From positions 581,259 through 645,258 of the forward strand of contig NZ_LT904904.1 of the NCBI RefSeq assembly GCF_900199725.1: 64,000 nucleotides of DNA, read 5' to 3'. Below, piece by piece: positions 1 to 64,000 of this stretch. Below the pieces are notes generated by a model. The model did not search any database and was not told the DNA's origin. It saw only the letters and a program-made list of their open reading frames with translations. This DNA comes from Cytobacillus massiliigabonensis. Its GTDB lineage: Bacteria > Bacillota > Bacilli > Bacillales > Cytobacillaceae. The translations under genes were made by a program, and so were the position numbers. Position 1 is the first letter of the stretch; each line of letters opens with the position of its first letter.

Positions 1-216
1 CTCCCAATTACTACAGCAGTTATTCTCCCCAATATATTGATCACCCCATATTTTCAAAACAAAAGATGCTCATTCATCCTTATGAGGTTTGTCCAGAAAA
101 CATTCCTTCTGTAAGAACTGCTTGTATACAGGATTACCATTATTTCCTTCAATTCCTGATTTATGTTGTTGTTCCAATGTAAAAAAAATAGAGAGCAGCC
201 ATTTACTTTAATGGCA
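1..216. other. left flank, no confident gene
   Basis: No convincing gene is seen. On the minus strand a 35-codon frame (TTG at 177, stop at 70-72) has a protein-like composition and ends in KPHKDE, but it has no ribosome binding site. It may be the tail of an older gene or chance. The longer minus frame that runs from 245 to 54 starts inside the insertion sequence and is not credible. Confidence 0.3.
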
Positions 217-251
217 TACTGATCTGACCCAATAAAGTTAGACAAATAATT

Positions 252-1073
252 TTATGCAACTTTTAAGACTTGAGTTCGGTATTCCACCGGACTCAGGTCT
301 TTTAATTTTGCCTTCATTCGTTTGTGATTGTAATAGTGAATATAATCAGCTAATTCCTTTTCAAAATGCTCTATACTGTCAAAATCCTGTAGATAAAGGA
401 GTTCGGACTTTAATAAGCCAAAGAAGTTTTCCATGACTGCATTGTCCAAACAGTTTCCCTTTCGAGACATACTCTGCGTAATTTGGTGCTGTTCTAATGT
501 TTTTTGATATTGTTTCATTTGATAATGCCAGCCTTGATCTGAATGAAGAATCACTTGCTCTCCTGGCTGAAGACGTTCTATTGCTTGGACTAACATTTCT
601 CCGACCAATTTATAAACAGGACGTTTCATGACGTTATAAGCAATGATTTCACCATTACACAAATCAAGTACTGGAGAGAGGTAACGTTTCTCACCGAATA
701 GGTGGAATTCCGTCACATCGGTTACCCATTTTTGATTCACTTTCTCTGCAGAAAAATCACGGTTTAGGATGTTAGGAGCAACTTTTCCCACATTACCTTT
801 ATAAGAACGGTACTTTTTCATGCGGACTAAGCATAGTAAGTCCATATCATTCATTAAACGATTGATGGTTTTTTTATCGTGTTTAAACCCTCGTTTCTCT
901 AGTTCTTTCGTGATCCGACGGTGTCCATAACGACCCTTATGTTCATGAAAAATCTCTTTAATACTTTCTTTTACGTTCGCATATTTATCAGGTTGATTTA
1001 ATTTTTTCTCCCAATAATAATACGTACTACGTGGAATGTCAGCGACTTCAACTAAATCTACAACTTCATACAT
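252..1073 (-). CDS. IS3-family transposase OrfB (DDE integrase domain)
   Basis: This is the catalytic part of the IS3-type transposase, 273 aa. An N-terminal helical region (residues 1-90, HTH_21-like, with GHRRITKEL) is followed by an rve/RNase H-like integrase core. The DDE triad is visible as D in WVTDVTEF, D in [10 protein letters not shown] and E in [11 protein letters not shown], and the typical HYYNHKR motif follows near the C-terminus. The open frame continues upstream of this ATG and overlaps orfA in the -1 frame. An OrfAB fusion through a frameshift in the A-rich overlap (about 1118-1122) is therefore likely, although the slippery site is not the canonical A6G. Confidence 0.95.
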
Positions 1074-1090
1074 ATGCTTTAGTTCAAAAA

Positions 1091-1621
1091 TTACCTGCGC
1101 TTTGATTTTGTTTGTAATTTTTCCTGCATTTGAACTAAAGCGTTCAACTTTTTTAAGTAGGCATTCTCCATTTCTAAACGCTCAATTTTCGCTTGTAGTA
1201 CTTCTACCGTATCTTCAACTAGTTTTGGTGTTTCTTTCTTTGAATCAATTTTCTTTGTTTCTTTCTTCATAGATGGTCGCCCCTTTTTCTTTGGTTGTAG
1301 GGCGTCTAATCCATCTCGATTTAACTTTAATCTCCAATTTCGTATCATTCCAGGAGAAGAAATATTAAATATCGCAGCTGTATCAATAGAAGATGTACCC
1401 GTTTCGATCATATAATTTAGTACATCCATTTTAAACTGAGTTGAATAACTTGTATAGCTTTTTAGAAAAGCTTCAATGCCATGTTGTTCGTATAGGCGAA
1501 TCCATCCACTCAAAATAGTTGGTTTTACCTGAACCTCCCGCGCAATCTCATTGATAGATTCATTCCCATTTAAATACCTTGAAACAATTAGAATCCTTTG
1601 TTCTGCAGTAAATTTAGCCAT
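1091..1621 (-). CDS. IS3-family transposase OrfA (helix-turn-helix)
   Basis: This is the DNA-binding half of the IS transposase, 176 aa. It has two helix-turn-helix segments (about residues 3-55 and 65-115, with [18 protein letters not shown]) and a C-terminal leucine-zipper-like stretch ([20 protein letters not shown]) that mediates multimerisation in the IS150 group. The start was chosen at the ATG at 1621, behind a GGGGG stretch. The longer frame from 1675 begins within the terminal inverted repeat. It ends 18 bp before the orfB ATG but overlaps the upstream extension of the orfB frame. Confidence 0.92.
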
Positions 1622-1693
1622 TAAAAAACCCCCATAAATGTTAGTTTGATGTCTAACATTTATGGGGCAGTTCATACTCTCCTTTATCTGCTT

Positions 1694-2455
1694 TTATTTT
1701 AACAATCCTCTCTCGATCGCGGCATACAGTAAGCCGATCGCATCAGATTCTGTTAGCTCGCCTTTTCTCAGCTGATTGAGCCAGTTTTTACTTAAGGCTT
1801 TGTCTCCATGCTTGTTTTCATCTGTAAGGTCTTGTAAAACCCTTTCCGTTAAATCAATTAATGATTTGGATGTTGGTTGATACAATTTAGACTCCTCCTT
1901 ATTTCCAGATGTATTTGGTTTCCTTTTTAATCCAAATGCCTTAACTAACCCATTTACATGACCTAAGGCAATTCTATTTAAATAAGCATCCTGTTTTAAT
2001 TTAACTGCATCTGCTGGAGTGTCAATAAACCCATTCTCAGTGAGCAGAGCTGGCATTGTTGACTCTCTGACCATATGAAAATTTGCTCTTTTCTTTCCAC
2101 GGTCTGTTAAATCGATTTGCTTAATGACTTCAGGATGAATGACATTCTGATAGACGATGGATGCACTGCTTGGGTTATTGTGAATATAGCTTTCGAAGCC
2201 TGTTCCGCCGCCTGAATTGATGTGGACTGACAGCAGATAATCTGCTCCCCACGCATTTGCCATATCTGTCCGCTGGCTCAGTCCTAGCGTAAGATCTGAG
2301 TCCCGGCTTAATCTAACTTGTGCATTTTCATATTGTAAAAGTAAATCACGGATTTTCTTTGAGATTTGCAATGTAAGTTCCTTTTCCTGCAGTCCATTCC
2401 CAACTGCCCCTGGGTCTGCACCGCCGTGTCCTGGATCAATAAAGATTTTAACCAC
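1694..2455 (-). CDS. N-acetylmuramoyl-L-alanine amidase, Amidase_3 (CwlC-like)
   Basis: This is a zinc-dependent peptidoglycan amidase of 253 aa that cleaves the bond between muramic acid and L-alanine. The Amidase_3 domain spans residues 1-175. Metal and catalytic positions are visible as H and E in IDPGHGG and QEKELTL, H in LSVHINSGGG and E in ALLTENGF. There is no signal peptide, which resembles Bacillus CwlC (a mother-cell lytic enzyme) and some phage endolysins. The last 60 residues form a short helical tail rather than SPOR or LysM repeats. It starts with GTG at 2455 behind AAAGGAGGT. The IS element sits immediately downstream, so its native terminator may have been displaced. Confidence 0.88.
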   Translation of the reverse strand: MVKIFIDPGHGGADPGAVGNGLQEKELTLQISKKIRDLLLQYENAQVRLSRDSDLTLGLSQRTDMANAWGADYLLSVHINSGGGTGFESYIHNNPSSASIVYQNVIHPEVIKQIDLTDRGKKRANFHMVRESTMPALLTENGFIDTPADAVKLKQDAYLNRIALGHVNGLVKAFGLKRKPNTSGNKEESKLYQPTSKSLIDLTERVLQDLTDENKHGDKALSKNWLNQLRKGELTESDAIGLLYAAIERGLLK

Positions 2456-2693
2456 TCGTAAACCTCCTTTTCAAGTCAGTTGCAATCCCATCCACTTCTT
2501 ATTAACATATTCAGTGACAGCTTCTTTGTATACTGCACTTGACCAAGTTTGGTTTGTTTTCCGCTCGAAAACCTTTAAATCAAAAATCTTCATTAGATTA
2601 TATATGTAATCACCCGAGTTTTAGACCATGAGCAGGTGGGAAGAGGGGACAGAATCCTTGTCTCACTTTGTTGCATGTTCCTTCTAAACTACG

Positions 2694-2733
2694 AACACAG
2701 CTATTAATCAAACGTTTGATTAGTAGCTGTGTT
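2694..2733. repeat. 40-bp palindrome with core TTAATCAAACGTTTGATTAA
   Basis: A near-perfect palindrome centred at 2713/2714, with arms continuing to ACACAGCTA/TAGCTGTGT and only one G-T pair. The inner core matches the palindromes at 11611 and 44493. It lies in the 380-bp gap upstream of the amidase gene, which otherwise holds only a dispersed GGGACAG-type motif at about 2640-2668. There is no T-tract, so it is not a simple terminator. A TetR-type operator is a guess. Confidence 0.6.
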
Positions 2734-2835
2734 TCGAGTTATTTACGTAGAATAAGATCATTAACAATTTTAAGAAAATCAAAAATAGAAGGAAGGTATA
2801 TCAGTTAAAAGATTCCTCTCCTTCTACTTGTTTTA

Positions 2836-3300
2836 TTAACTTGATTTTTTGGCAAGCACAATGATTCTTCTAAAGTATTCGAGCAACACGTTAAGATCAG
2901 CAATAATAAGCTGTTTTTTGTTTTCATTTATAAAATGAAAATCGAAACAGTATGCCTCTCTAGAATCTTTAGAATTGTAATAGGGAGATTTCAATTTATA
3001 TTTTTCAAATACACTTTTGAGACCTTTATAATGATCAATATTTCGTTTGTAAAACCGTAGACGAAGTTTTTCCTTGTCACGTTGAATAGCTCCAAAAGTA
3101 TAGGTATTGCTAGTAAAATGAATATCCTGTTTCACTAACAATGTATGAAGCGGAGGCCTTAAGTATATATGATCACATTCTCCTTTATTTGATCCCTCCA
3201 GTTCAACATAAAAGTACTTATGACTAGAAAAGAACTGGGCCAATTCTTTTCTAAATATATCTAGTTCGAAATCCTGTCTGCTCATTCCTTTGCATAGCAA
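2836..3300 (-). CDS. hypothetical protein, 154 aa
   Basis: I do not recognise this family. It is a soluble, charged protein of 154 aa with no signal peptide or membrane segment. The sequence alternates aromatic and basic residues (for example FYKRNIDHYKGL) and ends in a helix LLEYFRRIIVLAKK. The start is uncertain: TTG at 3300 gives the longest frame, while an ATG at 3285 follows AAAGGA directly. It stands alone between two gene-poor stretches. Codon composition is AT-rich like its neighbours. Confidence 0.55.
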   Translation of the reverse strand: MLCKGMSRQDFELDIFRKELAQFFSSHKYFYVELEGSNKGECDHIYLRPPLHTLLVKQDIHFTSNTYTFGAIQRDKEKLRLRFYKRNIDHYKGLKSVFEKYKLKSPYYNSKDSREAYCFDFHFINENKKQLIIADLNVLLEYFRRIIVLAKKSS

Positions 3301-3449
3301 TGATTAGAAGATTAATCCTTGCTATATTCACCTCCTTTTGAATGTGATTGGTTCCCGCTGTGCATTCAATTGCTTTATTTAATCCGTAATTATTTGTATT
3401 CTTGCAGATCCTTATTTATAATTTGTTTCATTTTCATGTTGCGAAGAAA

Positions 3450-3701
3450 TTAAGTACAATTCAGGCACGCTATCACCACAAAGTCAATTAAACTAGCATA
3501 TGCTAGCCCTTTGTGTTCAGTAGAAACCTCAGTTAAAATGCCGAATTCTAATATCCTATCGCTAACTATTTTATAGTAGGACTCTTTAGCATGAATCAGG
3601 TGCTGCTCCATTTTTTCGGTTTCTGCCTTCTCAAGGCTCTCAACATTTTGCTCCGTTTGCTCTGTATTCTTTTGCGTGCTGTTTTCAATATTAGTGATAA
3701 A
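3450..3701 (-). pseudogene. probable gene remnant (5'-truncated frame)
   Basis: An 83-codon open frame on the minus strand reads like a real protein. It has a Q/E-rich, coiled-coil-like part (NTEQTEQNVESLEKAETEK) followed by a hydrophobic end. It has no start codon with a ribosome binding site, and a stop lies just upstream. A 53-codon version could begin at the ATG at 3611, but nothing supports translation there. I read it as the 3' remainder of a lost gene; family unknown. The rest of 3702-4187 holds only a dispersed motif (3864-3892) and a promoter-like block (3928-3959). Confidence 0.35.
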
Positions 3702-3927
3702 TTAAATAAAAGATAACTCAAAACCAGCTTCGATCCTATGATTCCTCCAATATTATGCATAGGTATTTGTCACCATTAATGATACCTGTATATTAAATAA
3801 TTTCAATAATATTCTAATTAATTTACAATAAAAGGAGGTTAGATATAAACAAAGATGTGTGAATGGGACATAGGGACATGAATCTTATCCCAGCAATTCA
3901 TTTGCTATGCAATTGATTAAAATGCAG

Positions 3928-3959
3928 AGAATATAGGCATCTCGTCATCCTGTCATATG
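3928..3959 (+). promoter_or_regulatory. promoter-like block shared with 7938-7970
   Basis: The stretch begins AGAATATAGG, continues with ATCTCGTCAT and ends in TATG. It matches 7938-7970 with only a few differences. At 7938 it lies just before a lipoprotein gene, which suggests a promoter or regulator site. Here it is about 230 bp before the next gene, so its role is unclear. Confidence 0.35.
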
Positions 3960-4187
3960 CAGTGCGTGCATCACAAATAATCATGTAATGTATTCACATT
4001 CTTGCCTATGTAATCAATGCCCGTTAGAATAAAGAAGTACATATGCTAGAATTGACAAATAAGTCCAAATGGAAGACTGAGATAAGGAACGATAAAGCTG
4101 CTGCTTTTTAACAGACCCTGGACTTAAATGCACTTGTGTGGCGGAATATGCCAAAGGAAATATTTTTGAGGAGGAGCTAAGACCACA

Positions 4188-4811
4188 ATGTCAATAAAAG
4201 AGGTAATCGATCAAGGAAAAGAAATTAAACTAGACAGTTTACCATGGAGTACAGGATATACACCATTAGCAATATTACTATGCATCATACTCATAGTATC
4301 TTTTATTGGAATATCATATTCTCTATGGAAATCAAAAGTAAATATCATGCTGCTTTCCATTTCAATCATTTTATTTTTAACTATCACGGGTATGACATTA
4401 AAAGAAATAAATGAAGAAAAGAAAGCTGTCTTTACTGATCAGGTAAATGAATGGAGAAGTGAAGTTGCTCAGGAATACATTGAGACATTACCGTCAAGTA
4501 CTAAAGAATTAGAGGAAGTAACGATTAAATCAGAGATGTTAAATAAGTACACTCGAAACTGGTGGCAAATAAAATATACCGATTATGGAAATGAAATAAT
4601 CAATCCTGCGGAGATTTCATTTGATGAGGATAATGAGGCAGTAACAAAAGAAGGAATGTTTGAGGTAGTTATCGATTTAGAAAATGATGAGCAGTCTTAT
4701 ATGGAGTACCAGTATTTAACCGAGGACTTAGGGCATGGAGTGAATGAGGGATACTATAATATTGTCATTCACGTACCTGAGGATTTCACATTTGAAGAAG
4801 AGGAAGAATAA
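4188..4811 (+). CDS. membrane protein with acidic extracytoplasmic domain, 207 aa
   Basis: I do not recognise the family. Two membrane segments are visible (about residues 26-47 and 52-70), followed by a soluble domain of about 135 residues that is rich in E and D and ends in a run of glutamates. A hairpin topology with the soluble part on one face is likely. Translation starts at the ATG behind GAGGAGCT, at a rather long spacing. It is monocistronic, with a strong terminator immediately after it. No catalytic motif is visible. Confidence 0.65.
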   Translation: MSIKEVIDQGKEIKLDSLPWSTGYTPLAILLCIILIVSFIGISYSLWKSKVNIMLLSISIILFLTITGMTLKEINEEKKAVFTDQVNEWRSEVAQEYIETLPSSTKELEEVTIKSEMLNKYTRNWWQIKYTDYGNEIINPAEISFDEDNEAVTKEGMFEVVIDLENDEQSYMEYQYLTEDLGHGVNEGYYNIVIHVPEDFTFEEEEE

Positions 4812-4821
4812 ATGCTTAACG

Positions 4822-4850
4822 AGAGAGAAGTCCGAACACTTCTCTCTTTT
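4822..4850 (+). terminator. rho-independent terminator
   Basis: A 10-bp stem AGAGAGAAGT/ACTTCTCTCT with a 6-base loop is followed by TTTT. It ends the 207-aa membrane protein gene. Confidence 0.85.
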
Positions 4851-5128
4851 TCATTGTTACTGGATAGTTCGGTAAAATATTCGCATAAACAGCAGAGGGT
4901 TTAGTATGAATGAACAGAAAAGCGGTTTAATTATAAAAATTAGCAAACAATCCGATTCCAGCGGATCAGAAACAATCCACTAGTAAAAGCATAGTACACA
5001 AACCATTTCCTTCTATAGATTATATTCATTATCCCCCTGAAATAAAGTTGCTAAAAACTCACCCCTGGATTACCATTTATTTAGTAATTGTAATTAACAA
5101 ACTATATTGAAAAAAGAGGTGTGTCATT
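4851..5128. other. intergenic, nothing recognised
   Basis: AT-rich spacer before the nicotinamidase gene. No gene, repeat or clear promoter could be assigned. Confidence 0.4.
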
Positions 5129-5680
5129 ATGCCTAAACGTGCATTAATTAATATTGACTACACAGAGGACTTTGTCGCAGCGAATGGAGCATTAACTTGC
5201 GGAGAACCAGGGCAGGCAATCGAGCGGAAAATTACTGAATTAACAAAGGAATTCATGTTAAATGGGGAATTTACTATTTTTGCAGTTGATGTACATGAGG
5301 AAGGTGATCCTTATCATCCAGAGACAAAATTATTTCCTCCTCATAACATCCGTCATACAAAAGGCAGAGATTTATTCGGAAGTCTAAAAGAATTGTATGA
5401 AGCAAACGCAGGAGCGGAGAATGTTTATTTTATGGATAAAACAAGATATTCAGCCTTTGCTGGTACAGATTTAGAAATTAAATTGCATGAGCGCGGGATT
5501 GAAGAAATTCACTTGGTTGGTGTTTGTACTGATATATGTGTGCTGCATACAGCGGTGGATGCTTATAACAAGGGATTTAAAATAGTCGTTCATAAAGATG
5601 CAGTGGCATCTTTTAATCAAGCTGGTCATGACTGGGCATTGAGTCATTTTGAAGGGTCACTGGGGGCAACGGTTATTTAA
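5129..5680 (+). CDS. pncA: nicotinamidase (isochorismatase-like hydrolase)
   Basis: It hydrolyses nicotinamide to nicotinate for NAD salvage in the cytoplasm. The protein is 183 aa, the usual length for Bacillus PncA. The isochorismatase-fold catalytic triad is visible: D10 in LINIDYTEDF, K104 in MDKTRYSAF and C133 in VGVCTDICV. Metal-site residues are probably in VDVHEEGDPYHPE. The ATG follows AAAAGAGGTG at good spacing. It is monocistronic. A related isochorismatase-family hydrolase with another substrate cannot be fully excluded, but the fit to PncA is good. Confidence 0.88.
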   Translation: MPKRALINIDYTEDFVAANGALTCGEPGQAIERKITELTKEFMLNGEFTIFAVDVHEEGDPYHPETKLFPPHNIRHTKGRDLFGSLKELYEANAGAENVYFMDKTRYSAFAGTDLEIKLHERGIEEIHLVGVCTDICVLHTAVDAYNKGFKIVVHKDAVASFNQAGHDWALSHFEGSLGATVI

Positions 5681-5745
5681 AAATTAAGGCTGTCTTCTAA
5701 AAAACTGTTGTTTTTAGAGAAATTTTCAGTTTACCAAAAAGACTA

Positions 5746-5875
5746 GTTGATTGGAGCAGAAGGTGCGAGACTCCTATGGGAGGAGTGGGACAGGTGAGAC
5801 CCCACAGGAGCGTTAGCGACGAGGAGGCTCAGCGCCCACCTCGGGGAAAGCGAGCATTCTGGAGCGCAAATCAAC
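5746..5875 (+). repeat. GC-rich dispersed Bacillaceae repeat, copy 1
   Basis: A 130-bp GC-rich element is flanked by GTTGATT at the left and AATCAAC at the right. Internal blocks are GGTGCGAGACTCC, GGAGTGGGACAGGTGAGACC and GAGGAGGCTCAGCG. The same blocks recur in opposite orientation at 16788-16957. It stands out from the AT-rich surroundings and folds back on itself. It looks like a non-coding dispersed repeat and carries no reading frame. Confidence 0.8.
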
Positions 5876-5880
5876 TTCTA

Positions 5881-6165
5881 CCTAATTATGTTAAAAGCAA
5901 CGGGATATATGTACTTAATGATGGCAAGGATAAGTTTTATTTGTTTTTAAGCTAAGAATTTCTTGAAGAAGGGAAAGGCTTTGGGCAAATTGAGGTGAAA
6001 AAAGAAGAAGGTGCGCTCACTATTTATTTGAATGAGACCTCCGATATAGAGCAGGAAAATCAAGTGCAGCATAAATTATACGAGATTCACCAGCTAAAAG
6101 ACTTTGAGTCTCTTCGTGTATTTAAAAATGGAGAAGAAACTCATATCCAAATAATAGGAGTGTAG
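5881..6165 (+). pseudogene. 3' remnant of a protein gene with an internal stop
   Basis: Directly after the GC-rich repeat, a frame reads PNYVKSNGIYVLNDGKDKFY, then meets a TAA within FLS-stop-EFLEEGKG. It continues for about 70 codons through GALTIYLNETSDIEQENQ and a HIQIIGV end at 6163-6165. It has a protein-like composition but no start, so it is the decayed tail of a gene whose 5' part is missing. The repeat lies exactly at the break. Family unknown. Confidence 0.5.
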
Positions 6166-6205
6166 CTGTCTTTCCTTGGTGCCTTCCATTGCTCGCGGAC
6201 AAATA

Positions 6206-6231
6206 AAAGGATCAGCCTGGCTGATCCTTTC
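6206..6231. terminator. bidirectional terminator
   Basis: The stem AAAGGATCAG/CTGATCCTTT with loop CCTGG lies between the remnant on the plus strand and the LysM endopeptidase on the minus strand. A and T tracts on both sides allow use in either direction. Confidence 0.8.
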
Positions 6232-6246
6232 TCATGTAATCATAAA

Positions 6247-7323
6247 TTAATAGAATCGCTTAAACCCATCAAAATGCTTTTGATAATAAGCTTCACTAAG
6301 CTTACTAATGCCTACTCCATTTGATGAACTGGCATGGATAAATTGGTTATCCCCGATGTAGATGCCCATATGGGAGATTCCTGGCTTATATGTATTTTCA
6401 AAAAAGACCAAATCTCCAGGCTGAGGGGTATCCACGTAATAGGAGCGGCTATAATAGCCTTCAGAAGACAATCTGTTAATCGCTTTTCCAGCCTTGTTGA
6501 AAACATAATAGATGAATCCGCTGCAATCCAATGCAGTTGAGCTTGTGCCTCCATATTGGTAAGGTATGCCTATTAGTTTAAGTGCTTCGCTTAATAAAGG
6601 CAGATCTGTATTTGTGACTTGGTCACCGCCACTAGGCTTTTGCTCAGCTGAGGGTTCTTCCTGTCCGTTGACAGCAGGCTTTTCTTCTGCAGCAGGTTTC
6701 CCATTCCCGTTAATTAGTAATTTTTGTCCGACGTAAATTAAATCCGATTTTAAATGATTTACGTTTTTCAGCAGTTGAACGGTTGTCCCAAATTGAACTG
6801 CGATTCTCGATAAGCTATCCCCGCTTTTTACTATGTATTCTGTCTGATTGTTGTTTACCGATGGGGCAGGTGCAGGCAGGGATTCCTCCGCAGGTGCCTT
6901 CGGTGGTGGAGCGGATGATGCAGATACCTTCAAACTTTGCCCTGGATAAATCATATCGGATTTTAAGTTATTCCAGGCGATGAGATCTGCCAATTTAATT
7001 TCATGCTTTGCAGCAATTTTGCTGAGATTGTCTCCCTGAACGACTGTATAAGCTTGTACAGTTTGTGTTAAAGTTGGAGCTTTTTCCGTTTTCGGAGCAG
7101 CGGGGGCAACGAATTGTGCAACTTTTAGCGTTTGCTTGTAAGCTAAGAAATCTGTTGATAGATTGTTTAAAGATTTAAGCTCACCAACTGTCGTATTGTG
7201 CTTTTTGGCAATACTTGAAAGTGTATCCCCCTTTTGTACCGTATAGGTAGAAGCAAAGGCACTTGTAGTAAAGCTTGCCGATAAGAGAGCAGCAGTTGCA
7301 AATGTTGCGACCTTTTTCTTCAT
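6247..7323 (-). CDS. secreted LysM-repeat NlpC/P60 D,L-endopeptidase (LytE/CwlS-like)
   Basis: This is a peptidoglycan endopeptidase that cuts the gamma-D-Glu-diaminopimelate bond and binds the wall through LysM. The 358-aa protein has a signal peptide ending around AFAS, then three LysM repeats (about residues 26-68, 91-132 and 162-203, each of the form YTVxxGDxLSxIA) separated by Pro/Ala-rich linkers. An NlpC/P60 domain covers about 250-358, with catalytic Cys267 in LDCSGF and His in SHMGIYIGDNQFIHAS. The start was placed at the ATG at 7323, 11 bases behind GGGAGGG. The in-frame upstream ATG at 7362 is less likely. Its architecture is that of B. subtilis LytE. Confidence 0.9.
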   Translation of the reverse strand: MKKKVATFATAALLSASFTTSAFASTYTVQKGDTLSSIAKKHNTTVGELKSLNNLSTDFLAYKQTLKVAQFVAPAAPKTEKAPTLTQTVQAYTVVQGDNLSKIAAKHEIKLADLIAWNNLKSDMIYPGQSLKVSASSAPPPKAPAEESLPAPAPSVNNNQTEYIVKSGDSLSRIAVQFGTTVQLLKNVNHLKSDLIYVGQKLLINGNGKPAAEEKPAVNGQEEPSAEQKPSGGDQVTNTDLPLLSEALKLIGIPYQYGGTSSTALDCSGFIYYVFNKAGKAINRLSSEGYYSRSYYVDTPQPGDLVFFENTYKPGISHMGIYIGDNQFIHASSSNGVGISKLSEAYYQKHFDGFKRFY

Positions 7324-7559
7324 TTTTCTCACAACCCTCCCATAATAATCTATATTATGCATATTCTATCATATAAAATGGAGCCTGACACCAACTTATG
7401 GGTATTCTGCCCCTAGGGTAAGAGCTTTTTTTGGACTAATGAAAAAATAAATCGGCTTTTTGTCTGATTTTGACAAATAATATCTAATATTCTCAAAATA
7501 TGGAGTGAGTCTCGAGGACTATTAAAATAAGGATATTAAAATTTATGGGGGAGATATGA

Positions 7560-7808
7560 GTGAAACGCTTATTTAAAGTTGCTATCATGTTCACCTTATT
7601 GTTATTAGACGTGCCTTTAATCTTCCTTTTGATAAGCAGCCAGCATATATTGATGTCCCTTCCAGCAATTAGCCATCATCTGATATTAATACTGTAGCGA
7701 AAAAATAAAATGGCTAATGGTTATGAGGATGGCGCTTTTAAGCCATCGAATTATGTGACTAGAGCAATATTTTCTATCTTTCTTGCACAGGCATTAAATG
7801 ACGATTAG
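7560..7808 (+). pseudogene. decayed SLH-domain surface protein
   Basis: A GGGGGAG site precedes GTG at 7560, which opens a signal-peptide-like frame (KRLFKVAIMFTLLLL). A frame change near 7630 gives DKQPAYIDVPSSN, which is followed by a TAG where a Trp (TGG) would be expected, then PSSDINTVAKK. A second frame change near 7708 restores ANGYEDGAFKPSNYVTRA and IFSIFLAQAL, a clear SLH motif. The pieces add up to a signal peptide plus most of one SLH repeat, with at least two frameshifts, a nonsense change and loss of the remainder. Confidence 0.75.
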
Positions 7809-7838
7809 AATTTAAGTTCGTTTCATTGGTTCAATTTG

Positions 7839-7877
7839 AAATCACCGTAAGGAGAGACTTTTCACGGTGATTTTTTG
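7839..7877 (+). terminator. rho-independent terminator
   Basis: The stem AAATCACCGT/ACGGTGATTT with a 15-base loop and a run of T follows the SLH pseudogene. It is probably the surviving terminator of that gene. Confidence 0.8.
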
Positions 7878-7937
7878 TATTTAAACAGGAAAAATGACCT
7901 AACAATAAATTAGAAGAGGATGTCTTTTTCTCCATAT

Positions 7938-7970
7938 AGAATATAGGAATCTCGTCATTCTTGTCGTATG
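7938..7970 (+). promoter_or_regulatory. promoter-like block upstream of lipoprotein gene
   Basis: The block starting AGAATATAGGAATCTCGTC and ending in CGTATG matches 3928-3959. It lies 23-55 bases before the TTG start of the lipoprotein gene, where a promoter is expected. Which sigma factor uses it is unknown. Confidence 0.4.
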
Positions 7971-7992
7971 ATAATACTAGAAAGGAGATGTC

Positions 7993-9054
7993 TTGCGAAT
8001 GGGAAAGTTTAAAGTATTCATATTTTTTATTTCTATACTCTCACTGCTTACAAGCTGTTCGTCGACTGAAACTGTCTCTTCTAAAGAAGCTGATAAACTA
8101 GTTATATCTGACTACTTTCCCCAGGTTGGATTAGAACGATCCTATATTCAGTATGGGACAACAGGGGAAAATACGACCGTGAATGACATAGTTGTTTCAG
8201 AGACAGATGCCTCTGGAAAAGAAATGATCTACATAAAGGAAGCTGGCAGCCTAGCAGGTGAGAAAATCACTCAATACGAAGTGAATAACGATTCGATTCG
8301 GGTTGTCTATTTAATGAATGCGCTCAAAAATGAGGAAGCAGACGTTATAGAGTTAACTGCTCAGCCTGAGTGGAAAACGGGTGATGGGGATGATTCAGTA
8401 AGCTATTTAACCGAAACAGGTCTTGATATTGAGGTTCCTGCGGGTATGTTTAATCACTGTATTGAGGTAACGAATATTGCCAAAAGTAAATCGGGCGAAC
8501 ATAAAGTAGTTAAATACTACGCTCCAAAGGCAGGATTAATTAAAACCGTATTCTATTTAGAGGATGAAGGGGAATTTGTATTTTCCGAATTGCAAACTAG
8601 CAATCTTGATAGGATTAACGCTGAGGAGAAACAGCTAGATGAAAATAGTGATTCGCCGTCATCTGAACAGACTTTAACAAATGGAAGTACATATCGTAAT
8701 AACGAATACGGCTTTGTTTTTACCTATCCTAGTGAGTGGGATCAATATATTAAAATAAGTGAAGGGTCTTGGGCTGGTGATGCAGAAGCAACGATTGATA
8801 TTAATTACATAGAGGATAAAATCGATCAGAATGTATTTAGCATTGTTGTCTTTGATTACGTTGCAGAAGAGGAACAATGGGATCATCCAATGATGAGATA
8901 TTTAGCAGCAAATAACGGGAAAACCTTTGCTATATCTGTTGCGGTTGAACCAAGTGAGGAGCTGCTAAAGCCGGAAAACGAAAAGAAGCTTAAGTATATT
9001 CAGGAGATGATAGCCAATCTTGAAATAGTTGAGGATAGTTTCAGGTTTGAATAA
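7993..9054 (+). CDS. secreted lipoprotein, 353 aa
   Basis: This is a membrane-anchored lipoprotein of unknown function. A type II signal peptide ends in the lipobox LTSC (residues about 19-22). The mature part has an N-terminal beta-rich domain (about 30-205) and, after an acidic Ser-rich linker (about 210-230), a PsbP/DUF-like segment YRNNEYGFVFTYPSEW. The latter resembles a domain common in Bacillus lipoproteins. The start is TTG at 7993, 5 bases behind AAAGGAG; an ATG at 7999 is an alternative. A structured dispersed repeat begins 4 bases after the stop codon. Confidence 0.75.
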   Translation: MRMGKFKVFIFFISILSLLTSCSSTETVSSKEADKLVISDYFPQVGLERSYIQYGTTGENTTVNDIVVSETDASGKEMIYIKEAGSLAGEKITQYEVNNDSIRVVYLMNALKNEEADVIELTAQPEWKTGDGDDSVSYLTETGLDIEVPAGMFNHCIEVTNIAKSKSGEHKVVKYYAPKAGLIKTVFYLEDEGEFVFSELQTSNLDRINAEEKQLDENSDSPSSEQTLTNGSTYRNNEYGFVFTYPSEWDQYIKISEGSWAGDAEATIDINYIEDKIDQNVFSIVVFDYVAEEEQWDHPMMRYLAANNGKTFAISVAVEPSEELLKPENEKKLKYIQEMIANLEIVEDSFRFE

Positions 9055-9058
9055 TAAA

Positions 9059-9264
9059 GTGAAACTTCCATCAGCGGGGGAGTTCCAACTCATAGGTTGG
9101 GCTAGTGCCGATGCTGCCACAGGACGTGGCGTTCTTATTCGACTTTCATCACCTACTGATAGTTAGTTGAACCAAATGGGCAGTTGATCCTCCACTTAAA
9201 CTTCTTTGTTTCCTCGCCTTTCTTGAGGTAGGGGTCTTACTGCCCGTAAATCTGCGATAAAAGG
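9059..9264 (+). repeat. about 206-bp structured dispersed repeat, copy 1
   Basis: The element begins GTGAAACTTCCATCAG and ends near CTGCGATAA. It matches the reverse complement of 32161-32376 along its length. It contains complementary blocks GGGCAGT/ACTGCCC and CATCA/TGATag, which suggests a folded RNA or a non-autonomous mobile element. It begins just behind a stop codon, as the second copy does. No reading frame is present. Confidence 0.75.
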
Positions 9265-9334
9265 CTAGTAAATAATGAGTGAAAAGCTTTGAAGCTTAGA
9301 AAAAATGCCGGCATGTTCTTAGGGAGGGGCTATT

Positions 9335-10879
9335 TTGAAAAAACAGACCTTGGTTTGGCTTTTGGCCTTACTATTCTTTTATTCTTTTACAGGGAATGCG
9401 TCTGCATCCCCAATATTTAGTGACTTTAGTAACAGTTATTCAGCGAAGGCCGAAATTGAATACCTTGCAAAGAAGGGGATTATTGGCGGATATCCCGATG
9501 GCAGCTTTGGTGTAAATGATAAGATTACACGCTTACAGGCTTCTGCGATGATTATTCGTGCACTAGACTTGGATACAAGCAATCGTCCGAATCCAAACTT
9601 TAAAGATGTTAAAGCAGATGATGCTGGGTACGAACTAATTGCAGCAGTAGCAGATGAAGGAATAATGGGCGGAAATGAACAAGATGAGTTCAGACCGTCA
9701 GATACGCTTACGAGGGCTCAAATGGCTGCCATTCTTGTTCAAGCCTTTCAATTGAAGGGAAAAGCAGCCTATTCCTTCCGCGATGTGGATGATTCGCATT
9801 GGGCATCTGCAGCTATTAAAACCTTATTCCATAACGGCATTACAACAGGATATGCTGATAATACGTTTAAGCCAAATCAATCGATTACGCGTTCACAATT
9901 TGCTGTATTTTTGGCGAGGGTTTTAAATCCAAACTTTAAAGAAGTGAACGCATGCTATAAACCGAACAATGAGAAGAAACATGTTGTGAATGTTGCAGTA
10001 ACCACGCTTTGGGAAAAGCCAGATCGTGCAAGAGCGATCGATGAGCCTGCCATATCAAGTCATGTAAATGTCACGAAATGGATTTCTAGTATGAACTATC
10101 CGCAAAAAACTTGGCTGCTTGGCAAAATTGATTCACAGGCATTATATGGCCAGGAGGTGACGATTTTACAAAGCAGCGGAAATTGGTACAAGATTGCAGT
10201 TAAAGACCAATATTCTCCTAAAAATAGCAATGGATATCCAGGTTGGGTGCCAAAATCTCATATAACAGAGTATTATCCAAACTATGAAAATTGCAAGATT
10301 GCCATCGTGAGTGCAAATAAGGCCTCTTTATATAATACGAAAGCTGCTGCTAGTAAATTTTTAGAAGTAAGCTTTAATACTATATTGCCAGTTATGAAGG
10401 AAGAGAATAATTGGTTACAAGTCCAGACCCCAACAAATGAAGTGAAGTATATGAGAAAGCAAGATGTAAAGGTATTTGCGAATTACAAGAGTATTCCTAA
10501 GCCTTTACAAAAGGATTTAGTTGATACAGGAAAGCGATTCTTGAATTTGCCTTACCTATGGGCGGGGAATTCAGCATATGGATTTGATTGCTCTGGCTTC
10601 ACGCATAGTATTTATAAGCAGCATGGAATCTTAATTCCAAGAGACTCCACTGTTCAGGCACAACAAGGAGCAGCAGTTACGAAAAATAACTTACAGCCTG
10701 GCGATTTAATGTTCTTTGCCCATAATAAAGGGAAAGGGAACGTTCATCATGTTTCCATGTATATCGGGGATGGGAAAATGATACACGCTCCTAATTTTTC
10801 AAGAGCAGTTGAAATTGTCTCGATCAATACCGAACCTTATAAATCGGAGTTTGCTGGTGCTAGAAGATACCTAAAATAA
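9335..10879 (+). CDS. SLH-anchored NlpC/P60 cell-wall endopeptidase
   Basis: This 514-aa exported enzyme has a signal peptide (1-25, ending NASAS) and three SLH repeats (about 28-72, 91-133 and 150-192, with GIIGGYPDGSFG, GIMGGNEQDEFRPSDTLTRA and GITTGYADNTFKPN). Two SH3-like regions follow (about 240-300 and 315-380), then an NlpC/P60 domain (about 395-514). The catalytic residues are Cys419 in GFDCSGF and His in VHHVSMYIGDG. The SLH repeats should tether it to pyruvylated secondary wall polymer, where it would trim peptide stems. The start is TTG at 9335 behind AGGGAGGGG. Confidence 0.9.
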   Translation: MKKQTLVWLLALLFFYSFTGNASASPIFSDFSNSYSAKAEIEYLAKKGIIGGYPDGSFGVNDKITRLQASAMIIRALDLDTSNRPNPNFKDVKADDAGYELIAAVADEGIMGGNEQDEFRPSDTLTRAQMAAILVQAFQLKGKAAYSFRDVDDSHWASAAIKTLFHNGITTGYADNTFKPNQSITRSQFAVFLARVLNPNFKEVNACYKPNNEKKHVVNVAVTTLWEKPDRARAIDEPAISSHVNVTKWISSMNYPQKTWLLGKIDSQALYGQEVTILQSSGNWYKIAVKDQYSPKNSNGYPGWVPKSHITEYYPNYENCKIAIVSANKASLYNTKAAASKFLEVSFNTILPVMKEENNWLQVQTPTNEVKYMRKQDVKVFANYKSIPKPLQKDLVDTGKRFLNLPYLWAGNSAYGFDCSGFTHSIYKQHGILIPRDSTVQAQQGAAVTKNNLQPGDLMFFAHNKGKGNVHHVSMYIGDGKMIHAPNFSRAVEIVSINTEPYKSEFAGARRYLK

Positions 10880-10965
10880 GTTATTTAATATTGTCATTTT
10901 GAAGACGGGTCAGGCATAATAGAAAGAGCTAGTGGAAAAATATTCATATGAAATGGAGTGAAAAC

Positions 10966-11346
10966 ATGATTAAACAAATCGGTCAAATTATGCTCTATGT
11001 TAATAACCAAGATGAGGTTTTGAAATTCTGGACAGATAAAGCTGGATTTATCGTCAAGTCTGAAGAAGATAATGGTCAAGGGATGAGATGGATTGAAATT
11101 GCCCCATCAATGGATGCGGAAACGAGTATTATTCTCCATAACAAGGAATTTATTGCAAAAATGGAGCCCGAATTAAATCTTGGCACTCCTTCATTAATGT
11201 TTTTCACAGAACGCCTCGATCAATTGTATACAGACCTTTCTGCTAAAAGTGTAACTGTCGGTGAGCTAGTTACAATGCCGTCTGGCCGGGTATTTAACTT
11301 TGCCGATCCAGAAGGAAATTACTTTGCTGTCATGGAAAAAAAGTAG
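10966..11346 (+). CDS. VOC-family (glyoxalase/bleomycin-resistance fold) protein
   Basis: A 126-aa protein of the vicinal oxygen chelate fold, with the paired beta-alpha-beta-beta-beta layout (IGQIMLYVNNQDEVLKFW at the start and FADPEGNYFAVMEK at the end). Members bind metals or small aromatic compounds, and the substrate cannot be read from the sequence. The ATG at 10966 follows GGAGTG at good spacing; the longer frame from 10948 includes this ribosome binding site and is rejected. It is monocistronic with its own terminator. Confidence 0.8.
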   Translation: MIKQIGQIMLYVNNQDEVLKFWTDKAGFIVKSEEDNGQGMRWIEIAPSMDAETSIILHNKEFIAKMEPELNLGTPSLMFFTERLDQLYTDLSAKSVTVGELVTMPSGRVFNFADPEGNYFAVMEKK

Positions 11347-11358
11347 TTTAGTTTATGT

Positions 11359-11388
11359 GGACCAAATCGCACATGATTTGGTCCTTTA
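11359..11388 (+). terminator. rho-independent terminator
   Basis: The stem GGACCAAATC/GATTTGGTCC with a 6-base loop is followed by TTTATTATT. It ends the VOC gene. Confidence 0.8.
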
Positions 11389-11610
11389 TTATTGTAATAT
11401 CCCTTGAACTTGAGGACACCAGTTCCCTTATTTTTGAAGAAATTTGCTGATTCTTTTTCTTTGTGGACATACGTTTCGCTATTTTAATAAAAAGCAGTGA
11501 TTTTCAAGTGAATTTTAGTAAATAACGTACTAGGTATCCGTTCAGCCGTAAATTACAGTCATTTAATCAAAGTAACGGCTACATTGTCCGTCTGAGGGTT
11601 TCGCCACATT

Positions 11611-11632
11611 ATTAATCAAACGTTTGATTAAT
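11611..11632. repeat. 22-bp perfect palindrome, core TTAATCAAACGTTTGATTAA
   Basis: This is the same 20-bp core as at 2694 and 44493. It lies 17 bp upstream of the -35 box of the AraC-type gene, a position suited to an operator or activator site. The rest of the 357-bp gap has no gene. Confidence 0.65.
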
Positions 11633-11649
11633 TTTGCGCCTCGTATTTT

Positions 11650-11678
11650 TTGAAAATTATAATATTTTGATGTATAAA
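11650..11678 (+). promoter_or_regulatory. sigma-A-type promoter of the AraC-VOC operon
   Basis: TTGAAA at 11650 and TATAAA at 11673 are separated by 17 bases. The start codon at 11704 is 26 bases beyond the -10 box. This is a good match by sequence and position. Confidence 0.6.
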
Positions 11679-11703
11679 CATAAATAGATAGGGGGACGTT
11701 GAG

Positions 11704-12489
11704 ATGCGAAATTCGAATGATCAAGTGAAAGCAGTTATTGCTGCAATTGAATATATGCAAAAGCATTTAGATGAAGAAATCACATCAGAAGAGCTAGCTT
11801 CTCTCGCAGGATATAGCCCTTATCATTTTTCGAGATTTTTTAAAGTGGTCACAGGCGTGTCACCCCGGCATTATTTATCTGCCTTACGTATAGAGGCGGG
11901 GAAGAGAATATTGGTGGATTCATCCTCTTCATCTATATTAAAAACACTGCTTACAATTGGATTTAGGAGCATGGGAACATTTAGCACGAAATTCAAGCAA
12001 TTTGTTGGTCTTTCCCCAAAGCAATTTCAGCTGCGTACGGAAGACTTGCACGAATTTATTAACCAATATGAACGCCAGGATAAGCTTGAACAGAATAAAC
12101 TTTCTCCTCCAGTTGTTACCTGTCACCTAGAAGTTCCTGAAGGTTTTAAAGGTCTCATTTTTATTGGACTATTCCCGCGCCCGATTCCAGACCAAAGGCC
12201 TGTCGCTGGAACAGCCATTACTCATAATCGAACAAACTGCGTGTTCTCCTCTGTGCCATTAGGAACCTACTATGTTTTAGCCGCAGCACTTCCTCTAAGC
12301 TTTCATCCAAAAGACTATTTTCTTTTAGATACATCTTTAAGGGGCAAGTCGGATCATGCAATTGAAGTTACAGAAGGAACAGCGGCAGAAGTGAAGATCA
12401 AGCTTAGAGATCCTATGCCCTATGATCCGCCAATCTTAATTAATCTCCCCCAGCTATTATTTGAAAAAGTAAAAAACAAAGCAAACTAG
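11704..12489 (+). CDS. AraC-family transcriptional regulator
   Basis: A 261-aa regulator with an N-terminal AraC DNA-binding domain (residues 8-110) of two helix-turn-helix units, SEELASLAGYSPYHFSRFFK and the second around SMGTFSTKFKQFVGLSPKQF. A C-terminal domain of about 130 residues follows and has no motif I can name with confidence. The ATG follows AGGGGGACG. It heads a probable four-gene operon with two VOC proteins and an SRPBCC protein, so it may control its own operon in response to a small molecule. The second helix-turn-helix lacks part of the usual consensus (TIGFRSMGTF). Confidence 0.85.
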   Translation: MRNSNDQVKAVIAAIEYMQKHLDEEITSEELASLAGYSPYHFSRFFKVVTGVSPRHYLSALRIEAGKRILVDSSSSSILKTLLTIGFRSMGTFSTKFKQFVGLSPKQFQLRTEDLHEFINQYERQDKLEQNKLSPPVVTCHLEVPEGFKGLIFIGLFPRPIPDQRPVAGTAITHNRTNCVFSSVPLGTYYVLAAALPLSFHPKDYFLLDTSLRGKSDHAIEVTEGTAAEVKIKLRDPMPYDPPILINLPQLLFEKVKNKAN

Positions 12490-12550
12490 AAGAAATTTCC
12501 GATGCCTTTTATTGTTAAATTAAGGGTATTAACTACTAGGAGGGATCGTT

Positions 12551-12907
12551 TTGCTAAATCAAGTGTGTGTATTGACAGTGAAGGTAGACGATATAGAGAA
12601 GGCAGTTGAATTTTATACACAAGTGCTGTCCTTCAAAGTTTCAAAGTATTACGGGGAAAAGCTTGTTAGTTTAGTGCATAATGATATGCCCATTGTATTA
12701 GAAGAAACAGAAGCGATTGGTACTGAGGCACGTCAAAGTGTTTTATTAGGAATTCTATCGGAAAATCTTGATAAAGATGTTGATGAACTGAAAGCAAAAG
12801 GTGCAGAAATTCTTTTTGATGAGCCCCAGCCATGCCCGCCTGGGCGCTATACGATTATTAAGGATCCAGCAGGAAATCAAATTGAAATCGTCGAGTTTTC
12901 CAGCTAG
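12551..12907 (+). CDS. VOC-family protein
   Basis: A 118-aa vicinal oxygen chelate protein with VCVLTVKVDDIEKAVEFYTQVL at the start and IIKDPAGNQIEIVEF at the end, typical of glyoxalase-like proteins. It starts with TTG at 12551 behind AGGAGGG. It is the second gene of the AraC operon and is followed 5 bases later by the SRPBCC gene. The substrate is unknown. Confidence 0.85.
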   Translation: MLNQVCVLTVKVDDIEKAVEFYTQVLSFKVSKYYGEKLVSLVHNDMPIVLEETEAIGTEARQSVLLGILSENLDKDVDELKAKGAEILFDEPQPCPPGRYTIIKDPAGNQIEIVEFSS

Positions 12908-12912
12908 TTGTT

Positions 12913-13362
12913 ATGATGCCTGTGATTAAGCATCAAACGTATATTAAGTCGCAGCCAGCGAAAGTATTCCAAATGTTAACAACCGCTGATGGTTGGAATG
13001 CTTGGTTTACGGATCGGACAACCATTGCGTGGAACAAGGATGGAACAGGTGAAATCCGGCTAAGATGGGCTATTAATAGGGAGAAAATGATTGAAGATGG
13101 CGGAAAAATAATAGAAGCTACCCCTGATGAATCTTTTATTTTCCAATGGTGCCCTGGAGAAAGCCAAACAACTGTGAAATTCAATGTACAGCCATTTAGG
13201 GAAGGAACATTATTAGCTGTTGAAGAGCATGGGTATTCAAATAAAGATATTGGCACTTGCATCGAATGTGCGATTGGCTGGGGAGAAGCTTTGACCTTAT
13301 TAAAAATCTATTTAGAGCACGGGATTGTTCTTAAAGAGGATTTATTCGCAGGAGTGATATAA
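12913..13362 (+). CDS. SRPBCC (AHSA1/START-like) protein
   Basis: A 149-aa protein of the SRPBCC fold. The start KHQTYIKSQPAKVFQMLT and the WNAWFT segment are typical of AHSA1-like proteins, with a C-terminal helix GWGEALTLLKIYLEHG. The fold encloses a hydrophobic pocket for a small ligand. There is no clear ribosome binding site, so translation is probably coupled to the VOC gene that ends 5 bases upstream. The next VOC gene begins directly behind its stop codon. Confidence 0.82.
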   Translation: MMPVIKHQTYIKSQPAKVFQMLTTADGWNAWFTDRTTIAWNKDGTGEIRLRWAINREKMIEDGGKIIEATPDESFIFQWCPGESQTTVKFNVQPFREGTLLAVEEHGYSNKDIGTCIECAIGWGEALTLLKIYLEHGIVLKEDLFAGVI

Positions 13363-13743
13363 ATGATCTATGAAGTGACTTTTCAGGTTCGAGTAACTGA
13401 TATTACTGAAGGAAAAGGGTGGTATCAAACATTATTAAGTCGAGAGCCCGATTTTGTCCCGCATGAAGGCTTCGCAGAGTGGGAGCTTATTCCTAAATGC
13501 TGGCTGCAAGTAGCTGAAGGAACACCTGCAGAAAGCAGCGGCCCCCTTAGACTAGGTGTGATGAATATAGAAGCTGAGCGGGAGAGATTAGTGAAGGAAC
13601 TAAAGATAGATATTTTTAAAATATATGAAAGACCAGAAGTGCCTGTAAAATGGGGGACTTTTTCGGACCCCTGGGGTAATCAGATAGGGCTGTTTGAGTA
13701 TTTGAGTGAATTGGAGAAGGTTGGAAAGATGAATGGAGTTTGA
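13363..13743 (+). CDS. VOC-family protein, last gene of the AraC operon
   Basis: A 126-aa glyoxalase-fold protein (VTFQVRVTDITEGKGWYQTLL and FSDPWGNQIGLFEY). Its ATG follows the previous TAA with no gap. Together with the upstream VOC and SRPBCC genes it suggests binding or modification of a small hydrophobic compound, possibly drug or toxin resistance. This is inference only. The 52-bp tandem array lies behind it. Confidence 0.82.
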   Translation: MIYEVTFQVRVTDITEGKGWYQTLLSREPDFVPHEGFAEWELIPKCWLQVAEGTPAESSGPLRLGVMNIEAERERLVKELKIDIFKIYERPEVPVKWGTFSDPWGNQIGLFEYLSELEKVGKMNGV

Positions 13744-13815
13744 GTGATTAGGGTTTAGTTTACTTTAATGCTTGAACTGTGCTTTTGAGCTTGAAATGGT
13801 TTTTATCTCATGACC

Positions 13816-14050
13816 GAGTCCGAACAATGGCCAAGTTCGGACAGGATCGAGCGGAATGTGCAAGACCGAGTCCGAACAATGGCCAAGTTCGGACAGGATC
13901 GAGCTAAATGCGCATGATCGAGTCCGAATAATAGTCAAGTTCGGACAGGAACGAGCTAAATGTGCATGATCAAGTCCGAATAATAGTCAAGTTCGGACAG
14001 GAACAAGCTGATTGCGCATGTTTGAGTCCGAACAATAACACCCTCCGGAC
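13816..14050. repeat. 52-bp tandem array A, about 4.5 units
   Basis: GTCCGAA recurs at 13818, 13870, 13922, 13974 and 14026, which is an exact 52-bp step. In each full unit GTCCGAAC (or GTCCGAAT), nine bases and GTTCGGAC form a hairpin, followed by AGGA and a less conserved part. The last unit is degenerate. The same period and hairpin occur in array B at 46537. The array sits between two convergent operons. Confidence 0.9.
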
Positions 14051-14145
14051 ACGAAAAGGCTTTTTCTCTAGGTCGTTTCTAACTAGAACAATCATCAGAC
14101 ACACCCAGCTTTTCCCCGCAAACTTAGGATAAACTTTTACAAAAA

Positions 14146-14180
14146 AAAATTGTAGCGAAGAATATCTTCTCTACAATTTT
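14146..14180 (-). terminator. rho-independent terminator of the DUF4062 operon
   Basis: A long stem (AAATTGTAG...CTACAATTT with an inner GAAGA/TCTTC) is preceded on the plus strand by an A-run, which gives a T-tract when read on the minus strand. It abuts the stop codon of the 70-aa gene. Confidence 0.85.
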
Positions 14181-14393
14181 CTATGCATTTCTAAATAGTC
14201 TCGTTGGACGAGGCATGATTTTATCTGATTCTTTAAGTACTTTATTTAGTGTATCAATGTTGTTAGCAACGGAATCACTGAAGCTCCGTGGGCCAAGGAT
14301 TTTCCCTTTATTTTTCTGAATGGTTTTTCCTGCTGGGGAACGTCTTGCAACGATTGTGCCAGAGCTATGATAATTTACTCGTTCTTTGCTCAT
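14181..14393 (-). CDS. small basic protein, partner of the DUF4062 gene, 70 aa
   Basis: I do not recognise this family. It is a 70-aa basic protein (ARRSPAGKTIQKNKGKILGPRSF) with a helical middle (NNIDTLNKVLKESDKI). Its ATG overlaps the stop codon of the upstream DUF4062 gene by 4 bases (ATGA), so the two are translationally coupled. A strong terminator follows directly. The tight coupling suggests a functional pair, for example a regulator or effector subunit. This is inference. Confidence 0.65.
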   Translation of the reverse strand: MSKERVNYHSSGTIVARRSPAGKTIQKNKGKILGPRSFSDSVANNIDTLNKVLKESDKIMPRPTRLFRNA

Positions 14394-15625
14394 TTTGTCC
14401 CTCCTATCAGCATAATCAAAAATTGAAAGAAATGTCCACTTTCGTTTATTATAGCATATTCAATCTCATCTGAATATGCGCGAACTTGTTCTTTAGACCA
14501 CCAGTCAAGGAACGTAAAATGGAGGCAGAGCACATATTCACCTATTGGTTCGGTAATATAGAGCGTCTGTTTTTCTTCTAAAAAGGCAATGAGCCGTTCT
14601 TGATTATTATATGCCTCTACGACAAAAACATCCTCTGATTCGGTCAAATCAAAAAAGTCAGGTGCAGTTATTTCACCAAATTCAGCCATTCGCTTTAAAC
14701 AATTTCCATCGTATTTATATAGGGAAGCCGCTAAGCATTCAGAAACAGTGTTTACGTGGATCGGGTTTGTATCAGGCGTTTGTACGATCGCTCTCGGTTC
14801 ATCAAGAAACAGTAAACCGCTTTTTAAAAAGTTTGACCATGCTCTTTTCGTATTTTGCACAATGGAATTTCTTTTATCCAGCATAATTAGCGTATAATCT
14901 GCATAATTTAACAAAAAGGATGCTTGTCCTTTGAGCTGCTCCAATTGATCTCTTTCTTCAATAAGACCAACAACTGACCTTAGTGACGTGCTAAGCATCG
15001 CAGAAATTGTGCTTGCTTCTTTTTCAGAACGGGAGATATTAAAATCATAAAGCCATTTTCCATTGGAATAAATATCATAAAGAAAGGCCCATACAAATGG
15101 ATCTGCAGCCTCCAGCAGGGTTTTCGCTATTCCATCCTGCTTCACTTGTTCATTTATCCAGTCCTTTAGCGGGTCAAACGGTGACCCAGGAAGCCTGTGA
15201 TGATCCCTTAAATAGATCTCATATAAATTCTTAAATTCCTTCTGTAAAAGCTTAAAGTTATTTTTGATCTCTGGTGATACAAAAACGAGGATATGCTTTT
15301 TCTCTAATAGTGCCGCCTTATATTCAAGATAGGTCGGTGTGACATTCCCGCGCAGCAGCGAACGACTGGCACCTGATCTCTTATTGATCAGCAAAACAAA
15401 TACATCACTGGACTTGACAACATCCTGGCATTGTTTTAACGTATCCTTTTCCCAAGTGCCAAAGTCTCCATCTTCAAAAATCGGCACTTCATGTCCGCTT
15501 TCTTCAAGATGCTTTTTAATCAGCTTTCTTGGTCCTTTAAGATCCTCCTCATATGCGGAGCTAATAAAGATTCTTGTCTTATTGATCAGCGGAAACTCCC
15601 CCTTTCCCCTTAGGTAGTTACCCAT
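14390..15625 (-). CDS. DUF4062-domain protein (TIR-like N-terminus), candidate defence protein
   Basis: A 411-aa protein. Residues about 15-115 match the DUF4062 pattern: TRIFISSAYEEDLKGPRKLI, then HEVPIFEDGDFG and SSDVFVLLINKRSG, a TIR/SIR2-like alpha-beta fold seen in STAND and other predicted defence proteins. The remaining 290 residues have a helical part (DQLEQLKGQASFLL) and no NTPase motif that I can find. The start is uncertain: ATG at 15625 overlaps a TATAAT-like stretch, whereas a good AAAGGGGGAG lies 6 bases before an in-frame CTG at residue 13. It forms an operon with the 70-aa gene. Confidence 0.7.
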   Translation of the reverse strand: MGNYLRGKGEFPLINKTRIFISSAYEEDLKGPRKLIKKHLEESGHEVPIFEDGDFGTWEKDTLKQCQDVVKSSDVFVLLINKRSGASRSLLRGNVTPTYLEYKAALLEKKHILVFVSPEIKNNFKLLQKEFKNLYEIYLRDHHRLPGSPFDPLKDWINEQVKQDGIAKTLLEAADPFVWAFLYDIYSNGKWLYDFNISRSEKEASTISAMLSTSLRSVVGLIEERDQLEQLKGQASFLLNYADYTLIMLDKRNSIVQNTKRAWSNFLKSGLLFLDEPRAIVQTPDTNPIHVNTVSECLAASLYKYDGNCLKRMAEFGEITAPDFFDLTESEDVFVVEAYNNQERLIAFLEEKQTLYITEPIGEYVLCLHFTFLDWWSKEQVRAYSDEIEYAIINESGHFFQFLIMLIGGTK

Positions 15626-15719
15626 ATTATACCATTATAAAATCAAGTAAATACACAATAGACAGAAAATTTGAATTTATCGCAGACAGACCCTCCGCTG
15701 ATTGAAGTTTCTCTTTTTC

Positions 15720-16574
15720 TTATAGGCTCTCCTTTAGAAATCTAAGTACCTCTTTAAATGTCTCCGCAACTGCCGGATCTTTCATATTCTCATCAAATGA
15801 GTGCTTGCCATTTTCAATAGTAATTAGCTTATTCTTAATACCTGCACCGTTCAGTGCCTCACGCATGAATACGGACTGCTCATAAGGAACATCATCATCT
15901 GCATCTCCGTGCAAAAGAAGTGTTGGCGGGTAGTTTTTATCTATTTTTTTCAATGGACAAAATACATCGGGAGCCTCTTCCTTGTTGCCGGTTAAATAAT
16001 CGATCCACTTGCCTTGCTGACGGCAATATAAGTATATGGCGAAGCGGCGCTCGATTGGACCTTCGGATAGGGCCTCTTTTTGAATGAGCTGATGTACAAG
16101 AACCTCTGGAACAGCCGTCATTTTTGAAAAATATGGGCTGGGCTGTCGAGACCAATCCCCAGCAATATCCCCGTAGCCATAAAAAGAAACAATCGCATTC
16201 GGGCGAACTTGAAAGGTTCCAGACAATAGCGCAAGATAGCCGCCTGCAGAACTTCCAATTACAGCCATTCGATCAGGATCGAAGCCAAACGTACCTGCTC
16301 CTTGTTCCTTCAGCCAGATAAGAGCATCCTCAATGTCCTGCTTAATGGCTGTCAGCTCGGATTCTGGTGCTAGACGATAATCAATCGTGCATACGTTATA
16401 GCCTGCCTGCAAATAAAGATTTATTTGTTCCTCTTTCATATCCGTTCTTGTCCCAAAGATTAATCCTCCCCCGTGAATATAAACAATGAGTGGCGCATGC
16501 TTCTCCTCAATGGCATAAAAATCTCCTTTAATTTTACAGCCATCCACTTCCTTATATATAAATGTTGTCTTCAT
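15720..16574 (-). CDS. alpha/beta hydrolase, Aes/HSL-type esterase
   Basis: A 284-aa cytoplasmic carboxylesterase of the hormone-sensitive-lipase family. The oxyanion motif HGGG is in YIHGGGLIFG and the nucleophile is in VIGSSAGGYLA. The acid is likely the Asp in HGDADDDVP and the His is in GKHSFDE. The length is usual for the family. The ATG follows AAAGGAAGG. It is monocistronic, and the substrate cannot be assigned. Confidence 0.87.
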   Translation of the reverse strand: MKTTFIYKEVDGCKIKGDFYAIEEKHAPLIVYIHGGGLIFGTRTDMKEEQINLYLQAGYNVCTIDYRLAPESELTAIKQDIEDALIWLKEQGAGTFGFDPDRMAVIGSSAGGYLALLSGTFQVRPNAIVSFYGYGDIAGDWSRQPSPYFSKMTAVPEVLVHQLIQKEALSEGPIERRFAIYLYCRQQGKWIDYLTGNKEEAPDVFCPLKKIDKNYPPTLLLHGDADDDVPYEQSVFMREALNGAGIKNKLITIENGKHSFDENMKDPAVAETFKEVLRFLKESL

Positions 16575-16662
16575 TCCATATCCTTCCTTTCATTCGCTCG
16601 TTAACGATTTAAATTATAGTACACCGATGCTAGAAACAAATAAATCGAGTGAATCTTTAATG

Positions 16663-16720
16663 TTTTTGCAATGTAAACCCTTTCAATTTTATTCGATTGT
16701 TATGCCTGATTTCCTATAAT
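16663..16720 (+). promoter_or_regulatory. promoter of the fdrA operon with conserved upstream site
   Basis: The block TTTTTGCAATGTAAACCC followed by TTTCA lies six bases upstream of TTCGAT (-35, 16692) and TATAAT (-10, 16715), with a 17-base spacer. The same layout occurs at 25833-25890 before the MFS gene. TGTAAACCCTTTCA is one base from a cre consensus and could bind CcpA, or the site could serve the response regulator encoded in this cluster. A GC-rich repeat separates this promoter from fdrA. Confidence 0.65.
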
Positions 16721-16787
16721 GCAACTGAGGTTAAGTTATTGTTTATCTATTTACCTAAGGCTCATTCAAAAACAATGTTTGGCAGAG

Positions 16788-16957
16788 GTTGACTTCTGCT
16801 CCAGGATGCTCGCTTTTTCGCGGGGTGGGGGCTGAGCCTCTTCGGCTAGTGCCTGTGGGGTCTCAGCTGTCCCACTCCTCCCGCAGGACGTTGAATCCGC
16901 ACGAAGGAAATGCGACAGCATTTTCGAGGAGTCTCGCACCTCCCGCTCCAGTCATCC
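16788..16957 (-). repeat. GC-rich dispersed Bacillaceae repeat, copy 2
   Basis: The blocks CTCCAGGATGCTCGC, GCTGAGCCTC, GGGGTCTCAGCTGTCCCAC and GAGTCTCGCACC are the reverse complement of copy 1 at 5746. About 40 bases, from CGTTGAATCC to CATTTTCGAG, interrupt it relative to copy 1. It lies between the promoter and the fdrA start and so should be part of the 5' untranslated mRNA. Confidence 0.8.
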
Positions 16958-17050
16958 AAACCATTTCATTGCCTGCCACACAATTGGGAGCCTTTCTAAC
17001 GCATCCATATTTAGTCAAACGCATCAAAAATAATACCGAGGTGATAACAA

Positions 17051-18799
17051 GTGATTTATACGATTGTAAAAAAGAACTCGTATCAAGACTCTATTAATCT
17101 AATGTTATTAACAAATTCAATTTCTGCGATTGAAGGCGTCAACAAGGCGCAAATCATGATGGGTACCCCTGCGAATAAGGATATTTTTAAAACAGCAGGA
17201 TTGTATACGGAAGAATTGGAAACAGCGGAATCGAACGATATGGCGATTGTCGTTGATACAGATGATGAAAACAAAATGAACGAGGTTCTAGATAAAGTTG
17301 AGCAATACTTGAAGGATCAATCCATCAGCAATAAAGGAAATGATTATGAAACGGTCCGCACATGGGATCGAGCTAGAAAAGCGTTGCCTGATGCGACGTT
17401 AGCTCTAATTTCTGTTCCTGGCCAATACGCGGCTGAAGAGGCTGAAAAAGCATTGGACTTTGGTTTGCATACATTTATCTTCAGTGACAATATGCCAATT
17501 GAAGATGAAGTAAGACTTAAGAAAAAGGCGCATGAAAAAGGATTGCTCGTGATGGGACCAGATTGTGGAACTGGCATTATTGATGGTGTCCCAATTGCAT
17601 TTGCGAATGTTGTTAAAAAAGGACGAATTGGAATTGTTGGTGCTTCCGGAACCGGGATTCAAGAAGTAACAGCGATTATTGACCGCCTTGGTGAAGGAGT
17701 TAGTCATGCGATTGGCACAGGGGGCCGCGACTTAAAGGAACCTGTCGGCGCCATCACCATGATGGACGGCATCCGCGCATTAGAAAATCATCAGCAGACA
17801 GACATTATTGTTGTTATTTCTAAGCCGCCAGCAAAAGAAGTACGCAATGAAGTAGTCGATTTGCTTCATAGTGTTTCAAAACCAGTTGTAACCCTTTTCC
17901 TTGGTGAAAAGCCAACGCAATATGAAGGAAATGTATACCAGGCTTACACGTTAGAAGAAACAGCTCGCATGGCTGTTGACCTAGCGAAAGGAAATGAAAT
18001 GAAAGCTGATTACAATCAGGGGAATTTTGAAGTAGCTAATACAGATTTAAAACCAGAACAAAGAACAATTAAAGGACTTTTCTCTGGCGGAACTTTAGCT
18101 TCAGAAGCAGCTGTGCTCATTTCAGATGCACTGGGACTGGGCTCAGCCATTACGAATGAGGATGGCTATGTCCTGAAGAAGGATGGCCACATTGTCGTTG
18201 ACCTTGGTGATGACAAATACACACAAGGGAAGCCGCATCCAATGATTGATCCTGAAACGAGAGCTAGATTTATAGATGAAGCTGGCGCTGACGAACAAAC
18301 AGCGGTTATCCTTCTTGATTTTGTACTTGGCTATGGCTCGCATGATGATATGGCAAGTGCCCTCTTGCCATCGATTCAAAAAGCCGTTTCTCATGCTCAA
18401 AAAGAAGGCCGTACCTTGCATGTAGTTGCTTCTGTTTGTGGAACAGAAACGGATCCGCAAGATTACCAAGCACAAAAGAGAAAGCTTGCTGAAGCAGGAA
18501 TTATCGTAAAGGACAGCAATAATGAAGCGGTAAGAACAGCCCTAGCAATCGTAGGCCTAAAAGTAAATGACGTACAAAAAACTCATGTCGATGCAAAAGA
18601 ACCATCAAAAACATTCGACTTAGCCGTATCAAAAGAAATGGAAGCATTAGTGAACAATAAACCAAGTGTCATCAATGTAGGTCTAAAGAGCTTTACAGAT
18701 TCCATCATAGCGTATGGCGGCCGTGCCGTTCAATTTGATTGGAGACCGATTGCTGGCGGAAATGAAAAAATGAGAAAAATCTTGGCTCTATTGAAATAA
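17051..18799 (+). CDS. fdrA: FdrA-family acyl-CoA-synthetase-like protein (oxamate carbamoyltransferase subunit)
   Basis: A 582-aa protein homologous to FdrA (AllF), which resembles succinyl-CoA synthetase alpha. In E. coli it forms the AllFGH oxamate carbamoyltransferase that turns oxalurate and phosphate into oxamate and carbamoyl phosphate. Here the nucleotide/phosphate-binding segment GIVGASGTGIQEVTAI and GTGGRDLKEPVGAI lie near residues 195-240. A second CoA-ligase-like domain follows (LFSGGTLASEAAVL). It starts with GTG behind GAGGTG. It is the first gene of fdrA-allG-allH-arcC. A 240-bp repeat separates it from the next gene. The exact substrate here is inferred. Confidence 0.85.
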   Translation: MIYTIVKKNSYQDSINLMLLTNSISAIEGVNKAQIMMGTPANKDIFKTAGLYTEELETAESNDMAIVVDTDDENKMNEVLDKVEQYLKDQSISNKGNDYETVRTWDRARKALPDATLALISVPGQYAAEEAEKALDFGLHTFIFSDNMPIEDEVRLKKKAHEKGLLVMGPDCGTGIIDGVPIAFANVVKKGRIGIVGASGTGIQEVTAIIDRLGEGVSHAIGTGGRDLKEPVGAITMMDGIRALENHQQTDIIVVISKPPAKEVRNEVVDLLHSVSKPVVTLFLGEKPTQYEGNVYQAYTLEETARMAVDLAKGNEMKADYNQGNFEVANTDLKPEQRTIKGLFSGGTLASEAAVLISDALGLGSAITNEDGYVLKKDGHIVVDLGDDKYTQGKPHPMIDPETRARFIDEAGADEQTAVILLDFVLGYGSHDDMASALLPSIQKAVSHAQKEGRTLHVVASVCGTETDPQDYQAQKRKLAEAGIIVKDSNNEAVRTALAIVGLKVNDVQKTHVDAKEPSKTFDLAVSKEMEALVNNKPSVINVGLKSFTDSIIAYGGRAVQFDWRPIAGGNEKMRKILALLK

Positions 18800-18806
18800 A
18801 AGCTCT

Positions 18807-19045
18807 GTTATTATTCATTGTTGATTTTTGTGAGAATTCATAAGCGGAGAATTTCCGGCTATTTACAGAGATGAAGCTTAAAAAGCAAATATAAGCGGAA
18901 ATATTCCGATTAACAGCTCCAATTAAGGCAAAATCCAAAGATTTGGATACGATAACCGGAAAAACTCCCTTTATTTTTAAGGAAATATAGGTATTTCCCA
19001 ATTTAACCGGAATTTTTCCGTTTATTTCTCAAACACCGCAAAATC
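18807..19045 (+). repeat. about 240-bp dispersed repeat with GGAAA/TTCC motifs, copy A
   Basis: The sequence contains four short inverted motifs (GCGGAGAATTTCCG, GCGGAAATATTCCG, CCGGAAAAACTCC and CCGGAATTTTTCCG) at intervals of about 55-65 bases. It matches the reverse complement of 50494-50740 almost throughout. It fills the 307-bp gap inside the fdrA-allG operon. Confidence 0.8.
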
Positions 19046-19106
19046 AACATTCAGTTTTAACAGAGACAAAATAAAAAACCAATCCATTATTCGAGGAGGA
19101 TTTCAC

Positions 19107-20372
19107 ATGAAATACAATTCAATCGATGAAGCAAACAGAGCGGTAATCGAAAAAATCTCTGGGTCTGCGCCATTCCTTGTAGATGTCGTTCCCGCGAAGG
19201 ATAAAATCAAGGAATTAACGGAAGGGAAAGTCCTCCTGCATGCTGGACCGCCAATTAAATGGGACGATATGACAGGACCCATGCAGGGCTCTTGCATCGG
19301 TGCTGCCCTTTTTGAAGGCTGGGCTGCAACGGAGCAAGAAGCAAAACAAATGCTTGAAAATGGCGAAGTTACTTTTATTCCATGCCATCATGTAAATGCT
19401 GTTGGCCCAATGGGTGGAATTACTTCAGCAAATATGCCGGTATTTGTCGTAGAAAATCGTTCAGAAGGAAATGAAGCATACTGCATTATGAATGAAGGAA
19501 TTGGAAAAGTCCTTCGTTTCGGCGCTTACTCTGATGAAGTAATTACTCACTTAAAATGGCAGAAAAATGTATTAGGTCCAACACTTTCAAAAGCATTAAA
19601 GCTAACGGACAATGGCTTGAATTTAAATGTCATGATTGCCAAGGCGATCACAATGGGTGATGAGTTCCACCAGCGGAATATCGCAGCATCCCTTATCTTC
19701 CTTAAAGAAATCAGTCCATATATTGTGCAGGTAGAAGATATAAATGAAATAGATTTAAAGGATGTTATTCAGTTCCTGGCTGATACGGATCAATTCTTCT
19801 TAAATATTGCCATGGCAACAAGCAAGGCTGTCCTTGATGGGGCAAGAAAAATTGAAGAAGGTACAGTTGTTACAGCGATGTGCAGGAACGGGAAGGACTT
19901 TGGCATTCGCATTAGCGGCATGGGTGATGAGTGGTTTACTGCTCCAGTTAATACACCACAGGGACTATTTTTCACTGGCTATTCTCAAGACGATGCAAAC
20001 CCAGATATCGGGGACAGTGCGATTACCGAAACATTTGGTGTCGGCGGGATGGCGATGATCGCTGCTCCAGGTGTCACTCGTTTCGTTGGTGCTGGCGGTT
20101 TCAGTGATGCGCTTGCAACAAGCAACGATATGATGGAAATTTGTATTGACCAAAACAGCAATTTTACGATTCCAACTTGGGATTTCCAAGGTGCTTGTCT
20201 CGGAATTGATGCACGTAAAGTTGTTGAAACAGGAATTGAACCAGTCATCAACACAGGAATTGCTCATAAACAAGCGGGCGTCGGACAAGTTGGTGCAGGT
20301 ACGGTTCGTGCACCAAAGGAATGCTTTGAGAAAGCGCTTGAAGCATATGCGGTCAAACTGGGTCTCATCTAA
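19107..20372 (+). CDS. allG: DUF1116 protein (YlbE/AllG-like carbamoyltransferase subunit)
   Basis: A 421-aa DUF1116 protein, homologous to E. coli YlbE (AllG). Together with FdrA and the DUF2877 protein it is expected to form the carbamoyltransferase of oxalurate breakdown. Conserved Gly- and Asn-rich parts include PMQGSCIGAALFEGWA, GVGGMAMIAAPGVTRFVGAGG and ACLGIDARKVVETG. It is cytoplasmic. The ATG follows GAGGAGG at good spacing. It is the second gene of the operon, separated by a repeat from fdrA and followed 2 bases later by the DUF2877 frame. Confidence 0.87.
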   Translation: MKYNSIDEANRAVIEKISGSAPFLVDVVPAKDKIKELTEGKVLLHAGPPIKWDDMTGPMQGSCIGAALFEGWAATEQEAKQMLENGEVTFIPCHHVNAVGPMGGITSANMPVFVVENRSEGNEAYCIMNEGIGKVLRFGAYSDEVITHLKWQKNVLGPTLSKALKLTDNGLNLNVMIAKAITMGDEFHQRNIAASLIFLKEISPYIVQVEDINEIDLKDVIQFLADTDQFFLNIAMATSKAVLDGARKIEEGTVVTAMCRNGKDFGIRISGMGDEWFTAPVNTPQGLFFTGYSQDDANPDIGDSAITETFGVGGMAMIAAPGVTRFVGAGGFSDALATSNDMMEICIDQNSNFTIPTWDFQGACLGIDARKVVETGIEPVINTGIAHKQAGVGQVGAGTVRAPKECFEKALEAYAVKLGLI

Positions 20373-20374
20373 TT

Positions 20375-21295
20375 TTGCCCATGCAGAATTCCCTAACAAT
20401 ATTTGTGGAGGAATATGAACATTCGATTCCTCTCTTCCTTATAAAAAACCCGTTAGGATCTGTTCATAGTCTCTTCCAAAATGGGCTGAACATACTAATG
20501 GGGGAGCGCTTGTTTTTTATCGGTACTGATAAAAATGGGAAGCTTCCATTTGGGATTCACCTTCAAAAGGAAGCCGTTCAGAAACTGCTGTCTTCCATTC
20601 AAACGCCAGCTGCTGTCCAGTGGGATGAAGTCACGAAGCAGCTAACCTTTGAAACTGGCAATATAGCAGTAAATTTTAAAAAAGGCATACCCTACTCGAA
20701 CATTGTTCAGTATCCGAAGAATGAGATAACCGCTCAACACTTAGAAGCATTCATAAAAACGCTCGCTGCTGAAGGAGAAAGAACAGGATTAGATCTTGAG
20801 ATTAACCAATTTCTTCTTGAATACCTTCGTATACAAAAAGAACAATCTGCTCCTCCTGCAAATACGATCGAAGTTTACCGTTTATTGATGGCAATCTCTT
20901 CCCAAGACCAATCTGAAATAGACAGAGCTGTCCGCTATTTTTTAGGAAGAGGGCGAGGCTTAACCCCATCAGGGGATGATCATCTTGTTGGTTTACTAGC
21001 TATTCATACGATCACTGGCATATGCAGCCCTCTTTTTCTGCGAACGATTCAGGAAATTCTGCTGCATGAATCGATCACTACAGATATTGGAAGAGAATAC
21101 TTGCTTTACGCATTAAAAGGAGCGTTCAGCTCAACCATCGTAAATATTTTAAATTGTTTAACAGATAGGAAGAGAACGGAAGAAATAGAAAAGCAGCTAT
21201 CACAATTACTTACCGTTGGTCATAGCTCAGGAATAGATACAGCCTTCGGGCTATTAATTGGGCTATTAGCAGCGATAAACTGGAGGAAAGAATAG
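20375..21295 (+). CDS. allH: DUF2877 protein (YlbF/AllH-like carbamoyltransferase subunit)
   Basis: A 306-aa protein with the DUF2877 signature GRGLTPSGDDHLVGLLA near residue 205. It is the homologue of YlbF (AllH), the third component next to FdrA and AllG. The start is uncertain: TTG at 20375 lies 2 bases behind the allG stop, and an in-frame ATG follows at 20381. Neither has a strong ribosome binding site, which suggests translational coupling. The GGAGG at 20407 serves an out-of-frame ATG that leads to a stop after nine codons. The stop codon abuts the carbamate kinase ATG. Confidence 0.85.
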   Translation: MPMQNSLTIFVEEYEHSIPLFLIKNPLGSVHSLFQNGLNILMGERLFFIGTDKNGKLPFGIHLQKEAVQKLLSSIQTPAAVQWDEVTKQLTFETGNIAVNFKKGIPYSNIVQYPKNEITAQHLEAFIKTLAAEGERTGLDLEINQFLLEYLRIQKEQSAPPANTIEVYRLLMAISSQDQSEIDRAVRYFLGRGRGLTPSGDDHLVGLLAIHTITGICSPLFLRTIQEILLHESITTDIGREYLLYALKGAFSSTIVNILNCLTDRKRTEEIEKQLSQLLTVGHSSGIDTAFGLLIGLLAAINWRKE

Positions 21296-22234
21296 ATGGC
21301 AGAAAAAGTAGTCATTGCATTAGGCGGTAATGCCATTTTGCAGCCGAAGCAAGAAGCAACCTATGAAAATCAATTAGAAAATGTGCGGAAAAGCAGTGAA
21401 ATCATTGCCCGCATCGTCAAAAATGGCCATAATGTTATTATTACACACGGCAATGGTCCCCAAGTAGGCAATATTTTGCGCCAAAATGAGGAAGCGAAGG
21501 AAGTTGTCCCTCCATTCCCATTAGATGTTTGCAGTGCAGAATCACAAGGATTCATTGGCTATATGATGGATCAAACATTGAAAAACGAATTGCAAAAGCT
21601 CAGCTTAGATCATTCTGTTGTCAGCATGCTGACGCAAACAGAAGTATCAGCTGAAGATCCTGCTTTTCAAGATCCTTCAAAACCAATTGGCGTATTTTTC
21701 ACGGAAGAAGAAGCAAAGAAATTAGCTGAGGAAAAGAACTGGATTGTAAAAGAGGATGCAGGACGCGGATGGAGACGTGTTGTTCCTTCTCCAATGCCGA
21801 AATCGATTTTAGGCTCAGAGACAATTAAGCAATTAACTGATGGAAATACGATAGTTATTTCTGCTGGCGGAGGCGGAATTCCAGTCGTAAAGAACGAGGA
21901 TGGCTCGCTCACAGGGATTGAAGCAGTTATTGATAAAGACCGAAGTGCATTTAAGTTAGCTGAGGAAGTACAGGCAGATGCCTTCATGATATTAACAGAC
22001 GTACAAAATGTATATGTAAACTACGGCAAGCCGGATCAAAAGGCTTTAACACATATTTCATTAGAAGAAGCGAAGCAATATGTGAAAGAAGGGCAATTCT
22101 CGGCTGGAAGCATGGGACCGAAAATGGAGGCTGCCATTAAATTTGCTGAGCTTGGCGGAAGAGCCATCATTTGTTCACTAGACCAAGCAGATCTTGCAAT
22201 GGAAGGAAAAGCAGGAACGCAAATTACGAAATAA
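21296..22234 (+). CDS. arcC: carbamate kinase
   Basis: A 312-aa amino-acid-kinase-fold enzyme that transfers the phosphate of carbamoyl phosphate to ADP, giving ATP, CO2 and ammonia. The N-terminal motif VIALGGNAILQ, the segment THGNGPQVGN and the C-terminal AGSMGPKMEAAIKF are diagnostic. The length matches the family. Its ATG directly follows the allH stop and is preceded by GGAGGAAAG. It completes the energy-yielding step of the cluster, as AllK does in E. coli. No arginine deiminase genes are nearby, which favours a link to oxalurate or a similar compound. Confidence 0.94.
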   Translation: MAEKVVIALGGNAILQPKQEATYENQLENVRKSSEIIARIVKNGHNVIITHGNGPQVGNILRQNEEAKEVVPPFPLDVCSAESQGFIGYMMDQTLKNELQKLSLDHSVVSMLTQTEVSAEDPAFQDPSKPIGVFFTEEEAKKLAEEKNWIVKEDAGRGWRRVVPSPMPKSILGSETIKQLTDGNTIVISAGGGGIPVVKNEDGSLTGIEAVIDKDRSAFKLAEEVQADAFMILTDVQNVYVNYGKPDQKALTHISLEEAKQYVKEGQFSAGSMGPKMEAAIKFAELGGRAIICSLDQADLAMEGKAGTQITK

Positions 22235-22253
22235 TGAAAATTAATTATATAAT

Positions 22254-22299
22254 ATGGTATCCGTGCTAGTTTTTAAAGCTGGCACAGATACCATTTTTC
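22254..22299 (+). terminator. rho-independent terminator of the fdrA operon
   Basis: The outer stem ATGGTATC/GATACCAT with an inner GTGC/GCAC is followed by TTTTT. It separates the enzyme genes from the sensor kinase gene. Confidence 0.82.
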
Positions 22300-22326
22300 T
22301 CATTTGATATAGAAAGGAGGCCAATC

Positions 22327-24966
22327 ATGAGAAAGGCTCGCTCCTTAAAAAAAGAACTCATTTATTCCTTTTTAACCATCGCCTTTTTTTCAATTGCCAT
22401 CCTTGGGATTTTTCAAATCTATCAATTATCTTCTTTAATTAAAGAGAATCAAAGATATCAGGCACAGACGGCAAAATATCTCGCAGATTATATTGATAAT
22501 TATATTTTAGACTATAAAAAAGCCATTCAAACAGAAGCACTGAATGTGAAACAGCCTTTTTTAGATAATGATATCTCCGGGGTTCAAAAGCAATTGAAGG
22601 ACATAAAAACAAATTATCCCGGTTTCGTTAATATGTATGTAGGGGACAGCAAAGGGCAGTCCATCGTTTTTTATCCAGAATCCTATACCGACGGGGTTAA
22701 AAGGAAGAATCATAATTTCAGTGATCGCTATTATTATAAAGAATTATTAAAAACAAAGGACACAGTGATTTCCCCCGTTTACCATGGCAGAGGCGGGACA
22801 AATATGCTATTAGTTTCGATTGTTTCTCCTATTTTGGATGATGAAGGAGAAATGATTGGCTATGTCCTGGGGGCTTTAGATTTAAATGCTTTAGGCGAGC
22901 ATATAAAAAACCGCACCTTTGGGGATGGCGGATATGCTGTTGTTATTGATCAGCAGAAAAATGTCATCGTTCACCCTGAAGTCGATACAAGAAGAGAGTT
23001 AGTGAATCTTAGTCAGTCAGCTATCGTTCAATATATTAAGAAACAGCAGAATAAAAGCGGCAGCAGCTATTTTGAATTGGATAATTTGCATGAGGATGTA
23101 TTTGTTACCTATGAGAAAATAAGCAATCTTGATTGGGTTGTCTGGATAAGCAAGCCAACGGAAGCCATTACTTCAACCTATAAAAATGCCATTCTCTTAA
23201 TTACCATTTTCCTTCTTATTACAGCCATTATCATGGTCATTGTCAGTCTTTTCTTAACAGATCGCTTAGAACGGACAATGAGATATTTATTAAATTATAT
23301 AAAGGACTATACGAAAGGCATCAAGGAGGATACAACGGTAAAGAAGAAAATTCAAGGTCCGCAAGAAATGGAAGAGCTCTTCTATTATTTCAACCATATG
23401 ATTGATGAAGTGGAAAAAAATAGAACAGAATTAATTGAATTAAATAAAGTGCTTGAAGCGAGAGTCGAAGAGCGAACAACGACGTTGAAAAATAAAAACT
23501 TAGAGCTTAAAGCGGTAAACAAACTAATTACCTCTGTTTCTTCCAATAAGGATTTAGCTCATTTTATTCAGCATTGTTTAAAAGAAATAGAGCCCTTCAT
23601 GGATTATTCCATCCATGTGTTCTTTCACGATTTAGCTGTAACAACGAATACAATCCATACGAATCAAAATCTATTGCAGTATCTTAGCAAAAATATAGTT
23701 GGCGAACAGCAGTATATCGAGCCGATTCAGATTGAAAAAAATAATAGAGGCTTTTTAATTGTTGACCTTATGAACAAGCAAGCAATCACAACGAGCCAGC
23801 AGGAATTCCTCCGTACCTTTGCCGGCTCATTAGCGGTCATGCTGCAAAATAAATTCCTATTTGAACAAATCCGCAATAAGCATGCCGTGTTAGCTGCCGT
23901 ATTGGAAAGTATGTCTGAAGGATTAATGCTTGTAAATAACCAAAAAGAGGTTGAATATGTGAACGAGTTCTTTCTTTCTGCCGTTAAAATTGGAAAAGAG
24001 AAAGAATTGGTTAGCTTTAATGATGTTTATAAACAATTTATCAACATCTTTGCTGTTGACCGTGAAGAGCTGTCTGCCTTCTTTGCTAATAAAAAGAAAG
24101 AATTAAAATTAGAATACAAGGCTAGGCAAAAGAAGCCTAAATATTATATTCTTCATAAATTTTCGGTCATGCTTGATGAGGATGAAATTGGCGAAGGCTT
24201 ATTATTGCGCGATATCACGAAGGAAGAAGAAATTGATACATTAAAAAATAATTTAATTTCTCTTACTTCTCATGAGTTTAAAACACCGATTACCAATATT
24301 AAGGGCAGTGTAGAAACATTGCTCCGTCCTGAGGTTGAATGGGAACCAGAATTTCAGCAGGAGCTGTTAGAGGGTGTACATGAAGATATTGAAAGGATTC
24401 TCCATTTAGTAAATGACTGGATGGACATCTCGAAGATTGAATCAGGAACGATGTATGTCGAACGTCAGATGGTTCGTACAAGCTATCTCATAGAAAAATC
24501 AATGGAGCAAATCCCCCTTGCATTGCGTGAAGATGCAAGCTTCCATTTTCATAATAAGCTTGGAGAAGATTTCACCTTTTATGCCGATAAAATTCGCGTT
24601 CAGCAAGTGCTCGTCAATTTAATGACCAATGCCCTTCGTTATAATGATGCGAGCTTGAAGAAGATTGATATAACACTAGATCGGACGGATGATTTTATCA
24701 CAATAGCCGTTTCCGACAATGGGATAGGCATTTCAGAAGATCATATAACGAAAATCTTCAATCATTTTTATCAGGTCGATGTTACAGCCACAAGGCGGAC
24801 AGGAGGGACAGGCCTTGGGCTTGCGATTTGTGTTGGAATTATGGAGGCGCATGAAGGAAAAATTGAAGCCATTAGTGAGCCGGGAAAAGGAAGTACATTT
24901 ATCTTAAATTTTCCCAATAAAAGCGGGAGGGACATAGATGAAAAATCAAAAGATTTGTATCGTTGA
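22327..24966 (+). CDS. sensor histidine kinase with Cache and PAS domains
   Basis: An 879-aa membrane kinase. A first membrane segment (about 11-31) precedes an extracellular dCache-type sensor (about 35-275, with SIVSPILDDEGEMIGYVLG). A second segment (about 288-310) is followed by a helical linker and coiled coil (about 330-400), a GAF-like region (400-520), a PAS domain (about 530-635), HisKA with His649 in LTSHEFKTP, and HATPase_c (N, G1 and G2 boxes in DNGIGI and GGTGLGL). The ATG follows AGAAAGGAGG. Its 3' end overlaps the response regulator gene. The extracellular domain probably senses a small organic acid or the substrate of the cluster. Confidence 0.92.
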   Translation: MRKARSLKKELIYSFLTIAFFSIAILGIFQIYQLSSLIKENQRYQAQTAKYLADYIDNYILDYKKAIQTEALNVKQPFLDNDISGVQKQLKDIKTNYPGFVNMYVGDSKGQSIVFYPESYTDGVKRKNHNFSDRYYYKELLKTKDTVISPVYHGRGGTNMLLVSIVSPILDDEGEMIGYVLGALDLNALGEHIKNRTFGDGGYAVVIDQQKNVIVHPEVDTRRELVNLSQSAIVQYIKKQQNKSGSSYFELDNLHEDVFVTYEKISNLDWVVWISKPTEAITSTYKNAILLITIFLLITAIIMVIVSLFLTDRLERTMRYLLNYIKDYTKGIKEDTTVKKKIQGPQEMEELFYYFNHMIDEVEKNRTELIELNKVLEARVEERTTTLKNKNLELKAVNKLITSVSSNKDLAHFIQHCLKEIEPFMDYSIHVFFHDLAVTTNTIHTNQNLLQYLSKNIVGEQQYIEPIQIEKNNRGFLIVDLMNKQAITTSQQEFLRTFAGSLAVMLQNKFLFEQIRNKHAVLAAVLESMSEGLMLVNNQKEVEYVNEFFLSAVKIGKEKELVSFNDVYKQFINIFAVDREELSAFFANKKKELKLEYKARQKKPKYYILHKFSVMLDEDEIGEGLLLRDITKEEEIDTLKNNLISLTSHEFKTPITNIKGSVETLLRPEVEWEPEFQQELLEGVHEDIERILHLVNDWMDISKIESGTMYVERQMVRTSYLIEKSMEQIPLALREDASFHFHNKLGEDFTFYADKIRVQQVLVNLMTNALRYNDASLKKIDITLDRTDDFITIAVSDNGIGISEDHITKIFNHFYQVDVTATRRTGGTGLGLAICVGIMEAHEGKIEAISEPGKGSTFILNFPNKSGRDIDEKSKDLYR

Positions 24967-25648
24967 TGATGAACCGAAAATTCTGCGATTTATTTCCGCA
25001 AACTTAAAATCTATCGGGTACGAAGTATCGACTGTTAGCTCAGGAGAAGAATTATTTGAGAAATTCGATCTAATTTCCCCTGATTTAATTCTGCTGGATA
25101 TTATGATGCCAGGACAGGATGGCTTTTATGTGTTAGAAAAGCTGCGCAAGTTCTCAAATGTACCTGTTATCATGCTTACTGCTAGAAGCAATGCCAAGGA
25201 TAAGGTGCAGGGATTAAATGTTGGAGCAGACGATTATTTAACAAAGCCGTTTTCATTAGATGAACTATTTGCACGAGTGAATGCCGTTTTAAGAAGGACC
25301 CAGTCCAGTGCAGATCCGCAAACTGCGGCAACACCAGTTATCCGGACAGGCGTATTAACAATTGATCTTGGAAGTAAACGCTGCTGGATCAACGATGAGG
25401 AGTTTAAGCTAACACAAACCGAATATTCGGTAATGGAAATTTTAGCCCTCAATCTTGATAAAGTGGTTCAGCATGAAATATTGCTTTCAGAGGTTTGGGG
25501 ACCGCAATATCGAGATGACATCGAATATTTGCGTGTGGGGATTGCGCGAATCCGCAGAAAAATAAAGGAGCATTTGCACAATAAAGAGGAATATATTGTC
25601 ACCTATCCAGGCCTTGGCTATATGCTGAAGAGCGTTCCGCACGAATAG
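24938..25648 (+). CDS. OmpR/PhoB-family response regulator
   Basis: A 236-aa regulator. The receiver domain (4-118) has acidic residues in IVDDEPK, the phosphoacceptor Asp54 in LLDIMMPG and Lys in YLTKPFS. The winged-helix domain (about 135-232) has EYSVMEILAL and YLRVGIARIRRKI. It overlaps the kinase gene by 29 bases, with GGGAGGGAC as ribosome binding site inside the kinase frame. A likely target is the conserved block upstream of fdrA and the MFS gene. Confidence 0.94.
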   Translation: MKNQKICIVDDEPKILRFISANLKSIGYEVSTVSSGEELFEKFDLISPDLILLDIMMPGQDGFYVLEKLRKFSNVPVIMLTARSNAKDKVQGLNVGADDYLTKPFSLDELFARVNAVLRRTQSSADPQTAATPVIRTGVLTIDLGSKRCWINDEEFKLTQTEYSVMEILALNLDKVVQHEILLSEVWGPQYRDDIEYLRVGIARIRRKIKEHLHNKEEYIVTYPGLGYMLKSVPHE

Positions 25649-25656
25649 AAATTATT

Positions 25657-25709
25657 AAAGCTGACTTATTATGTTCGTTTTTTAACGGCATTTTGAGTCA
25701 GCTTTTTTG
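25657..25709 (+). terminator. rho-independent terminator
   Basis: The stem AAGCTGACT/AGTCAGCTT encloses an inner CGTT/AACG hairpin and is followed by a T-run. It ends the two-component system genes. Confidence 0.75.
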
Positions 25710-25832
25710 TGTGAAAAAATAAATGGCCGGTCTGATTAATTGAATAATCCTTTATGTATGGAGTAAAACCCGTGCAGTTGAAATTAGGCAGACTGACATT
25801 CTTTATAAATGACTTTTACCTGCATTTTAATC

Positions 25833-25890
25833 TTTTTGCAATGTAAACCCTTTCATTTTTATTCGACTGTAATGCTTTTTATCCTATAGT
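25833..25890 (+). promoter_or_regulatory. promoter of the MFS gene with conserved upstream site
   Basis: The block TTTTTGCAATGTAAACCC followed by TTTCA is identical to that at 16663. TTCGAC (25862) and TATAGT (25885) follow with a 17-base spacer. This indicates common control with fdrA. The start codon is 71 bases beyond the -10 box. Confidence 0.68.
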
Positions 25891-25961
25891 TTGGGTGAGG
25901 CTGAAATATTAATTTTTACTTAAGATCCATACAAATAAATCTAAATTGGGAGGAAAACAAA

Positions 25962-27218
25962 ATGGCAAAAGTTTTAAATCAAGATGAGCCAGTACCTGTA
26001 TCTAAGGGTGAAATACCGTATTGGGTTAAAATCACGATTGTCTTCTTTTTAGGCTGGGTTGCTCTTTATGCTACACGGGCAATTCTTAACCCGGTAATGG
26101 ACAATATTCAAGCAGAGTTTAGTTTATCTGCGGCACAATTAGGTTTAATCAGCAGTATCTTTTTCATTGGATATGCCGGACTAAACGTTCCATCAGGAAT
26201 ACTAGGAGATAAGATTGGAAAGAAAAAAGTCCTTGTTCCTGGAGTTATTCTGTTCGGGATCATGGCAGCGGTAACAGGCATGATGCCTTCATTTACACTT
26301 TTCATGATCGCCTGGCTGTTGGTTGGGATCTTTCAAGGGTTCTATTATGGCCCACAGTACGGGTTATCATCTGAAGCGATTCCCAAAAAGCATATTACTG
26401 TAGGAAGTGCAATTATTAACAGCGGAATGGCATTTGGTTTATCAGCTGGTTACTTCATTTCCAGTTACACAGTCGGTACACTTGGAATGAGCTGGAGAGC
26501 TCCATTCTATGTCATTGCAATACCTGTCGTGCTTATCGGCTTGGCTATGTGGTGGGTTATTAAAGACAAGCCAAAAACAGCTGCAGGAGATTCAGCTGGA
26601 GAAGCGAAACCAAAGCTCAAAATGAAAGAGCTATTTAGCAGAAACTTAGTTTTTGCATACATTACGATTTTCTGTGCGATCTATGCATTCTTCGTAGTAG
26701 TTACTTGGATTCCATATTATTTGCAGCATGCAAGAGGAATTGATGGAACAGAGGTTGCTGTTGTTTCTTCATTAGTTCCATGGGCAGCCATTCCAGGGTC
26801 CATTCTCTTTAGCTGGATTGCGGATAGAATGGGAAAACGCCGTCCAGTATTGCTAGTGATGCTTCCACTTTCTATTATTGCAATTGTATCTATCGTTGCA
26901 TTTGATAGTATGTGGGTTCTATATGCTGCTTTAATCGGCTACGGGATATTTGGTAAAATTAGCACGAACCCCGTGCTTGTCGCAGTCGTAGCTGATAACG
27001 CGCCAAAACATGCATTAAGTACAGCATTTGGCTTCTACAACTTTATCGGAATGTGCGGATCCATATTGGCTCCATATATTACTGGATTCCTTACAGATGT
27101 CACAGGCACATTGAATGCTGGATTCTATTTCGCAGGCATTCTTCTAGTCATCGGTACAATATCAGTGTTATTCATCAAAGAGAATAACCGTCCGAACGTG
27201 GAAGGTGCAGCAAATTAA
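25962..27218 (+). CDS. MFS transporter of the anion/organic acid type
   Basis: A 418-aa permease with twelve predicted membrane segments. The MFS signature lies between segments 2 and 3 (GILGDKIGKKKVLVPG) and recurs between segments 8 and 9 (WIADRMGKRRPVLL). A cytoplasmic loop rich in K, G and A (about 200-220) divides the halves. The ATG follows GGGAGGAAA. Because it shares a promoter block with fdrA, it probably imports the substrate of that pathway. The substrate itself cannot be read from sequence. Confidence 0.88.
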   Translation: MAKVLNQDEPVPVSKGEIPYWVKITIVFFLGWVALYATRAILNPVMDNIQAEFSLSAAQLGLISSIFFIGYAGLNVPSGILGDKIGKKKVLVPGVILFGIMAAVTGMMPSFTLFMIAWLLVGIFQGFYYGPQYGLSSEAIPKKHITVGSAIINSGMAFGLSAGYFISSYTVGTLGMSWRAPFYVIAIPVVLIGLAMWWVIKDKPKTAAGDSAGEAKPKLKMKELFSRNLVFAYITIFCAIYAFFVVVTWIPYYLQHARGIDGTEVAVVSSLVPWAAIPGSILFSWIADRMGKRRPVLLVMLPLSIIAIVSIVAFDSMWVLYAALIGYGIFGKISTNPVLVAVVADNAPKHALSTAFGFYNFIGMCGSILAPYITGFLTDVTGTLNAGFYFAGILLVIGTISVLFIKENNRPNVEGAAN

Positions 27219-27221
27219 AAA

Positions 27222-27258
27222 AAGATCCCGAATCTTATATAGCAGATTCGGGATCTAT
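27222..27258. terminator. bidirectional terminator between convergent genes
   Basis: A 13-bp stem AGATCCCGAATCT/AGATTCGGGATCT with an 8-base loop lies between the MFS gene (plus) and the GGDEF gene (minus). Confidence 0.82.
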
Positions 27259-27271
27259 CATTCTTACAAAT

Positions 27272-28621
27272 TTATTCTCTTGCTTTAATTGAATACATCT
27301 CTCTATCAGCCTGCTGCAGCAAACGATCTAGATTAGCCTGAGAAGCTTTCACGATAGATGACCTGCCAATACTTGCTGAAACACTGATAGAAATGCCTTT
27401 TACTTCAAATGAACAACTCAGCGCCTCCTGAATTCGATGGATGGCTGAATTTGTCATAGCATCATCCACGTTTGATAATAGGATAACAAATTCATCTCCG
27501 CCCATCCGGCATAATAAATCTGTTTCAGCAATCTCCTCTTGAATTCTAGCAGAAACCTTTTGAAGCAGAAGATCACCTGCCTCATGGCCATACGTATCAT
27601 TTACTTGCTTAAAGGCGTTCATATCAATAAATAGAATCGCTAATGTACTTTCCATCTTCTGCAGGCTTTCAAAATTTTGCTTAAGCTTATAACGATTAGC
27701 TGCCCCTGTTAATGAATCATAATAAGCTAGCTTCTTAATATGCTCCTCCATCTGTTTTTGTTTCGTTATATCAATCAAGATTCCCTCTACCCTTGACGCG
27801 GATTCCTCTTCATTAGAGAAAGAAACACCTCGGCATTGCAGCCATGTAATGTCTCCTTTACTGTTTACAACTCGATATTCAGCCGTTTGAGCTTCCCCTT
27901 TTTTAATGGCAAAAAATGCATTTCTTAGAATGCTGCTATCTTCGGAATGTATGCAGTTATCGATCATCCATTTGCCGCTAATCTCCAGTGTATCTGGCAG
28001 TTCCGGCAAGTTAGGTATTTTATTTGATAGGGATAATCTATCAGTGGATGGATCATATGACCATGTAATAATATCGGTTTGTTGAAGGACATGGTTCAGC
28101 TTATTGCTAGATTCTTCTGACTGCTTCCATAAAAGATGGGTTACTTTTATAAATAGGAATAAGAATCCCATCAGAAATAATCCAAAAATGAGAAAGAAAA
28201 CAAAATCTCCGCTAGCCACATTCGGAAAAATCTCATTTCGAAAAGAAAAGAATGCATAAAACGTAAGAAGCAGGGAGCCTGTCCCTGCAAGCAATACTGC
28301 GCGATAATTTTGGTAAACAGCACTTAAAGGAAGACCCAGCCACATAAATAAATAGTTTATTAAATAAGGAGAATCCGTCAGCAGAAAAAAGAAATAAAGA
28401 TATGTAAATATGATTACTGTATACATAGTTAAAACGGGGTTGATCTTTTTAATAATAAACAGCAGCAGGATAGTTGCTGCAATCATAAATATGATTACCG
28501 GAGGAAAAACACTAGCAACGCCCTCAATTAATACATTAATGGACACTTGAATGAAATAAAATACAACAATCAAACTAAAAAGAATCGCATTTCGGCGATG
28601 TAATATTTCTTTATATATCAT
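27272..28621 (-). CDS. membrane PAS-GGDEF protein (diguanylate cyclase)
   Basis: A 449-aa protein likely to make cyclic di-GMP. About six membrane segments lie in residues 10-165, a PAS domain with PAC at about 180-285 (WSYDPSTDRL and EYRVVNSKGDITWLQCR), and a GGDEF domain at 295-447 with the intact active motif MGGDEF and KLAYYDSLTGAANR. The usual RxxD inhibitory site reads AETD, so product inhibition through that site is not expected. It stands alone on the minus strand. Confidence 0.92.
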   Translation of the reverse strand: MIYKEILHRRNAILFSLIVVFYFIQVSINVLIEGVASVFPPVIIFMIAATILLLFIIKKINPVLTMYTVIIFTYLYFFFLLTDSPYLINYLFMWLGLPLSAVYQNYRAVLLAGTGSLLLTFYAFFSFRNEIFPNVASGDFVFFLIFGLFLMGFLFLFIKVTHLLWKQSEESSNKLNHVLQQTDIITWSYDPSTDRLSLSNKIPNLPELPDTLEISGKWMIDNCIHSEDSSILRNAFFAIKKGEAQTAEYRVVNSKGDITWLQCRGVSFSNEEESASRVEGILIDITKQKQMEEHIKKLAYYDSLTGAANRYKLKQNFESLQKMESTLAILFIDMNAFKQVNDTYGHEAGDLLLQKVSARIQEEIAETDLLCRMGGDEFVILLSNVDDAMTNSAIHRIQEALSCSFEVKGISISVSASIGRSSIVKASQANLDRLLQQADREMYSIKARE

Positions 28622-28848
28622 ATGAAGTCAATCCTATTCATAATATGGGAGTTTCCTTATCTAGTAGTATATTCCTATTTTAACATGTTGTAGGACACCA
28701 AGGTATTATTTTAGACACAGGGACATGTATACAGTCTCTTTTTTTATTTGCCGGGAGCAAATTAAAGACATATTAAAGACATGTCAATTAAACACCTTCT
28801 GTTTTATGATTATATAGAAGATTCAGATAATAAAAGGAGGCGAGTTTA

Positions 28849-30093
28849 ATGAAGTTGGAGAATGAAGGGACAGAACCTGGTGTACATGTAAATGGAGGGA
28901 AGAAGAATATTTTAAAGTATCTTGGTCCTGCATTTATTACTTCTGCCTTAGTTTTAGGTCCAGGAAGTGTGACGCTGTCATCAAAAATTGGGGCGATATA
29001 CGGCACCGATCTTGTATGGGCAATTTTCGCTGCGATTATCTTTATGATGTGCTACACAGAGATGAGCACACGAATTGGTCTTGCTGCCAATCAAAGCTTC
29101 ATTCATGTCATGCTGAATAAATGGGGGAAACTGGTATCTGTTCTAATAGGTGTAGGAGCCTTTTTAGTAACAGCCTCTTTCCAAGCAGGTAATTCGATTG
29201 GTACAGGAATTGCGATGAAAGCATTGACAGGTGTTCATTCAACTGTATGGATCGTTCTCATGTCCATCCTTGCCATTGCCCTATTATTTGCTAAACAGTT
29301 TTATGCGATTTTAGAAAAGCTTATGCTTGGGCTTGTTTTAGTTATGCTGGGTGCTTTTTTAATCACCTTTATCGCAGTCAAACCATCCTTTTCGGATATT
29401 TTCAGCGGATTTATACCAGCCATTCCTTCAGGAAGCATTGGGTTAGTTATTGCCCTTTTTGCAACAAGTTTCTCTATCGTAGGTGCTGTCTATCAATCTT
29501 ATTTAGTTCAAGAAAAAGGCTGGACGATTAAAGATGCGAAAAGCAGTACACGAGAGTCCTATTTAGGGATTTTCATTTTAGGATTCATTTCATTCTTAAT
29601 TATGGTCGTTGCTTCAGCTGTATTAAAGCCACAAGGATTAGTGGTAAACGACGCCTCAGAAATGGGTGCATCCCTTGAACCTTTATTTGGTTCATGGGCA
29701 ACCGTTGTATTTATGATTGGGCTGTTGGGCGCATCCTATTCATCACTAATAGGGAATGCGACAATTGGCGGATCGATGTTAGCGGATGGATTGGGCTTTG
29801 GCAGCAAACTCTCAAATATGAAAGTGAAAATTGCCATTGTTGGCGTAATCCTATTTGGTTCAATCGTTGCCATTATTTTTGGGTCTGCACCAGTAAACCT
29901 TATCGTTTTCGCCCAAGCCGTTACCATTTTTATTGTTCCCTTTATCGCCATTTGTATTTTAGTTGTAGCAAATGATGAAAAAATTATGGGAGCTTTAAAA
30001 AATAGACTAACTAGTAATCTATTTGGAATTCTAGGGTTGCTAGTTTTACTTTACCTAGCATTTAATAACTTCAAAAATATCTTTCTTTCTTAA
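28849..30093 (+). CDS. Nramp-superfamily transporter lacking the metal-binding motifs
   Basis: A 414-aa protein with eleven predicted membrane segments of the Nramp/LeuT fold. In helix 1 the usual DPGN reads GPGS (ALVLGPGSVTLSS), and in helix 6 the usual MPHNLY region reads SIVGAVYQSY. The Asp, Asn, Met and His ligands for Mn or Fe are thus absent, so canonical metal transport is doubtful. The ATG follows AAAAGGAGGCGAG. It is followed by an epimerase and DUF993 gene at short spacing, which suggests uptake of an organic substrate. This is inference. Confidence 0.8.
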   Translation: MKLENEGTEPGVHVNGGKKNILKYLGPAFITSALVLGPGSVTLSSKIGAIYGTDLVWAIFAAIIFMMCYTEMSTRIGLAANQSFIHVMLNKWGKLVSVLIGVGAFLVTASFQAGNSIGTGIAMKALTGVHSTVWIVLMSILAIALLFAKQFYAILEKLMLGLVLVMLGAFLITFIAVKPSFSDIFSGFIPAIPSGSIGLVIALFATSFSIVGAVYQSYLVQEKGWTIKDAKSSTRESYLGIFILGFISFLIMVVASAVLKPQGLVVNDASEMGASLEPLFGSWATVVFMIGLLGASYSSLIGNATIGGSMLADGLGFGSKLSNMKVKIAIVGVILFGSIVAIIFGSAPVNLIVFAQAVTIFIVPFIAICILVVANDEKIMGALKNRLTSNLFGILGLLVLLYLAFNNFKNIFLS

Positions 30094-30113
30094 ACCATAA
30101 GGAGTTGTAATTC

Positions 30114-31130
30114 ATGCAAAATGTACAGCAATTAGAAGAATTAATGACAAAACCGTCCAACGCCTTAATAGAGGACATAAAGAAATTAGAAGGCGATATT
30201 TTAATAGTCGGGGTAGGCGGGAAAATGGGTCCCACACTTGCCAAGAAGACCAAGCGAGCAATTGACGAAGCAGGAATTAACAAAAAAGTCATAGGGGTTT
30301 CAAGGTTTACTTCTGGGAATTTAAAAGAAGAATTAGAGGAAGCAGGCATTGAGACAATTACAGCTGATTTAATGGATGAAGAACAGCTGGCAGCTTTGCC
30401 AAAGCTGCCCAATGTTATTTACATGGCTGGGAATAAATTTGGAACGTCTGGAAATGAACATTATACTTGGGCGATGAATACGTATTTACCGGGAAGAATA
30501 GCCGAACATTTCAGCGGCTCCCGCATTGTTGCCTTTTCTACAGGGAATGTCTATCCGCTTGTTCCAGTACAAAAAGGAGGGTGCGATGAATCCCATCCAG
30601 TAGATCCTGTTGGGGAATATGGTCAATCATCCTTGGGCCGTGAACGAGTTTTAACCTATTTTTCTCACCGAGATCAGACGCCACTTACAATTTTTCGTTT
30701 AAATTATGCAATTGACATGCGATATGGAGTACTTCTCGAAATTGCAAAAGCTGTCTATCATTCTACTTCTATCGATTTGTCGATGGGGCATGTCAATGTT
30801 ATATGGCAAGGGGACGCAAATGAATATGCCATTCGCTCCCTATTGATTGCAAGCTCGCCTCCAGCCATCTTAAATGTAACTGGTCCTGAAACATTGCCTG
30901 TACGCTGGATTGCAGAGCAATTTGCAAAAAGGTTTGGAAAAGAGCCTGTATTTCAAGGACAGGAGCAAGAAACTGCTCTGCTAAATAATGCTGGAAAAGC
31001 GCATCGATTATTCGGCTATCCAAGTGTATCCATTCATGAAATGCTTGATTGGACAGCAAGTTGGGTCATGAATGATGGCGAAACAATTAACAAGCCCACA
31101 CATTTTCAGGAAAGGAAGGGGCAATTTTAA
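30114..31130 (+). CDS. NAD-dependent epimerase/dehydratase (extended SDR)
   Basis: A 338-aa Rossmann-fold protein. The dinucleotide site is GVGGKMGPTLA near residue 35. The catalytic region reads STGNVYP and EYGQSSLGRERV. The Tyr is kept, but the lysine of YxxxK is replaced by Ser, which is unusual for an active SDR. The ATG follows AAGGAG. It overlaps the DUF993 gene by one base. The substrate is unknown; the context suggests a sugar acid or polyol. Confidence 0.83.
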   Translation: MQNVQQLEELMTKPSNALIEDIKKLEGDILIVGVGGKMGPTLAKKTKRAIDEAGINKKVIGVSRFTSGNLKEELEEAGIETITADLMDEEQLAALPKLPNVIYMAGNKFGTSGNEHYTWAMNTYLPGRIAEHFSGSRIVAFSTGNVYPLVPVQKGGCDESHPVDPVGEYGQSSLGRERVLTYFSHRDQTPLTIFRLNYAIDMRYGVLLEIAKAVYHSTSIDLSMGHVNVIWQGDANEYAIRSLLIASSPPAILNVTGPETLPVRWIAEQFAKRFGKEPVFQGQEQETALLNNAGKAHRLFGYPSVSIHEMLDWTASWVMNDGETINKPTHFQERKGQF

Positions 31131-32188
31131 TGGAGCTTTCACCTGAAAAATGGACACTGCTGCATGATGGTGCATTCATCCCAGCCCATCCCTTAGCTTT
31201 AACCGAACAGAAGCAATTAGATGAAGCTTCCCAACGGAGATTAACCCGTTATTATATGGAAGCGGGTGTGGATGGAATTGCTGTCGGAGTCCATACAACA
31301 CAGTTTGAAATTCGTGATCCGAAATTCAACCTGTTCGAAGATGTGCTGAGAATAGCTTCTGAAGAAGTGGACAAAGCAAAGCTTAATCGTCCTTTTTTAA
31401 AAATCGCTGGGGTCTGCGGACCAACCGAGCAGGCGGTTGAAGAAGCAAAGATAGCAAGAAATTTGGGCTATGACCTTGTTTTATTAAGCAACGGGGGTTT
31501 AAATCATTACACAGAGGCCGACTTGCTAAGACGGACGGAATTGATTGCCGAAGTTATTCCAGTCTTTGGGTTCTATTTGCAGCCTGCGGTTGGAGGAAGA
31601 GTATTCACCTACAATTTTTGGAAGGAATTTGCCGATATTAAAAATGTCCTTGCAATTAAAATGGCTCCTTTTAATCGATATCAAACACTTGATGTCGCAA
31701 GAGCTGTCTGTGAATCCAAGCGAAGAGAGGAAATTGCGCTATATACCGGGAATGATGATAATATTGTCATAGATTTACTGACAACATATGCATTTAATAT
31801 AAACGGGCAAGAAGTGAAAAAGCCAATAGTTGGAGGCTTACTTGGCCATTGGTCTGTTTGGACGAAAAGTGCTGTTCAATTATTTAAAGCGATAAAAGAA
31901 GCAAAAAGAAAAGAAACCATCGATTTAAAATGGCTGACAATTGCCCAAAAAGTGACAGATGCAAATGCAGCGTTTTTTGATTCTGCCAATCAATTTAAAG
32001 GAAGTATTTCAGGAATCAATGAAGTGTTAAAAAGGCAAGGACTGCTTCAAGGAAATTGGTGCTTAGCCGATCATGAAGTAATGAGCGATGGGCAAAGTGA
32101 AGAAATTAGCCGAGTCACTGCCGTATACCCAGAGCTCAATGACGACTCTTTTATTAAATCCTTTTTATCGCAGATTAGCGGGCAGTAA
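31130..32188 (+). CDS. DUF993 / dihydrodipicolinate-synthase-like aldolase
   Basis: A 352-aa TIM-barrel protein of the DUF993 type, related to the DHDPS/NAL aldolases. A candidate Schiff-base lysine lies in VLAIKMAPFNRY and a candidate Tyr in FGFYLQPAVGG. Cytoplasmic. Its ATG overlaps the stop of the epimerase gene (TAATG). The last nine codons (FLSQISGQ and stop) fall within a dispersed repeat that begins near 32161, so the natural C-terminus has probably been replaced. It likely acts with the epimerase and the downstream oxidoreductase in catabolism of a sugar-derived acid. Confidence 0.78.
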   Translation: MELSPEKWTLLHDGAFIPAHPLALTEQKQLDEASQRRLTRYYMEAGVDGIAVGVHTTQFEIRDPKFNLFEDVLRIASEEVDKAKLNRPFLKIAGVCGPTEQAVEEAKIARNLGYDLVLLSNGGLNHYTEADLLRRTELIAEVIPVFGFYLQPAVGGRVFTYNFWKEFADIKNVLAIKMAPFNRYQTLDVARAVCESKRREEIALYTGNDDNIVIDLLTTYAFNINGQEVKKPIVGGLLGHWSVWTKSAVQLFKAIKEAKRKETIDLKWLTIAQKVTDANAAFFDSANQFKGSISGINEVLKRQGLLQGNWCLADHEVMSDGQSEEISRVTAVYPELNDDSFIKSFLSQISGQ

Positions 32189-32376
32189 GATCCTTAACGA
32201 AAAGGAAGTCGAGGAAACGAGATGCGTTAGTGGGGGATCAACTGCCCGTAAATGCCCGATTGGCTTAACTAATCATCAGTGAGGAATGAGAGCCGGATAA
32301 GAATGCCGCTTCCTATGGCAACGTAAGCACTAGCAAGTCCTATGCTTCGGAAAACCCCCACTGATGGAAGTTTCAC
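32161..32376 (-). repeat. about 216-bp structured dispersed repeat, copy 2
   Basis: Read on the minus strand it begins GTGAAACTTCCATCAG and ends CTGCGATAAAAAG, matching copy 1 at 9059. It has complementary blocks CATCAGTG/CACTGATG and GGGCAGT/ACTGCCC. Its inner end overlaps the last codons of the DUF993 gene. Confidence 0.75.
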
Positions 32377-32408
32377 ATTATCGCAAGAAGCTCATGTATA
32401 ATGAATAG

Positions 32409-32440
32409 AAAGGCACATTCTTTCGGGTGTGCCTTTTTTG
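32409..32440 (+). terminator. rho-independent terminator
   Basis: The stem AAAGGCACA/TGTGCCTTT with a 10-base loop and T-run lies just upstream of the ribosome binding site of the regulator gene. It ends the DUF993 operon and excludes the ATG at 32401 as a start. Confidence 0.85.
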
Positions 32441-32463
32441 ATAATCGAAAAGGAGTGGTTGAA

Positions 32464-33774
32464 TTGGACGTACATATTAAAGTTGGAGTGATTGGTCCAC
32501 TTTGGATTAAGGAAATTTTCCAAAGATGCTTTGATCTATTTCCATCGATGACACCAATTTATCGCCTCTCCAATCAGTTAAGTGATGCATTGGTATTTAC
32601 TAAGGAGCTTCGAGGACAGGTGGATTGTTTACTCTATTCGGGAAGAGCCCCTTATTTAACTGCAAGAATGGAGATTCCAGCACAGCTTCCTTCCTTTTAC
32701 GTTCCTTTGAAAGGTTCGGGGTTATATCGTGCCCTTTATTTACTAAACAAAAAACAACCCTTGTCCCATATAAGTTTTGACGGCATTCAAGTTCCATATA
32801 TCGAGAATACGAGACAATCACTCCAGGAATCATTCACATATACCCATTTTAATGAATTAGTCCACGCAGATAATGTAGATGAGGTAGTTGAACACCATCT
32901 ATCAGTTGTTGAAAATAATCCAAATCGTGCCGTTATAACGAGTTTAAAGCTAATAAGTGAAAAATTAAGCCAGCTAGGGATTGCCAATGAATGGCTGAAG
33001 CCAACAGAAGAAGATATTATTGTCATTTTAGAACGGCTCTTGCTGTCAACAACTCAGCGAAAGGAAAAGGAAACACAGATTGTTTTTGGCAGAATTTATG
33101 TGGACCAATCAGCTCTAATGAAGGACTTTGCTACAGAAAAACAATTACAAAAACGTATTCATGATATTTATAAAACTTTATTACATTTTGCGGAGCAATT
33201 TGATGCCTATTTAACAGCCCTAAATGATGCTGAATATATATTTGTTACGAATCGCGGAACATTTGAACGAATTACTGAAGGATACAAATTCTTGCCCTTA
33301 TTAAATGAAATGAAAAAGTCGCTGAATATTCATCTATCCATCGGAATAGGGTTCGGGTCAACAGCGATTGAATCCGGCAAAAATGCTCGATTTGCTCTTT
33401 ACCAGGCACAGGATTATGGCGGGCAATGCGGATTCATTGTTCGCGAAGACCGGAAAGTCTTTGGACCGATTGATCTTATTTCTCCAATTACTTACCCGCT
33501 TTCTGTAACAGATGCGAAGCTTCTTGAGTTGGCTGAGAAATCAGGAATTAATGCGGTTCATTTAGAAAAGGCATTAGCGATGATTAAAAGGAATCGGCTC
33601 AATGAATTTACGGCACAGGATGTTGCCAATATGCTAGGAATTACTATTAGAAGTGCCCATCGCATTCTACAGGCTTGGTTAGATATTAATATTGTAGAAG
33701 TGACAGGGACAGAAAAGCTCACAACTAGGGGGCGGCCACGTCAAGTTTTTTCAATGATTACTAATGAGGAGTAG
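32464..33774 (+). CDS. transcriptional regulator with C-terminal helix-turn-helix
   Basis: A 436-aa probable regulator of the surrounding cluster. The N-terminal part (about 5-180) looks like a ligand-binding domain (VGVIGPLWIKEIFQRCF). A middle part (about 200-340) resembles a degenerate GGDEF or CdaR-type domain (IGIGFGSTAIESGKNARFA). The last 70 residues hold a helix-turn-helix (TAQDVANMLGITIRSAHRIL) and a wing. It starts with TTG at 32464, 8 bases behind AAAAGGAG; the longer frame from 32401 runs through a terminator. The oxidoreductase gene follows directly. Confidence 0.72.
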   Translation: MDVHIKVGVIGPLWIKEIFQRCFDLFPSMTPIYRLSNQLSDALVFTKELRGQVDCLLYSGRAPYLTARMEIPAQLPSFYVPLKGSGLYRALYLLNKKQPLSHISFDGIQVPYIENTRQSLQESFTYTHFNELVHADNVDEVVEHHLSVVENNPNRAVITSLKLISEKLSQLGIANEWLKPTEEDIIVILERLLLSTTQRKEKETQIVFGRIYVDQSALMKDFATEKQLQKRIHDIYKTLLHFAEQFDAYLTALNDAEYIFVTNRGTFERITEGYKFLPLLNEMKKSLNIHLSIGIGFGSTAIESGKNARFALYQAQDYGGQCGFIVREDRKVFGPIDLISPITYPLSVTDAKLLELAEKSGINAVHLEKALAMIKRNRLNEFTAQDVANMLGITIRSAHRILQAWLDINIVEVTGTEKLTTRGRPRQVFSMITNEE

Positions 33775-33779
33775 TGAAG

Positions 33780-34694
33780 ATGAGAATTGGATTAATGGGG
33801 TTAGACACATCTCATAGTGAAATTTTCACTCGATTGCTGAATGATACAAGTGATCCCAGCCATCTTGAGGCAGGAAGAATCACACATGCACTCCCAATCT
33901 TTTCAAAGGATCTGCCAATTAGCAGGGATCGCTTTCCATACTATAAGAATATCGTTGAAAACAAATACAAAGTAAAGATTGTAGAAGACATAGATGTGTT
34001 CATGAGAAGTGTCGATGCTGTTCTATTGGCAACAGTCGATGGCCGGAATCACCTGTCTTGGTTAAAGAATATTGTTCGATACAAAAAGCCAATATTCATT
34101 GATAAGCCAATCGTCATGAGCAGCAAGGAAATGAAGACAGTGATGGAGCTCAGTGAAAACCATCAAACACCGATCATGAGCTCTTCCTCTTTGCGCTATG
34201 CGCAATCTATCAAAAATATAGATTCAAGCGGATTTATTAGTGCATATATATATGGTCCATTGCCGCAGCAGACTGCTATGCCGGGATATTTTTGGTATGG
34301 GATACATTTGATCGAGATGATTGTAACGCTTTTTGGAACGGATATCCAAATGGTCAAAAAAGAGAAATTTGATGAAAAATATGAGTTGCTAACGTTATCA
34401 TATTCTGACAGCCGCCAAGTAATCCTGCGAGGAGATTATGATTGGCACAACCGTTTTGGGGGCGTCATTCACTACAAAGATCGTGCAGAAACATTCGAGC
34501 TATGGCAGGATGAACGACCGTATTATGCAAACCTATTAGCAGAAATCGTGAAATTTTTTAATACAGGCTTATCACCAGTTCCTCTTGTAGAAACTGCGAA
34601 GATTATAAAAATAATAGAACAAATTAACATGCTGGGAGGGACAGAGGGACAGAGGGACAGGTTCCTTATCCCAGCTAGAGATCCAATAATTTAA
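33780..34694 (+). CDS. Gfo/Idh/MocA-family oxidoreductase
   Basis: A 304-aa NAD(P)-dependent oxidoreductase. The N-terminal Rossmann part starts RIGLMGLDTSHSEIF, with a GLDTSH variant of the glycine-rich loop. The family EKP motif appears as DKP in PIFIDKPIVMSS. The ATG at 33780 lies 8 bases behind GAGGAG; a GTG at 33774 is too close. The C-terminal residues (GGTEGQRDRFLIPARDPII) are encoded by a dispersed GGGACAG-type repeat, so the original end has been altered. Confidence 0.82.
   Translation: MRIGLMGLDTSHSEIFTRLLNDTSDPSHLEAGRITHALPIFSKDLPISRDRFPYYKNIVENKYKVKIVEDIDVFMRSVDAVLLATVDGRNHLSWLKNIVRYKKPIFIDKPIVMSSKEMKTVMELSENHQTPIMSSSSLRYAQSIKNIDSSGFISAYIYGPLPQQTAMPGYFWYGIHLIEMIVTLFGTDIQMVKKEKFDEKYELLTLSYSDSRQVILRGDYDWHNRFGGVIHYKDRAETFELWQDERPYYANLLAEIVKFFNTGLSPVPLVETAKIIKIIEQINMLGGTEGQRDRFLIPARDPII
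34637..34672 (+). repeat. dispersed GGGACAG...TTCCTTATCCC motif inside a CDS end
   Basis: A triplicated GGGACAGA, then GGTTCCTTATCCCAGC, lies within the oxidoreductase 3' end. Related motifs are seen at about 2640, 3864, 28712, 54595, 54697 and 56079. TTATCCCAGC is shared exactly with 3883-3892. Confidence 0.6.
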
Positions 34695-34704
34695 ACTGTC
34701 TATA

Positions 34705-34751
34705 AAAAACTCCAATTTTGTTTACCATTAAACAAAATTGGAGTTTTATTC
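34705..34751. terminator. strong rho-independent terminator
   Basis: A stem of about 17 bp (ACTCCAATTTTGTTTA/TAAACAAAATTGGAGT) with A-run and T-run on either side ends the oxidoreductase gene. Confidence 0.88.
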
Positions 34752-34797
34752 ATTCAAGTCCTATATGTTTATTAGATGGTCTTTCTATGAAAAAATG

Positions 34798-34823
34798 TTT
34801 CAAATCTATCAAAAAAGGTTATG
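34798..34823 (+). promoter_or_regulatory. sigma-B-type promoter
   Basis: GTTTCA, 14 bases and GGTTAT match the sigma-B consensus GTTTAA-N13-15-GGGTAT. It lies 47 bases before the YflT-like start codon, a gene type that is sigma-B controlled in B. subtilis. Confidence 0.6.
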
Positions 34824-34870
34824 TAATAGAAGACAACTAAATAATAAAAAATACTTGGAGGATGATAGTT

Positions 34871-35209
34871 ATGCGTAAAGTACTAGTAGCCACTAATGCG
34901 ATCGAGGTTCAAGAAAAAATTTCTCAACTAGTTGCTGAAGGGTATTCGAAGGATCAAATATATACTTTTGCACATGATAAAGACTACTCCAAAGAATTAA
35001 CGGATGACACTTCCACTCAAAGCGTGGGATTAGAAGAAAAAGGGATAGTAGATACCGTTGCCAATCTATTTAAGTCACGCGGAAATGAGCTGCGGAGCCA
35101 ATTTGAAACACTAGGATTAACCCAATTTGAGGCTGAGCAATATGAAGCGGAGCTGGATCGAGGAAAAATTATCATTGTTGCCTCAAATGAAGAATTTTCA
35201 ACCGTATGA
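34871..35209 (+). CDS. YflT-like general stress protein
   Basis: A 112-aa cytoplasmic protein of the heat-induced stress protein YflT family. It begins RKVLVATNAIEVQEKISQLVAEGYSKDQIY and continues with a helix-rich part (FKSRGNELRSQFETLGLTQFEAEQYEAELDRGKIIIV), the usual layout. The biochemical role is unknown. The start was placed at the ATG at 34871, 9 bases behind GGAGG; the ATG at 34862 abuts the site. A sigma-B-type promoter upstream supports stress induction. Confidence 0.85.
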   Translation: MRKVLVATNAIEVQEKISQLVAEGYSKDQIYTFAHDKDYSKELTDDTSTQSVGLEEKGIVDTVANLFKSRGNELRSQFETLGLTQFEAEQYEAELDRGKIIIVASNEEFSTV

Positions 35210-35216
35210 TTTTATT

Positions 35217-35243
35217 AACCACCTTAACGGGTGGTTTTTTTTT
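35217..35243 (+). terminator. rho-independent terminator
   Basis: AACCACC/GGGTGGTT stem, 5-base loop and a long T-run behind the YflT-like gene. Confidence 0.85.
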
Positions 35244-35309
35244 ATTTACAATTTTTCCTAAAAGTGATATCATAATAATATAAGTTAGATATTGTGAGGA
35301 GTGAGCAAA

Positions 35310-36155
35310 ATGAGGGATAAAAACGTATTTCAGGTAAATGGGTTTATTGGAATTTTAGCGATTGTCGCCTTGCTTGGACTTGGTGTATGGCTTTTAATTA
35401 CTGAGGAGCTATTTGCCGTTGCTATTCCATTAATTGCTGTAGCTGTTCTTTTGGCAAGCGGAATTACGATTGTCCAGCCAAACCAGGCAGCTGTCGTTAC
35501 TTTTTTCGGAAAGTATTTAGGTTCGATTCGCAACAATGGACTTTACTTGACTGTGCCGCTTTCATTGCGTCGCAATGTGTCGTTGAGAGTTCGAAACTTT
35601 AATAGCAAGCGTTTGAAAGTAAATGATGTGGAAGGGAATCCGATTGAGATTGCAGCGGTGATTGTTTTCAAGGTTGTCGATTCGGCTAAAGCTGTGTTTG
35701 ATGTAGACAATTATGAGGAATTTGTTGAGATTCAAAGTGAAACAGCGATTCGTCATGTGGCAACGAAGTATCCTTATGATACGTTTGAAGATGCAGACCT
35801 TACATTAAGAGGAAATGCAGAAGAGGTTTCCAATGAACTAACTGCTGATTTGCAAGACCGCCTGAATGTGGCTGGGGTTGAAGTGATTGAAGCAAGACTG
35901 ACTCATCTTGCCTACTCAACTGAGATTGCCCAAGCGATGCTGCAGCGTCAGCAAGCGACTGCCATCATCTCAGCCCGTCAGAAAATTGTTGAAGGTGCTG
36001 TCGGAATGGCACAAATGGCGATTAAACAATTAGAAGCGGATAAAACGATTGATTTAGATGATGAACGCAAAGTGCAAATGGTAAATAACTTATTAGTTGC
36101 GATTGTAGCGGAAAAACCAGCCCAGCCTGTTATTAATACGGGGACACTATATTAA
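35310..36155 (+). CDS. SPFH/Band 7 domain membrane protein
   Basis: A 281-aa SPFH protein. A hydrophobic N-terminus (about residues 8-50, two membrane segments) precedes a Band 7 domain (about 55-210: QPNQAAVVTFFGKYLGSI and LRVRNF) and a C-terminal helical part with Ala/Glu repeats (LQRQQATAIISARQKIVEGA). Such proteins form membrane microdomain scaffolds. The ATG at 35310 is 8 bases behind GAGGAG. A small DNA-binding protein gene follows 12 bases later. Confidence 0.88.
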   Translation: MRDKNVFQVNGFIGILAIVALLGLGVWLLITEELFAVAIPLIAVAVLLASGITIVQPNQAAVVTFFGKYLGSIRNNGLYLTVPLSLRRNVSLRVRNFNSKRLKVNDVEGNPIEIAAVIVFKVVDSAKAVFDVDNYEEFVEIQSETAIRHVATKYPYDTFEDADLTLRGNAEEVSNELTADLQDRLNVAGVEVIEARLTHLAYSTEIAQAMLQRQQATAIISARQKIVEGAVGMAQMAIKQLEADKTIDLDDERKVQMVNNLLVAIVAEKPAQPVINTGTLY

Positions 36156-36167
36156 TGAGTGAGCTCT

Positions 36168-36329
36168 ATGTCTAAGAAAAAGAGTTTTCCATTACGATTA
36201 GACCCTGATCTTTATGAGATTTTACAAAAATGGGCGGCTGATGATTTTAGAAGTGTAAATAGCCATATTGAATTTCTTCTTCGTGATGCAGCTAAAAAGG
36301 CTGGAAGGTTGAAGAAATCGCAGGAGTAG
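36168..36329 (+). CDS. small Arc/CopG-like ribbon-helix-helix protein, 53 aa
   Basis: A 53-aa basic protein beginning MSKKKSFPLRLDPDLYEILQ, with SVNSHIEFLLRDAAKKAG as second helix. The pattern of a short beta strand (FPLRL) plus two helices is that of Arc-type ribbon-helix-helix proteins. It follows the SPFH gene by 12 bases and shares its terminator, so the two are probably one operon. The ribosome binding site is weak (GAGTGAG). Confidence 0.75.
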   Translation: MSKKKSFPLRLDPDLYEILQKWAADDFRSVNSHIEFLLRDAAKKAGRLKKSQE

Positions 36330-36347
36330 AAGCTTTATCGACACTGT

Positions 36348-36386
36348 AGGAGAGATTGATTGTGGAAGATCAACTCTCCTTTTTTT
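36348..36386 (+). terminator. rho-independent terminator
   Basis: The stem AGGAGAG-A-TTGAT/ATCAA-CTCTCCT with a T-run ends the SPFH operon. Confidence 0.85.
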
Positions 36387-36546
36387 GTGCCCGCGAGAGA
36401 AGGAAAAATAGAAGAGACAGGAACAAGCAAAGCAATCCAAGAACAACCAACAAATTTCTCGTGTATCTCTAAACTCCCAAAGGTTTTTTCAATAGGAACA
36501 TAGAATTTTACAATGTTAGCACTTTAATTAAAAAGGAAGTAAAAAC

Positions 36547-37461
36547 ATGAAACTAGACCGTCTTTTAACAATGACGATGATTTTAATAAACCGGAAAAAG
36601 GTGACAGCTCAGGAGTTTGCTGAGCTTTTTGGTGTTTCTGTAAGAACCATCTATCGGGATGTGGACACGCTCAGTCAGGCGGGGATTCCTGTTGTAAGCT
36701 TTCAAGGAGTAAATGGAGGAATTAGTTTAATTGAGGGATATCGTATGGATAAGCAGGTGCTTACAGAAGGGGAGCTAGCATCCATTTCGATGGCGTTAAA
36801 AAGTGTGCTTACCTCTTACCAGGATCCTCATGCAGAGGCCGTACTTGAAAAAATTACAGGGATTGCTGAAGGAGCGGTCAAAAATACCTCAGATTATATT
36901 TTCATTGATTATAGTCCGTGGGGAACGAATACATTTTTGAAGGAAAAAATGACAGTGATTAAAAAGGCAATTGAATCTTCAGTGTGCATTACTTTTACAT
37001 ACGGGAACGCAGGCGGAAAACAATCCGTTCGGACGATTGAACCCCATACGCTTGTTGAAAAAGGGAGATCTTGGTATGTCTATGGCTATTGTCAATTAAG
37101 AGAAGCCTTTCGCTTGTTTAAGATTGCGAGAATAAAAGAACTTAAAGGCTGTGCAGAAAAGTTTACCCGCAGAGAAATAGATATATCCGAGCGTCCGTGG
37201 GACAAGGAATGGAATGCACCAGAAAATACGGTCCAGTTAAAGCTGGCGTTTCAGCCTGAACACCGGCTAATGATGGAGGAAATGTTCGGCATCGAAACAA
37301 TAGAGGACGATTCTTCGATTATAAAAGTTGACACTCCTGAGGATGAGTGGCTATACGGGTTTATTTTAAGCTTTGGCAATAAGGTAGAGGTGCTGGAGCC
37401 TCTACATATAAGGGAAATAATAGCAAGACGCGCAAAAGAAATTTTGGAAAGTTATCTGTAA
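36547..37461 (+). CDS. YafY-type WYL-domain transcriptional regulator
   Basis: A 304-aa regulator with an N-terminal helix-turn-helix (residues 3-60, TAQEFAELFGVSVRTIYRDVDTL) and a WYL domain (about 135-215, IEPHTLVEKGRSWYVYGYC). A WCX-like C-terminal domain follows. WYL domains bind small ligands or nucleic acid. The ATG follows AAAAGGAAG. It is probably co-regulated with the following effector-binding-domain gene 67 bases downstream. Confidence 0.9.
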   Translation: MKLDRLLTMTMILINRKKVTAQEFAELFGVSVRTIYRDVDTLSQAGIPVVSFQGVNGGISLIEGYRMDKQVLTEGELASISMALKSVLTSYQDPHAEAVLEKITGIAEGAVKNTSDYIFIDYSPWGTNTFLKEKMTVIKKAIESSVCITFTYGNAGGKQSVRTIEPHTLVEKGRSWYVYGYCQLREAFRLFKIARIKELKGCAEKFTRREIDISERPWDKEWNAPENTVQLKLAFQPEHRLMMEEMFGIETIEDDSSIIKVDTPEDEWLYGFILSFGNKVEVLEPLHIREIIARRAKEILESYL

Positions 37462-37528
37462 ATATGACAAACAGCTGTCAAGTTTCCCTTGATATAGTGA
37501 GTACAAACAAATGAAAGGTGTGTTTTTG

Positions 37529-38275
37529 ATGAATGCTGTTTTTTGCCAAAGCTGTGGAATGCCGATGAATGATGAAAAGCAATTTGGTACGGAGATTGAT
37601 GGAGGAAAAAGCGGAGAGTACTGTGTTTATTGTTATGAAGGGGGCGAATTCAAGCAGCCAAACATGACAATGGAAGACATGATTGATCTTTGTGTCCCTT
37701 TTATGAAAGAGGATGGAAAAAGTGAAGAGGAAGCTCGGACGATTCTGACTAACTTCCTGCCAACATTAAAAAGATGGAGCGGCAGCAGTAAGATGAATGA
37801 ACCTGTCATAATGGAAAAAGAGGCGTTTGCCATCATTGGCATGACTGCAAGAACGACTAATGTCAATGAAATGACTCAAGATGCGAAAATTCCGCAAATG
37901 TGGGAGAAGTATTATCAGGAAAAGGTATATGAGCAAATTCCAAATCCTGTTGGTGCCGTTACATATGGTCTGTATTCTGACTACATAGATGGAGTGGACG
38001 GGGAATATAGTATGACAATCGGATTGCAAGGAAGTGCTGATGCATCATTGCCAGAGGGGCTCGTTGCGAAAACCGTTCCCGCTGCCAAATATGTTGTCTT
38101 CACAACTGAAAAAGGACCGATCGCACAAATCGTCGTCAAAGCATGGCAGCAAATCTGGACATGGTTTGAGCAATCTGATTTTACAAGAGCTTATACAGGT
38201 GATTTCGAAGTATATGACGAAAGATGTGCAAACCCACTTGAAGCACAAGTCGACATTTATATTGCGATAAAATAA
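37529..38275 (+). CDS. zinc-ribbon plus GyrI-like effector-binding domain protein
   Basis: A 248-aa two-domain protein. The N-terminal zinc ribbon (residues 5-85) has CQSCGMPM and CVYCYEGG, as in the zinc-ribbon/DUF family found next to AraC regulators. The C-terminal part (about 95-248) matches the GyrI/AraC effector-binding fold (IIGMTARTT, AVTYGLYSDYI, VPAAKYVVFT). It may bind small hydrophobic compounds. The start is the ATG at 37529, behind AAAGGTG; the ATG at 37511 precedes that site. Confidence 0.82.
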   Translation: MNAVFCQSCGMPMNDEKQFGTEIDGGKSGEYCVYCYEGGEFKQPNMTMEDMIDLCVPFMKEDGKSEEEARTILTNFLPTLKRWSGSSKMNEPVIMEKEAFAIIGMTARTTNVNEMTQDAKIPQMWEKYYQEKVYEQIPNPVGAVTYGLYSDYIDGVDGEYSMTIGLQGSADASLPEGLVAKTVPAAKYVVFTTEKGPIAQIVVKAWQQIWTWFEQSDFTRAYTGDFEVYDERCANPLEAQVDIYIAIK

Positions 38276-38299
38276 TAATCACAACGGCCACGCGTGGGG

Positions 38300-38400
38300 C
38301 GGACAGAAGTGATATATCTGCGAAAAAGTGTAACTTATCTTCGAAATCGGCAATATATCTACGAAATATCAAAAAATCAAATATATCGATTTTTCGACAA
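38300..38400. repeat. AT-rich repeat block with TATCT-CGAAA motifs
   Basis: Four spaced copies of ATATCTGCGAAA, TTATCTTCGAAA, ATATCTACGAAA and ATATCGATTTTTCG-like units lie between the upstream stop and the DinB ribosome binding site. They are read as part of a longer open frame from 38294, but the true gene starts later. Confidence 0.5.
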
Positions 38401-38425
38401 AATCCTAAAAAGGAGTGCATACCGT

Positions 38426-38884
38426 TTGCAAAATGAAAAAGAGCACATTCTATTGCATTACGAACAATCCATCCAATGGGTGAAGGATCTAGAAAAATTA
38501 TCGGAGGAGCAATGGCGAATGCCGGTCAAAGAAGGAAAGTGGAGCATTGCAGAAATCATTGGCCATTTGATTCCGTGGGATGAGTTTATTGTAAATGACA
38601 GAATCCCATACTTCTTTAAGGATATCGATTTGCCAAAAAGCGCAGATGCTCAAGCAATCAATGACCTAGCAGCTTCTGAAAGCAGAGCGCGAACAAAAGA
38701 AGAAACGATTGAAAAGTTTGCAGCTGTCAGAAAAACACTCCTATCCGCGTTAAAGGATATGGATGAAGAACTTTGGTCCAAGGAGCTAGTGATTGGCAAG
38801 TCTACCCTTTCGCTGGCAGTCTATTTCCAAGGCATGGCGGAGCATGACAATCATCATTTTGAACAAATAAAAAAAGTGATTTAA
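38426..38884 (+). CDS. DinB-family (DinB_2) protein
   Basis: A 152-aa four-helix-bundle protein of the DinB/YfiT-like group. The metal-site histidines are in EIIGHLIPWDEF and AEHDNHHFEQI. Members use bacillithiol or act as small-molecule transferases, but the function here is unknown. The start was chosen as TTG at 38426, 8 bases behind AAAAAGGAGTG. The longer frame to 38294 is repeat-derived. Confidence 0.85.
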   Translation: MQNEKEHILLHYEQSIQWVKDLEKLSEEQWRMPVKEGKWSIAEIIGHLIPWDEFIVNDRIPYFFKDIDLPKSADAQAINDLAASESRARTKEETIEKFAAVRKTLLSALKDMDEELWSKELVIGKSTLSLAVYFQGMAEHDNHHFEQIKKVI

Positions 38885-38887
38885 TAG

Positions 38888-38923
38888 AAAAGGCTGGAGT
38901 CGTGTGCACTCCAGCCTTTTCTT
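38888..38923 (+). terminator. rho-independent terminator
   Basis: The stem AAAAGGCTGGAGT/ACTCCAGCCTTTT ends the DinB gene. Confidence 0.88.
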
Positions 38924-39020
38924 AATTTTATGAATTACTGTATCTTTTTTTAGTATAATAATTGAATAGTATTACACGATCTCTGTTTCTCGAATCATAC
39001 TAAAAGAAGGTGGAATGATA

Positions 39021-40406
39021 ATGAATAGATTGAAAAGCTTCCTATTTTTCATGTTTACAGCCATATTAGTATTCTCGCAAGTTTCATTTGTTCATGCTGA
39101 AGAGCCGATTGATGAGATACGGGATTTAATTGAAACGTACTATGTTGAGGACGTGCCTGCATCGACGCTAAACTTGCCAACCATTCATGAAATGACCAAG
39201 CAGCTTGATCCTTATTCTGTTTATATGACTAAACAAGAGTTTGAAAGGTTTTCGAATACGGTTAATCAGGAGCTTATAGGTATTGGGGTTGTACTGGAGG
39301 AAAATGAACAGGGAGTTAAAGTGATACAGACGATTCCACAAGGACCCGCAGATCAAGCAGGGATCCGTCCTGGAGATATTATTACTCATGTGAATGGGAA
39401 AAGCCTATCAGGTGAGTCGATGCAAGCAGCTGTTTCTTATATGAGTGGAGAGGAAAATACGTTTGTTGATATTACTTTCTTACAGAAAGAAACAGGTAAT
39501 TTGATAACAAAGAAAATTGAACGAAAAAGAATCTCTCTTCCTAACGTTGAGGCAGACATGCTTGGCGGGGAAATCGGCTATATTCGCCTTCACAGCTTCT
39601 CGATGAATGCAGCCGAACAGCTTCAATCAGCAATCAAGTCATTGAGTGGTGCGAAGGGATATATCCTGGACCTTAGAGATAATGGAGGCGGCTATGTATC
39701 AGCTGCCCAGGAAGTTACAGGGCTTTTTCCAAAAGTTCATTTGTCTTTCCAATTGCGTGAGAAAGCAGGAAAGGCAGAAGTTTATAAGGCGCTGCCACAA
39801 CCTACGCAATTCTCTCATCCCATTCATATGCTTGTAAATGAAAATAGTGCGAGTGCATCTGAGATGGTTTCTGCAGCTGTAAAGGAACAAAATGGTGGAG
39901 TGTTATACGGGCAAACAACTTATGGGAAAGGTTCTATGCAGACTTTGTTTATCCTAAGTGATCAAAGTGTCCTTAAACTTACTACAGCCAAATTTTTCTC
40001 GCCAAAGGGGACAGCGATCAATAAAGTGGGTGTTTCACCGAATATCCAGACAAATGTTGGTGAAGAGCTGGCTGTATCCCATCGAGATCATTTATTAAAA
40101 AGCTATTATCAATATTCAAAGCTTGCTGCGTTGAATAATGTGCCGACAACGAAAACTTTTACTATTAAAATGACAACTGGCATGAATTGGGATGCCCTTT
40201 CTACTAAAGATGTGCAGCTTATTCAGCTAGGCGGTCACGAAGTAGAGACCGAATTAACAATAATAGATGATCGAACACTAAAAGTGACACCAAAAAAATC
40301 CTTGCAATCAAATGAGAGATACTTGCTAATCATTCACCCTCATTGGAGCAGTAAGCAAAATAAATCAATGATTAAAGGATCGTATCTGGAAATTAGTGTG
40401 AAATAA
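39021..40406 (+). CDS. secreted S41-family C-terminal processing protease
   Basis: A 461-aa exported serine protease of the CtpA type. The signal peptide ends near SFVHAEE. A PDZ domain lies at about 85-160 (LIGIGVVLEENEQGVKV and AGIRPGDIITHVNG). The S41 core follows with catalytic Ser in NENSASASEM and Lys in TTYGKGSMQ. The last 80 residues form an SbsA-type Ig-like domain (TFTIKMTTGMNWDALS), an unusual extra compared with CtpA. The ATG at 39021 has the better spacing to AAGGTGG than the one at 39015. Confidence 0.88.
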   Translation: MNRLKSFLFFMFTAILVFSQVSFVHAEEPIDEIRDLIETYYVEDVPASTLNLPTIHEMTKQLDPYSVYMTKQEFERFSNTVNQELIGIGVVLEENEQGVKVIQTIPQGPADQAGIRPGDIITHVNGKSLSGESMQAAVSYMSGEENTFVDITFLQKETGNLITKKIERKRISLPNVEADMLGGEIGYIRLHSFSMNAAEQLQSAIKSLSGAKGYILDLRDNGGGYVSAAQEVTGLFPKVHLSFQLREKAGKAEVYKALPQPTQFSHPIHMLVNENSASASEMVSAAVKEQNGGVLYGQTTYGKGSMQTLFILSDQSVLKLTTAKFFSPKGTAINKVGVSPNIQTNVGEELAVSHRDHLLKSYYQYSKLAALNNVPTTKTFTIKMTTGMNWDALSTKDVQLIQLGGHEVETELTIIDDRTLKVTPKKSLQSNERYLLIIHPHWSSKQNKSMIKGSYLEISVK

Positions 40407-40412
40407 TCCAAG

Positions 40413-40440
40413 AAAGGACTTGAGCATTCAAGTCCTTTTA
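40413..40440. terminator. bidirectional terminator
   Basis: The stem AAAGGACTTGA/TTCAAGTCCTTTT lies between the protease gene (plus) and the DUF218 gene (minus). Confidence 0.83.
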
Positions 40441-40442
40441 CT

Positions 40443-41036
40443 TTACCTAAATGGCAGGCTGATCATATAACCGACATAGAAAAACAGCTCACGGAAGAAG
40501 AAAGGAATTTTACTGCCCAATGTTTTATATACGGAGCTTTGCGTTGGTGAAGAATAAGCTTCCATCCCCGTGTTTTTTGCCATTAAAATAGCCCTTTTCA
40601 TATGCAATGGATCACTAACAATGGTAAATGTTTGAAAGTCATTTTTTACTGCAATGTCATAGGCGTATTTTAGGTTTTCCTCAGTGATCGCAGAGTTCGT
40701 TTCAATCAAAATATCCTCCGCCCGAACATTATTTTTAATTGCATAATCCCTCGCAACCTCTGACTCTGCAAATTTTCCACCTTTTCCTTTCCCGCCGGTA
40801 AAGATGATTTTATCTACATACCCATTCTCATATAGGGAGATCGCATGATTTACCCTTTCACGTAAAACTGGAGATGGTTCATCATCCCAAGCCGCTGCAC
40901 CAAGTACTACAGCCACATCCGTCTTTACTAATTGCACTTTGCCGCTGAAAGACCAAATACTAACTCCTGAATAGGCTATGAAAATAACTAATACGATGGG
41001 GACTAGCTTGAACCAGAACTTTTTAGACACTAACAT
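40443..41036 (-). CDS. YdcF/SanA-like DUF218 membrane protein
   Basis: A protein of about 197 aa with one N-terminal membrane segment and a DUF218 domain. The conserved parts are VAVVLGAAAWDDEPSPVLRER, IIFTGGKGKGGKFAES and IVSDPLHMKRAILMA. Relatives such as SanA influence envelope permeability; the reaction is unknown. The start is the ATG at 41036 or GTG at 41030 (spacing from AAAAGGA favours GTG). The longer frame to 41087 lacks support. Confidence 0.85.
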   Translation of the reverse strand: MLVSKKFWFKLVPIVLVIFIAYSGVSIWSFSGKVQLVKTDVAVVLGAAAWDDEPSPVLRERVNHAISLYENGYVDKIIFTGGKGKGGKFAESEVARDYAIKNNVRAEDILIETNSAITEENLKYAYDIAVKNDFQTFTIVSDPLHMKRAILMAKNTGMEAYSSPTQSSVYKTLGSKIPFFFRELFFYVGYMISLPFR

Positions 41037-41114
41037 CCATCCTTTTACGAGCCTTGTAGAATAGCTGCTAAGCAGCCTGCTGTACAATATTTCTCAATCC
41101 TTTTAGCAATCCCC

Positions 41115-41278
41115 TTCAAACCGTTTGAAAAATTAGTTCTACCTCGGATCATAGAGGAAATAGATGAAATTTGTCGATTGTTGCAGAGCTGTTAGACATT
41201 GAAAGTAGTATTCTTTTTACTAATCGGCAGGAACTAGGAACAGGAATGTATCTGAAAAAACAGCTAGGTATATTGTAG
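41115..41278 (+). pseudogene. gene remnant with frameshift
   Basis: FKPFEKLVLPRIIEEIDE is followed after a one-base shift by LSIVAELLDIESSILFTNRQ and a KKQLGIL end with TAG at 41276. Both pieces look protein-like, but there is no start codon. The family is unknown. The rest of the gap (41279-41459) is very AT-rich and presumably holds the promoter of the peptidase gene. Confidence 0.35.
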
Positions 41279-41459
41279 TCAATTATTATTTTGAAATATT
41301 ATTTTCGAATGTGATTACTTTTATAAATAGTATAAAGGTCTATTAAAAATAAAAGCCTCTATTGTTGAAAAATAGTATTTTTTGTAAAACTATTTCAATT
41401 TACAAAATATTTAAATATATTGATAATAGAGTTAACTTTAAATTAGAGGAGGAATTGGA

Positions 41460-42812
41460 TTGAGTAAAAAAACAGCAGCATTATTTTTAGCAGCAGGTTT
41501 AGTTTTATCTAGTGGAACGGCTTCAATGGCGGCCAGTCCCAGCACACAATATGAAGTAGTGATAGAAAATAGTTTTCTGAAGAAAATCAGTGCAGACAAT
41601 ATGTATAAAACGATTGAATTGTTATCTAAAGAACCTAGGGAAGCTGGAACAGAAGGAGAGCTTAAAGCGGTCAAATACATAGAGGAAGAATTTAAGAAGC
41701 TAGGCTACAAAACAGAAATTCAGCCATTCCCAATTTACGATTTCAAGACAAATTATGTAAAAGTGAAAATTGGCGATGCTGATCTAGGCGGGACTCCTCA
41801 TGCATTTAGCGGCAGTGCGAGCGGCAAAGTAACAGCTCCGCTTGTACATGTTGGAAAGGCAACACCAGAAGAGGTTGGAGATGTAAAAGGGAAGATTGTT
41901 TTAGTGGAACGCGGAGATATCTCTTTCATAGAAAAGATTAGCAATGTCCTTGAAAAAGGGGCAGTAGGCGTCCTGATGTATAACAACGCAGATGAAGGCA
42001 ACTCGTTCGGACAAGCTGCAGATGGGCAAAACATTCCGGCAGTTGCGATTACAAAAGCAGACGGATTGAAGCTGGTTGACCAGCTAAAGGCGAAAGAGAT
42101 TTCCGTATCATTGGATGTGGATATCGAAAAGATTGAAAAGACTTCCTACAATGTCATTGCAACGAAACCGGCGACAGAGAAGAAAAATACAGGACAAATC
42201 GTGACAGTTGGTGCACACCATGATTCAGTGCCTGGTGGACCAGGTGCAAATGATGATGCATCAGGAGTTTCTGCTGTTCTTGAATTAGCAAGATTGTTTG
42301 CGAAGGAAAAGACAGATACAGAAATTCGCTTCCTTACATTTGGCTCGGAGGAAAGAGGGCTAGTTGGCTCGTCTTATTATGCATCTAAACTTCCAAAAGC
42401 AGATGTTGATAAAATGGTTGCACACTTCCAAATGGACATGATCGGCGGTCGTGATGCTGGGGGAGATAACGAAGCTGGCGGATTAATCATGTACACAATT
42501 GATGGCAAGAAAAATCTTGTAACCGACTTAGGGGCGACTTCAAGCTATCATATTTTTAATGAGGTTCTTCCTTATGGACAGCTTGGCCGAAGCGACCATC
42601 AGCCATTCCATGACCTAGGCATTCCATCTGCTTTATTTATCCACTCACCAGTCGAGCCTTGGTACCACCAGCCGACAGACACACTGGATAAAATCGACAA
42701 GAACAAGCTTCTGCAAGTAGCGAAAATTGTTGGCTCATCCGTCTACCATATTACAGATCCGAAGACACCAGGAATTATTAAATACTACTTTGAAGACCGT
42801 GCAGTAGATTAA
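41460..42812 (+). CDS. secreted M28-family zinc aminopeptidase with PA domain
   Basis: A 450-aa exported metallopeptidase. A signal peptide (1-25, TASMAA) precedes a PA insert (about 110-215, APLVHVGKATPEEVGDVKGKIVLVERG) and the M28 peptidase domain (about 225-435). Zinc ligands and catalytic residues are visible in GAHHDSV, ANDDASG, GSEERGL and WYHQPTDT, with the last His in GRSDHQPF or WYHQ. It starts with TTG at 41460 behind GAGGAGG. It probably supplies free amino acids from peptides. Confidence 0.92.
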   Translation: MSKKTAALFLAAGLVLSSGTASMAASPSTQYEVVIENSFLKKISADNMYKTIELLSKEPREAGTEGELKAVKYIEEEFKKLGYKTEIQPFPIYDFKTNYVKVKIGDADLGGTPHAFSGSASGKVTAPLVHVGKATPEEVGDVKGKIVLVERGDISFIEKISNVLEKGAVGVLMYNNADEGNSFGQAADGQNIPAVAITKADGLKLVDQLKAKEISVSLDVDIEKIEKTSYNVIATKPATEKKNTGQIVTVGAHHDSVPGGPGANDDASGVSAVLELARLFAKEKTDTEIRFLTFGSEERGLVGSSYYASKLPKADVDKMVAHFQMDMIGGRDAGGDNEAGGLIMYTIDGKKNLVTDLGATSSYHIFNEVLPYGQLGRSDHQPFHDLGIPSALFIHSPVEPWYHQPTDTLDKIDKNKLLQVAKIVGSSVYHITDPKTPGIIKYYFEDRAVD

Positions 42813-42834
42813 TAGAGTATCCACGGACAAGATG

Positions 42835-42872
42835 AAAGAGAGTTTCCTTATTTAGGAACTCTCTTTTTTTAT
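42835..42872 (+). terminator. rho-independent terminator
   Basis: The stem AAAGAGAGTT-CC/GG-AACTCTCTTT followed by T-run ends the M28 gene. Confidence 0.85.
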
Positions 42873-43011
42873 TGCCATAACAAATTTGACAAATCACCCC
42901 TTGTGGAAAATAATAGTAAAATACCAAGATAATTCTATTTTCCTAGATAGGATTATCTGTTTAGTAATTTAATAACTAGATAAATTTTGAAGAAAAGAGG
43001 TTTTGCAGGGA

Positions 43012-44379
43012 ATGAAAAAAATGATTAAGGGTGCATTCGCAGCATTATTTGCGACCATGCTAATGCTAACGTCAATCGTACCTGCTCAAGCGGAAGAACC
43101 GAAAACCCCGGATATCAGCGCATGGGCAATAGGTGAGCTATCCGAAGGTGAGAAATATGGCATTTTCCCAATGGAATGGTACTATGATGGCTTTAGGACA
43201 GAAATTTCAAAAGAACGTCTTGATGCCTTATTAGCTAAAACTAAGGATAAAATAGCAGCATTAGGACTTACTAAGCGAGAAAATTATACTCCTGAGGATG
43301 TCAGCCTCGATACATCAAGAGGAAACATTATTAATGAGCTCTATAAAATCATCTCTCAATATGAATTGCCTGTAGGAGATTCTGCTGTAGCCTATATGCA
43401 GGAACGCAGCATTCTTAGAGGTTCTGCTAAAGGGGTAGAATTAGAAAGAAATGCTACTACACAGGATGCAGTAATATTTGCAACTAGATTTGTAAGGGAT
43501 ACGTACGATCAGGTTCAAGCCGGTTCAAAAGGTGTTGCCTGGAAGGTTGAGAAAAACGGGAATAAAGTCTATTTACTAGGCTCAGTCCATGTAGGCACAC
43601 CTGATATCTATCCAATGAATAAAAAATTATTAACTGCTTTTTATGAAGCAGATGCGTTGCTAGTTGAAGCAAACCTTATGGATATGGAAGGTCTTCAATA
43701 TTTTACAGAAGCTTCTATGCTAAAGGATGGCACAACGATAAAGGATGTTGTGAGTCAAAAGACTTATGAGAAGCTGCTTAAAGTGATTGAAAAATATGGC
43801 GAGCCTGCAGAAGCCTTTGCTCAGTTCAAGCCTTGGACTCTTGCAAGCTACTTTGCCAATCTGTCATTAAGTGAATCTAGCGGGATACCGGCTGATATAA
43901 TGGCAAACTCAGGCATTGATATGTACTTCCTTACAAATGCCCTATTATCTCAAAAGCCAGTAATCGAGCTTGAGGGAATAAAGGCACAGGCAGATATGTT
44001 TGATGGACTATCGCCTGAGGCTCAGGAAGAATATTTAGTTGAAACCCTTGATAGCATTCTAGATCCAGATTCAATCGAAGTTAAAGAAGGCGACCTTGTG
44101 AAAGAATGGCTTGGCCATTGGAACAAAGGGGATATTAAAGGATTTGCAGAAAGCTTTAATACTCAGGAACAAGAATCAAATGAATTCAACTCTATGCTTT
44201 TCGGTGAAAGAGATAAGAATATGTCTGAGAAAATCGCGAAGCTTTTAGAATCGGATGAAAAGGGCACATACTTTGTTGTTGTAGGAGCAGGTCACTTCCT
44301 GACACCTCAAAGCATTCTCTTCCACTTAAAAGAAAAGGGATACACAGTAGAAGAGTTTTATTCAGAGCCTGCTAACTAG
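43012..44379 (+). CDS. secreted TraB/GumN-family protein
   Basis: A 455-aa exported protein with a signal peptide ending at PAQA. The TraB/GumN domain (about 175-455) has the conserved VYLLGSVHVGTPDIYPM and EADALLVEANL at the start and FVVVGAGHFLTPQS near the end, giving the paired GxxH motifs of the family. A metalloprotease role has been proposed for relatives. The preceding 150 residues are specific to this subgroup. The ATG at 43012 is preferred to a TTG at 43003, which is too close to the AGAGG. Confidence 0.87.
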   Translation: MKKMIKGAFAALFATMLMLTSIVPAQAEEPKTPDISAWAIGELSEGEKYGIFPMEWYYDGFRTEISKERLDALLAKTKDKIAALGLTKRENYTPEDVSLDTSRGNIINELYKIISQYELPVGDSAVAYMQERSILRGSAKGVELERNATTQDAVIFATRFVRDTYDQVQAGSKGVAWKVEKNGNKVYLLGSVHVGTPDIYPMNKKLLTAFYEADALLVEANLMDMEGLQYFTEASMLKDGTTIKDVVSQKTYEKLLKVIEKYGEPAEAFAQFKPWTLASYFANLSLSESSGIPADIMANSGIDMYFLTNALLSQKPVIELEGIKAQADMFDGLSPEAQEEYLVETLDSILDPDSIEVKEGDLVKEWLGHWNKGDIKGFAESFNTQEQESNEFNSMLFGERDKNMSEKIAKLLESDEKGTYFVVVGAGHFLTPQSILFHLKEKGYTVEEFYSEPAN

Positions 44380-44453
44380 GAAAGGGAGGGCAGGTCCTGC
44401 GTCCCGAAAATGAAAAGTGGATTCAGGTCACTCTAAGAATTTATATCATCTGG

Positions 44454-44494
44454 AAGGCGCTGCCGTGCAACAACATTGGCAGTGCCTTTGTTTT
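44454..44494 (+). terminator. rho-independent terminator
   Basis: The stem AAGGCGCTGCC/GGCAGTGCCTT and the following TTGTTTT end the TraB gene. The palindrome at 44493 abuts it. Confidence 0.75.
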
Positions 44495-44518
44495 ATTAAT
44501 CAAACGTTTGATTAATAA
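44493..44518. repeat. 26-bp palindrome, core TTAATCAAACGTTTGATTAA
   Basis: This is a perfect palindrome with the same 20-bp core as those at 2694 and 11611. It lies 88 bases before the GTG start of the hydrolase gene and overlaps the region where a -35 box is expected (TATAAT at 44526). Confidence 0.65.
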
Positions 44519-44605
44519 CTTTCTTCCTATAATTTTTAAAAAGATGAAACATTCTGGAAACAAGTGCGTAATAGAAAGTATGAATGATAGAAAGGAGTGC
44601 AGGTT

Positions 44606-46501
44606 GTGAAAAAACGAAAAGTGGTAGGGAAATGGGTTTTAGCTAGTTCAATTGGTGCAGCAGCGATTAGTGGAGGGATTTCTATTCCTGTGCAGCAGGT
44701 GCACGCGGAGCAGTCTGTAAACGAAGCAGATTTTGAAAAGGCAACAAAGGATTTTCTTGCATTAGCTAAATCTCAAAAATGGGATGAACTGATGCCGCTA
44801 TTAAGTGCAAATCTTCAATCACATGTTTCAAAAGAAGGATTGTCACAGCTTTGGACAGCATTAACATCACCGTATGGAGCAATTAAAGAAACAGCAATAC
44901 AAAGTTATCGGGATAATGGTGTACATACGAAGGCAACTGTCCTATTGACTGCAGAGAAAGGCCCGTTTCTTCTCGTTGTAAACTTTGATAAAAATGGAAA
45001 GGTAGATGATTTTCATACAGAGGCCGCTTATGATCCTAGCCAATTTTTAAATCCTGATTATAACACCCCAGAAAACTACACAGAAAAGAAAATGACCATT
45101 GGGGAAGGGACATTCTCTCTGCCAGGTGTTTTGACCGTACCTAAAGGGGAAGGTCCATTTCCGGTGGTTGTGCTTGTTCATGGATCAGGAGCAAATGATA
45201 TGGATGAAACGGCTTATGCCTTTAAGCCTTTTCGGGATATAGCTGTTGGGCTTGCGAATAATGGAATAGCCGTTCTGCGCTATGATAAACGAACGAATAC
45301 TCATGCAATCAAGTCGAGTATGAACCCGAAGTTCTCCATCATGGAGGAAACGGTGCTTGATGCGAATGATGCTGTAAAAGCGTTAAAATCAGTTCCAGAA
45401 ATAGATGGGGATAACATTTTTGTTTTAGGACATAGCCAAGGCGGCTACGCACTTCCTCTTATTCTTGAAAATGATAAGGAGAAGGATATCAAAGGAGCAA
45501 TTGGTGTTGCAGGACCAACTGGGAAATTCCATGAGCTGTTAATTTGGCAGACAGAACAGTCCATCTTAAGGGCTAAAAGCATGAATATGCCAATAGAACA
45601 AATTAAAGCAGCTCAAGTTCAATTGGATGTATTAAAAGAACAGTTTAAGCTTCTCGATGATCCACAATATTCGAAGGACAATATTCCGCCAGCTTTCCAG
45701 ATTCCAAATGCATATTGGTGGTTTGATTTAAGGGACTATGCACCAACATCCCTTATAAAGGAACAAAATGTTCCACTGCTTCTTTTGCAGGGAGGAAAAG
45801 ACATTCAGGTGCCTGCTTCAAACTTGGAAAATTGGAAAACCGCATTAAAGGACCGAAACGATGTGCAGTATAAATTGTATCCAGATATGATGCACATGCT
45901 TGTAAATATGAAAGGTGAACCGAATGGGATAACTGAATATATGACACCTGGCAATGTCCCAGTCGAATTTCTAGATGATATTGCTGAATGGGTTAAAACG
46001 GGTTCAATAAAGGAAACGGAAACTGTTGACCTATCCGTTTACAAGGATTATACACCAGGATTATATTGGTCAGATGCCTTTCAATGGGCTGTTAATCAAG
46101 GGATAATTGAAGGCTTTAAAGCAGAAAAATTACTGAAGCCTTATCAGCCTATGACTGAAAGCCAATATTTAAAAGCCTTTTTACGCTATAAGTTGGGGGA
46201 CGAGCTGAAAGATGAGTCTCTAAAAAATTTATATGAACTTGCTCAATCATATGGGTTACAAGTATCTGAAGAGGCAGATGCTGCACTTTCAAGAGGAAAA
46301 GCAGCAGTACTTCTTGCAAAAAACTTCACCGATAAAGACATGACTGAAGAGGAAGCTGTTCAATGGCTCTATGCAGAAAATATTGTCAATGGTTATTTGG
46401 ATGAAAAGGGCCATTATCCAAAGACATATGAATCTTATAAGCCAAAGGACACAATGACGAGAGCGCACCTTGTCACTATGCTTTACCGGTTACAGCAATA
46501 G
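44606..46501 (+). CDS. exported alpha/beta hydrolase with DUF3887 and SLH-like tail
   Basis: A 631-aa surface enzyme. The signal peptide ends near VHAEQ. A DUF3887 domain (about 40-130) is followed by an alpha/beta hydrolase domain (about 155-475) with nucleophile in VLGHSQGGYALP, acid in GGKDIQVP and His in PDMMHML. The last 150 residues contain two SLH-like segments (YWSDAFQWAVNQGIIEGF and AENIVNGYLDEKG with DTMTRAHLVTMLYR), which should anchor it to the wall. It starts with GTG at 44606, 8 bases behind AAAGGAG. Confidence 0.85.
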   Translation: MKKRKVVGKWVLASSIGAAAISGGISIPVQQVHAEQSVNEADFEKATKDFLALAKSQKWDELMPLLSANLQSHVSKEGLSQLWTALTSPYGAIKETAIQSYRDNGVHTKATVLLTAEKGPFLLVVNFDKNGKVDDFHTEAAYDPSQFLNPDYNTPENYTEKKMTIGEGTFSLPGVLTVPKGEGPFPVVVLVHGSGANDMDETAYAFKPFRDIAVGLANNGIAVLRYDKRTNTHAIKSSMNPKFSIMEETVLDANDAVKALKSVPEIDGDNIFVLGHSQGGYALPLILENDKEKDIKGAIGVAGPTGKFHELLIWQTEQSILRAKSMNMPIEQIKAAQVQLDVLKEQFKLLDDPQYSKDNIPPAFQIPNAYWWFDLRDYAPTSLIKEQNVPLLLLQGGKDIQVPASNLENWKTALKDRNDVQYKLYPDMMHMLVNMKGEPNGITEYMTPGNVPVEFLDDIAEWVKTGSIKETETVDLSVYKDYTPGLYWSDAFQWAVNQGIIEGFKAEKLLKPYQPMTESQYLKAFLRYKLGDELKDESLKNLYELAQSYGLQVSEEADAALSRGKAAVLLAKNFTDKDMTEEEAVQWLYAENIVNGYLDEKGHYPKTYESYKPKDTMTRAHLVTMLYRLQQ

Positions 46502-46536
46502 CTGCTCTATTGTCCAGGTGCGGTTCCTTGTACCCG

Positions 46537-47345
46537 CCAGTGAGTGAAGTTCGGACAGGATAGCAGAGTTCAAGGGCAAAGAAGTCCGAACAAGGGTGAA
46601 GTTCGGTCAGGATAGCAGAGTTCAAGGGCAAAGCAGTCCGAACAAGAGTGAAGTTCGGACAGGATAGCAGAGTTTAAGGGCAAAGCAGTCCGAACAAGGG
46701 TGAAGTTCGGACAGGATAGCAGAGTTCAAGGGCAAAGCAGTCCGAACAAGAGTGAAGTTCGGACAGGAATACAGAGTTCAAGAGGAAAGTAGTCCGAACA
46801 AGGATGAAGTTCGGACAGGATAGTAGAATTCAAGGGGAAAGCAGTCCGAACAAGGGTGAAGTTCGGACATGATAGCAGAGTTCAAGGGGAAAGTAGTCCG
46901 AACGAGGATGAAGTTCGGACAGGATAGCAGAGTTTATGAGAAAAGTAGTCTGAACAAGGATGAAGTTCGGACAGGAATACAGAGTTCAAGAGGAAAGTAG
47001 TCCGAATAAGGGTGAAGTTCGGACAGGAATACAGAGTTCAAGGGCAAAGCAGTCCGAACAAGGGTGAAGTTCGGACAGGATAGCAGAGTTTAAGAGAAAA
47101 GTAGTCCGAACAAGGGTGAAGTTCGGACAGGATAGCAGAGTTCAAGGGGATAGCAGTCCGAACAAGGATGAAGTTCGGACAGGATAACAGAGTTCAAGGG
47201 GAAAGCAGTCCGAACAAGGATGAAGTTCGGACAGGATAGCAGAGTTCAAGGGCAAAGCAGTCCGAACAAGGGTGAAGTTCGGACAGGATAGCAGAGTTCG
47301 AGAGCAAAGAAGTCCGAACGAGAGCAAACTTCCGACAGTTTTGAT
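46537..47345. repeat. 52-bp tandem array B, about 15 units
   Basis: GTTCGG recurs exactly every 52 bases at 46549, 46601, 46653, 46705, 46757, 46809, 46861, 46913, 46965, 47017, 47069, 47121, 47173, 47225 and 47277, with no insertion or deletion. A unit reads AAGTTCGGACAGGATAGCAG, then AGTTCAAGGGCAAAGCA and GTCCGAACAAGGGTG. GTCCGAAC, nine bases and GTTCGGAC form a hairpin. A degenerate unit lies at 47310-47395. Array A at 13816 has the same period and hairpin. Confidence 0.95.
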
Positions 47346-47472
47346 AAATCCAAAGGCAATCCTGTCTGAACCTGGAGCAACTTCCAGACAAGTTAACGTA
47401 AATCAAAGTTAACTGTGTTTGATTTGAATTCCTCTAGTAAAACATATAATCCTTAATAGCAACGAACTTTAT

Positions 47473-47513
47473 AATGACCGTGGGCGGTTACTGGACCACC
47501 CGTGGTCATTTTA
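47473..47513 (+). terminator. hairpin, possible terminator
   Basis: The interrupted stem AATGACC-GT-GGG/CCC-GT-GGTCATT is followed by a weak TTT. It lies between array B and comM. The rest of 47514-47707 shows no gene. Confidence 0.45.
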
Positions 47514-47707
47514 AGGATAATTGTAAAATGAATATCGCCCAATATTTTTCTACAAAATTGTCCATAATTGAAGCGAATGAATAGAATAAATGCTGTATAC
47601 TAAAAGAAGAACCTCTTTCCCTGCATTTTCACTTCCTCGTGCTCACCCCATTTAAGAATTCAACGAAAAAACCCGAAATCGCAAATCCTAAAAAAGGAGA
47701 CAAAATT

Positions 47708-49231
47708 ATGGCATCAACCGTACAAAGCTTCACTATTACAGGTATTGACGGCCATCTCGTCGAGGTTGAAACAGATACACTCATTGGCTTGCCATCTGTA
47801 TCCATTGTCGGTCTCGGCGACAAGGCAGTTAAGGAAGCAAAGGAGCGCTTGGAAGCTGCGATTAAAAACGCTGGTTACAAGTTTCCGCCGCAAAAAATCG
47901 TGTTTAACTTAGCTCCATCTGACATGAAAAAAACTGGTACCCATTTTGACCTCGCGATGGCAATTGGTCTTTTACTTAAAACAAATCAAATCCGTCCAGT
48001 CGCTCTTTCCCAAACAGGACTGATCGGCGAGTTATCCCTCAATGGAGTTATCCGCCCCGTATCCGGTATCCTCCCAATGGCTATAAAAGCAAGAGAGTGC
48101 CAATTAAAAAGATTAATTCTTGCAAAAGAAAATGTACAGGAAGCCCAGTTTATTAAAGGAATAGAGATTATCGGCTGCCGTACACTCAAAGAAGCTATTC
48201 ATATCCTCACGGGCAAACAGCCCCCTCCCGCAACAGAAATGGTCAATCCTGCCTCACCAAATACGTACTCCGTTGATTTCAAAGATGTAAAAGGACTCCA
48301 TTCACTCGTTGATTATATTAGCATCGCTGCAGCAGGTGGGCATAACCTCCTTATGGTTGGATCTCCAGGCTGTGGAAAGTCTATGATTGCCAAGCGAATT
48401 CCAACCATTCTCCCCAAAATGACAGAGGAAGAATCACTCGAGGTTATGAAAATATATAGCGTAGCCAATCTTTTGAAGAATAAAGACCAACTCATCACGA
48501 AGCGCCCCTTTCGTTCCCCTCATCATAACGCCTCAACGAACGCGCTCATCGGCGGCGGAACGCATGCGCTGCCAGGCGAGATTTCCCTTGCTCATCATGG
48601 TGTTTTATTTTTAGATGAAATCGCTGAGTTTAGTAAAAAGGCGCTGGATTCACTGAGACAGCCGCTTGAAGATCATGCAGTAACGATCTCGCGAGTGTGG
48701 GGCTCAAATACGTATCCAGCAAATTTTATGCTTATTGGTGCAATGAACCCTTGTCCATGTGGGTACTTTGACCAGGAGAAATGCTGCTGCACAGACTACG
48801 AAATCATAAAATATCGCCAAAAACTTTCCGGTCCGATTATGGATCGAATGGATATTCAAAAATATGTGGGAACAGTTGATTTTTTTAATAAGGAGGACGA
48901 GGGGATAAGTTCAGCGGATATTCGAACCCGTGTGGAAAAAGCAAGATCTATTCAGCAGGAACGGTACAAAATACTGCCTGAAATTACATGCAATGCGCAG
49001 TTAACGCCTTCCCTAATCAATCAATATTGCCCGCTTGACAGTGAATGTACAGAATTGCTGCAGAAAGTGTATCACCGCTTCCGATATAGCGGGCGCACCC
49101 TGCATAAATTTATTAAAGTCGCCCGTACCATTGCAGATCTAGACGGAGAGGAGCAAATACAAATTCATCATCTGAAGAAGAGTCTCTTAAGCCGTGATAT
49201 TGAAAAAGAATCAACCTATATAGGAGGATGA
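47708..49231 (+). CDS. comM: YifB/ComM-family Mg-chelatase-like AAA+ ATPase
   Basis: A 507-aa AAA+ protein. An N-terminal ChlI-like domain (1-170, TVQSFTITGIDGHLVEVE) precedes an AAA+ core with Walker A in VGSPGCGKSMIAK, Walker B in VLFLDEIAEF, and the conserved RPFRSPHHNAS and MNPCPCGYF parts. ComM is a hexameric helicase that extends heteroduplex during natural transformation. The ATG at 47708 follows AAAAGGAG; the longer frame from 47639 has no such site. It overlaps the start region of dprA. Confidence 0.92.
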   Translation: MASTVQSFTITGIDGHLVEVETDTLIGLPSVSIVGLGDKAVKEAKERLEAAIKNAGYKFPPQKIVFNLAPSDMKKTGTHFDLAMAIGLLLKTNQIRPVALSQTGLIGELSLNGVIRPVSGILPMAIKARECQLKRLILAKENVQEAQFIKGIEIIGCRTLKEAIHILTGKQPPPATEMVNPASPNTYSVDFKDVKGLHSLVDYISIAAAGGHNLLMVGSPGCGKSMIAKRIPTILPKMTEEESLEVMKIYSVANLLKNKDQLITKRPFRSPHHNASTNALIGGGTHALPGEISLAHHGVLFLDEIAEFSKKALDSLRQPLEDHAVTISRVWGSNTYPANFMLIGAMNPCPCGYFDQEKCCCTDYEIIKYRQKLSGPIMDRMDIQKYVGTVDFFNKEDEGISSADIRTRVEKARSIQQERYKILPEITCNAQLTPSLINQYCPLDSECTELLQKVYHRFRYSGRTLHKFIKVARTIADLDGEEQIQIHHLKKSLLSRDIEKESTYIGG

Positions 49232-49233
49232 AG

Positions 49234-50292
49234 ATGGAAATCTATTGGATATGGTTAAGCCGCTTAAAGCATGTAGGACCCGTATGGCAAAAACAGCTGC
49301 TAGCACAATTCCAGACCCCCAAGGCGGTTTATGAATCAATAGAGGATGAACTCTTGCAAATACCTAAACTAACCAAAAGTGCAAGGAAGTCGATTCTCTC
49401 AAACCGCTGTCTAAAGGATGCAGAAAATATCCTGGAAACTGCAGAAAGCAGAAGAGTGAACCTCCTTACTTTAACGAGTGAATATTACCCAAAATTTGCC
49501 CAAGAGAGCAAGCAATCCCCAATTCTTCTCTATTACAAAGGGGAACTACAGCCGCTCCACACCACAGTTGGTGTCGTTGGCGCAAGAAGATGCTCACCCT
49601 ATGGAAGAAAAATCGCCAAACAAATAGGGGAAGAACTCGCAGCCATTAACACTCCTGTCGTTAGCGGCTTTGCTAAAGGAATTGACAGCTACGCACAAGC
49701 TGCCTGCAGCAAAAAAGGAGGATACACCATCGCTTTCTTCGGCTGTGGACCAGATATTTGCTACCCAAGGGAACATAGAATCCTTTATCAGCAAATTTTA
49801 GAAAATGGGGGTGTCTTTCTCTCGCAGTACCCGCCTGGAACACTGCCATCCCCCAAATACTTTCTCGCAAGAAATGCGCTAATTAGTGCTTGGTCTCAAG
49901 AGCTTGTCATTGTGGAGGCAGGTGAACGGAGCGGTGCTCTCTGGACCGTCGATTTTGCCATCAAGAACAACAAACCTGTCTATGCGGTTCCAAATCGAAT
50001 TGATTCCCAAGAAGGGGCAGGCACGAACCGCTTGCTTGCTCAAGGAATTCCGCCATATCTTGGGATTCAAAGCCTGCAAGCATATAAAGAAAATCAAGAA
50101 CACAGCAACCCCTCATTAGCGGCTATAATCCCCAAAAGCCCTATCCTTCAACTCCTTTCAAACTCTCCCGCAACGATTCATCAGCTATCTAGGGAATTAA
50201 ACCTCGACGTCACAGACATTATGGACCAGCTGTTCGAATTAGAGCTGGACAAGCAAATAATCGTTAGGGGCAATATGGTTTATCGGGTGTGA
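49234..50292 (+). CDS. dprA: DNA processing protein DprA/Smf
   Basis: A 352-aa protein that loads RecA on incoming single-stranded DNA during transformation. Residues 1-75 form a HhH/SAM-like part. The Rossmann-type DprA domain (about 80-285) has GVVGARRCSPYGR, VSGFAKGIDSYAQ, GCGPDICYPREH and GERSGALWTVDFA. A winged-helix end follows (about 290-352). The ATG at 49234 lies 6 bases behind AGGAGG; the ATG at 49228 abuts it. It is not followed by topA, unlike the usual Bacillus smf locus, so it may be a second copy. Confidence 0.93.
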   Translation: MEIYWIWLSRLKHVGPVWQKQLLAQFQTPKAVYESIEDELLQIPKLTKSARKSILSNRCLKDAENILETAESRRVNLLTLTSEYYPKFAQESKQSPILLYYKGELQPLHTTVGVVGARRCSPYGRKIAKQIGEELAAINTPVVSGFAKGIDSYAQAACSKKGGYTIAFFGCGPDICYPREHRILYQQILENGGVFLSQYPPGTLPSPKYFLARNALISAWSQELVIVEAGERSGALWTVDFAIKNNKPVYAVPNRIDSQEGAGTNRLLAQGIPPYLGIQSLQAYKENQEHSNPSLAAIIPKSPILQLLSNSPATIHQLSRELNLDVTDIMDQLFELELDKQIIVRGNMVYRV

Positions 50293-50493
50293 GGATTAAA
50301 AATAGAATTGGAGGTTTATGGGCAGGAGGCGAGAAATTGTTATATACTGGAACCATTAATAGAAAGCTCATGTACGGGAGACAGTGGCATAGCAAACTTT
50401 TTCATTCGAAAAGAGGATTTACTCAACTTGAATTTTTCAAACGTTATCTATAATTGGGATTGCTATTAAAAAGACTCTGGTATAACAGAATTT

Positions 50494-50740
50494 TGATTTT
50501 ACGGTGTTTGAGAAATAAACGGAAAAATTCCGTTTAAATTGGGAAACACCTATATTTCCCTAAAATAAAGGCAGTTTTTCCGGTTATATTCTCCAATACT
50601 CTGGATTTTGCCTTAAACTGAGCAGATAATCGGAATATCTCCGCTTATATCTGCTTATTAAGCTTCCACTCTATCAATTAGACGGAAAATCTCCGCTTAT
50701 GAATTCTCATACAACACGAAAATAAACAATGAATCATAAC
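50494..50740 (-). repeat. about 245-bp dispersed repeat with GGAAA/TTCC motifs, copy B
   Basis: This is the reverse complement of copy A at 18807-19045, with the same order of GGAAATTTTCC-like units and the common end GTTTGAGAAATAAACGGAAA. It fills most of the gap between dprA and the cupin gene. The part at 50293-50493 shows no gene. Confidence 0.8.
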
Positions 50741-50819
50741 AAAGCCATTAAAAAAGCATAACACCCCTTAACAGAGTGCATAGACTGATTTTATAAATCT
50801 GAAAGGGGGTTGAAGAAAG

Positions 50820-51353
50820 ATGTATCATGTCCCATATCCCTATAATGTTTACTGGCAACCAGGATATCCTGTTTACTGGAATATGGATCGAAATACACAA
50901 TGGTTTCCCATGCAATCACTAGAGGAAAGGAATCGTATTGAATTAAAGGATTATGGTTCAGCGCCATTTGTGGTCAATATCAATAAGGCTGCCAAGCAAA
51001 ATCGTTCATATCGTACGGCGTTATGGACAGGAAGGCATTTGCAGGTTACTTTGATGAGTCTTAGAGCTGGTGAAGACATTGGCTTGGAAAGGCATCCAAC
51101 CCTTGATCAATTTCTGCGGATTGAACAAGGGCAGGGGATTGTTCAAATGGGAAACCGGAAAGACAATTTATATTTTAGAAGAAAAGTGAATGATGATGAT
51201 GCCATCATGATCCCTGCTGGAACATGGCATAATGTAACGAATACAGGGAATGTCCCGCTAAAGCTGTATTCAATCTATGCTCCTCCTCAACATCCATGGG
51301 GTACAGTTCATCGAACAAAAGCAGATGCAATGGCAGCGGAGCATGGGCATTAA
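50820..51353 (+). CDS. cupin-domain protein
   Basis: A 177-aa protein. The first 55 residues are rich in Tyr, Pro and Trp (YHVPYPYNVYWQPGYPVYW), a pattern like spore-coat or surface proteins. The cupin barrel covers about 60-160, with metal-site residues in LERHPTLDQFLRIEQGQG and IPAGTWHNVTNTG. The ATG follows AAAGGGGG. The gene is monocistronic, followed by a long hairpin at 51365. The substrate is unknown. Confidence 0.85.
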   Translation: MYHVPYPYNVYWQPGYPVYWNMDRNTQWFPMQSLEERNRIELKDYGSAPFVVNINKAAKQNRSYRTALWTGRHLQVTLMSLRAGEDIGLERHPTLDQFLRIEQGQGIVQMGNRKDNLYFRRKVNDDDAIMIPAGTWHNVTNTGNVPLKLYSIYAPPQHPWGTVHRTKADAMAAEHGH

Positions 51354-51364
51354 ATCTCTTTGGT

Positions 51365-51397
51365 GCAGCGATGCATAATGATCCTTTGCATCGCTGC
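51365..51397 (+). terminator. long hairpin behind the cupin gene
   Basis: An 11-bp perfect stem GCAGCGATGCA/TGCATCGCTGC with an 11-base loop but no T-tract. It may act in transcript stability or as a weak terminator. Confidence 0.5.
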
Positions 51398-51431
51398 AAG
51401 TTAAATTAATTTACGAAGCGAGGGGATTTTT

Positions 51432-52070
51432 GTGGATATTCCTCATATAAGTGACTTACTGTTAAGGCCCTCGGCAAGCGATCAAGAAATTTTGAATGTC
51501 GAAAATGAGTGGAATGCCAAATTGCCACATTCTTATATACAATTACTAAAAATTTCAAATGGCATTTTAACTGAACAAGGGATCGTCATTTATGGAACCG
51601 AGGATATGATTGAAAGAAATGCAACGTGGGAGACGAAGGTATACGCACAAGATTATATTGCTATTGGTGATGATAGCGGCGGAAGAGTTTTTCTTATGCA
51701 CCAAGGGGATGAGGAAAAAAGGGTTTTAATCGTTGATTCTGGAGATATGACTCCTGAACATGCTGATTTAGTTACTTCAGATTTTACTCAATGGGTTAAA
51801 AATGGATTCTTAATTAAAACAGATGAAACAGAAGACAGCGGCTCCACATCTCTTAATTGTAAAATCGTTTTAATAGACATGCCTAATGGCGGATTGAAGG
51901 ATTTATTGAAGATTAAAAGTGTTTTTGGATTAAAAATGACTGCAGCTGATTTACTAAAGGGATCAAGAAACCTGCCATTTATTGTGGCAGAGGAATATCC
52001 ATACGGATTGGCAAAGAAACTAGTTGAAAAAATGGTGGGTATTAAAATCGAACTTAGAGTGGCAAAATAA
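51432..52070 (+). CDS. SMI1/KNR4 (SUKH) protein with L7/L12-like C-terminus
   Basis: A 212-aa protein. Residues 5-130 match the SUKH fold (SASDQEILNVENEWNAKLPHSYIQLLKISNG and YIAIGDDSGGRVF). The last 70 residues (IVLIDMPNGGLKDLLKIKSV and VAEEYPYGLAKKLVEKM) resemble a ribosomal L7/L12 C-terminal domain, a pairing seen in some immunity proteins. It starts with GTG behind GAGGGGA. It is the first of three immunity-type genes in a row, and no toxin is visible. Confidence 0.8.
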   Translation: MDIPHISDLLLRPSASDQEILNVENEWNAKLPHSYIQLLKISNGILTEQGIVIYGTEDMIERNATWETKVYAQDYIAIGDDSGGRVFLMHQGDEEKRVLIVDSGDMTPEHADLVTSDFTQWVKNGFLIKTDETEDSGSTSLNCKIVLIDMPNGGLKDLLKIKSVFGLKMTAADLLKGSRNLPFIVAEEYPYGLAKKLVEKMVGIKIELRVAK

Positions 52071-52196
52071 TCTGCCTAATTAAGCTGACATAAAAATAGA
52101 ACAATAGTATTTTTTATTCTTCAAGAGAAGCAGGCAGGAACATACATGTTTCTTTGGGATGGTGACCAGGAATATTCTTTGAAAAGAGGAGTCCGC

Positions 52197-52988
52197 ATGG
52201 AGAAAATAGCAAAGAAATATCTGAAAATATATCGTAATCCTGCTGAGACGAATGATGTTTATACATATGCAGATTGGGAAGAATATTTAAACCAGCAAAT
52301 TGAGACATGCGCAAGAATTAACGAAAGAAGAAAAGATTCGGATATCACGATATATTTAGCCTTAATAAAAAATCCATATTTATTGGGTTTGTCTCAAGCT
52401 TTTCAGAATAATGATTATGAGTTGCTGAATAATGCCATTTATCATTACAGCAAACATAGATTACTAGATATGAAAGCTGGCGGATATGATCATTGTCTAT
52501 ATTTCTGGAAAGTGATGGATAGCATGGTCTGTAATTACAAAGAGGTTATTGAGAAGTGTTTGCCAGAGGAGTTGGGGCTATGCAAGAATGGATATCCTTT
52601 TTATGTAGTTGCCAGTAATTTGCTTATGTCATTATGGTATAAAAATCAGCAGTGGATGGAGCATGCTTATCCGGCAGGAGAAAAATTTTTGAGTCAAAAG
52701 AAGGGGATATGGGAAAAAGCAATTGTTTCCTATCTAATGGCACTATCGAATAATGATATGGAAAAAGCAACGGAAGCATTGGGTGATGTATGTAAATATT
52801 CGACAAGAATGGATCGCCCTAAAATCTATAAATGCTTTTGTACAGAAGCGCATGGGCTATATCAGATAGCCAGATACGTTTTAAAAGAAGAGGAGTTCAA
52901 TCGAATCGGAATGCCTGCCAATGATAATTTTTGCAAAGGATTGATCTCGTGGCAGAGCGAACATCATTACCCGGAACGGGGAGAATGA
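52197..52988 (+). CDS. Imm49-like immunity protein, possibly 3'-truncated
   Basis: A 263-aa helical protein that resembles the Imm49 family (NNAIYHYSKHRLLDM, YFWKVMDSMVCNY and FNRIGMPANDNFCKGLISW). Such proteins neutralise toxins of contact-dependent or LXG systems. The start was chosen at the ATG at 52197 behind AGAGGAG; the frame from 52146 has no such site. The frame ends at HYPERGE. The next bases encode HYPEELDVMNHIL in another frame, so the true C-terminus may have been lost by a frameshift. Confidence 0.62.
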   Translation: MEKIAKKYLKIYRNPAETNDVYTYADWEEYLNQQIETCARINERRKDSDITIYLALIKNPYLLGLSQAFQNNDYELLNNAIYHYSKHRLLDMKAGGYDHCLYFWKVMDSMVCNYKEVIEKCLPEELGLCKNGYPFYVVASNLLMSLWYKNQQWMEHAYPAGEKFLSQKKGIWEKAIVSYLMALSNNDMEKATEALGDVCKYSTRMDRPKIYKCFCTEAHGLYQIARYVLKEEEFNRIGMPANDNFCKGLISWQSEHHYPERGE

Positions 52989-53150
52989 TCGTACATTATC
53001 CGGAAGAGCTTGATGTGATGAACCATATTTTAGACCTGCCATTGCCAAGGTGTATTTTAGAAGGAAGCGGGAGCCGAAAAAACAATAGACATAGAACAAA
53101 TGAAAAAGAACTTGATTGCGGCGTTTGCGGGCGTTGATTATGAAGAATGA
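52985..53150 (+). pseudogene. frameshifted tail, probably of the Imm49-like gene
   Basis: Behind the stop, a second frame reads MIVHYPEELDVMNHILDLPL and PRCILEG. A third frame then reads AEKTIDIEQMKKNLIAAF and ends in DYEE at 53148-53150. Both are protein-like and lack their own starts. They could be the original C-terminus broken twice, or the tail of another immunity gene. Confidence 0.45.
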
Positions 53151-53237
53151 ACGCTGTTTTTCGTTGTAGTTATTGACCTATATGGTTAAATCAAGAATGC
53201 ATGTACAAAAATTAGCCGTGGAAGGCGAGGCTGAAAA

Positions 53238-54587
53238 ATGGAGGATCTTCAATTTCTTATTTCAAGATGGAAACAAATACTGCAAAAATTAGAGAAGAAT
53301 AACGGCAAAGTCTACCAAATGGAAATTGGCGAAAAGGCAACACAGCAGGAGATTGAGGCGAAAGAAAAGGAGTTAGGGTGTCAATTGCCTCCTTCATATA
53401 AATACATAGTACAAAACATAGGAAAATCCCTCTCTTTTTATTACTCATTTTCTGAGGATACAATGATTCCCAGTGAATTTAGCGAAATATTTTCAGGAGA
53501 GATCCATTGGAATATCGACTGTCTTCAGAATTTAACTAGGTTAGCTGACCAACTAATGGAGGATGGAGAAGATTACGGAGAAACGCTTAGAGGGAAATTA
53601 GAGTTCGCTCACGCCGGTAATGGAGATGTTTATGCATTCGATATATCTGTTGACAGAGATGAAAAGCCAGTTATTTATTGGGATCATGAGGAAGACACGG
53701 TTAACTATATTGCCGATTCATTTATCGATTATTTATTGAAAATTACTGAAATTGGGTGTGTTGGCAGTGAAAAATGGCAGTTTGAATATTTTCTAAGCGA
53801 TTCGGGATTGGATACTGCAAGTCTAGCAGCTGTAAAGTGGAAGCAATGGTTTGAGACATTTTCAGAGACAGCATTAGAAGATGTGAAAAATAATATGGAA
53901 CAGCTAGCAGCCTTTGTTGTCTATCGAGGGAAAATAGATGAAGAAACAATCGATTTTTTCATGAAATTTAATAGACATGAACTATTTCAGTTCCTATTAA
54001 CAGAATTAAAAGGAACATTTAAAGAACAGAAACTAATATGTGAGATTATTGGTCGAGTTCTAGGATTTTACGCTGAGGCATGGGTTACCAGCCTCTGGGA
54101 TGCGAAGCCAGATCATATCGATACTAGATTACGTTCGTACTTAACTTCTATGTGTATAAGTAAAGATAAAGGATTACCCTTCGTATTGAATTTTCTTGAA
54201 CAAGCTATTAAAAAGTTAAATGGGTATGAAGCACTTTCTCATCTTGGTGATTTTCATTCGAGGGATGTGATTTCCTGGATGGAGAACCATGTGACATTTC
54301 CTGTGACAGACGGATGGGACGAATTATTCGTAAGGTCAAACTTTTCATGGGATGACATAGAAAGGTGGACCTCTTTAGAGGAGAAGCATGAAGCAACTGT
54401 CATTCATGCATTAGAAAAGCATGTCCGGGAGAAAGCAGCAAATAATAGATTTGCTTATGCTATACCAGGACTTCCTGCAAAATCAGAATTTCTTGATTTT
54501 CTAGTTGAATTACGCAATAAACAAGTGTTAAAAAAACGAATCTTGCTTATTGAAAATGTTATCCAAAACATACATATATTATATTGA
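53238..54587 (+). CDS. SMI1/KNR4 (SUKH) family protein, long form
   Basis: A 449-aa protein. Residues about 30-170 match the SUKH-1 domain (EIEAKEKELGCQLPPSYKYI, FAHAGNGDVYAFDI and PVIYWDHEEDTVNYIADSF). The remaining 280 residues are helical and may be HEAT-like, without a motif I recognise. The family mostly provides immunity against polymorphic toxins, but some members serve other roles. The ATG is 7 bases behind GGCGAGG. It is the last of the immunity block. Confidence 0.8.
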   Translation: MEDLQFLISRWKQILQKLEKNNGKVYQMEIGEKATQQEIEAKEKELGCQLPPSYKYIVQNIGKSLSFYYSFSEDTMIPSEFSEIFSGEIHWNIDCLQNLTRLADQLMEDGEDYGETLRGKLEFAHAGNGDVYAFDISVDRDEKPVIYWDHEEDTVNYIADSFIDYLLKITEIGCVGSEKWQFEYFLSDSGLDTASLAAVKWKQWFETFSETALEDVKNNMEQLAAFVVYRGKIDEETIDFFMKFNRHELFQFLLTELKGTFKEQKLICEIIGRVLGFYAEAWVTSLWDAKPDHIDTRLRSYLTSMCISKDKGLPFVLNFLEQAIKKLNGYEALSHLGDFHSRDVISWMENHVTFPVTDGWDELFVRSNFSWDDIERWTSLEEKHEATVIHALEKHVREKAANNRFAYAIPGLPAKSEFLDFLVELRNKQVLKKRILLIENVIQNIHILY

Positions 54588-54654
54588 GAATAAAGGGACA
54601 CGGGGGCTGGCCCTTCGTCCCGATACCTTGTTAAGTAACATTCTGGAATAACAA

Positions 54655-54680
54655 AGAGCCGATAATGTTTGGCTCTCTGT
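54655..54680. terminator. terminator between convergent genes
   Basis: The stem AGAGCC/GGCTCT with a 10-base loop is followed by CTGTTTC. It lies between the SUKH gene and the transpeptidase gene, amid two GGGACA-type motifs (54595, 54697). Confidence 0.5.
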
Positions 54681-54726
54681 TTCTATTATTAACTCCAGAC
54701 AAGGTTCCTGCCCCTCTGACCCTCAA

Positions 54727-55818
54727 TTAATTGATTGTAACTTCCGTTTGCAGCGGTAAATTTTTGTATAGCCATTCCACATCAGTGTTTAACATTCGAA
54801 TGCATCCTAAACTGACGTTGCCTCCAATGGAGGATGGATCGTTCGTTCCATGAATCCCGTATTTTGTTCCCTTTGTTCCTGGTACATCGAGACCAAGCCA
54901 ATGACTGCCTAAAGGATTCTTTGGATCGCCTCCAGGAATTCCCTTTGTGCTATACCATGGTTTCTCGATTTTATTAATGATTTTATACGTTCCTTCAGGT
55001 GTGAATGATGAATTTTTTCCTGTTCCTACTGAAAAAGTTTTTATTACTTTCTTGTCTTGATATACAAGAAGCTGGTTTGTTTTTTTTGAAATGACAAGGC
55101 TGTACCCGGCAGTCGACTTGTTATTATCTTTATTTTCTGACATCTTTTGCAATACATAAGGACCTGGAATCTGCAGTGTTTCCCCATATTTCAATTGGTC
55201 TGGATTATTGATTCCATTAAAATTTGCTAATGACACACGATAGGAAGCGTTTCCATAGTATTTCCTCGAAATACTCGCAAATGTTTCACCCTTACTTACC
55301 GTATGATAAAACATAAACTCAGGATCAGGAATATTCAGCTTCGTCCCTACACGAATCTCTTTTGCCGGATTTGTAATCCCGTTAAAAGAAGCAATCTTAT
55401 TCTGATACTGACTGCTTGAAAAATAGAGCATAGTAATACTAAAAAGTGTTTCCTTCTTCTTCACTTCATGTTCAATCACACGAATGTCTTCTTTCTTTTT
55501 CTCTACATTTTGACAAGTGCATTTCTTCTCTGCTTTTGTCTGTATAGCGTCTACTTTTATTTCAGTTTTTAACTCCTGTTTCTCTGCTGAAGCTAAAACT
55601 TGCTCCTGATTTTCATTCTTTTTTGATGGCTTAATTTCTTCCTCACTTTGAAAAAGCTGATTCGAACTTGAATAAATAATTGGTACGGCTACAAAAAGAC
55701 TGATTAAAAAGAAAAGCATGATAAAGGTGAATAAGAAGTTCCTTTTTTTTCGTCTCCTATTTTTATAATGCTTAGACCGAGAAAGCATCTTTTCTTGAAC
55801 ATCCTTCGTATTCGACAT
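54727..55818 (-). CDS. LysM-containing L,D-transpeptidase (YkuD)
   Basis: A 363-aa membrane-anchored enzyme that forms 3-3 crosslinks or attaches peptides in peptidoglycan. A basic cytoplasmic start and one membrane segment (about 31-50) are followed by a Lys/Glu-rich linker, two LysM repeats (about 120-165 and 172-217) and a YkuD domain (about 235-363). The active site HGTNDPSSIGGNVSLGCIRM is complete, with the catalytic Cys. The ATG at 55818 follows GAGGGGAAG; the upstream part of the frame to 55899 is rejected. Confidence 0.92.
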   Translation of the reverse strand: MSNTKDVQEKMLSRSKHYKNRRRKKRNFLFTFIMLFFLISLFVAVPIIYSSSNQLFQSEEEIKPSKKNENQEQVLASAEKQELKTEIKVDAIQTKAEKKCTCQNVEKKKEDIRVIEHEVKKKETLFSITMLYFSSSQYQNKIASFNGITNPAKEIRVGTKLNIPDPEFMFYHTVSKGETFASISRKYYGNASYRVSLANFNGINNPDQLKYGETLQIPGPYVLQKMSENKDNNKSTAGYSLVISKKTNQLLVYQDKKVIKTFSVGTGKNSSFTPEGTYKIINKIEKPWYSTKGIPGGDPKNPLGSHWLGLDVPGTKGTKYGIHGTNDPSSIGGNVSLGCIRMLNTDVEWLYKNLPLQTEVTIN

Positions 55819-56162
55819 TTTTCTTCCCCTCACACTAAAATTTAACAAAATCCACCAAATTATAGCGCGTTTTGGCGGGAAATAAAGCGGAAATAACAAA
55901 AATAGGTCTACTAAAAATACAAATCACACCTTTATAACCAATTTTTGTTAACAATTTGATAAAAATCTAGTCAAAACAAACCTATCACACCTATTACCTT
56001 TTACTTAGGGAACAGAGAGAGTTTACTAGTATTGCCAGTTATAGTAAGATGTTGGTTTTTTAAAACTGCTATGTTGCGGGACCAGGTTCCTGTCCTGCTA
56101 AATATTAAAATTTAAATTAATTTGCTAGTATTCAGTCCACTTCTGTTAAAATAGAATTAAAG

Positions 56163-56211
56163 GTTTATAGAGATTCTATAAACTATTTTTCTCTGTCAGA
56201 ATGTTCTGGCA
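56163..56211 (+). promoter_or_regulatory. two hairpins in the leader of the SLH nucleotidase
   Basis: GTTTATAGA/TCTATAAAC with a 3-base loop is followed by TATTTTT and resembles an attenuator. A second stem CTGTCAGAA/TTCTGGCAG follows. The start codon is at 56245. Function is inferred from position only. The rest of 55819-56162 has no gene; a GGGACCAGGTTCCTGTCC motif lies at 56079. Confidence 0.4.
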
Positions 56212-56244
56212 GAAAATTACATAATCTTGAGGAGGAATAGTTGG

Positions 56245-58479
56245 ATGGCTTATTTACCAAAGTCTTATCGAAAGTTTTTAGCAACAGCTTCAGCGGCTGC
56301 TCTAGTAGTTTCGCTTGCTGCGCCTGCTGCCAATGCAGCTGAAACAAAGCAATTTTCTGATGTAAAGGGAGATTTCTGGGCTTTTAAAGAAATTTATAGT
56401 TTAGTAGATAGCGGTGTGATCAGCGGCTATGAAGATGGTACTTTTAAACCTAGTACTGCGATCATTAGAGGGCAAGCGGCTAATCTATTAACTAAGGCAT
56501 TGAAGCTTCCAATTCCAACTGATTTGAAGGCGTTTTCAGACGTAAGCGAGAAGTCTTCTTTCGCTCATGGTGCAGCAGCAGCGAAGCAAGCGGGCATCTT
56601 TACTGGATCCAACAATAAATTTGGAGCTGCAGACGTATTAACGCGTGAACAAATGGCAACTGTTTTAGTCCGTGCATTTGACTTGAAAGCTACAGATAAG
56701 GAAGTTACATTCACAGATGCGGATAAAATTAGTGCATCACATAAGGAAAATGTAACAATCCTTGCACAAAACGGAATTACAACTGGAAAAGAAGATGGAT
56801 CATTTGATCCGAAAGCATCCGTTAACCGTGCAACTTTTGCGACATTCCTGTATCGTGCGATTGAAAAGTCAAATCAAGAAAAGCCAGAGGATACGTATAA
56901 GTTATCTTTAATGCATACAAATGATACACATGCCCATTTAGATACGATAGCAAAACGTGCAACAGCTATTAAAAATGTAAGAGCAGAAAAGCCAAATGCC
57001 TTGTTAATTGATGCAGGGGATGTTCTGACAGGAACACTTTATTTTAATGAGTTTAAAGGACAAGCTGATTTAGCTTTCATGAACTATTTAAAATATGATG
57101 TCATGACTTTTGGGAACCATGAATTTGACTTAGGCAGTTCGGATGATGGCCATAAGGCATTAGCAGAGTTCATCAAAGGAGCGAAATTCCCATTTGTAAG
57201 TGCGAATGTTGATTTCTCAAAGGATGAGCTATTTAAAGATGTATATAAAGGCGGAACCATTGCGGATTCTCCAGCAGAAGGCACCATTTTCAGCGGTATT
57301 GTGAAAGAGGTAAATGGAGAAAAGGTTGGGATCTTTGGTATAACAACAGCAGAGACAGCTGAAATTTCAAGCCCAGGAAAAGTTGAATTCCAAAATTATC
57401 TAGAAAAGGCGAAACAAACGGTTCAAGCATTCGAGGATAAAGGAATTAACAAAATTATCGCTGTTTCCCATATCGGATATGATGATAATGTTGCTTATGA
57501 CAATGATCTTGAGCTAGCAGCTGCTGTAGATGGCATCGACATCATTGTTGGCGGACACACCCATACACAACTAGATGAGCCAGTCGTGATTGAGAAGGAT
57601 AAGAGCGGGAAAGAAAAAGATCCTACTGTCATTGTTCAAGCATACCAATACAGTGATTTCCTTGGAACACTTGATGTTGAATTTGATAAGGATGGAAAAG
57701 TAGTTGGACAAGCTGGGGAATTGATTAAGGTCGCAGACCAGGCTGAAGATCCAGAAGCAGCAGAAATGCTTAAACAATATTCAAGCAAAGTTGCAGTAAT
57801 TAAGAATCAAGAAGTCGGTGCAGTTGCTGCTGTAGAATTGCCAAATCCTCGTCAAGGTTCGGGCTCGCTAGAAAGTGTAAGAAGCAATGAGACGGCATTA
57901 GGAAACTTAATTACTGATGGGATGCTAGATAAAGCGAAGGAATTTAATCCGAATACGGTTATTGCTATGCAAAACGGCGGAGGAATCCGAGCAGCTATTG
58001 ATGCAGGACCAATCACTTTAGGTGAAATTCTGACTACATTATCTTTCGGCAATACGCTGGCAACAGTGAAATTAACGGGTGCAGAAATTTTAGAAACGCT
58101 AGAGCATAGTGTAAAAGAGGCACCGAAAGAACATGGCAGATTCCTGCATGTATCAGGAATGAAATTTACTTATGACAGTTCAAAACCAGCAGGTGAAAGA
58201 ATTGTCACTGTTGAGGTTGCTGAAAAAGCCGGCGAATTCACACCGCTAGATAAAGAAAAGGAATATGTCGTTGCAACAAACGGCTTTACGGCAAAAGGCC
58301 AAGAGGGCTATGAGGCACTTGGTAAAGCATACAAGGAAGGCCGCGTAACAGATTTAGGATTTGCTGATTGGGAAAACTTAAGAGATTATGTAATCAAGTT
58401 AAAAACAGTGGAACCAAAAATCGAAGGCCGTATTATCGATTTAGCAACAAAAACTGGAGCGCCTGTTATAGCTGAATAA
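56245..58479 (+). CDS. SLH-anchored 5'-nucleotidase (UshA-type)
   Basis: A 744-aa surface enzyme that dephosphorylates nucleotides outside the cell. The signal peptide ends AANAAE. Three SLH repeats (about 30-75, 90-135 and 150-195, with GVISGYEDGTFKP and GITTGKEDGSFDP) precede a metallophosphatase domain (about 220-480) with LMHTNDTHAHLD, DAGDVLTG, GNHEFDLG and GGHTHTQLD. A 5'-nucleotidase C-terminal domain (about 520-700) has NGGGIRAAID and the substrate-ring loop. The ATG at 56245 follows GAGGAGG. Its SLH part is close to that of the S-layer protein at 62583. Confidence 0.93.
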   Translation: MAYLPKSYRKFLATASAAALVVSLAAPAANAAETKQFSDVKGDFWAFKEIYSLVDSGVISGYEDGTFKPSTAIIRGQAANLLTKALKLPIPTDLKAFSDVSEKSSFAHGAAAAKQAGIFTGSNNKFGAADVLTREQMATVLVRAFDLKATDKEVTFTDADKISASHKENVTILAQNGITTGKEDGSFDPKASVNRATFATFLYRAIEKSNQEKPEDTYKLSLMHTNDTHAHLDTIAKRATAIKNVRAEKPNALLIDAGDVLTGTLYFNEFKGQADLAFMNYLKYDVMTFGNHEFDLGSSDDGHKALAEFIKGAKFPFVSANVDFSKDELFKDVYKGGTIADSPAEGTIFSGIVKEVNGEKVGIFGITTAETAEISSPGKVEFQNYLEKAKQTVQAFEDKGINKIIAVSHIGYDDNVAYDNDLELAAAVDGIDIIVGGHTHTQLDEPVVIEKDKSGKEKDPTVIVQAYQYSDFLGTLDVEFDKDGKVVGQAGELIKVADQAEDPEAAEMLKQYSSKVAVIKNQEVGAVAAVELPNPRQGSGSLESVRSNETALGNLITDGMLDKAKEFNPNTVIAMQNGGGIRAAIDAGPITLGEILTTLSFGNTLATVKLTGAEILETLEHSVKEAPKEHGRFLHVSGMKFTYDSSKPAGERIVTVEVAEKAGEFTPLDKEKEYVVATNGFTAKGQEGYEALGKAYKEGRVTDLGFADWENLRDYVIKLKTVEPKIEGRIIDLATKTGAPVIAE

Positions 58480-58499
58480 GCATAAAAGGGCAGAAAAAT

Positions 58500-58531
58500 A
58501 AAAGGCATCGTCCATATGGGCGATGCCTTTT
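58500..58531. terminator. bidirectional terminator
   Basis: The stem AAAGGCATCG-CC/GG-CGATGCCTTT separates the nucleotidase (plus) from the NlpC/P60 gene (minus). Confidence 0.85.
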
Positions 58532-58549
58532 ATCCTCAAGTGCAAATGT

Positions 58550-59545
58550 TTATTTATTATCAATCCCTCGGGATAGAAATACGGCAAATTGCGTTCTATT
58601 CACGAGTTCTTTTGGTGCAAAGGAACCATCTTCTTTGCCTGTAGTAATACCGGATGCAGCTAACTTCTGTATGTCATCTGCTGCATAATAGCCTTGTGGG
58701 ATATCAGTGAAAGATACGGCTGACTGTGCAGGTGCCAGTTCAAAGGCACGGGAAAAAATTATCGCTAGATGTTCTCTCGAAAGTGTTTCCTCTGGTCTGA
58801 AATTGCCAGCTTCATCCCCTTTGATAATGCCAGCCTTGTCAACAGCATTGATGGCACCTAATGCCCAATGATCTTCTGTTACATCATTGAATTTTTTTGA
58901 ACGGTCCGCAACAGGAAGCTCGAAGGCTTCAGCAAGCAATGCGGCTACTTCTCCGCGAGTGATTCGGAGATCGGGTTTAAATTGACTTCCCTCATAACCG
59001 ATAATAATTTCCTGCTTATTTAAATCAGCTATTTGCGATTCTGCCCAGAAACTAGAAGGAATGTCCTTGAACTGCCCGAGTGGCATTTGGTAATCCAATA
59101 CTCTTTTTGCCCCTATGTATCGTTCCTTCCAATAATAAGGATCGTCTAAACTAGAAAACATGACTCCCTTTGATGTGGAAGCATGAATAAATTGGTTATC
59201 GCCTAAGTAAATGCCGTCATGTGAAGGCCCATCTTTATATGTTTCAAAAAATACGATATCCCCTACACGAAGCTGAGCCCGATCAATATCTTTGCCAAAA
59301 TGATATTGATCAGCCGTCGTACGCGGCAGCTGTACACCCATTTTTTTAAAAACAAATTGGATATAGCCGGAGCAGTCAAAGCCTACAGGGCTAGTCCCGC
59401 CAAATTGATAAGGGGATCCAATATAAAGCTTTGATAGAGGCAAAATATGGTTGTAATTAATCGCAGCCGATGCTTCTATTTTTGGCTGATGAAAGGCTAG
59501 GATGGATACTCCTGCAATAAATGTCAGACATAGACGCTTGAACAT
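58550..59545 (-). CDS. NlpC/P60 endopeptidase with C-terminal SLH repeats
   Basis: A 331-aa exported cell-wall hydrolase. The signal peptide ends near KIEASA. The NlpC/P60 domain (about 30-150) has catalytic Cys in GFDCSGYIQF and His in PSHDGIYLGDNQFIHAS. Three SLH repeats follow (about 160-205, 220-265 and 280-325, with EIIIGYEGSQFKPDLRITRGE and GITTGKEDGSFAP). It is the mirror arrangement of the enzyme at 9335, where SLH precedes the catalytic part. The ATG follows GAGAGAGGAAGAG. Confidence 0.92.
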   Translation of the reverse strand: MFKRLCLTFIAGVSILAFHQPKIEASAAINYNHILPLSKLYIGSPYQFGGTSPVGFDCSGYIQFVFKKMGVQLPRTTADQYHFGKDIDRAQLRVGDIVFFETYKDGPSHDGIYLGDNQFIHASTSKGVMFSSLDDPYYWKERYIGAKRVLDYQMPLGQFKDIPSSFWAESQIADLNKQEIIIGYEGSQFKPDLRITRGEVAALLAEAFELPVADRSKKFNDVTEDHWALGAINAVDKAGIIKGDEAGNFRPEETLSREHLAIIFSRAFELAPAQSAVSFTDIPQGYYAADDIQKLAASGITTGKEDGSFAPKELVNRTQFAVFLSRGIDNK

Positions 59546-59640
59546 TAAAACTCTTCCTCTCTCTTCATTTAGCTGCTACTATCATAGCATTCTATTTAGA
59601 GACAGGACTAGACGAAAATTGTCGTATTTTTAGAGGAATG

Positions 59641-59671
59641 AAAAAATGCCCCTAAATTTAGGAGCATTTTC
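59641..59671 (-). terminator. rho-independent terminator of the yknX-like gene
   Basis: The stem AAAATGC-CTAAA/TTTAG-GCATTTT with T-tract on the minus strand ends the two-gene operon 60901-59677. Confidence 0.8.
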
Positions 59672-59676
59672 CAAGG

Positions 59677-60885
59677 TTAATTCAAAAATCCAGCTAACAA
59701 ATACTTTGCTTTTTCTTTTTTTGTCGTATTTTTCAAATCACTTTTCTGCAGTTTTTCAAGCTTTAAGGGAGTAAAAATGCTTATATTGTTTCCATGGATT
59801 TTGGCTGAATGAGGGATGATTTTCTCACCTTTTTCTATCCCTTTAGTTATCTCTATCATTCCACGCTCTTTCAAACCCGTTGTTACACTACGTTTTTCAA
59901 TTTCCCCACTTGATGTTAAGAGCCAAACATAACGTTTCTTTTTCTTCTTGTGCACACTTTCTTTAGGGACAATTAATGCATCTAGCACTTCATTGGTTAC
60001 GATATCTACTTTTGAATGGGCTCCAACAGAAGGTCCTTCTTCCTCTCCTTCAAAATGAACAGTGAAAGGAAATCTGCTCTCCTTGTCTACGCTGGGCTCA
60101 TTTTCAGGGAATGTTTGAACGTAAGACAGGGTACCTGTGATTTTTTCTTTTGCTTTGCTATTGTATACAAATGCCTTCATTCCTTCTTCGACTTTGAAGA
60201 CATCACTCTCAGAAAGTGTTCCATAAACAGATGGGGTTTCTGACATAAGCGTAAGAACCGGATTTTGCAAATCATAGCGAATTTCCTTTACAATTCCACT
60301 TGTTTGGCTTTGAATAGTGAGATCTGCCACATTATTATTCAAGCTTGTAAGCAGTTGTTCAATTTTTCCTATTTCATTTTCAAAGAAGGCAATTTCTAAC
60401 TCTTTGTCATATATTTCTTGTTCGATAGAGTGAGAAACGATTTGTTGTCCGGAGTCTTTTTCTTCCTCTGACTTGTTGTTCGTTTCAACAGATGATTGAT
60501 AGTCTGACAGCCGATCGATATGTGTTTCAAGGCTGTCAATTTTTCCTTCTAACTCCTCTTTTTCCGTCTGTAATCTTTCCTTTTCTAAATCAATATTATG
60601 GGACGTATACATATATAATGGCGTGTTTGCTTCGATTGTATCCCCTTGCTTAACTAAGAATTGATGGAATGAGCCATTTTTCTCATCGAAATAGTAATGG
60701 AATTCCTCAGTTGGTTTTCCTACACCTGAAGTACTAAGTGTTTGAACGATATCCTCTTGTTTAACGGGTGTCCATTTCTTAACATACTGTGTATGCTCGA
60801 TTTTACTGTTGCTTTTTATAATAAAAAAGATATTGATCATCATAAAAATAACACTTGCTAATAAGAAAAGCTGCCATTTTTTCAT
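59677..60885 (-). CDS. HlyD/YknX-type membrane fusion protein
   Basis: A 402-aa periplasmic-adaptor-like protein of an export system. One N-terminal membrane segment (5-25) is followed by a lipoyl-type half motif (FLVKQGDTIEANTPLYMY), a long coiled coil (about 97-195) and the second half with beta-barrel domain (QTSGIVKEIRYDLQN and VGAHSKVDIVTNEVLDALIVPKESV). B. subtilis YknX works with YknW, YknY and YknZ. Here only the YknW-like gene is next to it, and no ATPase or permease follows. It starts 15 bases behind the YknW-like stop. Confidence 0.83.
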   Translation of the reverse strand: MKKWQLFLLASVIFMMINIFFIIKSNSKIEHTQYVKKWTPVKQEDIVQTLSTSGVGKPTEEFHYYFDEKNGSFHQFLVKQGDTIEANTPLYMYTSHNIDLEKERLQTEKEELEGKIDSLETHIDRLSDYQSSVETNNKSEEEKDSGQQIVSHSIEQEIYDKELEIAFFENEIGKIEQLLTSLNNNVADLTIQSQTSGIVKEIRYDLQNPVLTLMSETPSVYGTLSESDVFKVEEGMKAFVYNSKAKEKITGTLSYVQTFPENEPSVDKESRFPFTVHFEGEEEGPSVGAHSKVDIVTNEVLDALIVPKESVHKKKKKRYVWLLTSSGEIEKRSVTTGLKERGMIEITKGIEKGEKIIPHSAKIHGNNISIFTPLKLEKLQKSDLKNTTKKEKAKYLLAGFLN

Positions 60886-60900
60886 AAGAGTACACCGCCT

Positions 60901-61563
60901 TTAGAGGAGATTTTCAATTTTTATATAGGATAAAAGAGCGGAAACTAACCAAAAGAAGCCATTAATCGCCATTACCATCCAAAAGATGAATATTGGTTCT
61001 TTGCTCGTTAATTCTTTTAATCCAAAGTATTGAAGAACCATTGCCAATACTTTAAAAATGGAAATCATACCGAAGAAATAGATTAGAATATCTGCATTTG
61101 TTATGTATTGCATAATCACGCCTAATGTGAAGGGGGACGACTCGGGATGAATGCCTAAAGAAATTGCAAATGGAATAAAAAGTGCTTTTTCGATTAAAAC
61201 TATTAATAAAACAAACACCTGAATGATGGCGATTTTCTTAAAAGAACCATCTGTTACACTCCAAAAAAATAGGCTAGGCAGGAAAACAATTAAAAATGGA
61301 TAGACAAGCCCGAAAAGCAGCTTTCCAGCAGCAAAAATAGCCTTCTTCATTTCAAATTCTGAGCCTGAAAGCTGATAAATTTCTTTAGAAATGGCTTCTG
61401 TCCCAATGCCGTAATAAGCATAGATGAATGAAATCGCTATACTTACAAGAGCTAACAAAGAAAATCGGGACCAGAACCCATTGTGTATTTCAGCATTTTT
61501 TAATTGATAGAAGAACGTTTGTGGATATCGAATATCCTTCAAAAACCTTATTCGATAGATCAT
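60901..61563 (-). CDS. Yip1/YknW-like membrane protein
   Basis: A 220-aa protein with about five membrane segments and a cytoplasmic N-terminus (IYRIRFLKDIRYPQTFFYQLKNAE). It resembles the Yip1 family to which YknW belongs, which helps assemble an ABC exporter. The start was chosen as the ATG at 61563, 7 bases behind GCGAGGGA; the frame to 61758 lacks a ribosome binding site. It is the first gene of a two-gene operon with the membrane fusion protein. Confidence 0.75.
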   Translation of the reverse strand: MIYRIRFLKDIRYPQTFFYQLKNAEIHNGFWSRFSLLALVSIAISFIYAYYGIGTEAISKEIYQLSGSEFEMKKAIFAAGKLLFGLVYPFLIVFLPSLFFWSVTDGSFKKIAIIQVFVLLIVLIEKALFIPFAISLGIHPESSPFTLGVIMQYITNADILIYFFGMISIFKVLAMVLQYFGLKELTSKEPIFIFWMVMAINGFFWLVSALLSYIKIENLL

Positions 61564-61845
61564 AAATGAAATCCCTCGCATCTTAGATTGTAGGTCAGAT
61601 CCTAACTCCCTTATTCTATCGTAAATCTGACAGATTTTACTAGTATTAGGGGGAGAGAAATTAATAGATAGGAAGGAAGTACTGAATAAGTAAGATATTT
61701 GACCATAAAAAAATGCACCCATTATTATGGATGCAAATGTAAATGCCGGTCTGCACATAAAGGCTTAATTAATCAGACCGACTATTTATTTATAAACAGA
61801 AAAAAGACCCACTGTTACCAGCAGTGGGCAAAAAGGAAAGATTGG

Positions 61846-62090
61846 CTGGTTTACCAACCAAAATCTTATCGTAGCTTTATTATAGCCTCAGATATAAATA
61901 ATATTCATTCTAATATTTTTGGCAGGAAAGTGATTATGTGGAAATCGTTTGGAGAGAAGCCTTGATTTAATGGGAACGGTCAGAGGAGTATAATTTCATT
62001 CCATAATTTTCATGTATGCATTTTGGCAGCGAAAAGGTAAAATTAAGTTACCAACCGAGGATGCCTATTTATTAGATAGACAACCTTGTG
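61846..62090 (+). pseudogene. relic of an SLH-protein gene start
   Basis: The stretch behind AAAAAGGAAAGA reads WLVYQPKSYRSFIIAS, close to the start WMAYLPKSYRKFLATAS of the SLH nucleotidase at 56241. The ATG of that gene corresponds to CTG here. The frame soon loses similarity, and a terminator follows at 62095. A hairpin CCCACTG/CAGTGGG lies just upstream at 61808-61828. This looks like an SLH gene with an inactivated start and a large internal deletion. Confidence 0.5.
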
Positions 62091-62094
62091 TTTA

Positions 62095-62127
62095 GGGGCT
62101 ATTCCACTTGGGATAGTCCCTTTTTTA
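62095..62127 (+). terminator. rho-independent terminator
   Basis: GGGGCTATTCC/GGGATAGTCCC stem with a 4-base loop and TTTTTT. It has no intact gene before it and probably belonged to the SLH relic. Confidence 0.8.
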
Positions 62128-62582
62128 TTTTCAAATGATATTAATTGAGTCACTCTTATATTTTATTCACATAAAAAAGGATAAATTTAATTGCGTTTAT
62201 TTACTATATAGTAGGGTAATAGGTTCAATAGTAATAATTAATTATTATTAATCAATAATCATGTTAACCTTTTCCTTCTATAATATATGAATCTTTAACT
62301 GAAGGATTGACTTAGCAATAGGGTGCATCCATTTTTTTGGAATTTTATGGCCATCTAGGAACATCTTATTAGAAATTGCCAGAATTCTGGATTTTATAGC
62401 CATTTTTGCGGAATTATTTCAGATTACTTCCTTGACTACCATAATTAACCGCTATTGTTTCAGTATTATCTCATGTTACTATAAGTTTGTCAGCGGGGTA
62501 CGGATTACAAATATTGTAAAACGTCCGCGACCAATAAATTACTTGAATCATATATTACTATATACACAGGGGGAACTAATTA
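62128..62582 (+). promoter_or_regulatory. long leader region of the S-layer gene
   Basis: This 455-bp AT-rich stretch holds no gene. Its place between a terminator and a highly biased S-layer gene suggests the promoter and a long untranslated leader. I could not fix a single -35/-10 pair. The ribosome binding site is CAGGGGGAAC, 6 bases before the ATG. Confidence 0.4.
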
Positions 62583-64000
62583 ATGTCTTCTAAGTCTAAG
62601 TTAAACAAGTTCATCGCTGGTTCAGTAACAGCAGCTGTTGTTGCTTCAGCAATCGTACCAGCTGTAAGTGCAGCTGAATCAAAATCTTTCTCTGATGTAG
62701 AAGGAAACTGGGCTGCAGATGCGATTAACGCATTAGCTCAAGCTGGCGTTGTAAATGGTTATGAAGATGGAACTTTCCGTCCATCATTAATCTTAAACCG
62801 CGGACAAGCTGCTAACCTATTAACAAATGCATTAGATCTTGAAATTCCATCTGATCTTAAAGCATTCGACGATGTAAGCTCAGCTTCAGTATTTGCAGAA
62901 GGTGCAGCAGCTACTAAAGCAGCTGGAATCTTCGGCGGAAGCAACGGCAAGTTCGGTGCTGCTGATCAATTAACTCGTGAGCAAATGGCATCTGTACTAG
63001 TACGTGCATTTGATCTTAAAAACACTGGCGAAGAAGTTGAAATTGCTGACTTAGATAAAATCAGTGCTTCACACCGTGAAAATGTAATCATTCTTGCCCA
63101 AAACAAAGTAACAGTAACAAACGACGGCATGTTCAACCCTAAAGGCAACGTAAGCCGTGCACACTTCGCAACATTCTTATACCGTGCAATGAACGTTGAC
63201 ACTGTAGTAAAAGAAATCGCAAGCATTGGTTCTTTAAAAGACATCACAGTTAAAGAAGGCGAAAAAGTAGAACTTCCTAAAACTGTTGAAGTAACATACA
63301 AAGACGACAGCAAAAAAGAAGTTGCTGTAACTTGGAAAGAAACTGACTTCTCAAAACCAGGCGTATACAACGTTGAAGGTACAGTAGAAGGAACTGAGCT
63401 TAAAGCTGCTGTAAAAGTAACTGTTGAAGCGGTTGCTCCAGCTGTTGAGAGTGTTAGTGCGATTAACGCTGGTACAATCGTTGTAACTTTTAATAAAGCT
63501 ATCAAAGAATCAACTGTTGTTGAACAATCAGGTGCAGGCCAAGGCACATTAGTTGATGGAGTATTCACTTTGACAACAGCTGCTGGTGGTACTGTAGCTG
63601 TAAACGGTATGAATGCCGAATTAGATGGTAAAACATTAACTATCTATACTGGATCAGCTCTTTCTGGAGCTTACAACTTCAACGTAACAAAAGATAAAGT
63701 AACAGATACTACTGGTAAGTTTGTTGCAGCATCTACAACTACTATCAATGTAAAAGATGAAACTCGTGCCTCAATTACTGGTGTTAAGCAAGTTAGCAAA
63801 TATGTATTTGATATTACTTTAAGTGAACCAGTTGCTTCAACTGGTGCAGTATCTGCAGCATATACAGATGGAACTACATTTGCTGGTTCTGTAGCTGGTG
63901 CAACATTACGTGATAATAATAAAACAATTCGTGTAACATTAACTGGAACAATCGTTGCTGGAAAAGAAATTAATCTATCAGTTCCAGCTTTAACTGATTT
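62583..64000 (+). CDS. S-layer protein with three SLH domains (3' end outside window)
   Basis: At least 472 residues, with no stop before the window ends. The signal peptide ends PAVSAAE. Three SLH repeats (about 31-75, 90-135 and 152-195, with GVVNGYEDGTFRP, AADQLTREQMASVLV and GNVSRAHFATFLYRAM) bind the secondary wall polymer. A Big_4-type Ig domain follows (SLKDITVKEGEKVELPKTVEV), then SbsA-like Ig domains (TIVVTFNKAIKEST). Codon use is strongly biased towards few codons, which fits a major surface protein. The ATG follows CAGGGGGAAC. The SLH part is paralogous to the nucleotidase at 56245. Confidence 0.93.
   Translation, partial: MSSKSKLNKFIAGSVTAAVVASAIVPAVSAAESKSFSDVEGNWAADAINALAQAGVVNGYEDGTFRPSLILNRGQAANLLTNALDLEIPSDLKAFDDVSSASVFAEGAAATKAAGIFGGSNGKFGAADQLTREQMASVLVRAFDLKNTGEEVEIADLDKISASHRENVIILAQNKVTVTNDGMFNPKGNVSRAHFATFLYRAMNVDTVVKEIASIGSLKDITVKEGEKVELPKTVEVTYKDDSKKEVAVTWKETDFSKPGVYNVEGTVEGTELKAAVKVTVEAVAPAVESVSAINAGTIVVTFNKAIKESTVVEQSGAGQGTLVDGVFTLTTAAGGTVAVNGMNAELDGKTLTIYTGSALSGAYNFNVTKDKVTDTTGKFVAASTTTINVKDETRASITGVKQVSKYVFDITLSEPVASTGAVSAAYTDGTTFAGSVAGATLRDNNKTIRVTLTGTIVAGKEINLSVPALTD

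Follow-up and report, generated by a model that had tools for sequence, protein, structure and literature searches.

A putative sensor kinase, tandem operator and permease accompany probable oxamate carbamoyltransferase genes in Cytobacillus massiliigabonensis and other Bacillota

The genes analysed here lie in a stretch of 64,000 nt from C. massiliigabonensis (in the following, "the window" denotes this whole stretch), and they raise the question of which compound the encoded enzymes consume, where it comes from, and how its presence is perceived. A preliminary description had proposed a complete fdrA-allG-allH-carbamate kinase unit with its own two-component system and permease, and all seven genes are indeed found in line at 17051-27218. 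The region contains the following features:

15720-16574, minus strand: alpha/beta hydrolase (BD-FAE / Abhydrolase_3), divergent from allF (ORF list, Pfam)
16740-17000, plus strand: dispersed repeat in the allF leader (20 matches in its own genome, itself included)
17051-18799, plus strand: allF (fdrA) (ORF list, profile match, structure counterpart PDB 3dmy)
19107-20372, plus strand: allG (DUF1116) (ORF list, Pfam, structure counterpart PDB 3clq)
20375-21295, plus strand: allH (DUF2877) (ORF list, Pfam, structure model)
21296-22234, plus strand: carbamate kinase, allK-like (NCBIfam match)
22327-24966, plus strand: membrane histidine kinase with dCache sensor (Pfam, fold search, hydropathy)
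24938-25648, plus strand: OmpR/PhoB-type response regulator (ORF list, Pfam)
25657-25705, plus strand: hairpin followed by a T run, between the regulator and permease genes (fold z -6.82)
25962-27218, plus strand: MFS permease (ORF list, Pfam, NCBIfam)

The allF gene starts with GTG, preceded by GAGGTGA in the sequence. The hairpin at 25657-25705 is likely a terminator; it was absent from the output of a simple terminator scan. The Rfam scan of the window yielded no family at gathering thresholds, and the window contains no tRNA and no tmRNA. An RNA switch in the allF leader was considered and rejected, because the fold z is only -1.85 and the leader consists mostly of the dispersed repeat. 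The gap between allF and allG contains 24-nt repeats. The divergent alpha/beta hydrolase gene, which lay outside the region first described, probably also belongs to the unit: of the 61 loci examined in the first round, 32 had the same hydrolase cluster, and 18 of the 27 unique loci with a Cache kinase (see below) had it or a related one within 9 kb.

The enzymes were assigned by family models, a tree and conserved residues. AllF scored 741.8 bits against NF004760 (cut-off 433), AllG matched PF06545 with E 4e-96, and AllH matched PF11392 with E 2e-26, i.e. all three proteins of an oxamate carbamoyltransferase are encoded, each above the cut-off of its model. The carbamate kinase reached 433.5 bits against the arcC equivalog TIGR00746 (cut-off 358.25) and is the only match of the genome above that cut-off. 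A fold search with the AllH model (pLDDT 89) found nothing in the PDB at E <= 0.001 (lowest E 0.2) and thus gave no mechanistic hint. In a quick tree of AllF plus AllG, in which E. coli sits on a long branch and its exact place is unsure, 25 of 26 rows with a Cache kinase fall into a single starred clade that lies nested within the Bacillota sequences of allantoin operons (allC-allE-allD). By sequence, the window groups with the allantoin-operon enzymes and E. coli, apart from the distant class B, which forms a separate clade. The window retains 289 of the 293 columns that are invariant in 54 allantoin-operon rows and E. coli, whereas the 12 class B rows all share only 193 of them. The label "A2" is a working label only, since its six rows require five changes in the tree and are not one clade. 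Taken together, and in agreement with the preliminary description, the window most likely encodes the known oxamate carbamoyltransferase (AllFGH) and a carbamate kinase, as judged from sequence.

It is rather improbable that these enzymes act on a carbamoyl compound other than oxalurate, with the unit having been recruited to a different nitrogen source. Such a recruitment would fit the absence of pathway genes beside the window's unit, the quite different gene settings in which AllFG-type enzymes of class B occur, and the coexistence of separate AllFG paralogues in single genomes, e.g. G061. The nested tree position and the retained invariant residues argue against it, as do the apparent use of a common AllH by different types and the operator ahead of an allantoin operon that is described below.

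The sensor had been described as a Cache/PAS kinase. The Cache domain was confirmed (dCache_1, 93.3 bits, cut-off 45), but no PAS domain was found with Pfam at E <= 0.001. Pfam, the fold search and the hydropathy of four members place dCache_1 between two membrane segments, followed by HisKA and HATPase_c. The fold search returned 180 dCache matches at E <= 0.001, whose ligands vary, and therefore no ligand was assigned. Among solved sensors, the nearest ones have amino acids or pyruvate as ligands and resemble the window's sensor only weakly in sequence. The regulator consists of Response_reg and Trans_reg_C (Pfam). The permease belongs to the general Pfam family MFS_1, and it stayed below the cut-off of the best specific model, the D-galactonate-type TIGR00893 (149.4 bits, cut-off 395).

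A candidate operator may connect the regulator to allF and to the permease gene. It is a tandem of about 49 bp with two half-sites, each an 11-bp direct repeat, spaced 31 bp apart, and both copies in the window are situated just upstream of -10-like elements:

16656-16704, plus strand: operator 1, upstream of allF, with the half-sites TTTAAT-N5-TGCAATG and TTTTAT-N5-TGTTATG at a spacing of 31 bp
16715-16720, plus strand: TATAAT, -10-like element of allF (sequence reading)
25826-25874, plus strand: operator 2, before the MFS gene (motif search)
25885-25890, plus strand: TATAGT, -10-like element of the MFS gene (promoter scan; TCGACT at 25863)

The region as first delimited began at 16663, i.e. 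inside operator 1. A consensus promoter scan listed no full promoter at allF, and its 28 matches in the region were fewer than in shuffled sequences (mean 35.6).

As the preliminary description had suggested, gene neighbourhoods were compared. The Cache kinase, the regulator and the permease recur with AllFG-type enzymes at 27 unique loci in eight named genera. Cache kinase, regulator, carbamate kinase, AllG and operator occur together at all 27, so the arrangement is not due to chance. The operator was detected at 27/27 loci with a Cache kinase, where its presence is partly by construction because the model was built from these loci, at 5/7 loci with a soluble kinase, at 1/94 loci with neither, and in 0/128 Markov controls. 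Within the Cache-kinase group it precedes allF at 26 loci and the permease gene at 26; at L125 the allF-linked operator is absent, and only a weak site lies 658 bp ahead of the permease gene. The soluble-kinase loci L032 and L052 have none. No PAS domain was found in the one soluble kinase that was searched. The operator common to allF and the permease gene supports the link between sensor and enzymes that had been assumed earlier.

A whole-genome pattern search revealed the operator in 10 of 193 family genomes, with exactly two sites in the genome of the window; the reversed-pattern control gave none among the rows listed. In the relative G051, allF-G-H-K is missing at the matching place, while operator, kinase, regulator and permease are retained, and a further operator is located between pucR and allC, ahead of its allantoin operon. 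This ties the switch to the allantoin/oxalurate pathway. G155 has operator, permease, kinase and regulator without allFG beside them, and its allantoin operon is found elsewhere in the genome. The operator is further found ahead of a gene for a triple-RidA protein in G046 and G058; we know of no link between this protein and oxalurate.

Oxalurate is a purine breakdown product, and the source of the substrate can be approached via the other pathway genes. As stated before, the window shows no allantoinase or ureidoglycolate genes; this covers a search of ten proteins at 15720-30093 against Pfam and NCBIfam and a reading of the other ORFs by eye. The whole genome has no match to the AllD and AllE models, and its top match to the allantoinase model has 350.2 bits, below the cut-off of 357.85. 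The lack of AllD and AllE matches suggests that the substrate comes from outside, in line with the import proposed earlier, and oxalurate is the best candidate for what is likely an imported compound. To leave the substrate as "oxalurate or something else" was too open, because the tree, the kept residues, AllD in Sporosarcina and the layout of G051 favour oxalurate chemistry.

The same switch and enzymes could also serve ureidoglycolate or allantoate, which would be imported and sensed and then be made into oxalurate inside the cell; we regard this as unlikely, but as the most serious of the alternatives. AllD is present somewhere in 7/8 family genomes with the unit, so that there the imported compound could be an earlier intermediate. 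AllD lies within 9 kb at 11 of the 27 unique Cache-kinase loci, and both loci tested of these 11 pass its equivalog cut-off; it adjoins the unit in one genus only, Sporosarcina, and this may therefore be a single event. In that genus an AllC-like M20 hydrolase is also next to the unit (two loci, above the NF006771 subfamily cut-off), and the site before allC in G051 points in the same direction. The window's genome speaks against an earlier intermediate: with neither AllD nor AllE matched, the conversion would need an unrecognised dehydrogenase. The Sporosarcina hydrolase itself was rejected as an AllC equivalog (290.5 and 286.1 at the two loci, versus 597.75).

On balance, we consider it reasonably probable, from sequence comparisons, that the locus works as a self-contained unit which is induced by its substrate and allows the use of a purine-derived ureide from outside the cell, most likely oxalurate. 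The dCache domain, supported by its fold, would sense the compound outside the cell, and the kinase would activate the regulator, which would bind the tandem operators. The permease would import the compound, and oxamate may leave the cell in return. As established for the E. coli proteins, AllFGH would convert oxalurate and phosphate to oxamate and carbamoyl phosphate, from which the carbamate kinase would produce ATP, CO2 and ammonia. Oxalurate use would probably serve nitrogen and ATP supply. A fermentation, as proposed earlier, may be involved, but the findings do not favour an anaerobic or energy role over nitrogen supply. Oxamate resembles pyruvate, and KinD with pyruvate is among the fold matches of the sensor. 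Together with the common operator of permease and allF, this would agree with a permease that mainly exports oxamate or swaps it for the substrate, and with a sensor for oxamate or some comparable small, keto-acid-like anion. We give this version very little credence, because in G051 and G155 no allFG lies near the sensor-permease set, for which uptake is at least as good an explanation.

Enzymes of this kind were known before; what is new is the control unit, with a dedicated, probably substrate-sensing kinase-regulator pair, its operator and the permease. Tentatively, and with somewhat less assurance than for the function of the locus, we propose an extracellular sensor for oxalurate that has so far not been described: a dCache kinase and its regulator would, with their operator, form a module that is passed between Bacillota genera and can take charge of any AllFG source in the genome (its own or, as in G051, an allantoin operon), with a soluble-kinase sister in some allantoin operons and with AllH shared in trans by several AllFG pairs. 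If so, oxalurate itself is a compound that bacteria can perceive and import, apart from the classical allantoin route. The unit is compact and apparently movable, and its defined operator makes ligand, regulator binding and transport testable on two short promoters. Since one AllH apparently serves several AllFG pairs, the question arises of how the three-subunit enzyme is assembled.

Literature searches yielded no paper on a dedicated sensor, control site and permease unit for AllFGH. The enzyme was linked to its genes only in 2024, when carbamoyltransferase activity was demonstrated for the E. coli proteins (PMC11326118). Among the papers found on AllFGH, the only study of regulation concerns E. 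coli: the allF operon is controlled by AllS and the two-component regulator ArcA (PMC12535856). The earlier statement that the sensor is not described for this enzyme set therefore holds for the dedicated pair, but not for two-component control as such. The four genes of E. coli allFGHK (fdrA-ylbE-ylbF-ybcF) have the same order as in the window, with identities of 62% for AllG, 40% for AllF and 44% for the carbamate kinase. In contrast, the E. coli operon has allE, allC and allD alongside, none of which were seen in the window, and lacks immediate neighbours of the kinase, regulator or MFS type, while the window has all three.

The nearest relatives of the window in the tree are the Bacillota allantoin operons (allC-allE-allD-allD-allF-allG-carbamate kinase), with AllG identities of 74-84% among the matches listed. 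These have the pathway genes and, by the definition used, no Cache kinase within 9 kb; some have a soluble kinase, a related regulator and a variant operator. The stand-alone character of the window's set, also claimed earlier, agrees with the lack of pathway genes in the window but is not unique, because stand-alone allFGHK without known upstream purine genes was described for comammox Nitrospira and ammonia-oxidising archaea (PMC12625717). Those sets are near biuret/triuret genes, and the available part of that report mentions a gntR-type regulator and codB, but no two-component system. The sensor of the window, finally, has the dCache fold in common with B. subtilis KinD (PDB 4jgo; 4jgp with pyruvate), although their sequence similarity is weak (E 0.005).

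ORF calling and Pfam/NCBIfam searches revealed seven genes in one direction at 17051-27218, and the names that Pfam itself gives to the families of AllG and AllH designate both proteins as subunits of an oxamate carbamoyltransferase. The unit and the features around it are as follows:

15720-16574, divergent from allF: gene for an alpha/beta hydrolase
16656-16704, before allF: operator 1, the last half-site with one mismatch to the summary motif
16740-17000, between operator and allF: dispersed repeat, 20 matches in its own genome, itself included
17051-27218: allF/fdrA, allG (DUF1116), allH (DUF2877), carbamate kinase, dCache histidine kinase, OmpR/PhoB-type regulator, MFS permease, in this order
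18841-19027, in the allF-allG gap of 307 bp: four copies of a 24-nt repeat
25657-25705, between regulator and permease gene: hairpin with T run, fold z -6.82, missed by the simple terminator scan
25826-25874, before the permease gene: operator 2
27223-27256, 3′ of the permease gene: terminator-like hairpin on both strands, found by the terminator scan

The two hairpins make it likely that there are two transcription units, i.e. allF-G-H-K-kinase-regulator and the permease gene. G046, another family genome, has a repeat of this kind at the corresponding position in inverted orientation (L062:6336-6546). Elsewhere in the window, two adjoining minus-strand ORFs at 252-1675 resemble by eye an IS3-type transposase pair.

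The preliminary description did not include the operator, which is common to the regions upstream of allF in loci with a Cache kinase. Its two half-sites, TTTWAT-N5-TGYAATG, have a spacing of 31 bp (32 bp before the permease gene in three Neobacillus-type loci, L031, L054, and L056), and a -10-like hexamer lies about 10 bp downstream. A half-site score, derived from the Cache-kinase loci themselves and applied to 128 unique loci, found the site in all 27 Cache-kinase loci (upstream of allF in 26 and of the permease gene in 26), a variant before allF in five of the seven loci with a soluble kinase, and a site in one of the 94 loci with neither kinase; Markov controls gave 0 of 128. Because of this origin of the score, a whole-genome search with the operator pattern is the stronger test. 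Matches were obtained in 10 of 193 family genomes, namely all eight that have the unit, G051, and G155, and the window's own genome has exactly two sites; the reversed pattern gave 0 in every row listed. A general promoter scan adds no independent support (28 matches versus 35.6 in shuffles); it lists the permease promoter and not that of allF. The regulator is predicted to bind the operator, and the permease would mediate import.

G051 and G155 show the switch apart from its enzymes. At the place that matches the unit of the genome G061, G051 has the order operator-kinase-regulator-operator-permease, without allF, allG, allH, and the carbamate kinase gene. The missing stretch corresponds to about 5.1 kb of the neighbourhood L051, beginning just past the operator and ending with the carbamate kinase gene. 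G051 also lacks a neighbouring gene across the operator; loss in G051 would be the simpler reading. A further operator of G051 lies between pucR and allC of its own allantoin operon (L215/L070). G155 has operator-permease-kinase-regulator without adjoining allFG, and its allantoin operon is elsewhere (L064). The switch can thus also be used for an allantoin operon, which connects its signal with that pathway. Two other genomes, G046 and G058, have a further operator in front of the gene for a protein of 423 residues with three RidA-type stretches (L213:7732-9003, L214:5973-7244); nine of ten genomes tested have full-length homologues, and that of the window has none.

AllG was found in 46 of the 193 family genomes, and one genome can have as many as four copies. 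Comparison of 60 neighbourhoods and 80 named loci (the best 80 of 494 relatives) revealed the Cache-kinase type of the window (27 unique loci), allantoin operons with allC, allE, and allD, a few soluble-kinase loci, and the distant class B, whose AllG is 46-52% identical to that of the window. Records of the window type name Bacillus, Neobacillus, Peribacillus, Paenibacillus, Virgibacillus, Ornithinibacillus, Lentibacillus, and Sporosarcina. Class B, with AllH-AllF-AllG clusters (L039-L050 and others), probably acts on another carbamoyl substrate; many of its loci have a PucR-type regulator, a guanine-deaminase-like gene, and an ankyrin/TPR protein nearby. AllF and AllG are fused to a single protein of about 1000 residues in L033, L059, L106, and L130. 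Two protein clusters beside class B and soluble-kinase loci, C6 (e.g. L089:10986-12530) and C24 (L058:5603-6961), have no Pfam match at E <= 0.001; by eye they are membrane proteins, possibly unnamed permeases. The cluster of the alpha/beta hydrolase gene was present in 32 of 61 first-round loci; of the 27 Cache-kinase loci, 18 have it or a related cluster within 9 kb. Further members are found in the vicinity of allantoin-operon and class B loci. Speculatively, the protein may hydrolyse a ureide or an amide.

In a tree of AllF+AllG (quick method, 105 rows), 25 of 26 Cache-kinase rows form one starred clade within the allantoin-operon sequences. The Peribacillus simplex row (L125) stands apart, and the label therefore requires two changes, a value as low as in none of 500 shuffles. 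E. coli has a long branch, and its exact place is unsure. A Paenibacillus sequence is placed beside that of the window, pointing to possible transfer between genera. Of 293 columns constant across 54 allantoin-operon rows and E. coli, 289 are unchanged in the window, 272 across all 26 Cache-kinase rows, and 193 across all 12 class B rows. AllD is encoded within 9 kb in 11 of the 27 Cache-kinase loci, and both of the two tested pass the AllD equivalog cut-off; all 11 are from Sporosarcina and may thus represent one event. Taken together, tree, invariant columns, and AllD proximity favour oxalurate chemistry.

AllH was not found in 30 of 141 fetched loci, duplicates included, with the window protein as tblastn query, and a broader set of queries left 28 without an AllH-like ORF. 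L054 and its duplicate L094 are the remaining two and have only a short piece; in L054 this leftover lies between allG and the carbamate kinase gene, and its genome has AllH elsewhere. Four of the 27 Cache-kinase loci (L031, L056, L057, L095) are without AllH. In 23 of the 30 loci the gap between allG and the carbamate kinase gene does not exceed 213 bp, which leaves no room for allH. Yet all 15 genomes tested have an AllH gene somewhere, and G020 has four AllG and one AllH, suggesting that a single AllH can be shared by several AllFG pairs. A confident structure model of AllH (pLDDT 89) has no PDB match at E <= 0.001.

The structural matches of the sensor model (pLDDT 84.7) are dCache domains from amino-acid receptors and from pyruvate-bound KinD. 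D133, R134, Y136, Y137, R155, and other residues are invariant in 16 aligned sensors; an Arg-aromatic motif of this type would bind a carboxylate. Oxalurate is the putative ligand as well as the putative substrate. Hydrophobic segments flank the sensor on both sides in all four Cache kinases examined, and none were seen in the five soluble kinases examined. A possible reading of these sequences is that the stand-alone unit senses outside, whereas the pathway-embedded version senses inside.

The window (G000:C8:581259-645258) belongs to a 5.23-Mb genome listed as 100% complete. The only AllG, AllH, and carbamate kinase above cut-off lie inside the unit. The whole-genome search gave no match to AllD or AllE at E <= 0.001, and the best match to the allantoinase model is just under its cut-off (350.2 versus 357.85 bits). 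The unit presumably has an energy or nitrogen role. Another cluster (G000:C8:2786001-2824500; L182, L183) has two BMC shell proteins, an EutN/CcmL protein, two adenine-deaminase-type amidohydrolases, UbiD, isochorismatase, and cyclase proteins and, by eye, xanthine-dehydrogenase genes. It may be a purine- or pyrimidine-degrading microcompartment; a three-term query retrieved no match in the literature.

Among the papers retrieved from largely open-access literature, titles and abstract openings describe no dedicated two-component system or permease for allFGHK. Oxamate carbamoyltransferase activity is reported for the E. coli proteins by Kim and Kim (PMC11326118), control of the E. coli allF operon by AllS and ArcA (PMC12535856), and allFGHK without upstream purine genes in nitrifiers (PMC12625717). 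The kind of enzyme is known; the regulatory and putative uptake variant is new as far as these papers go.
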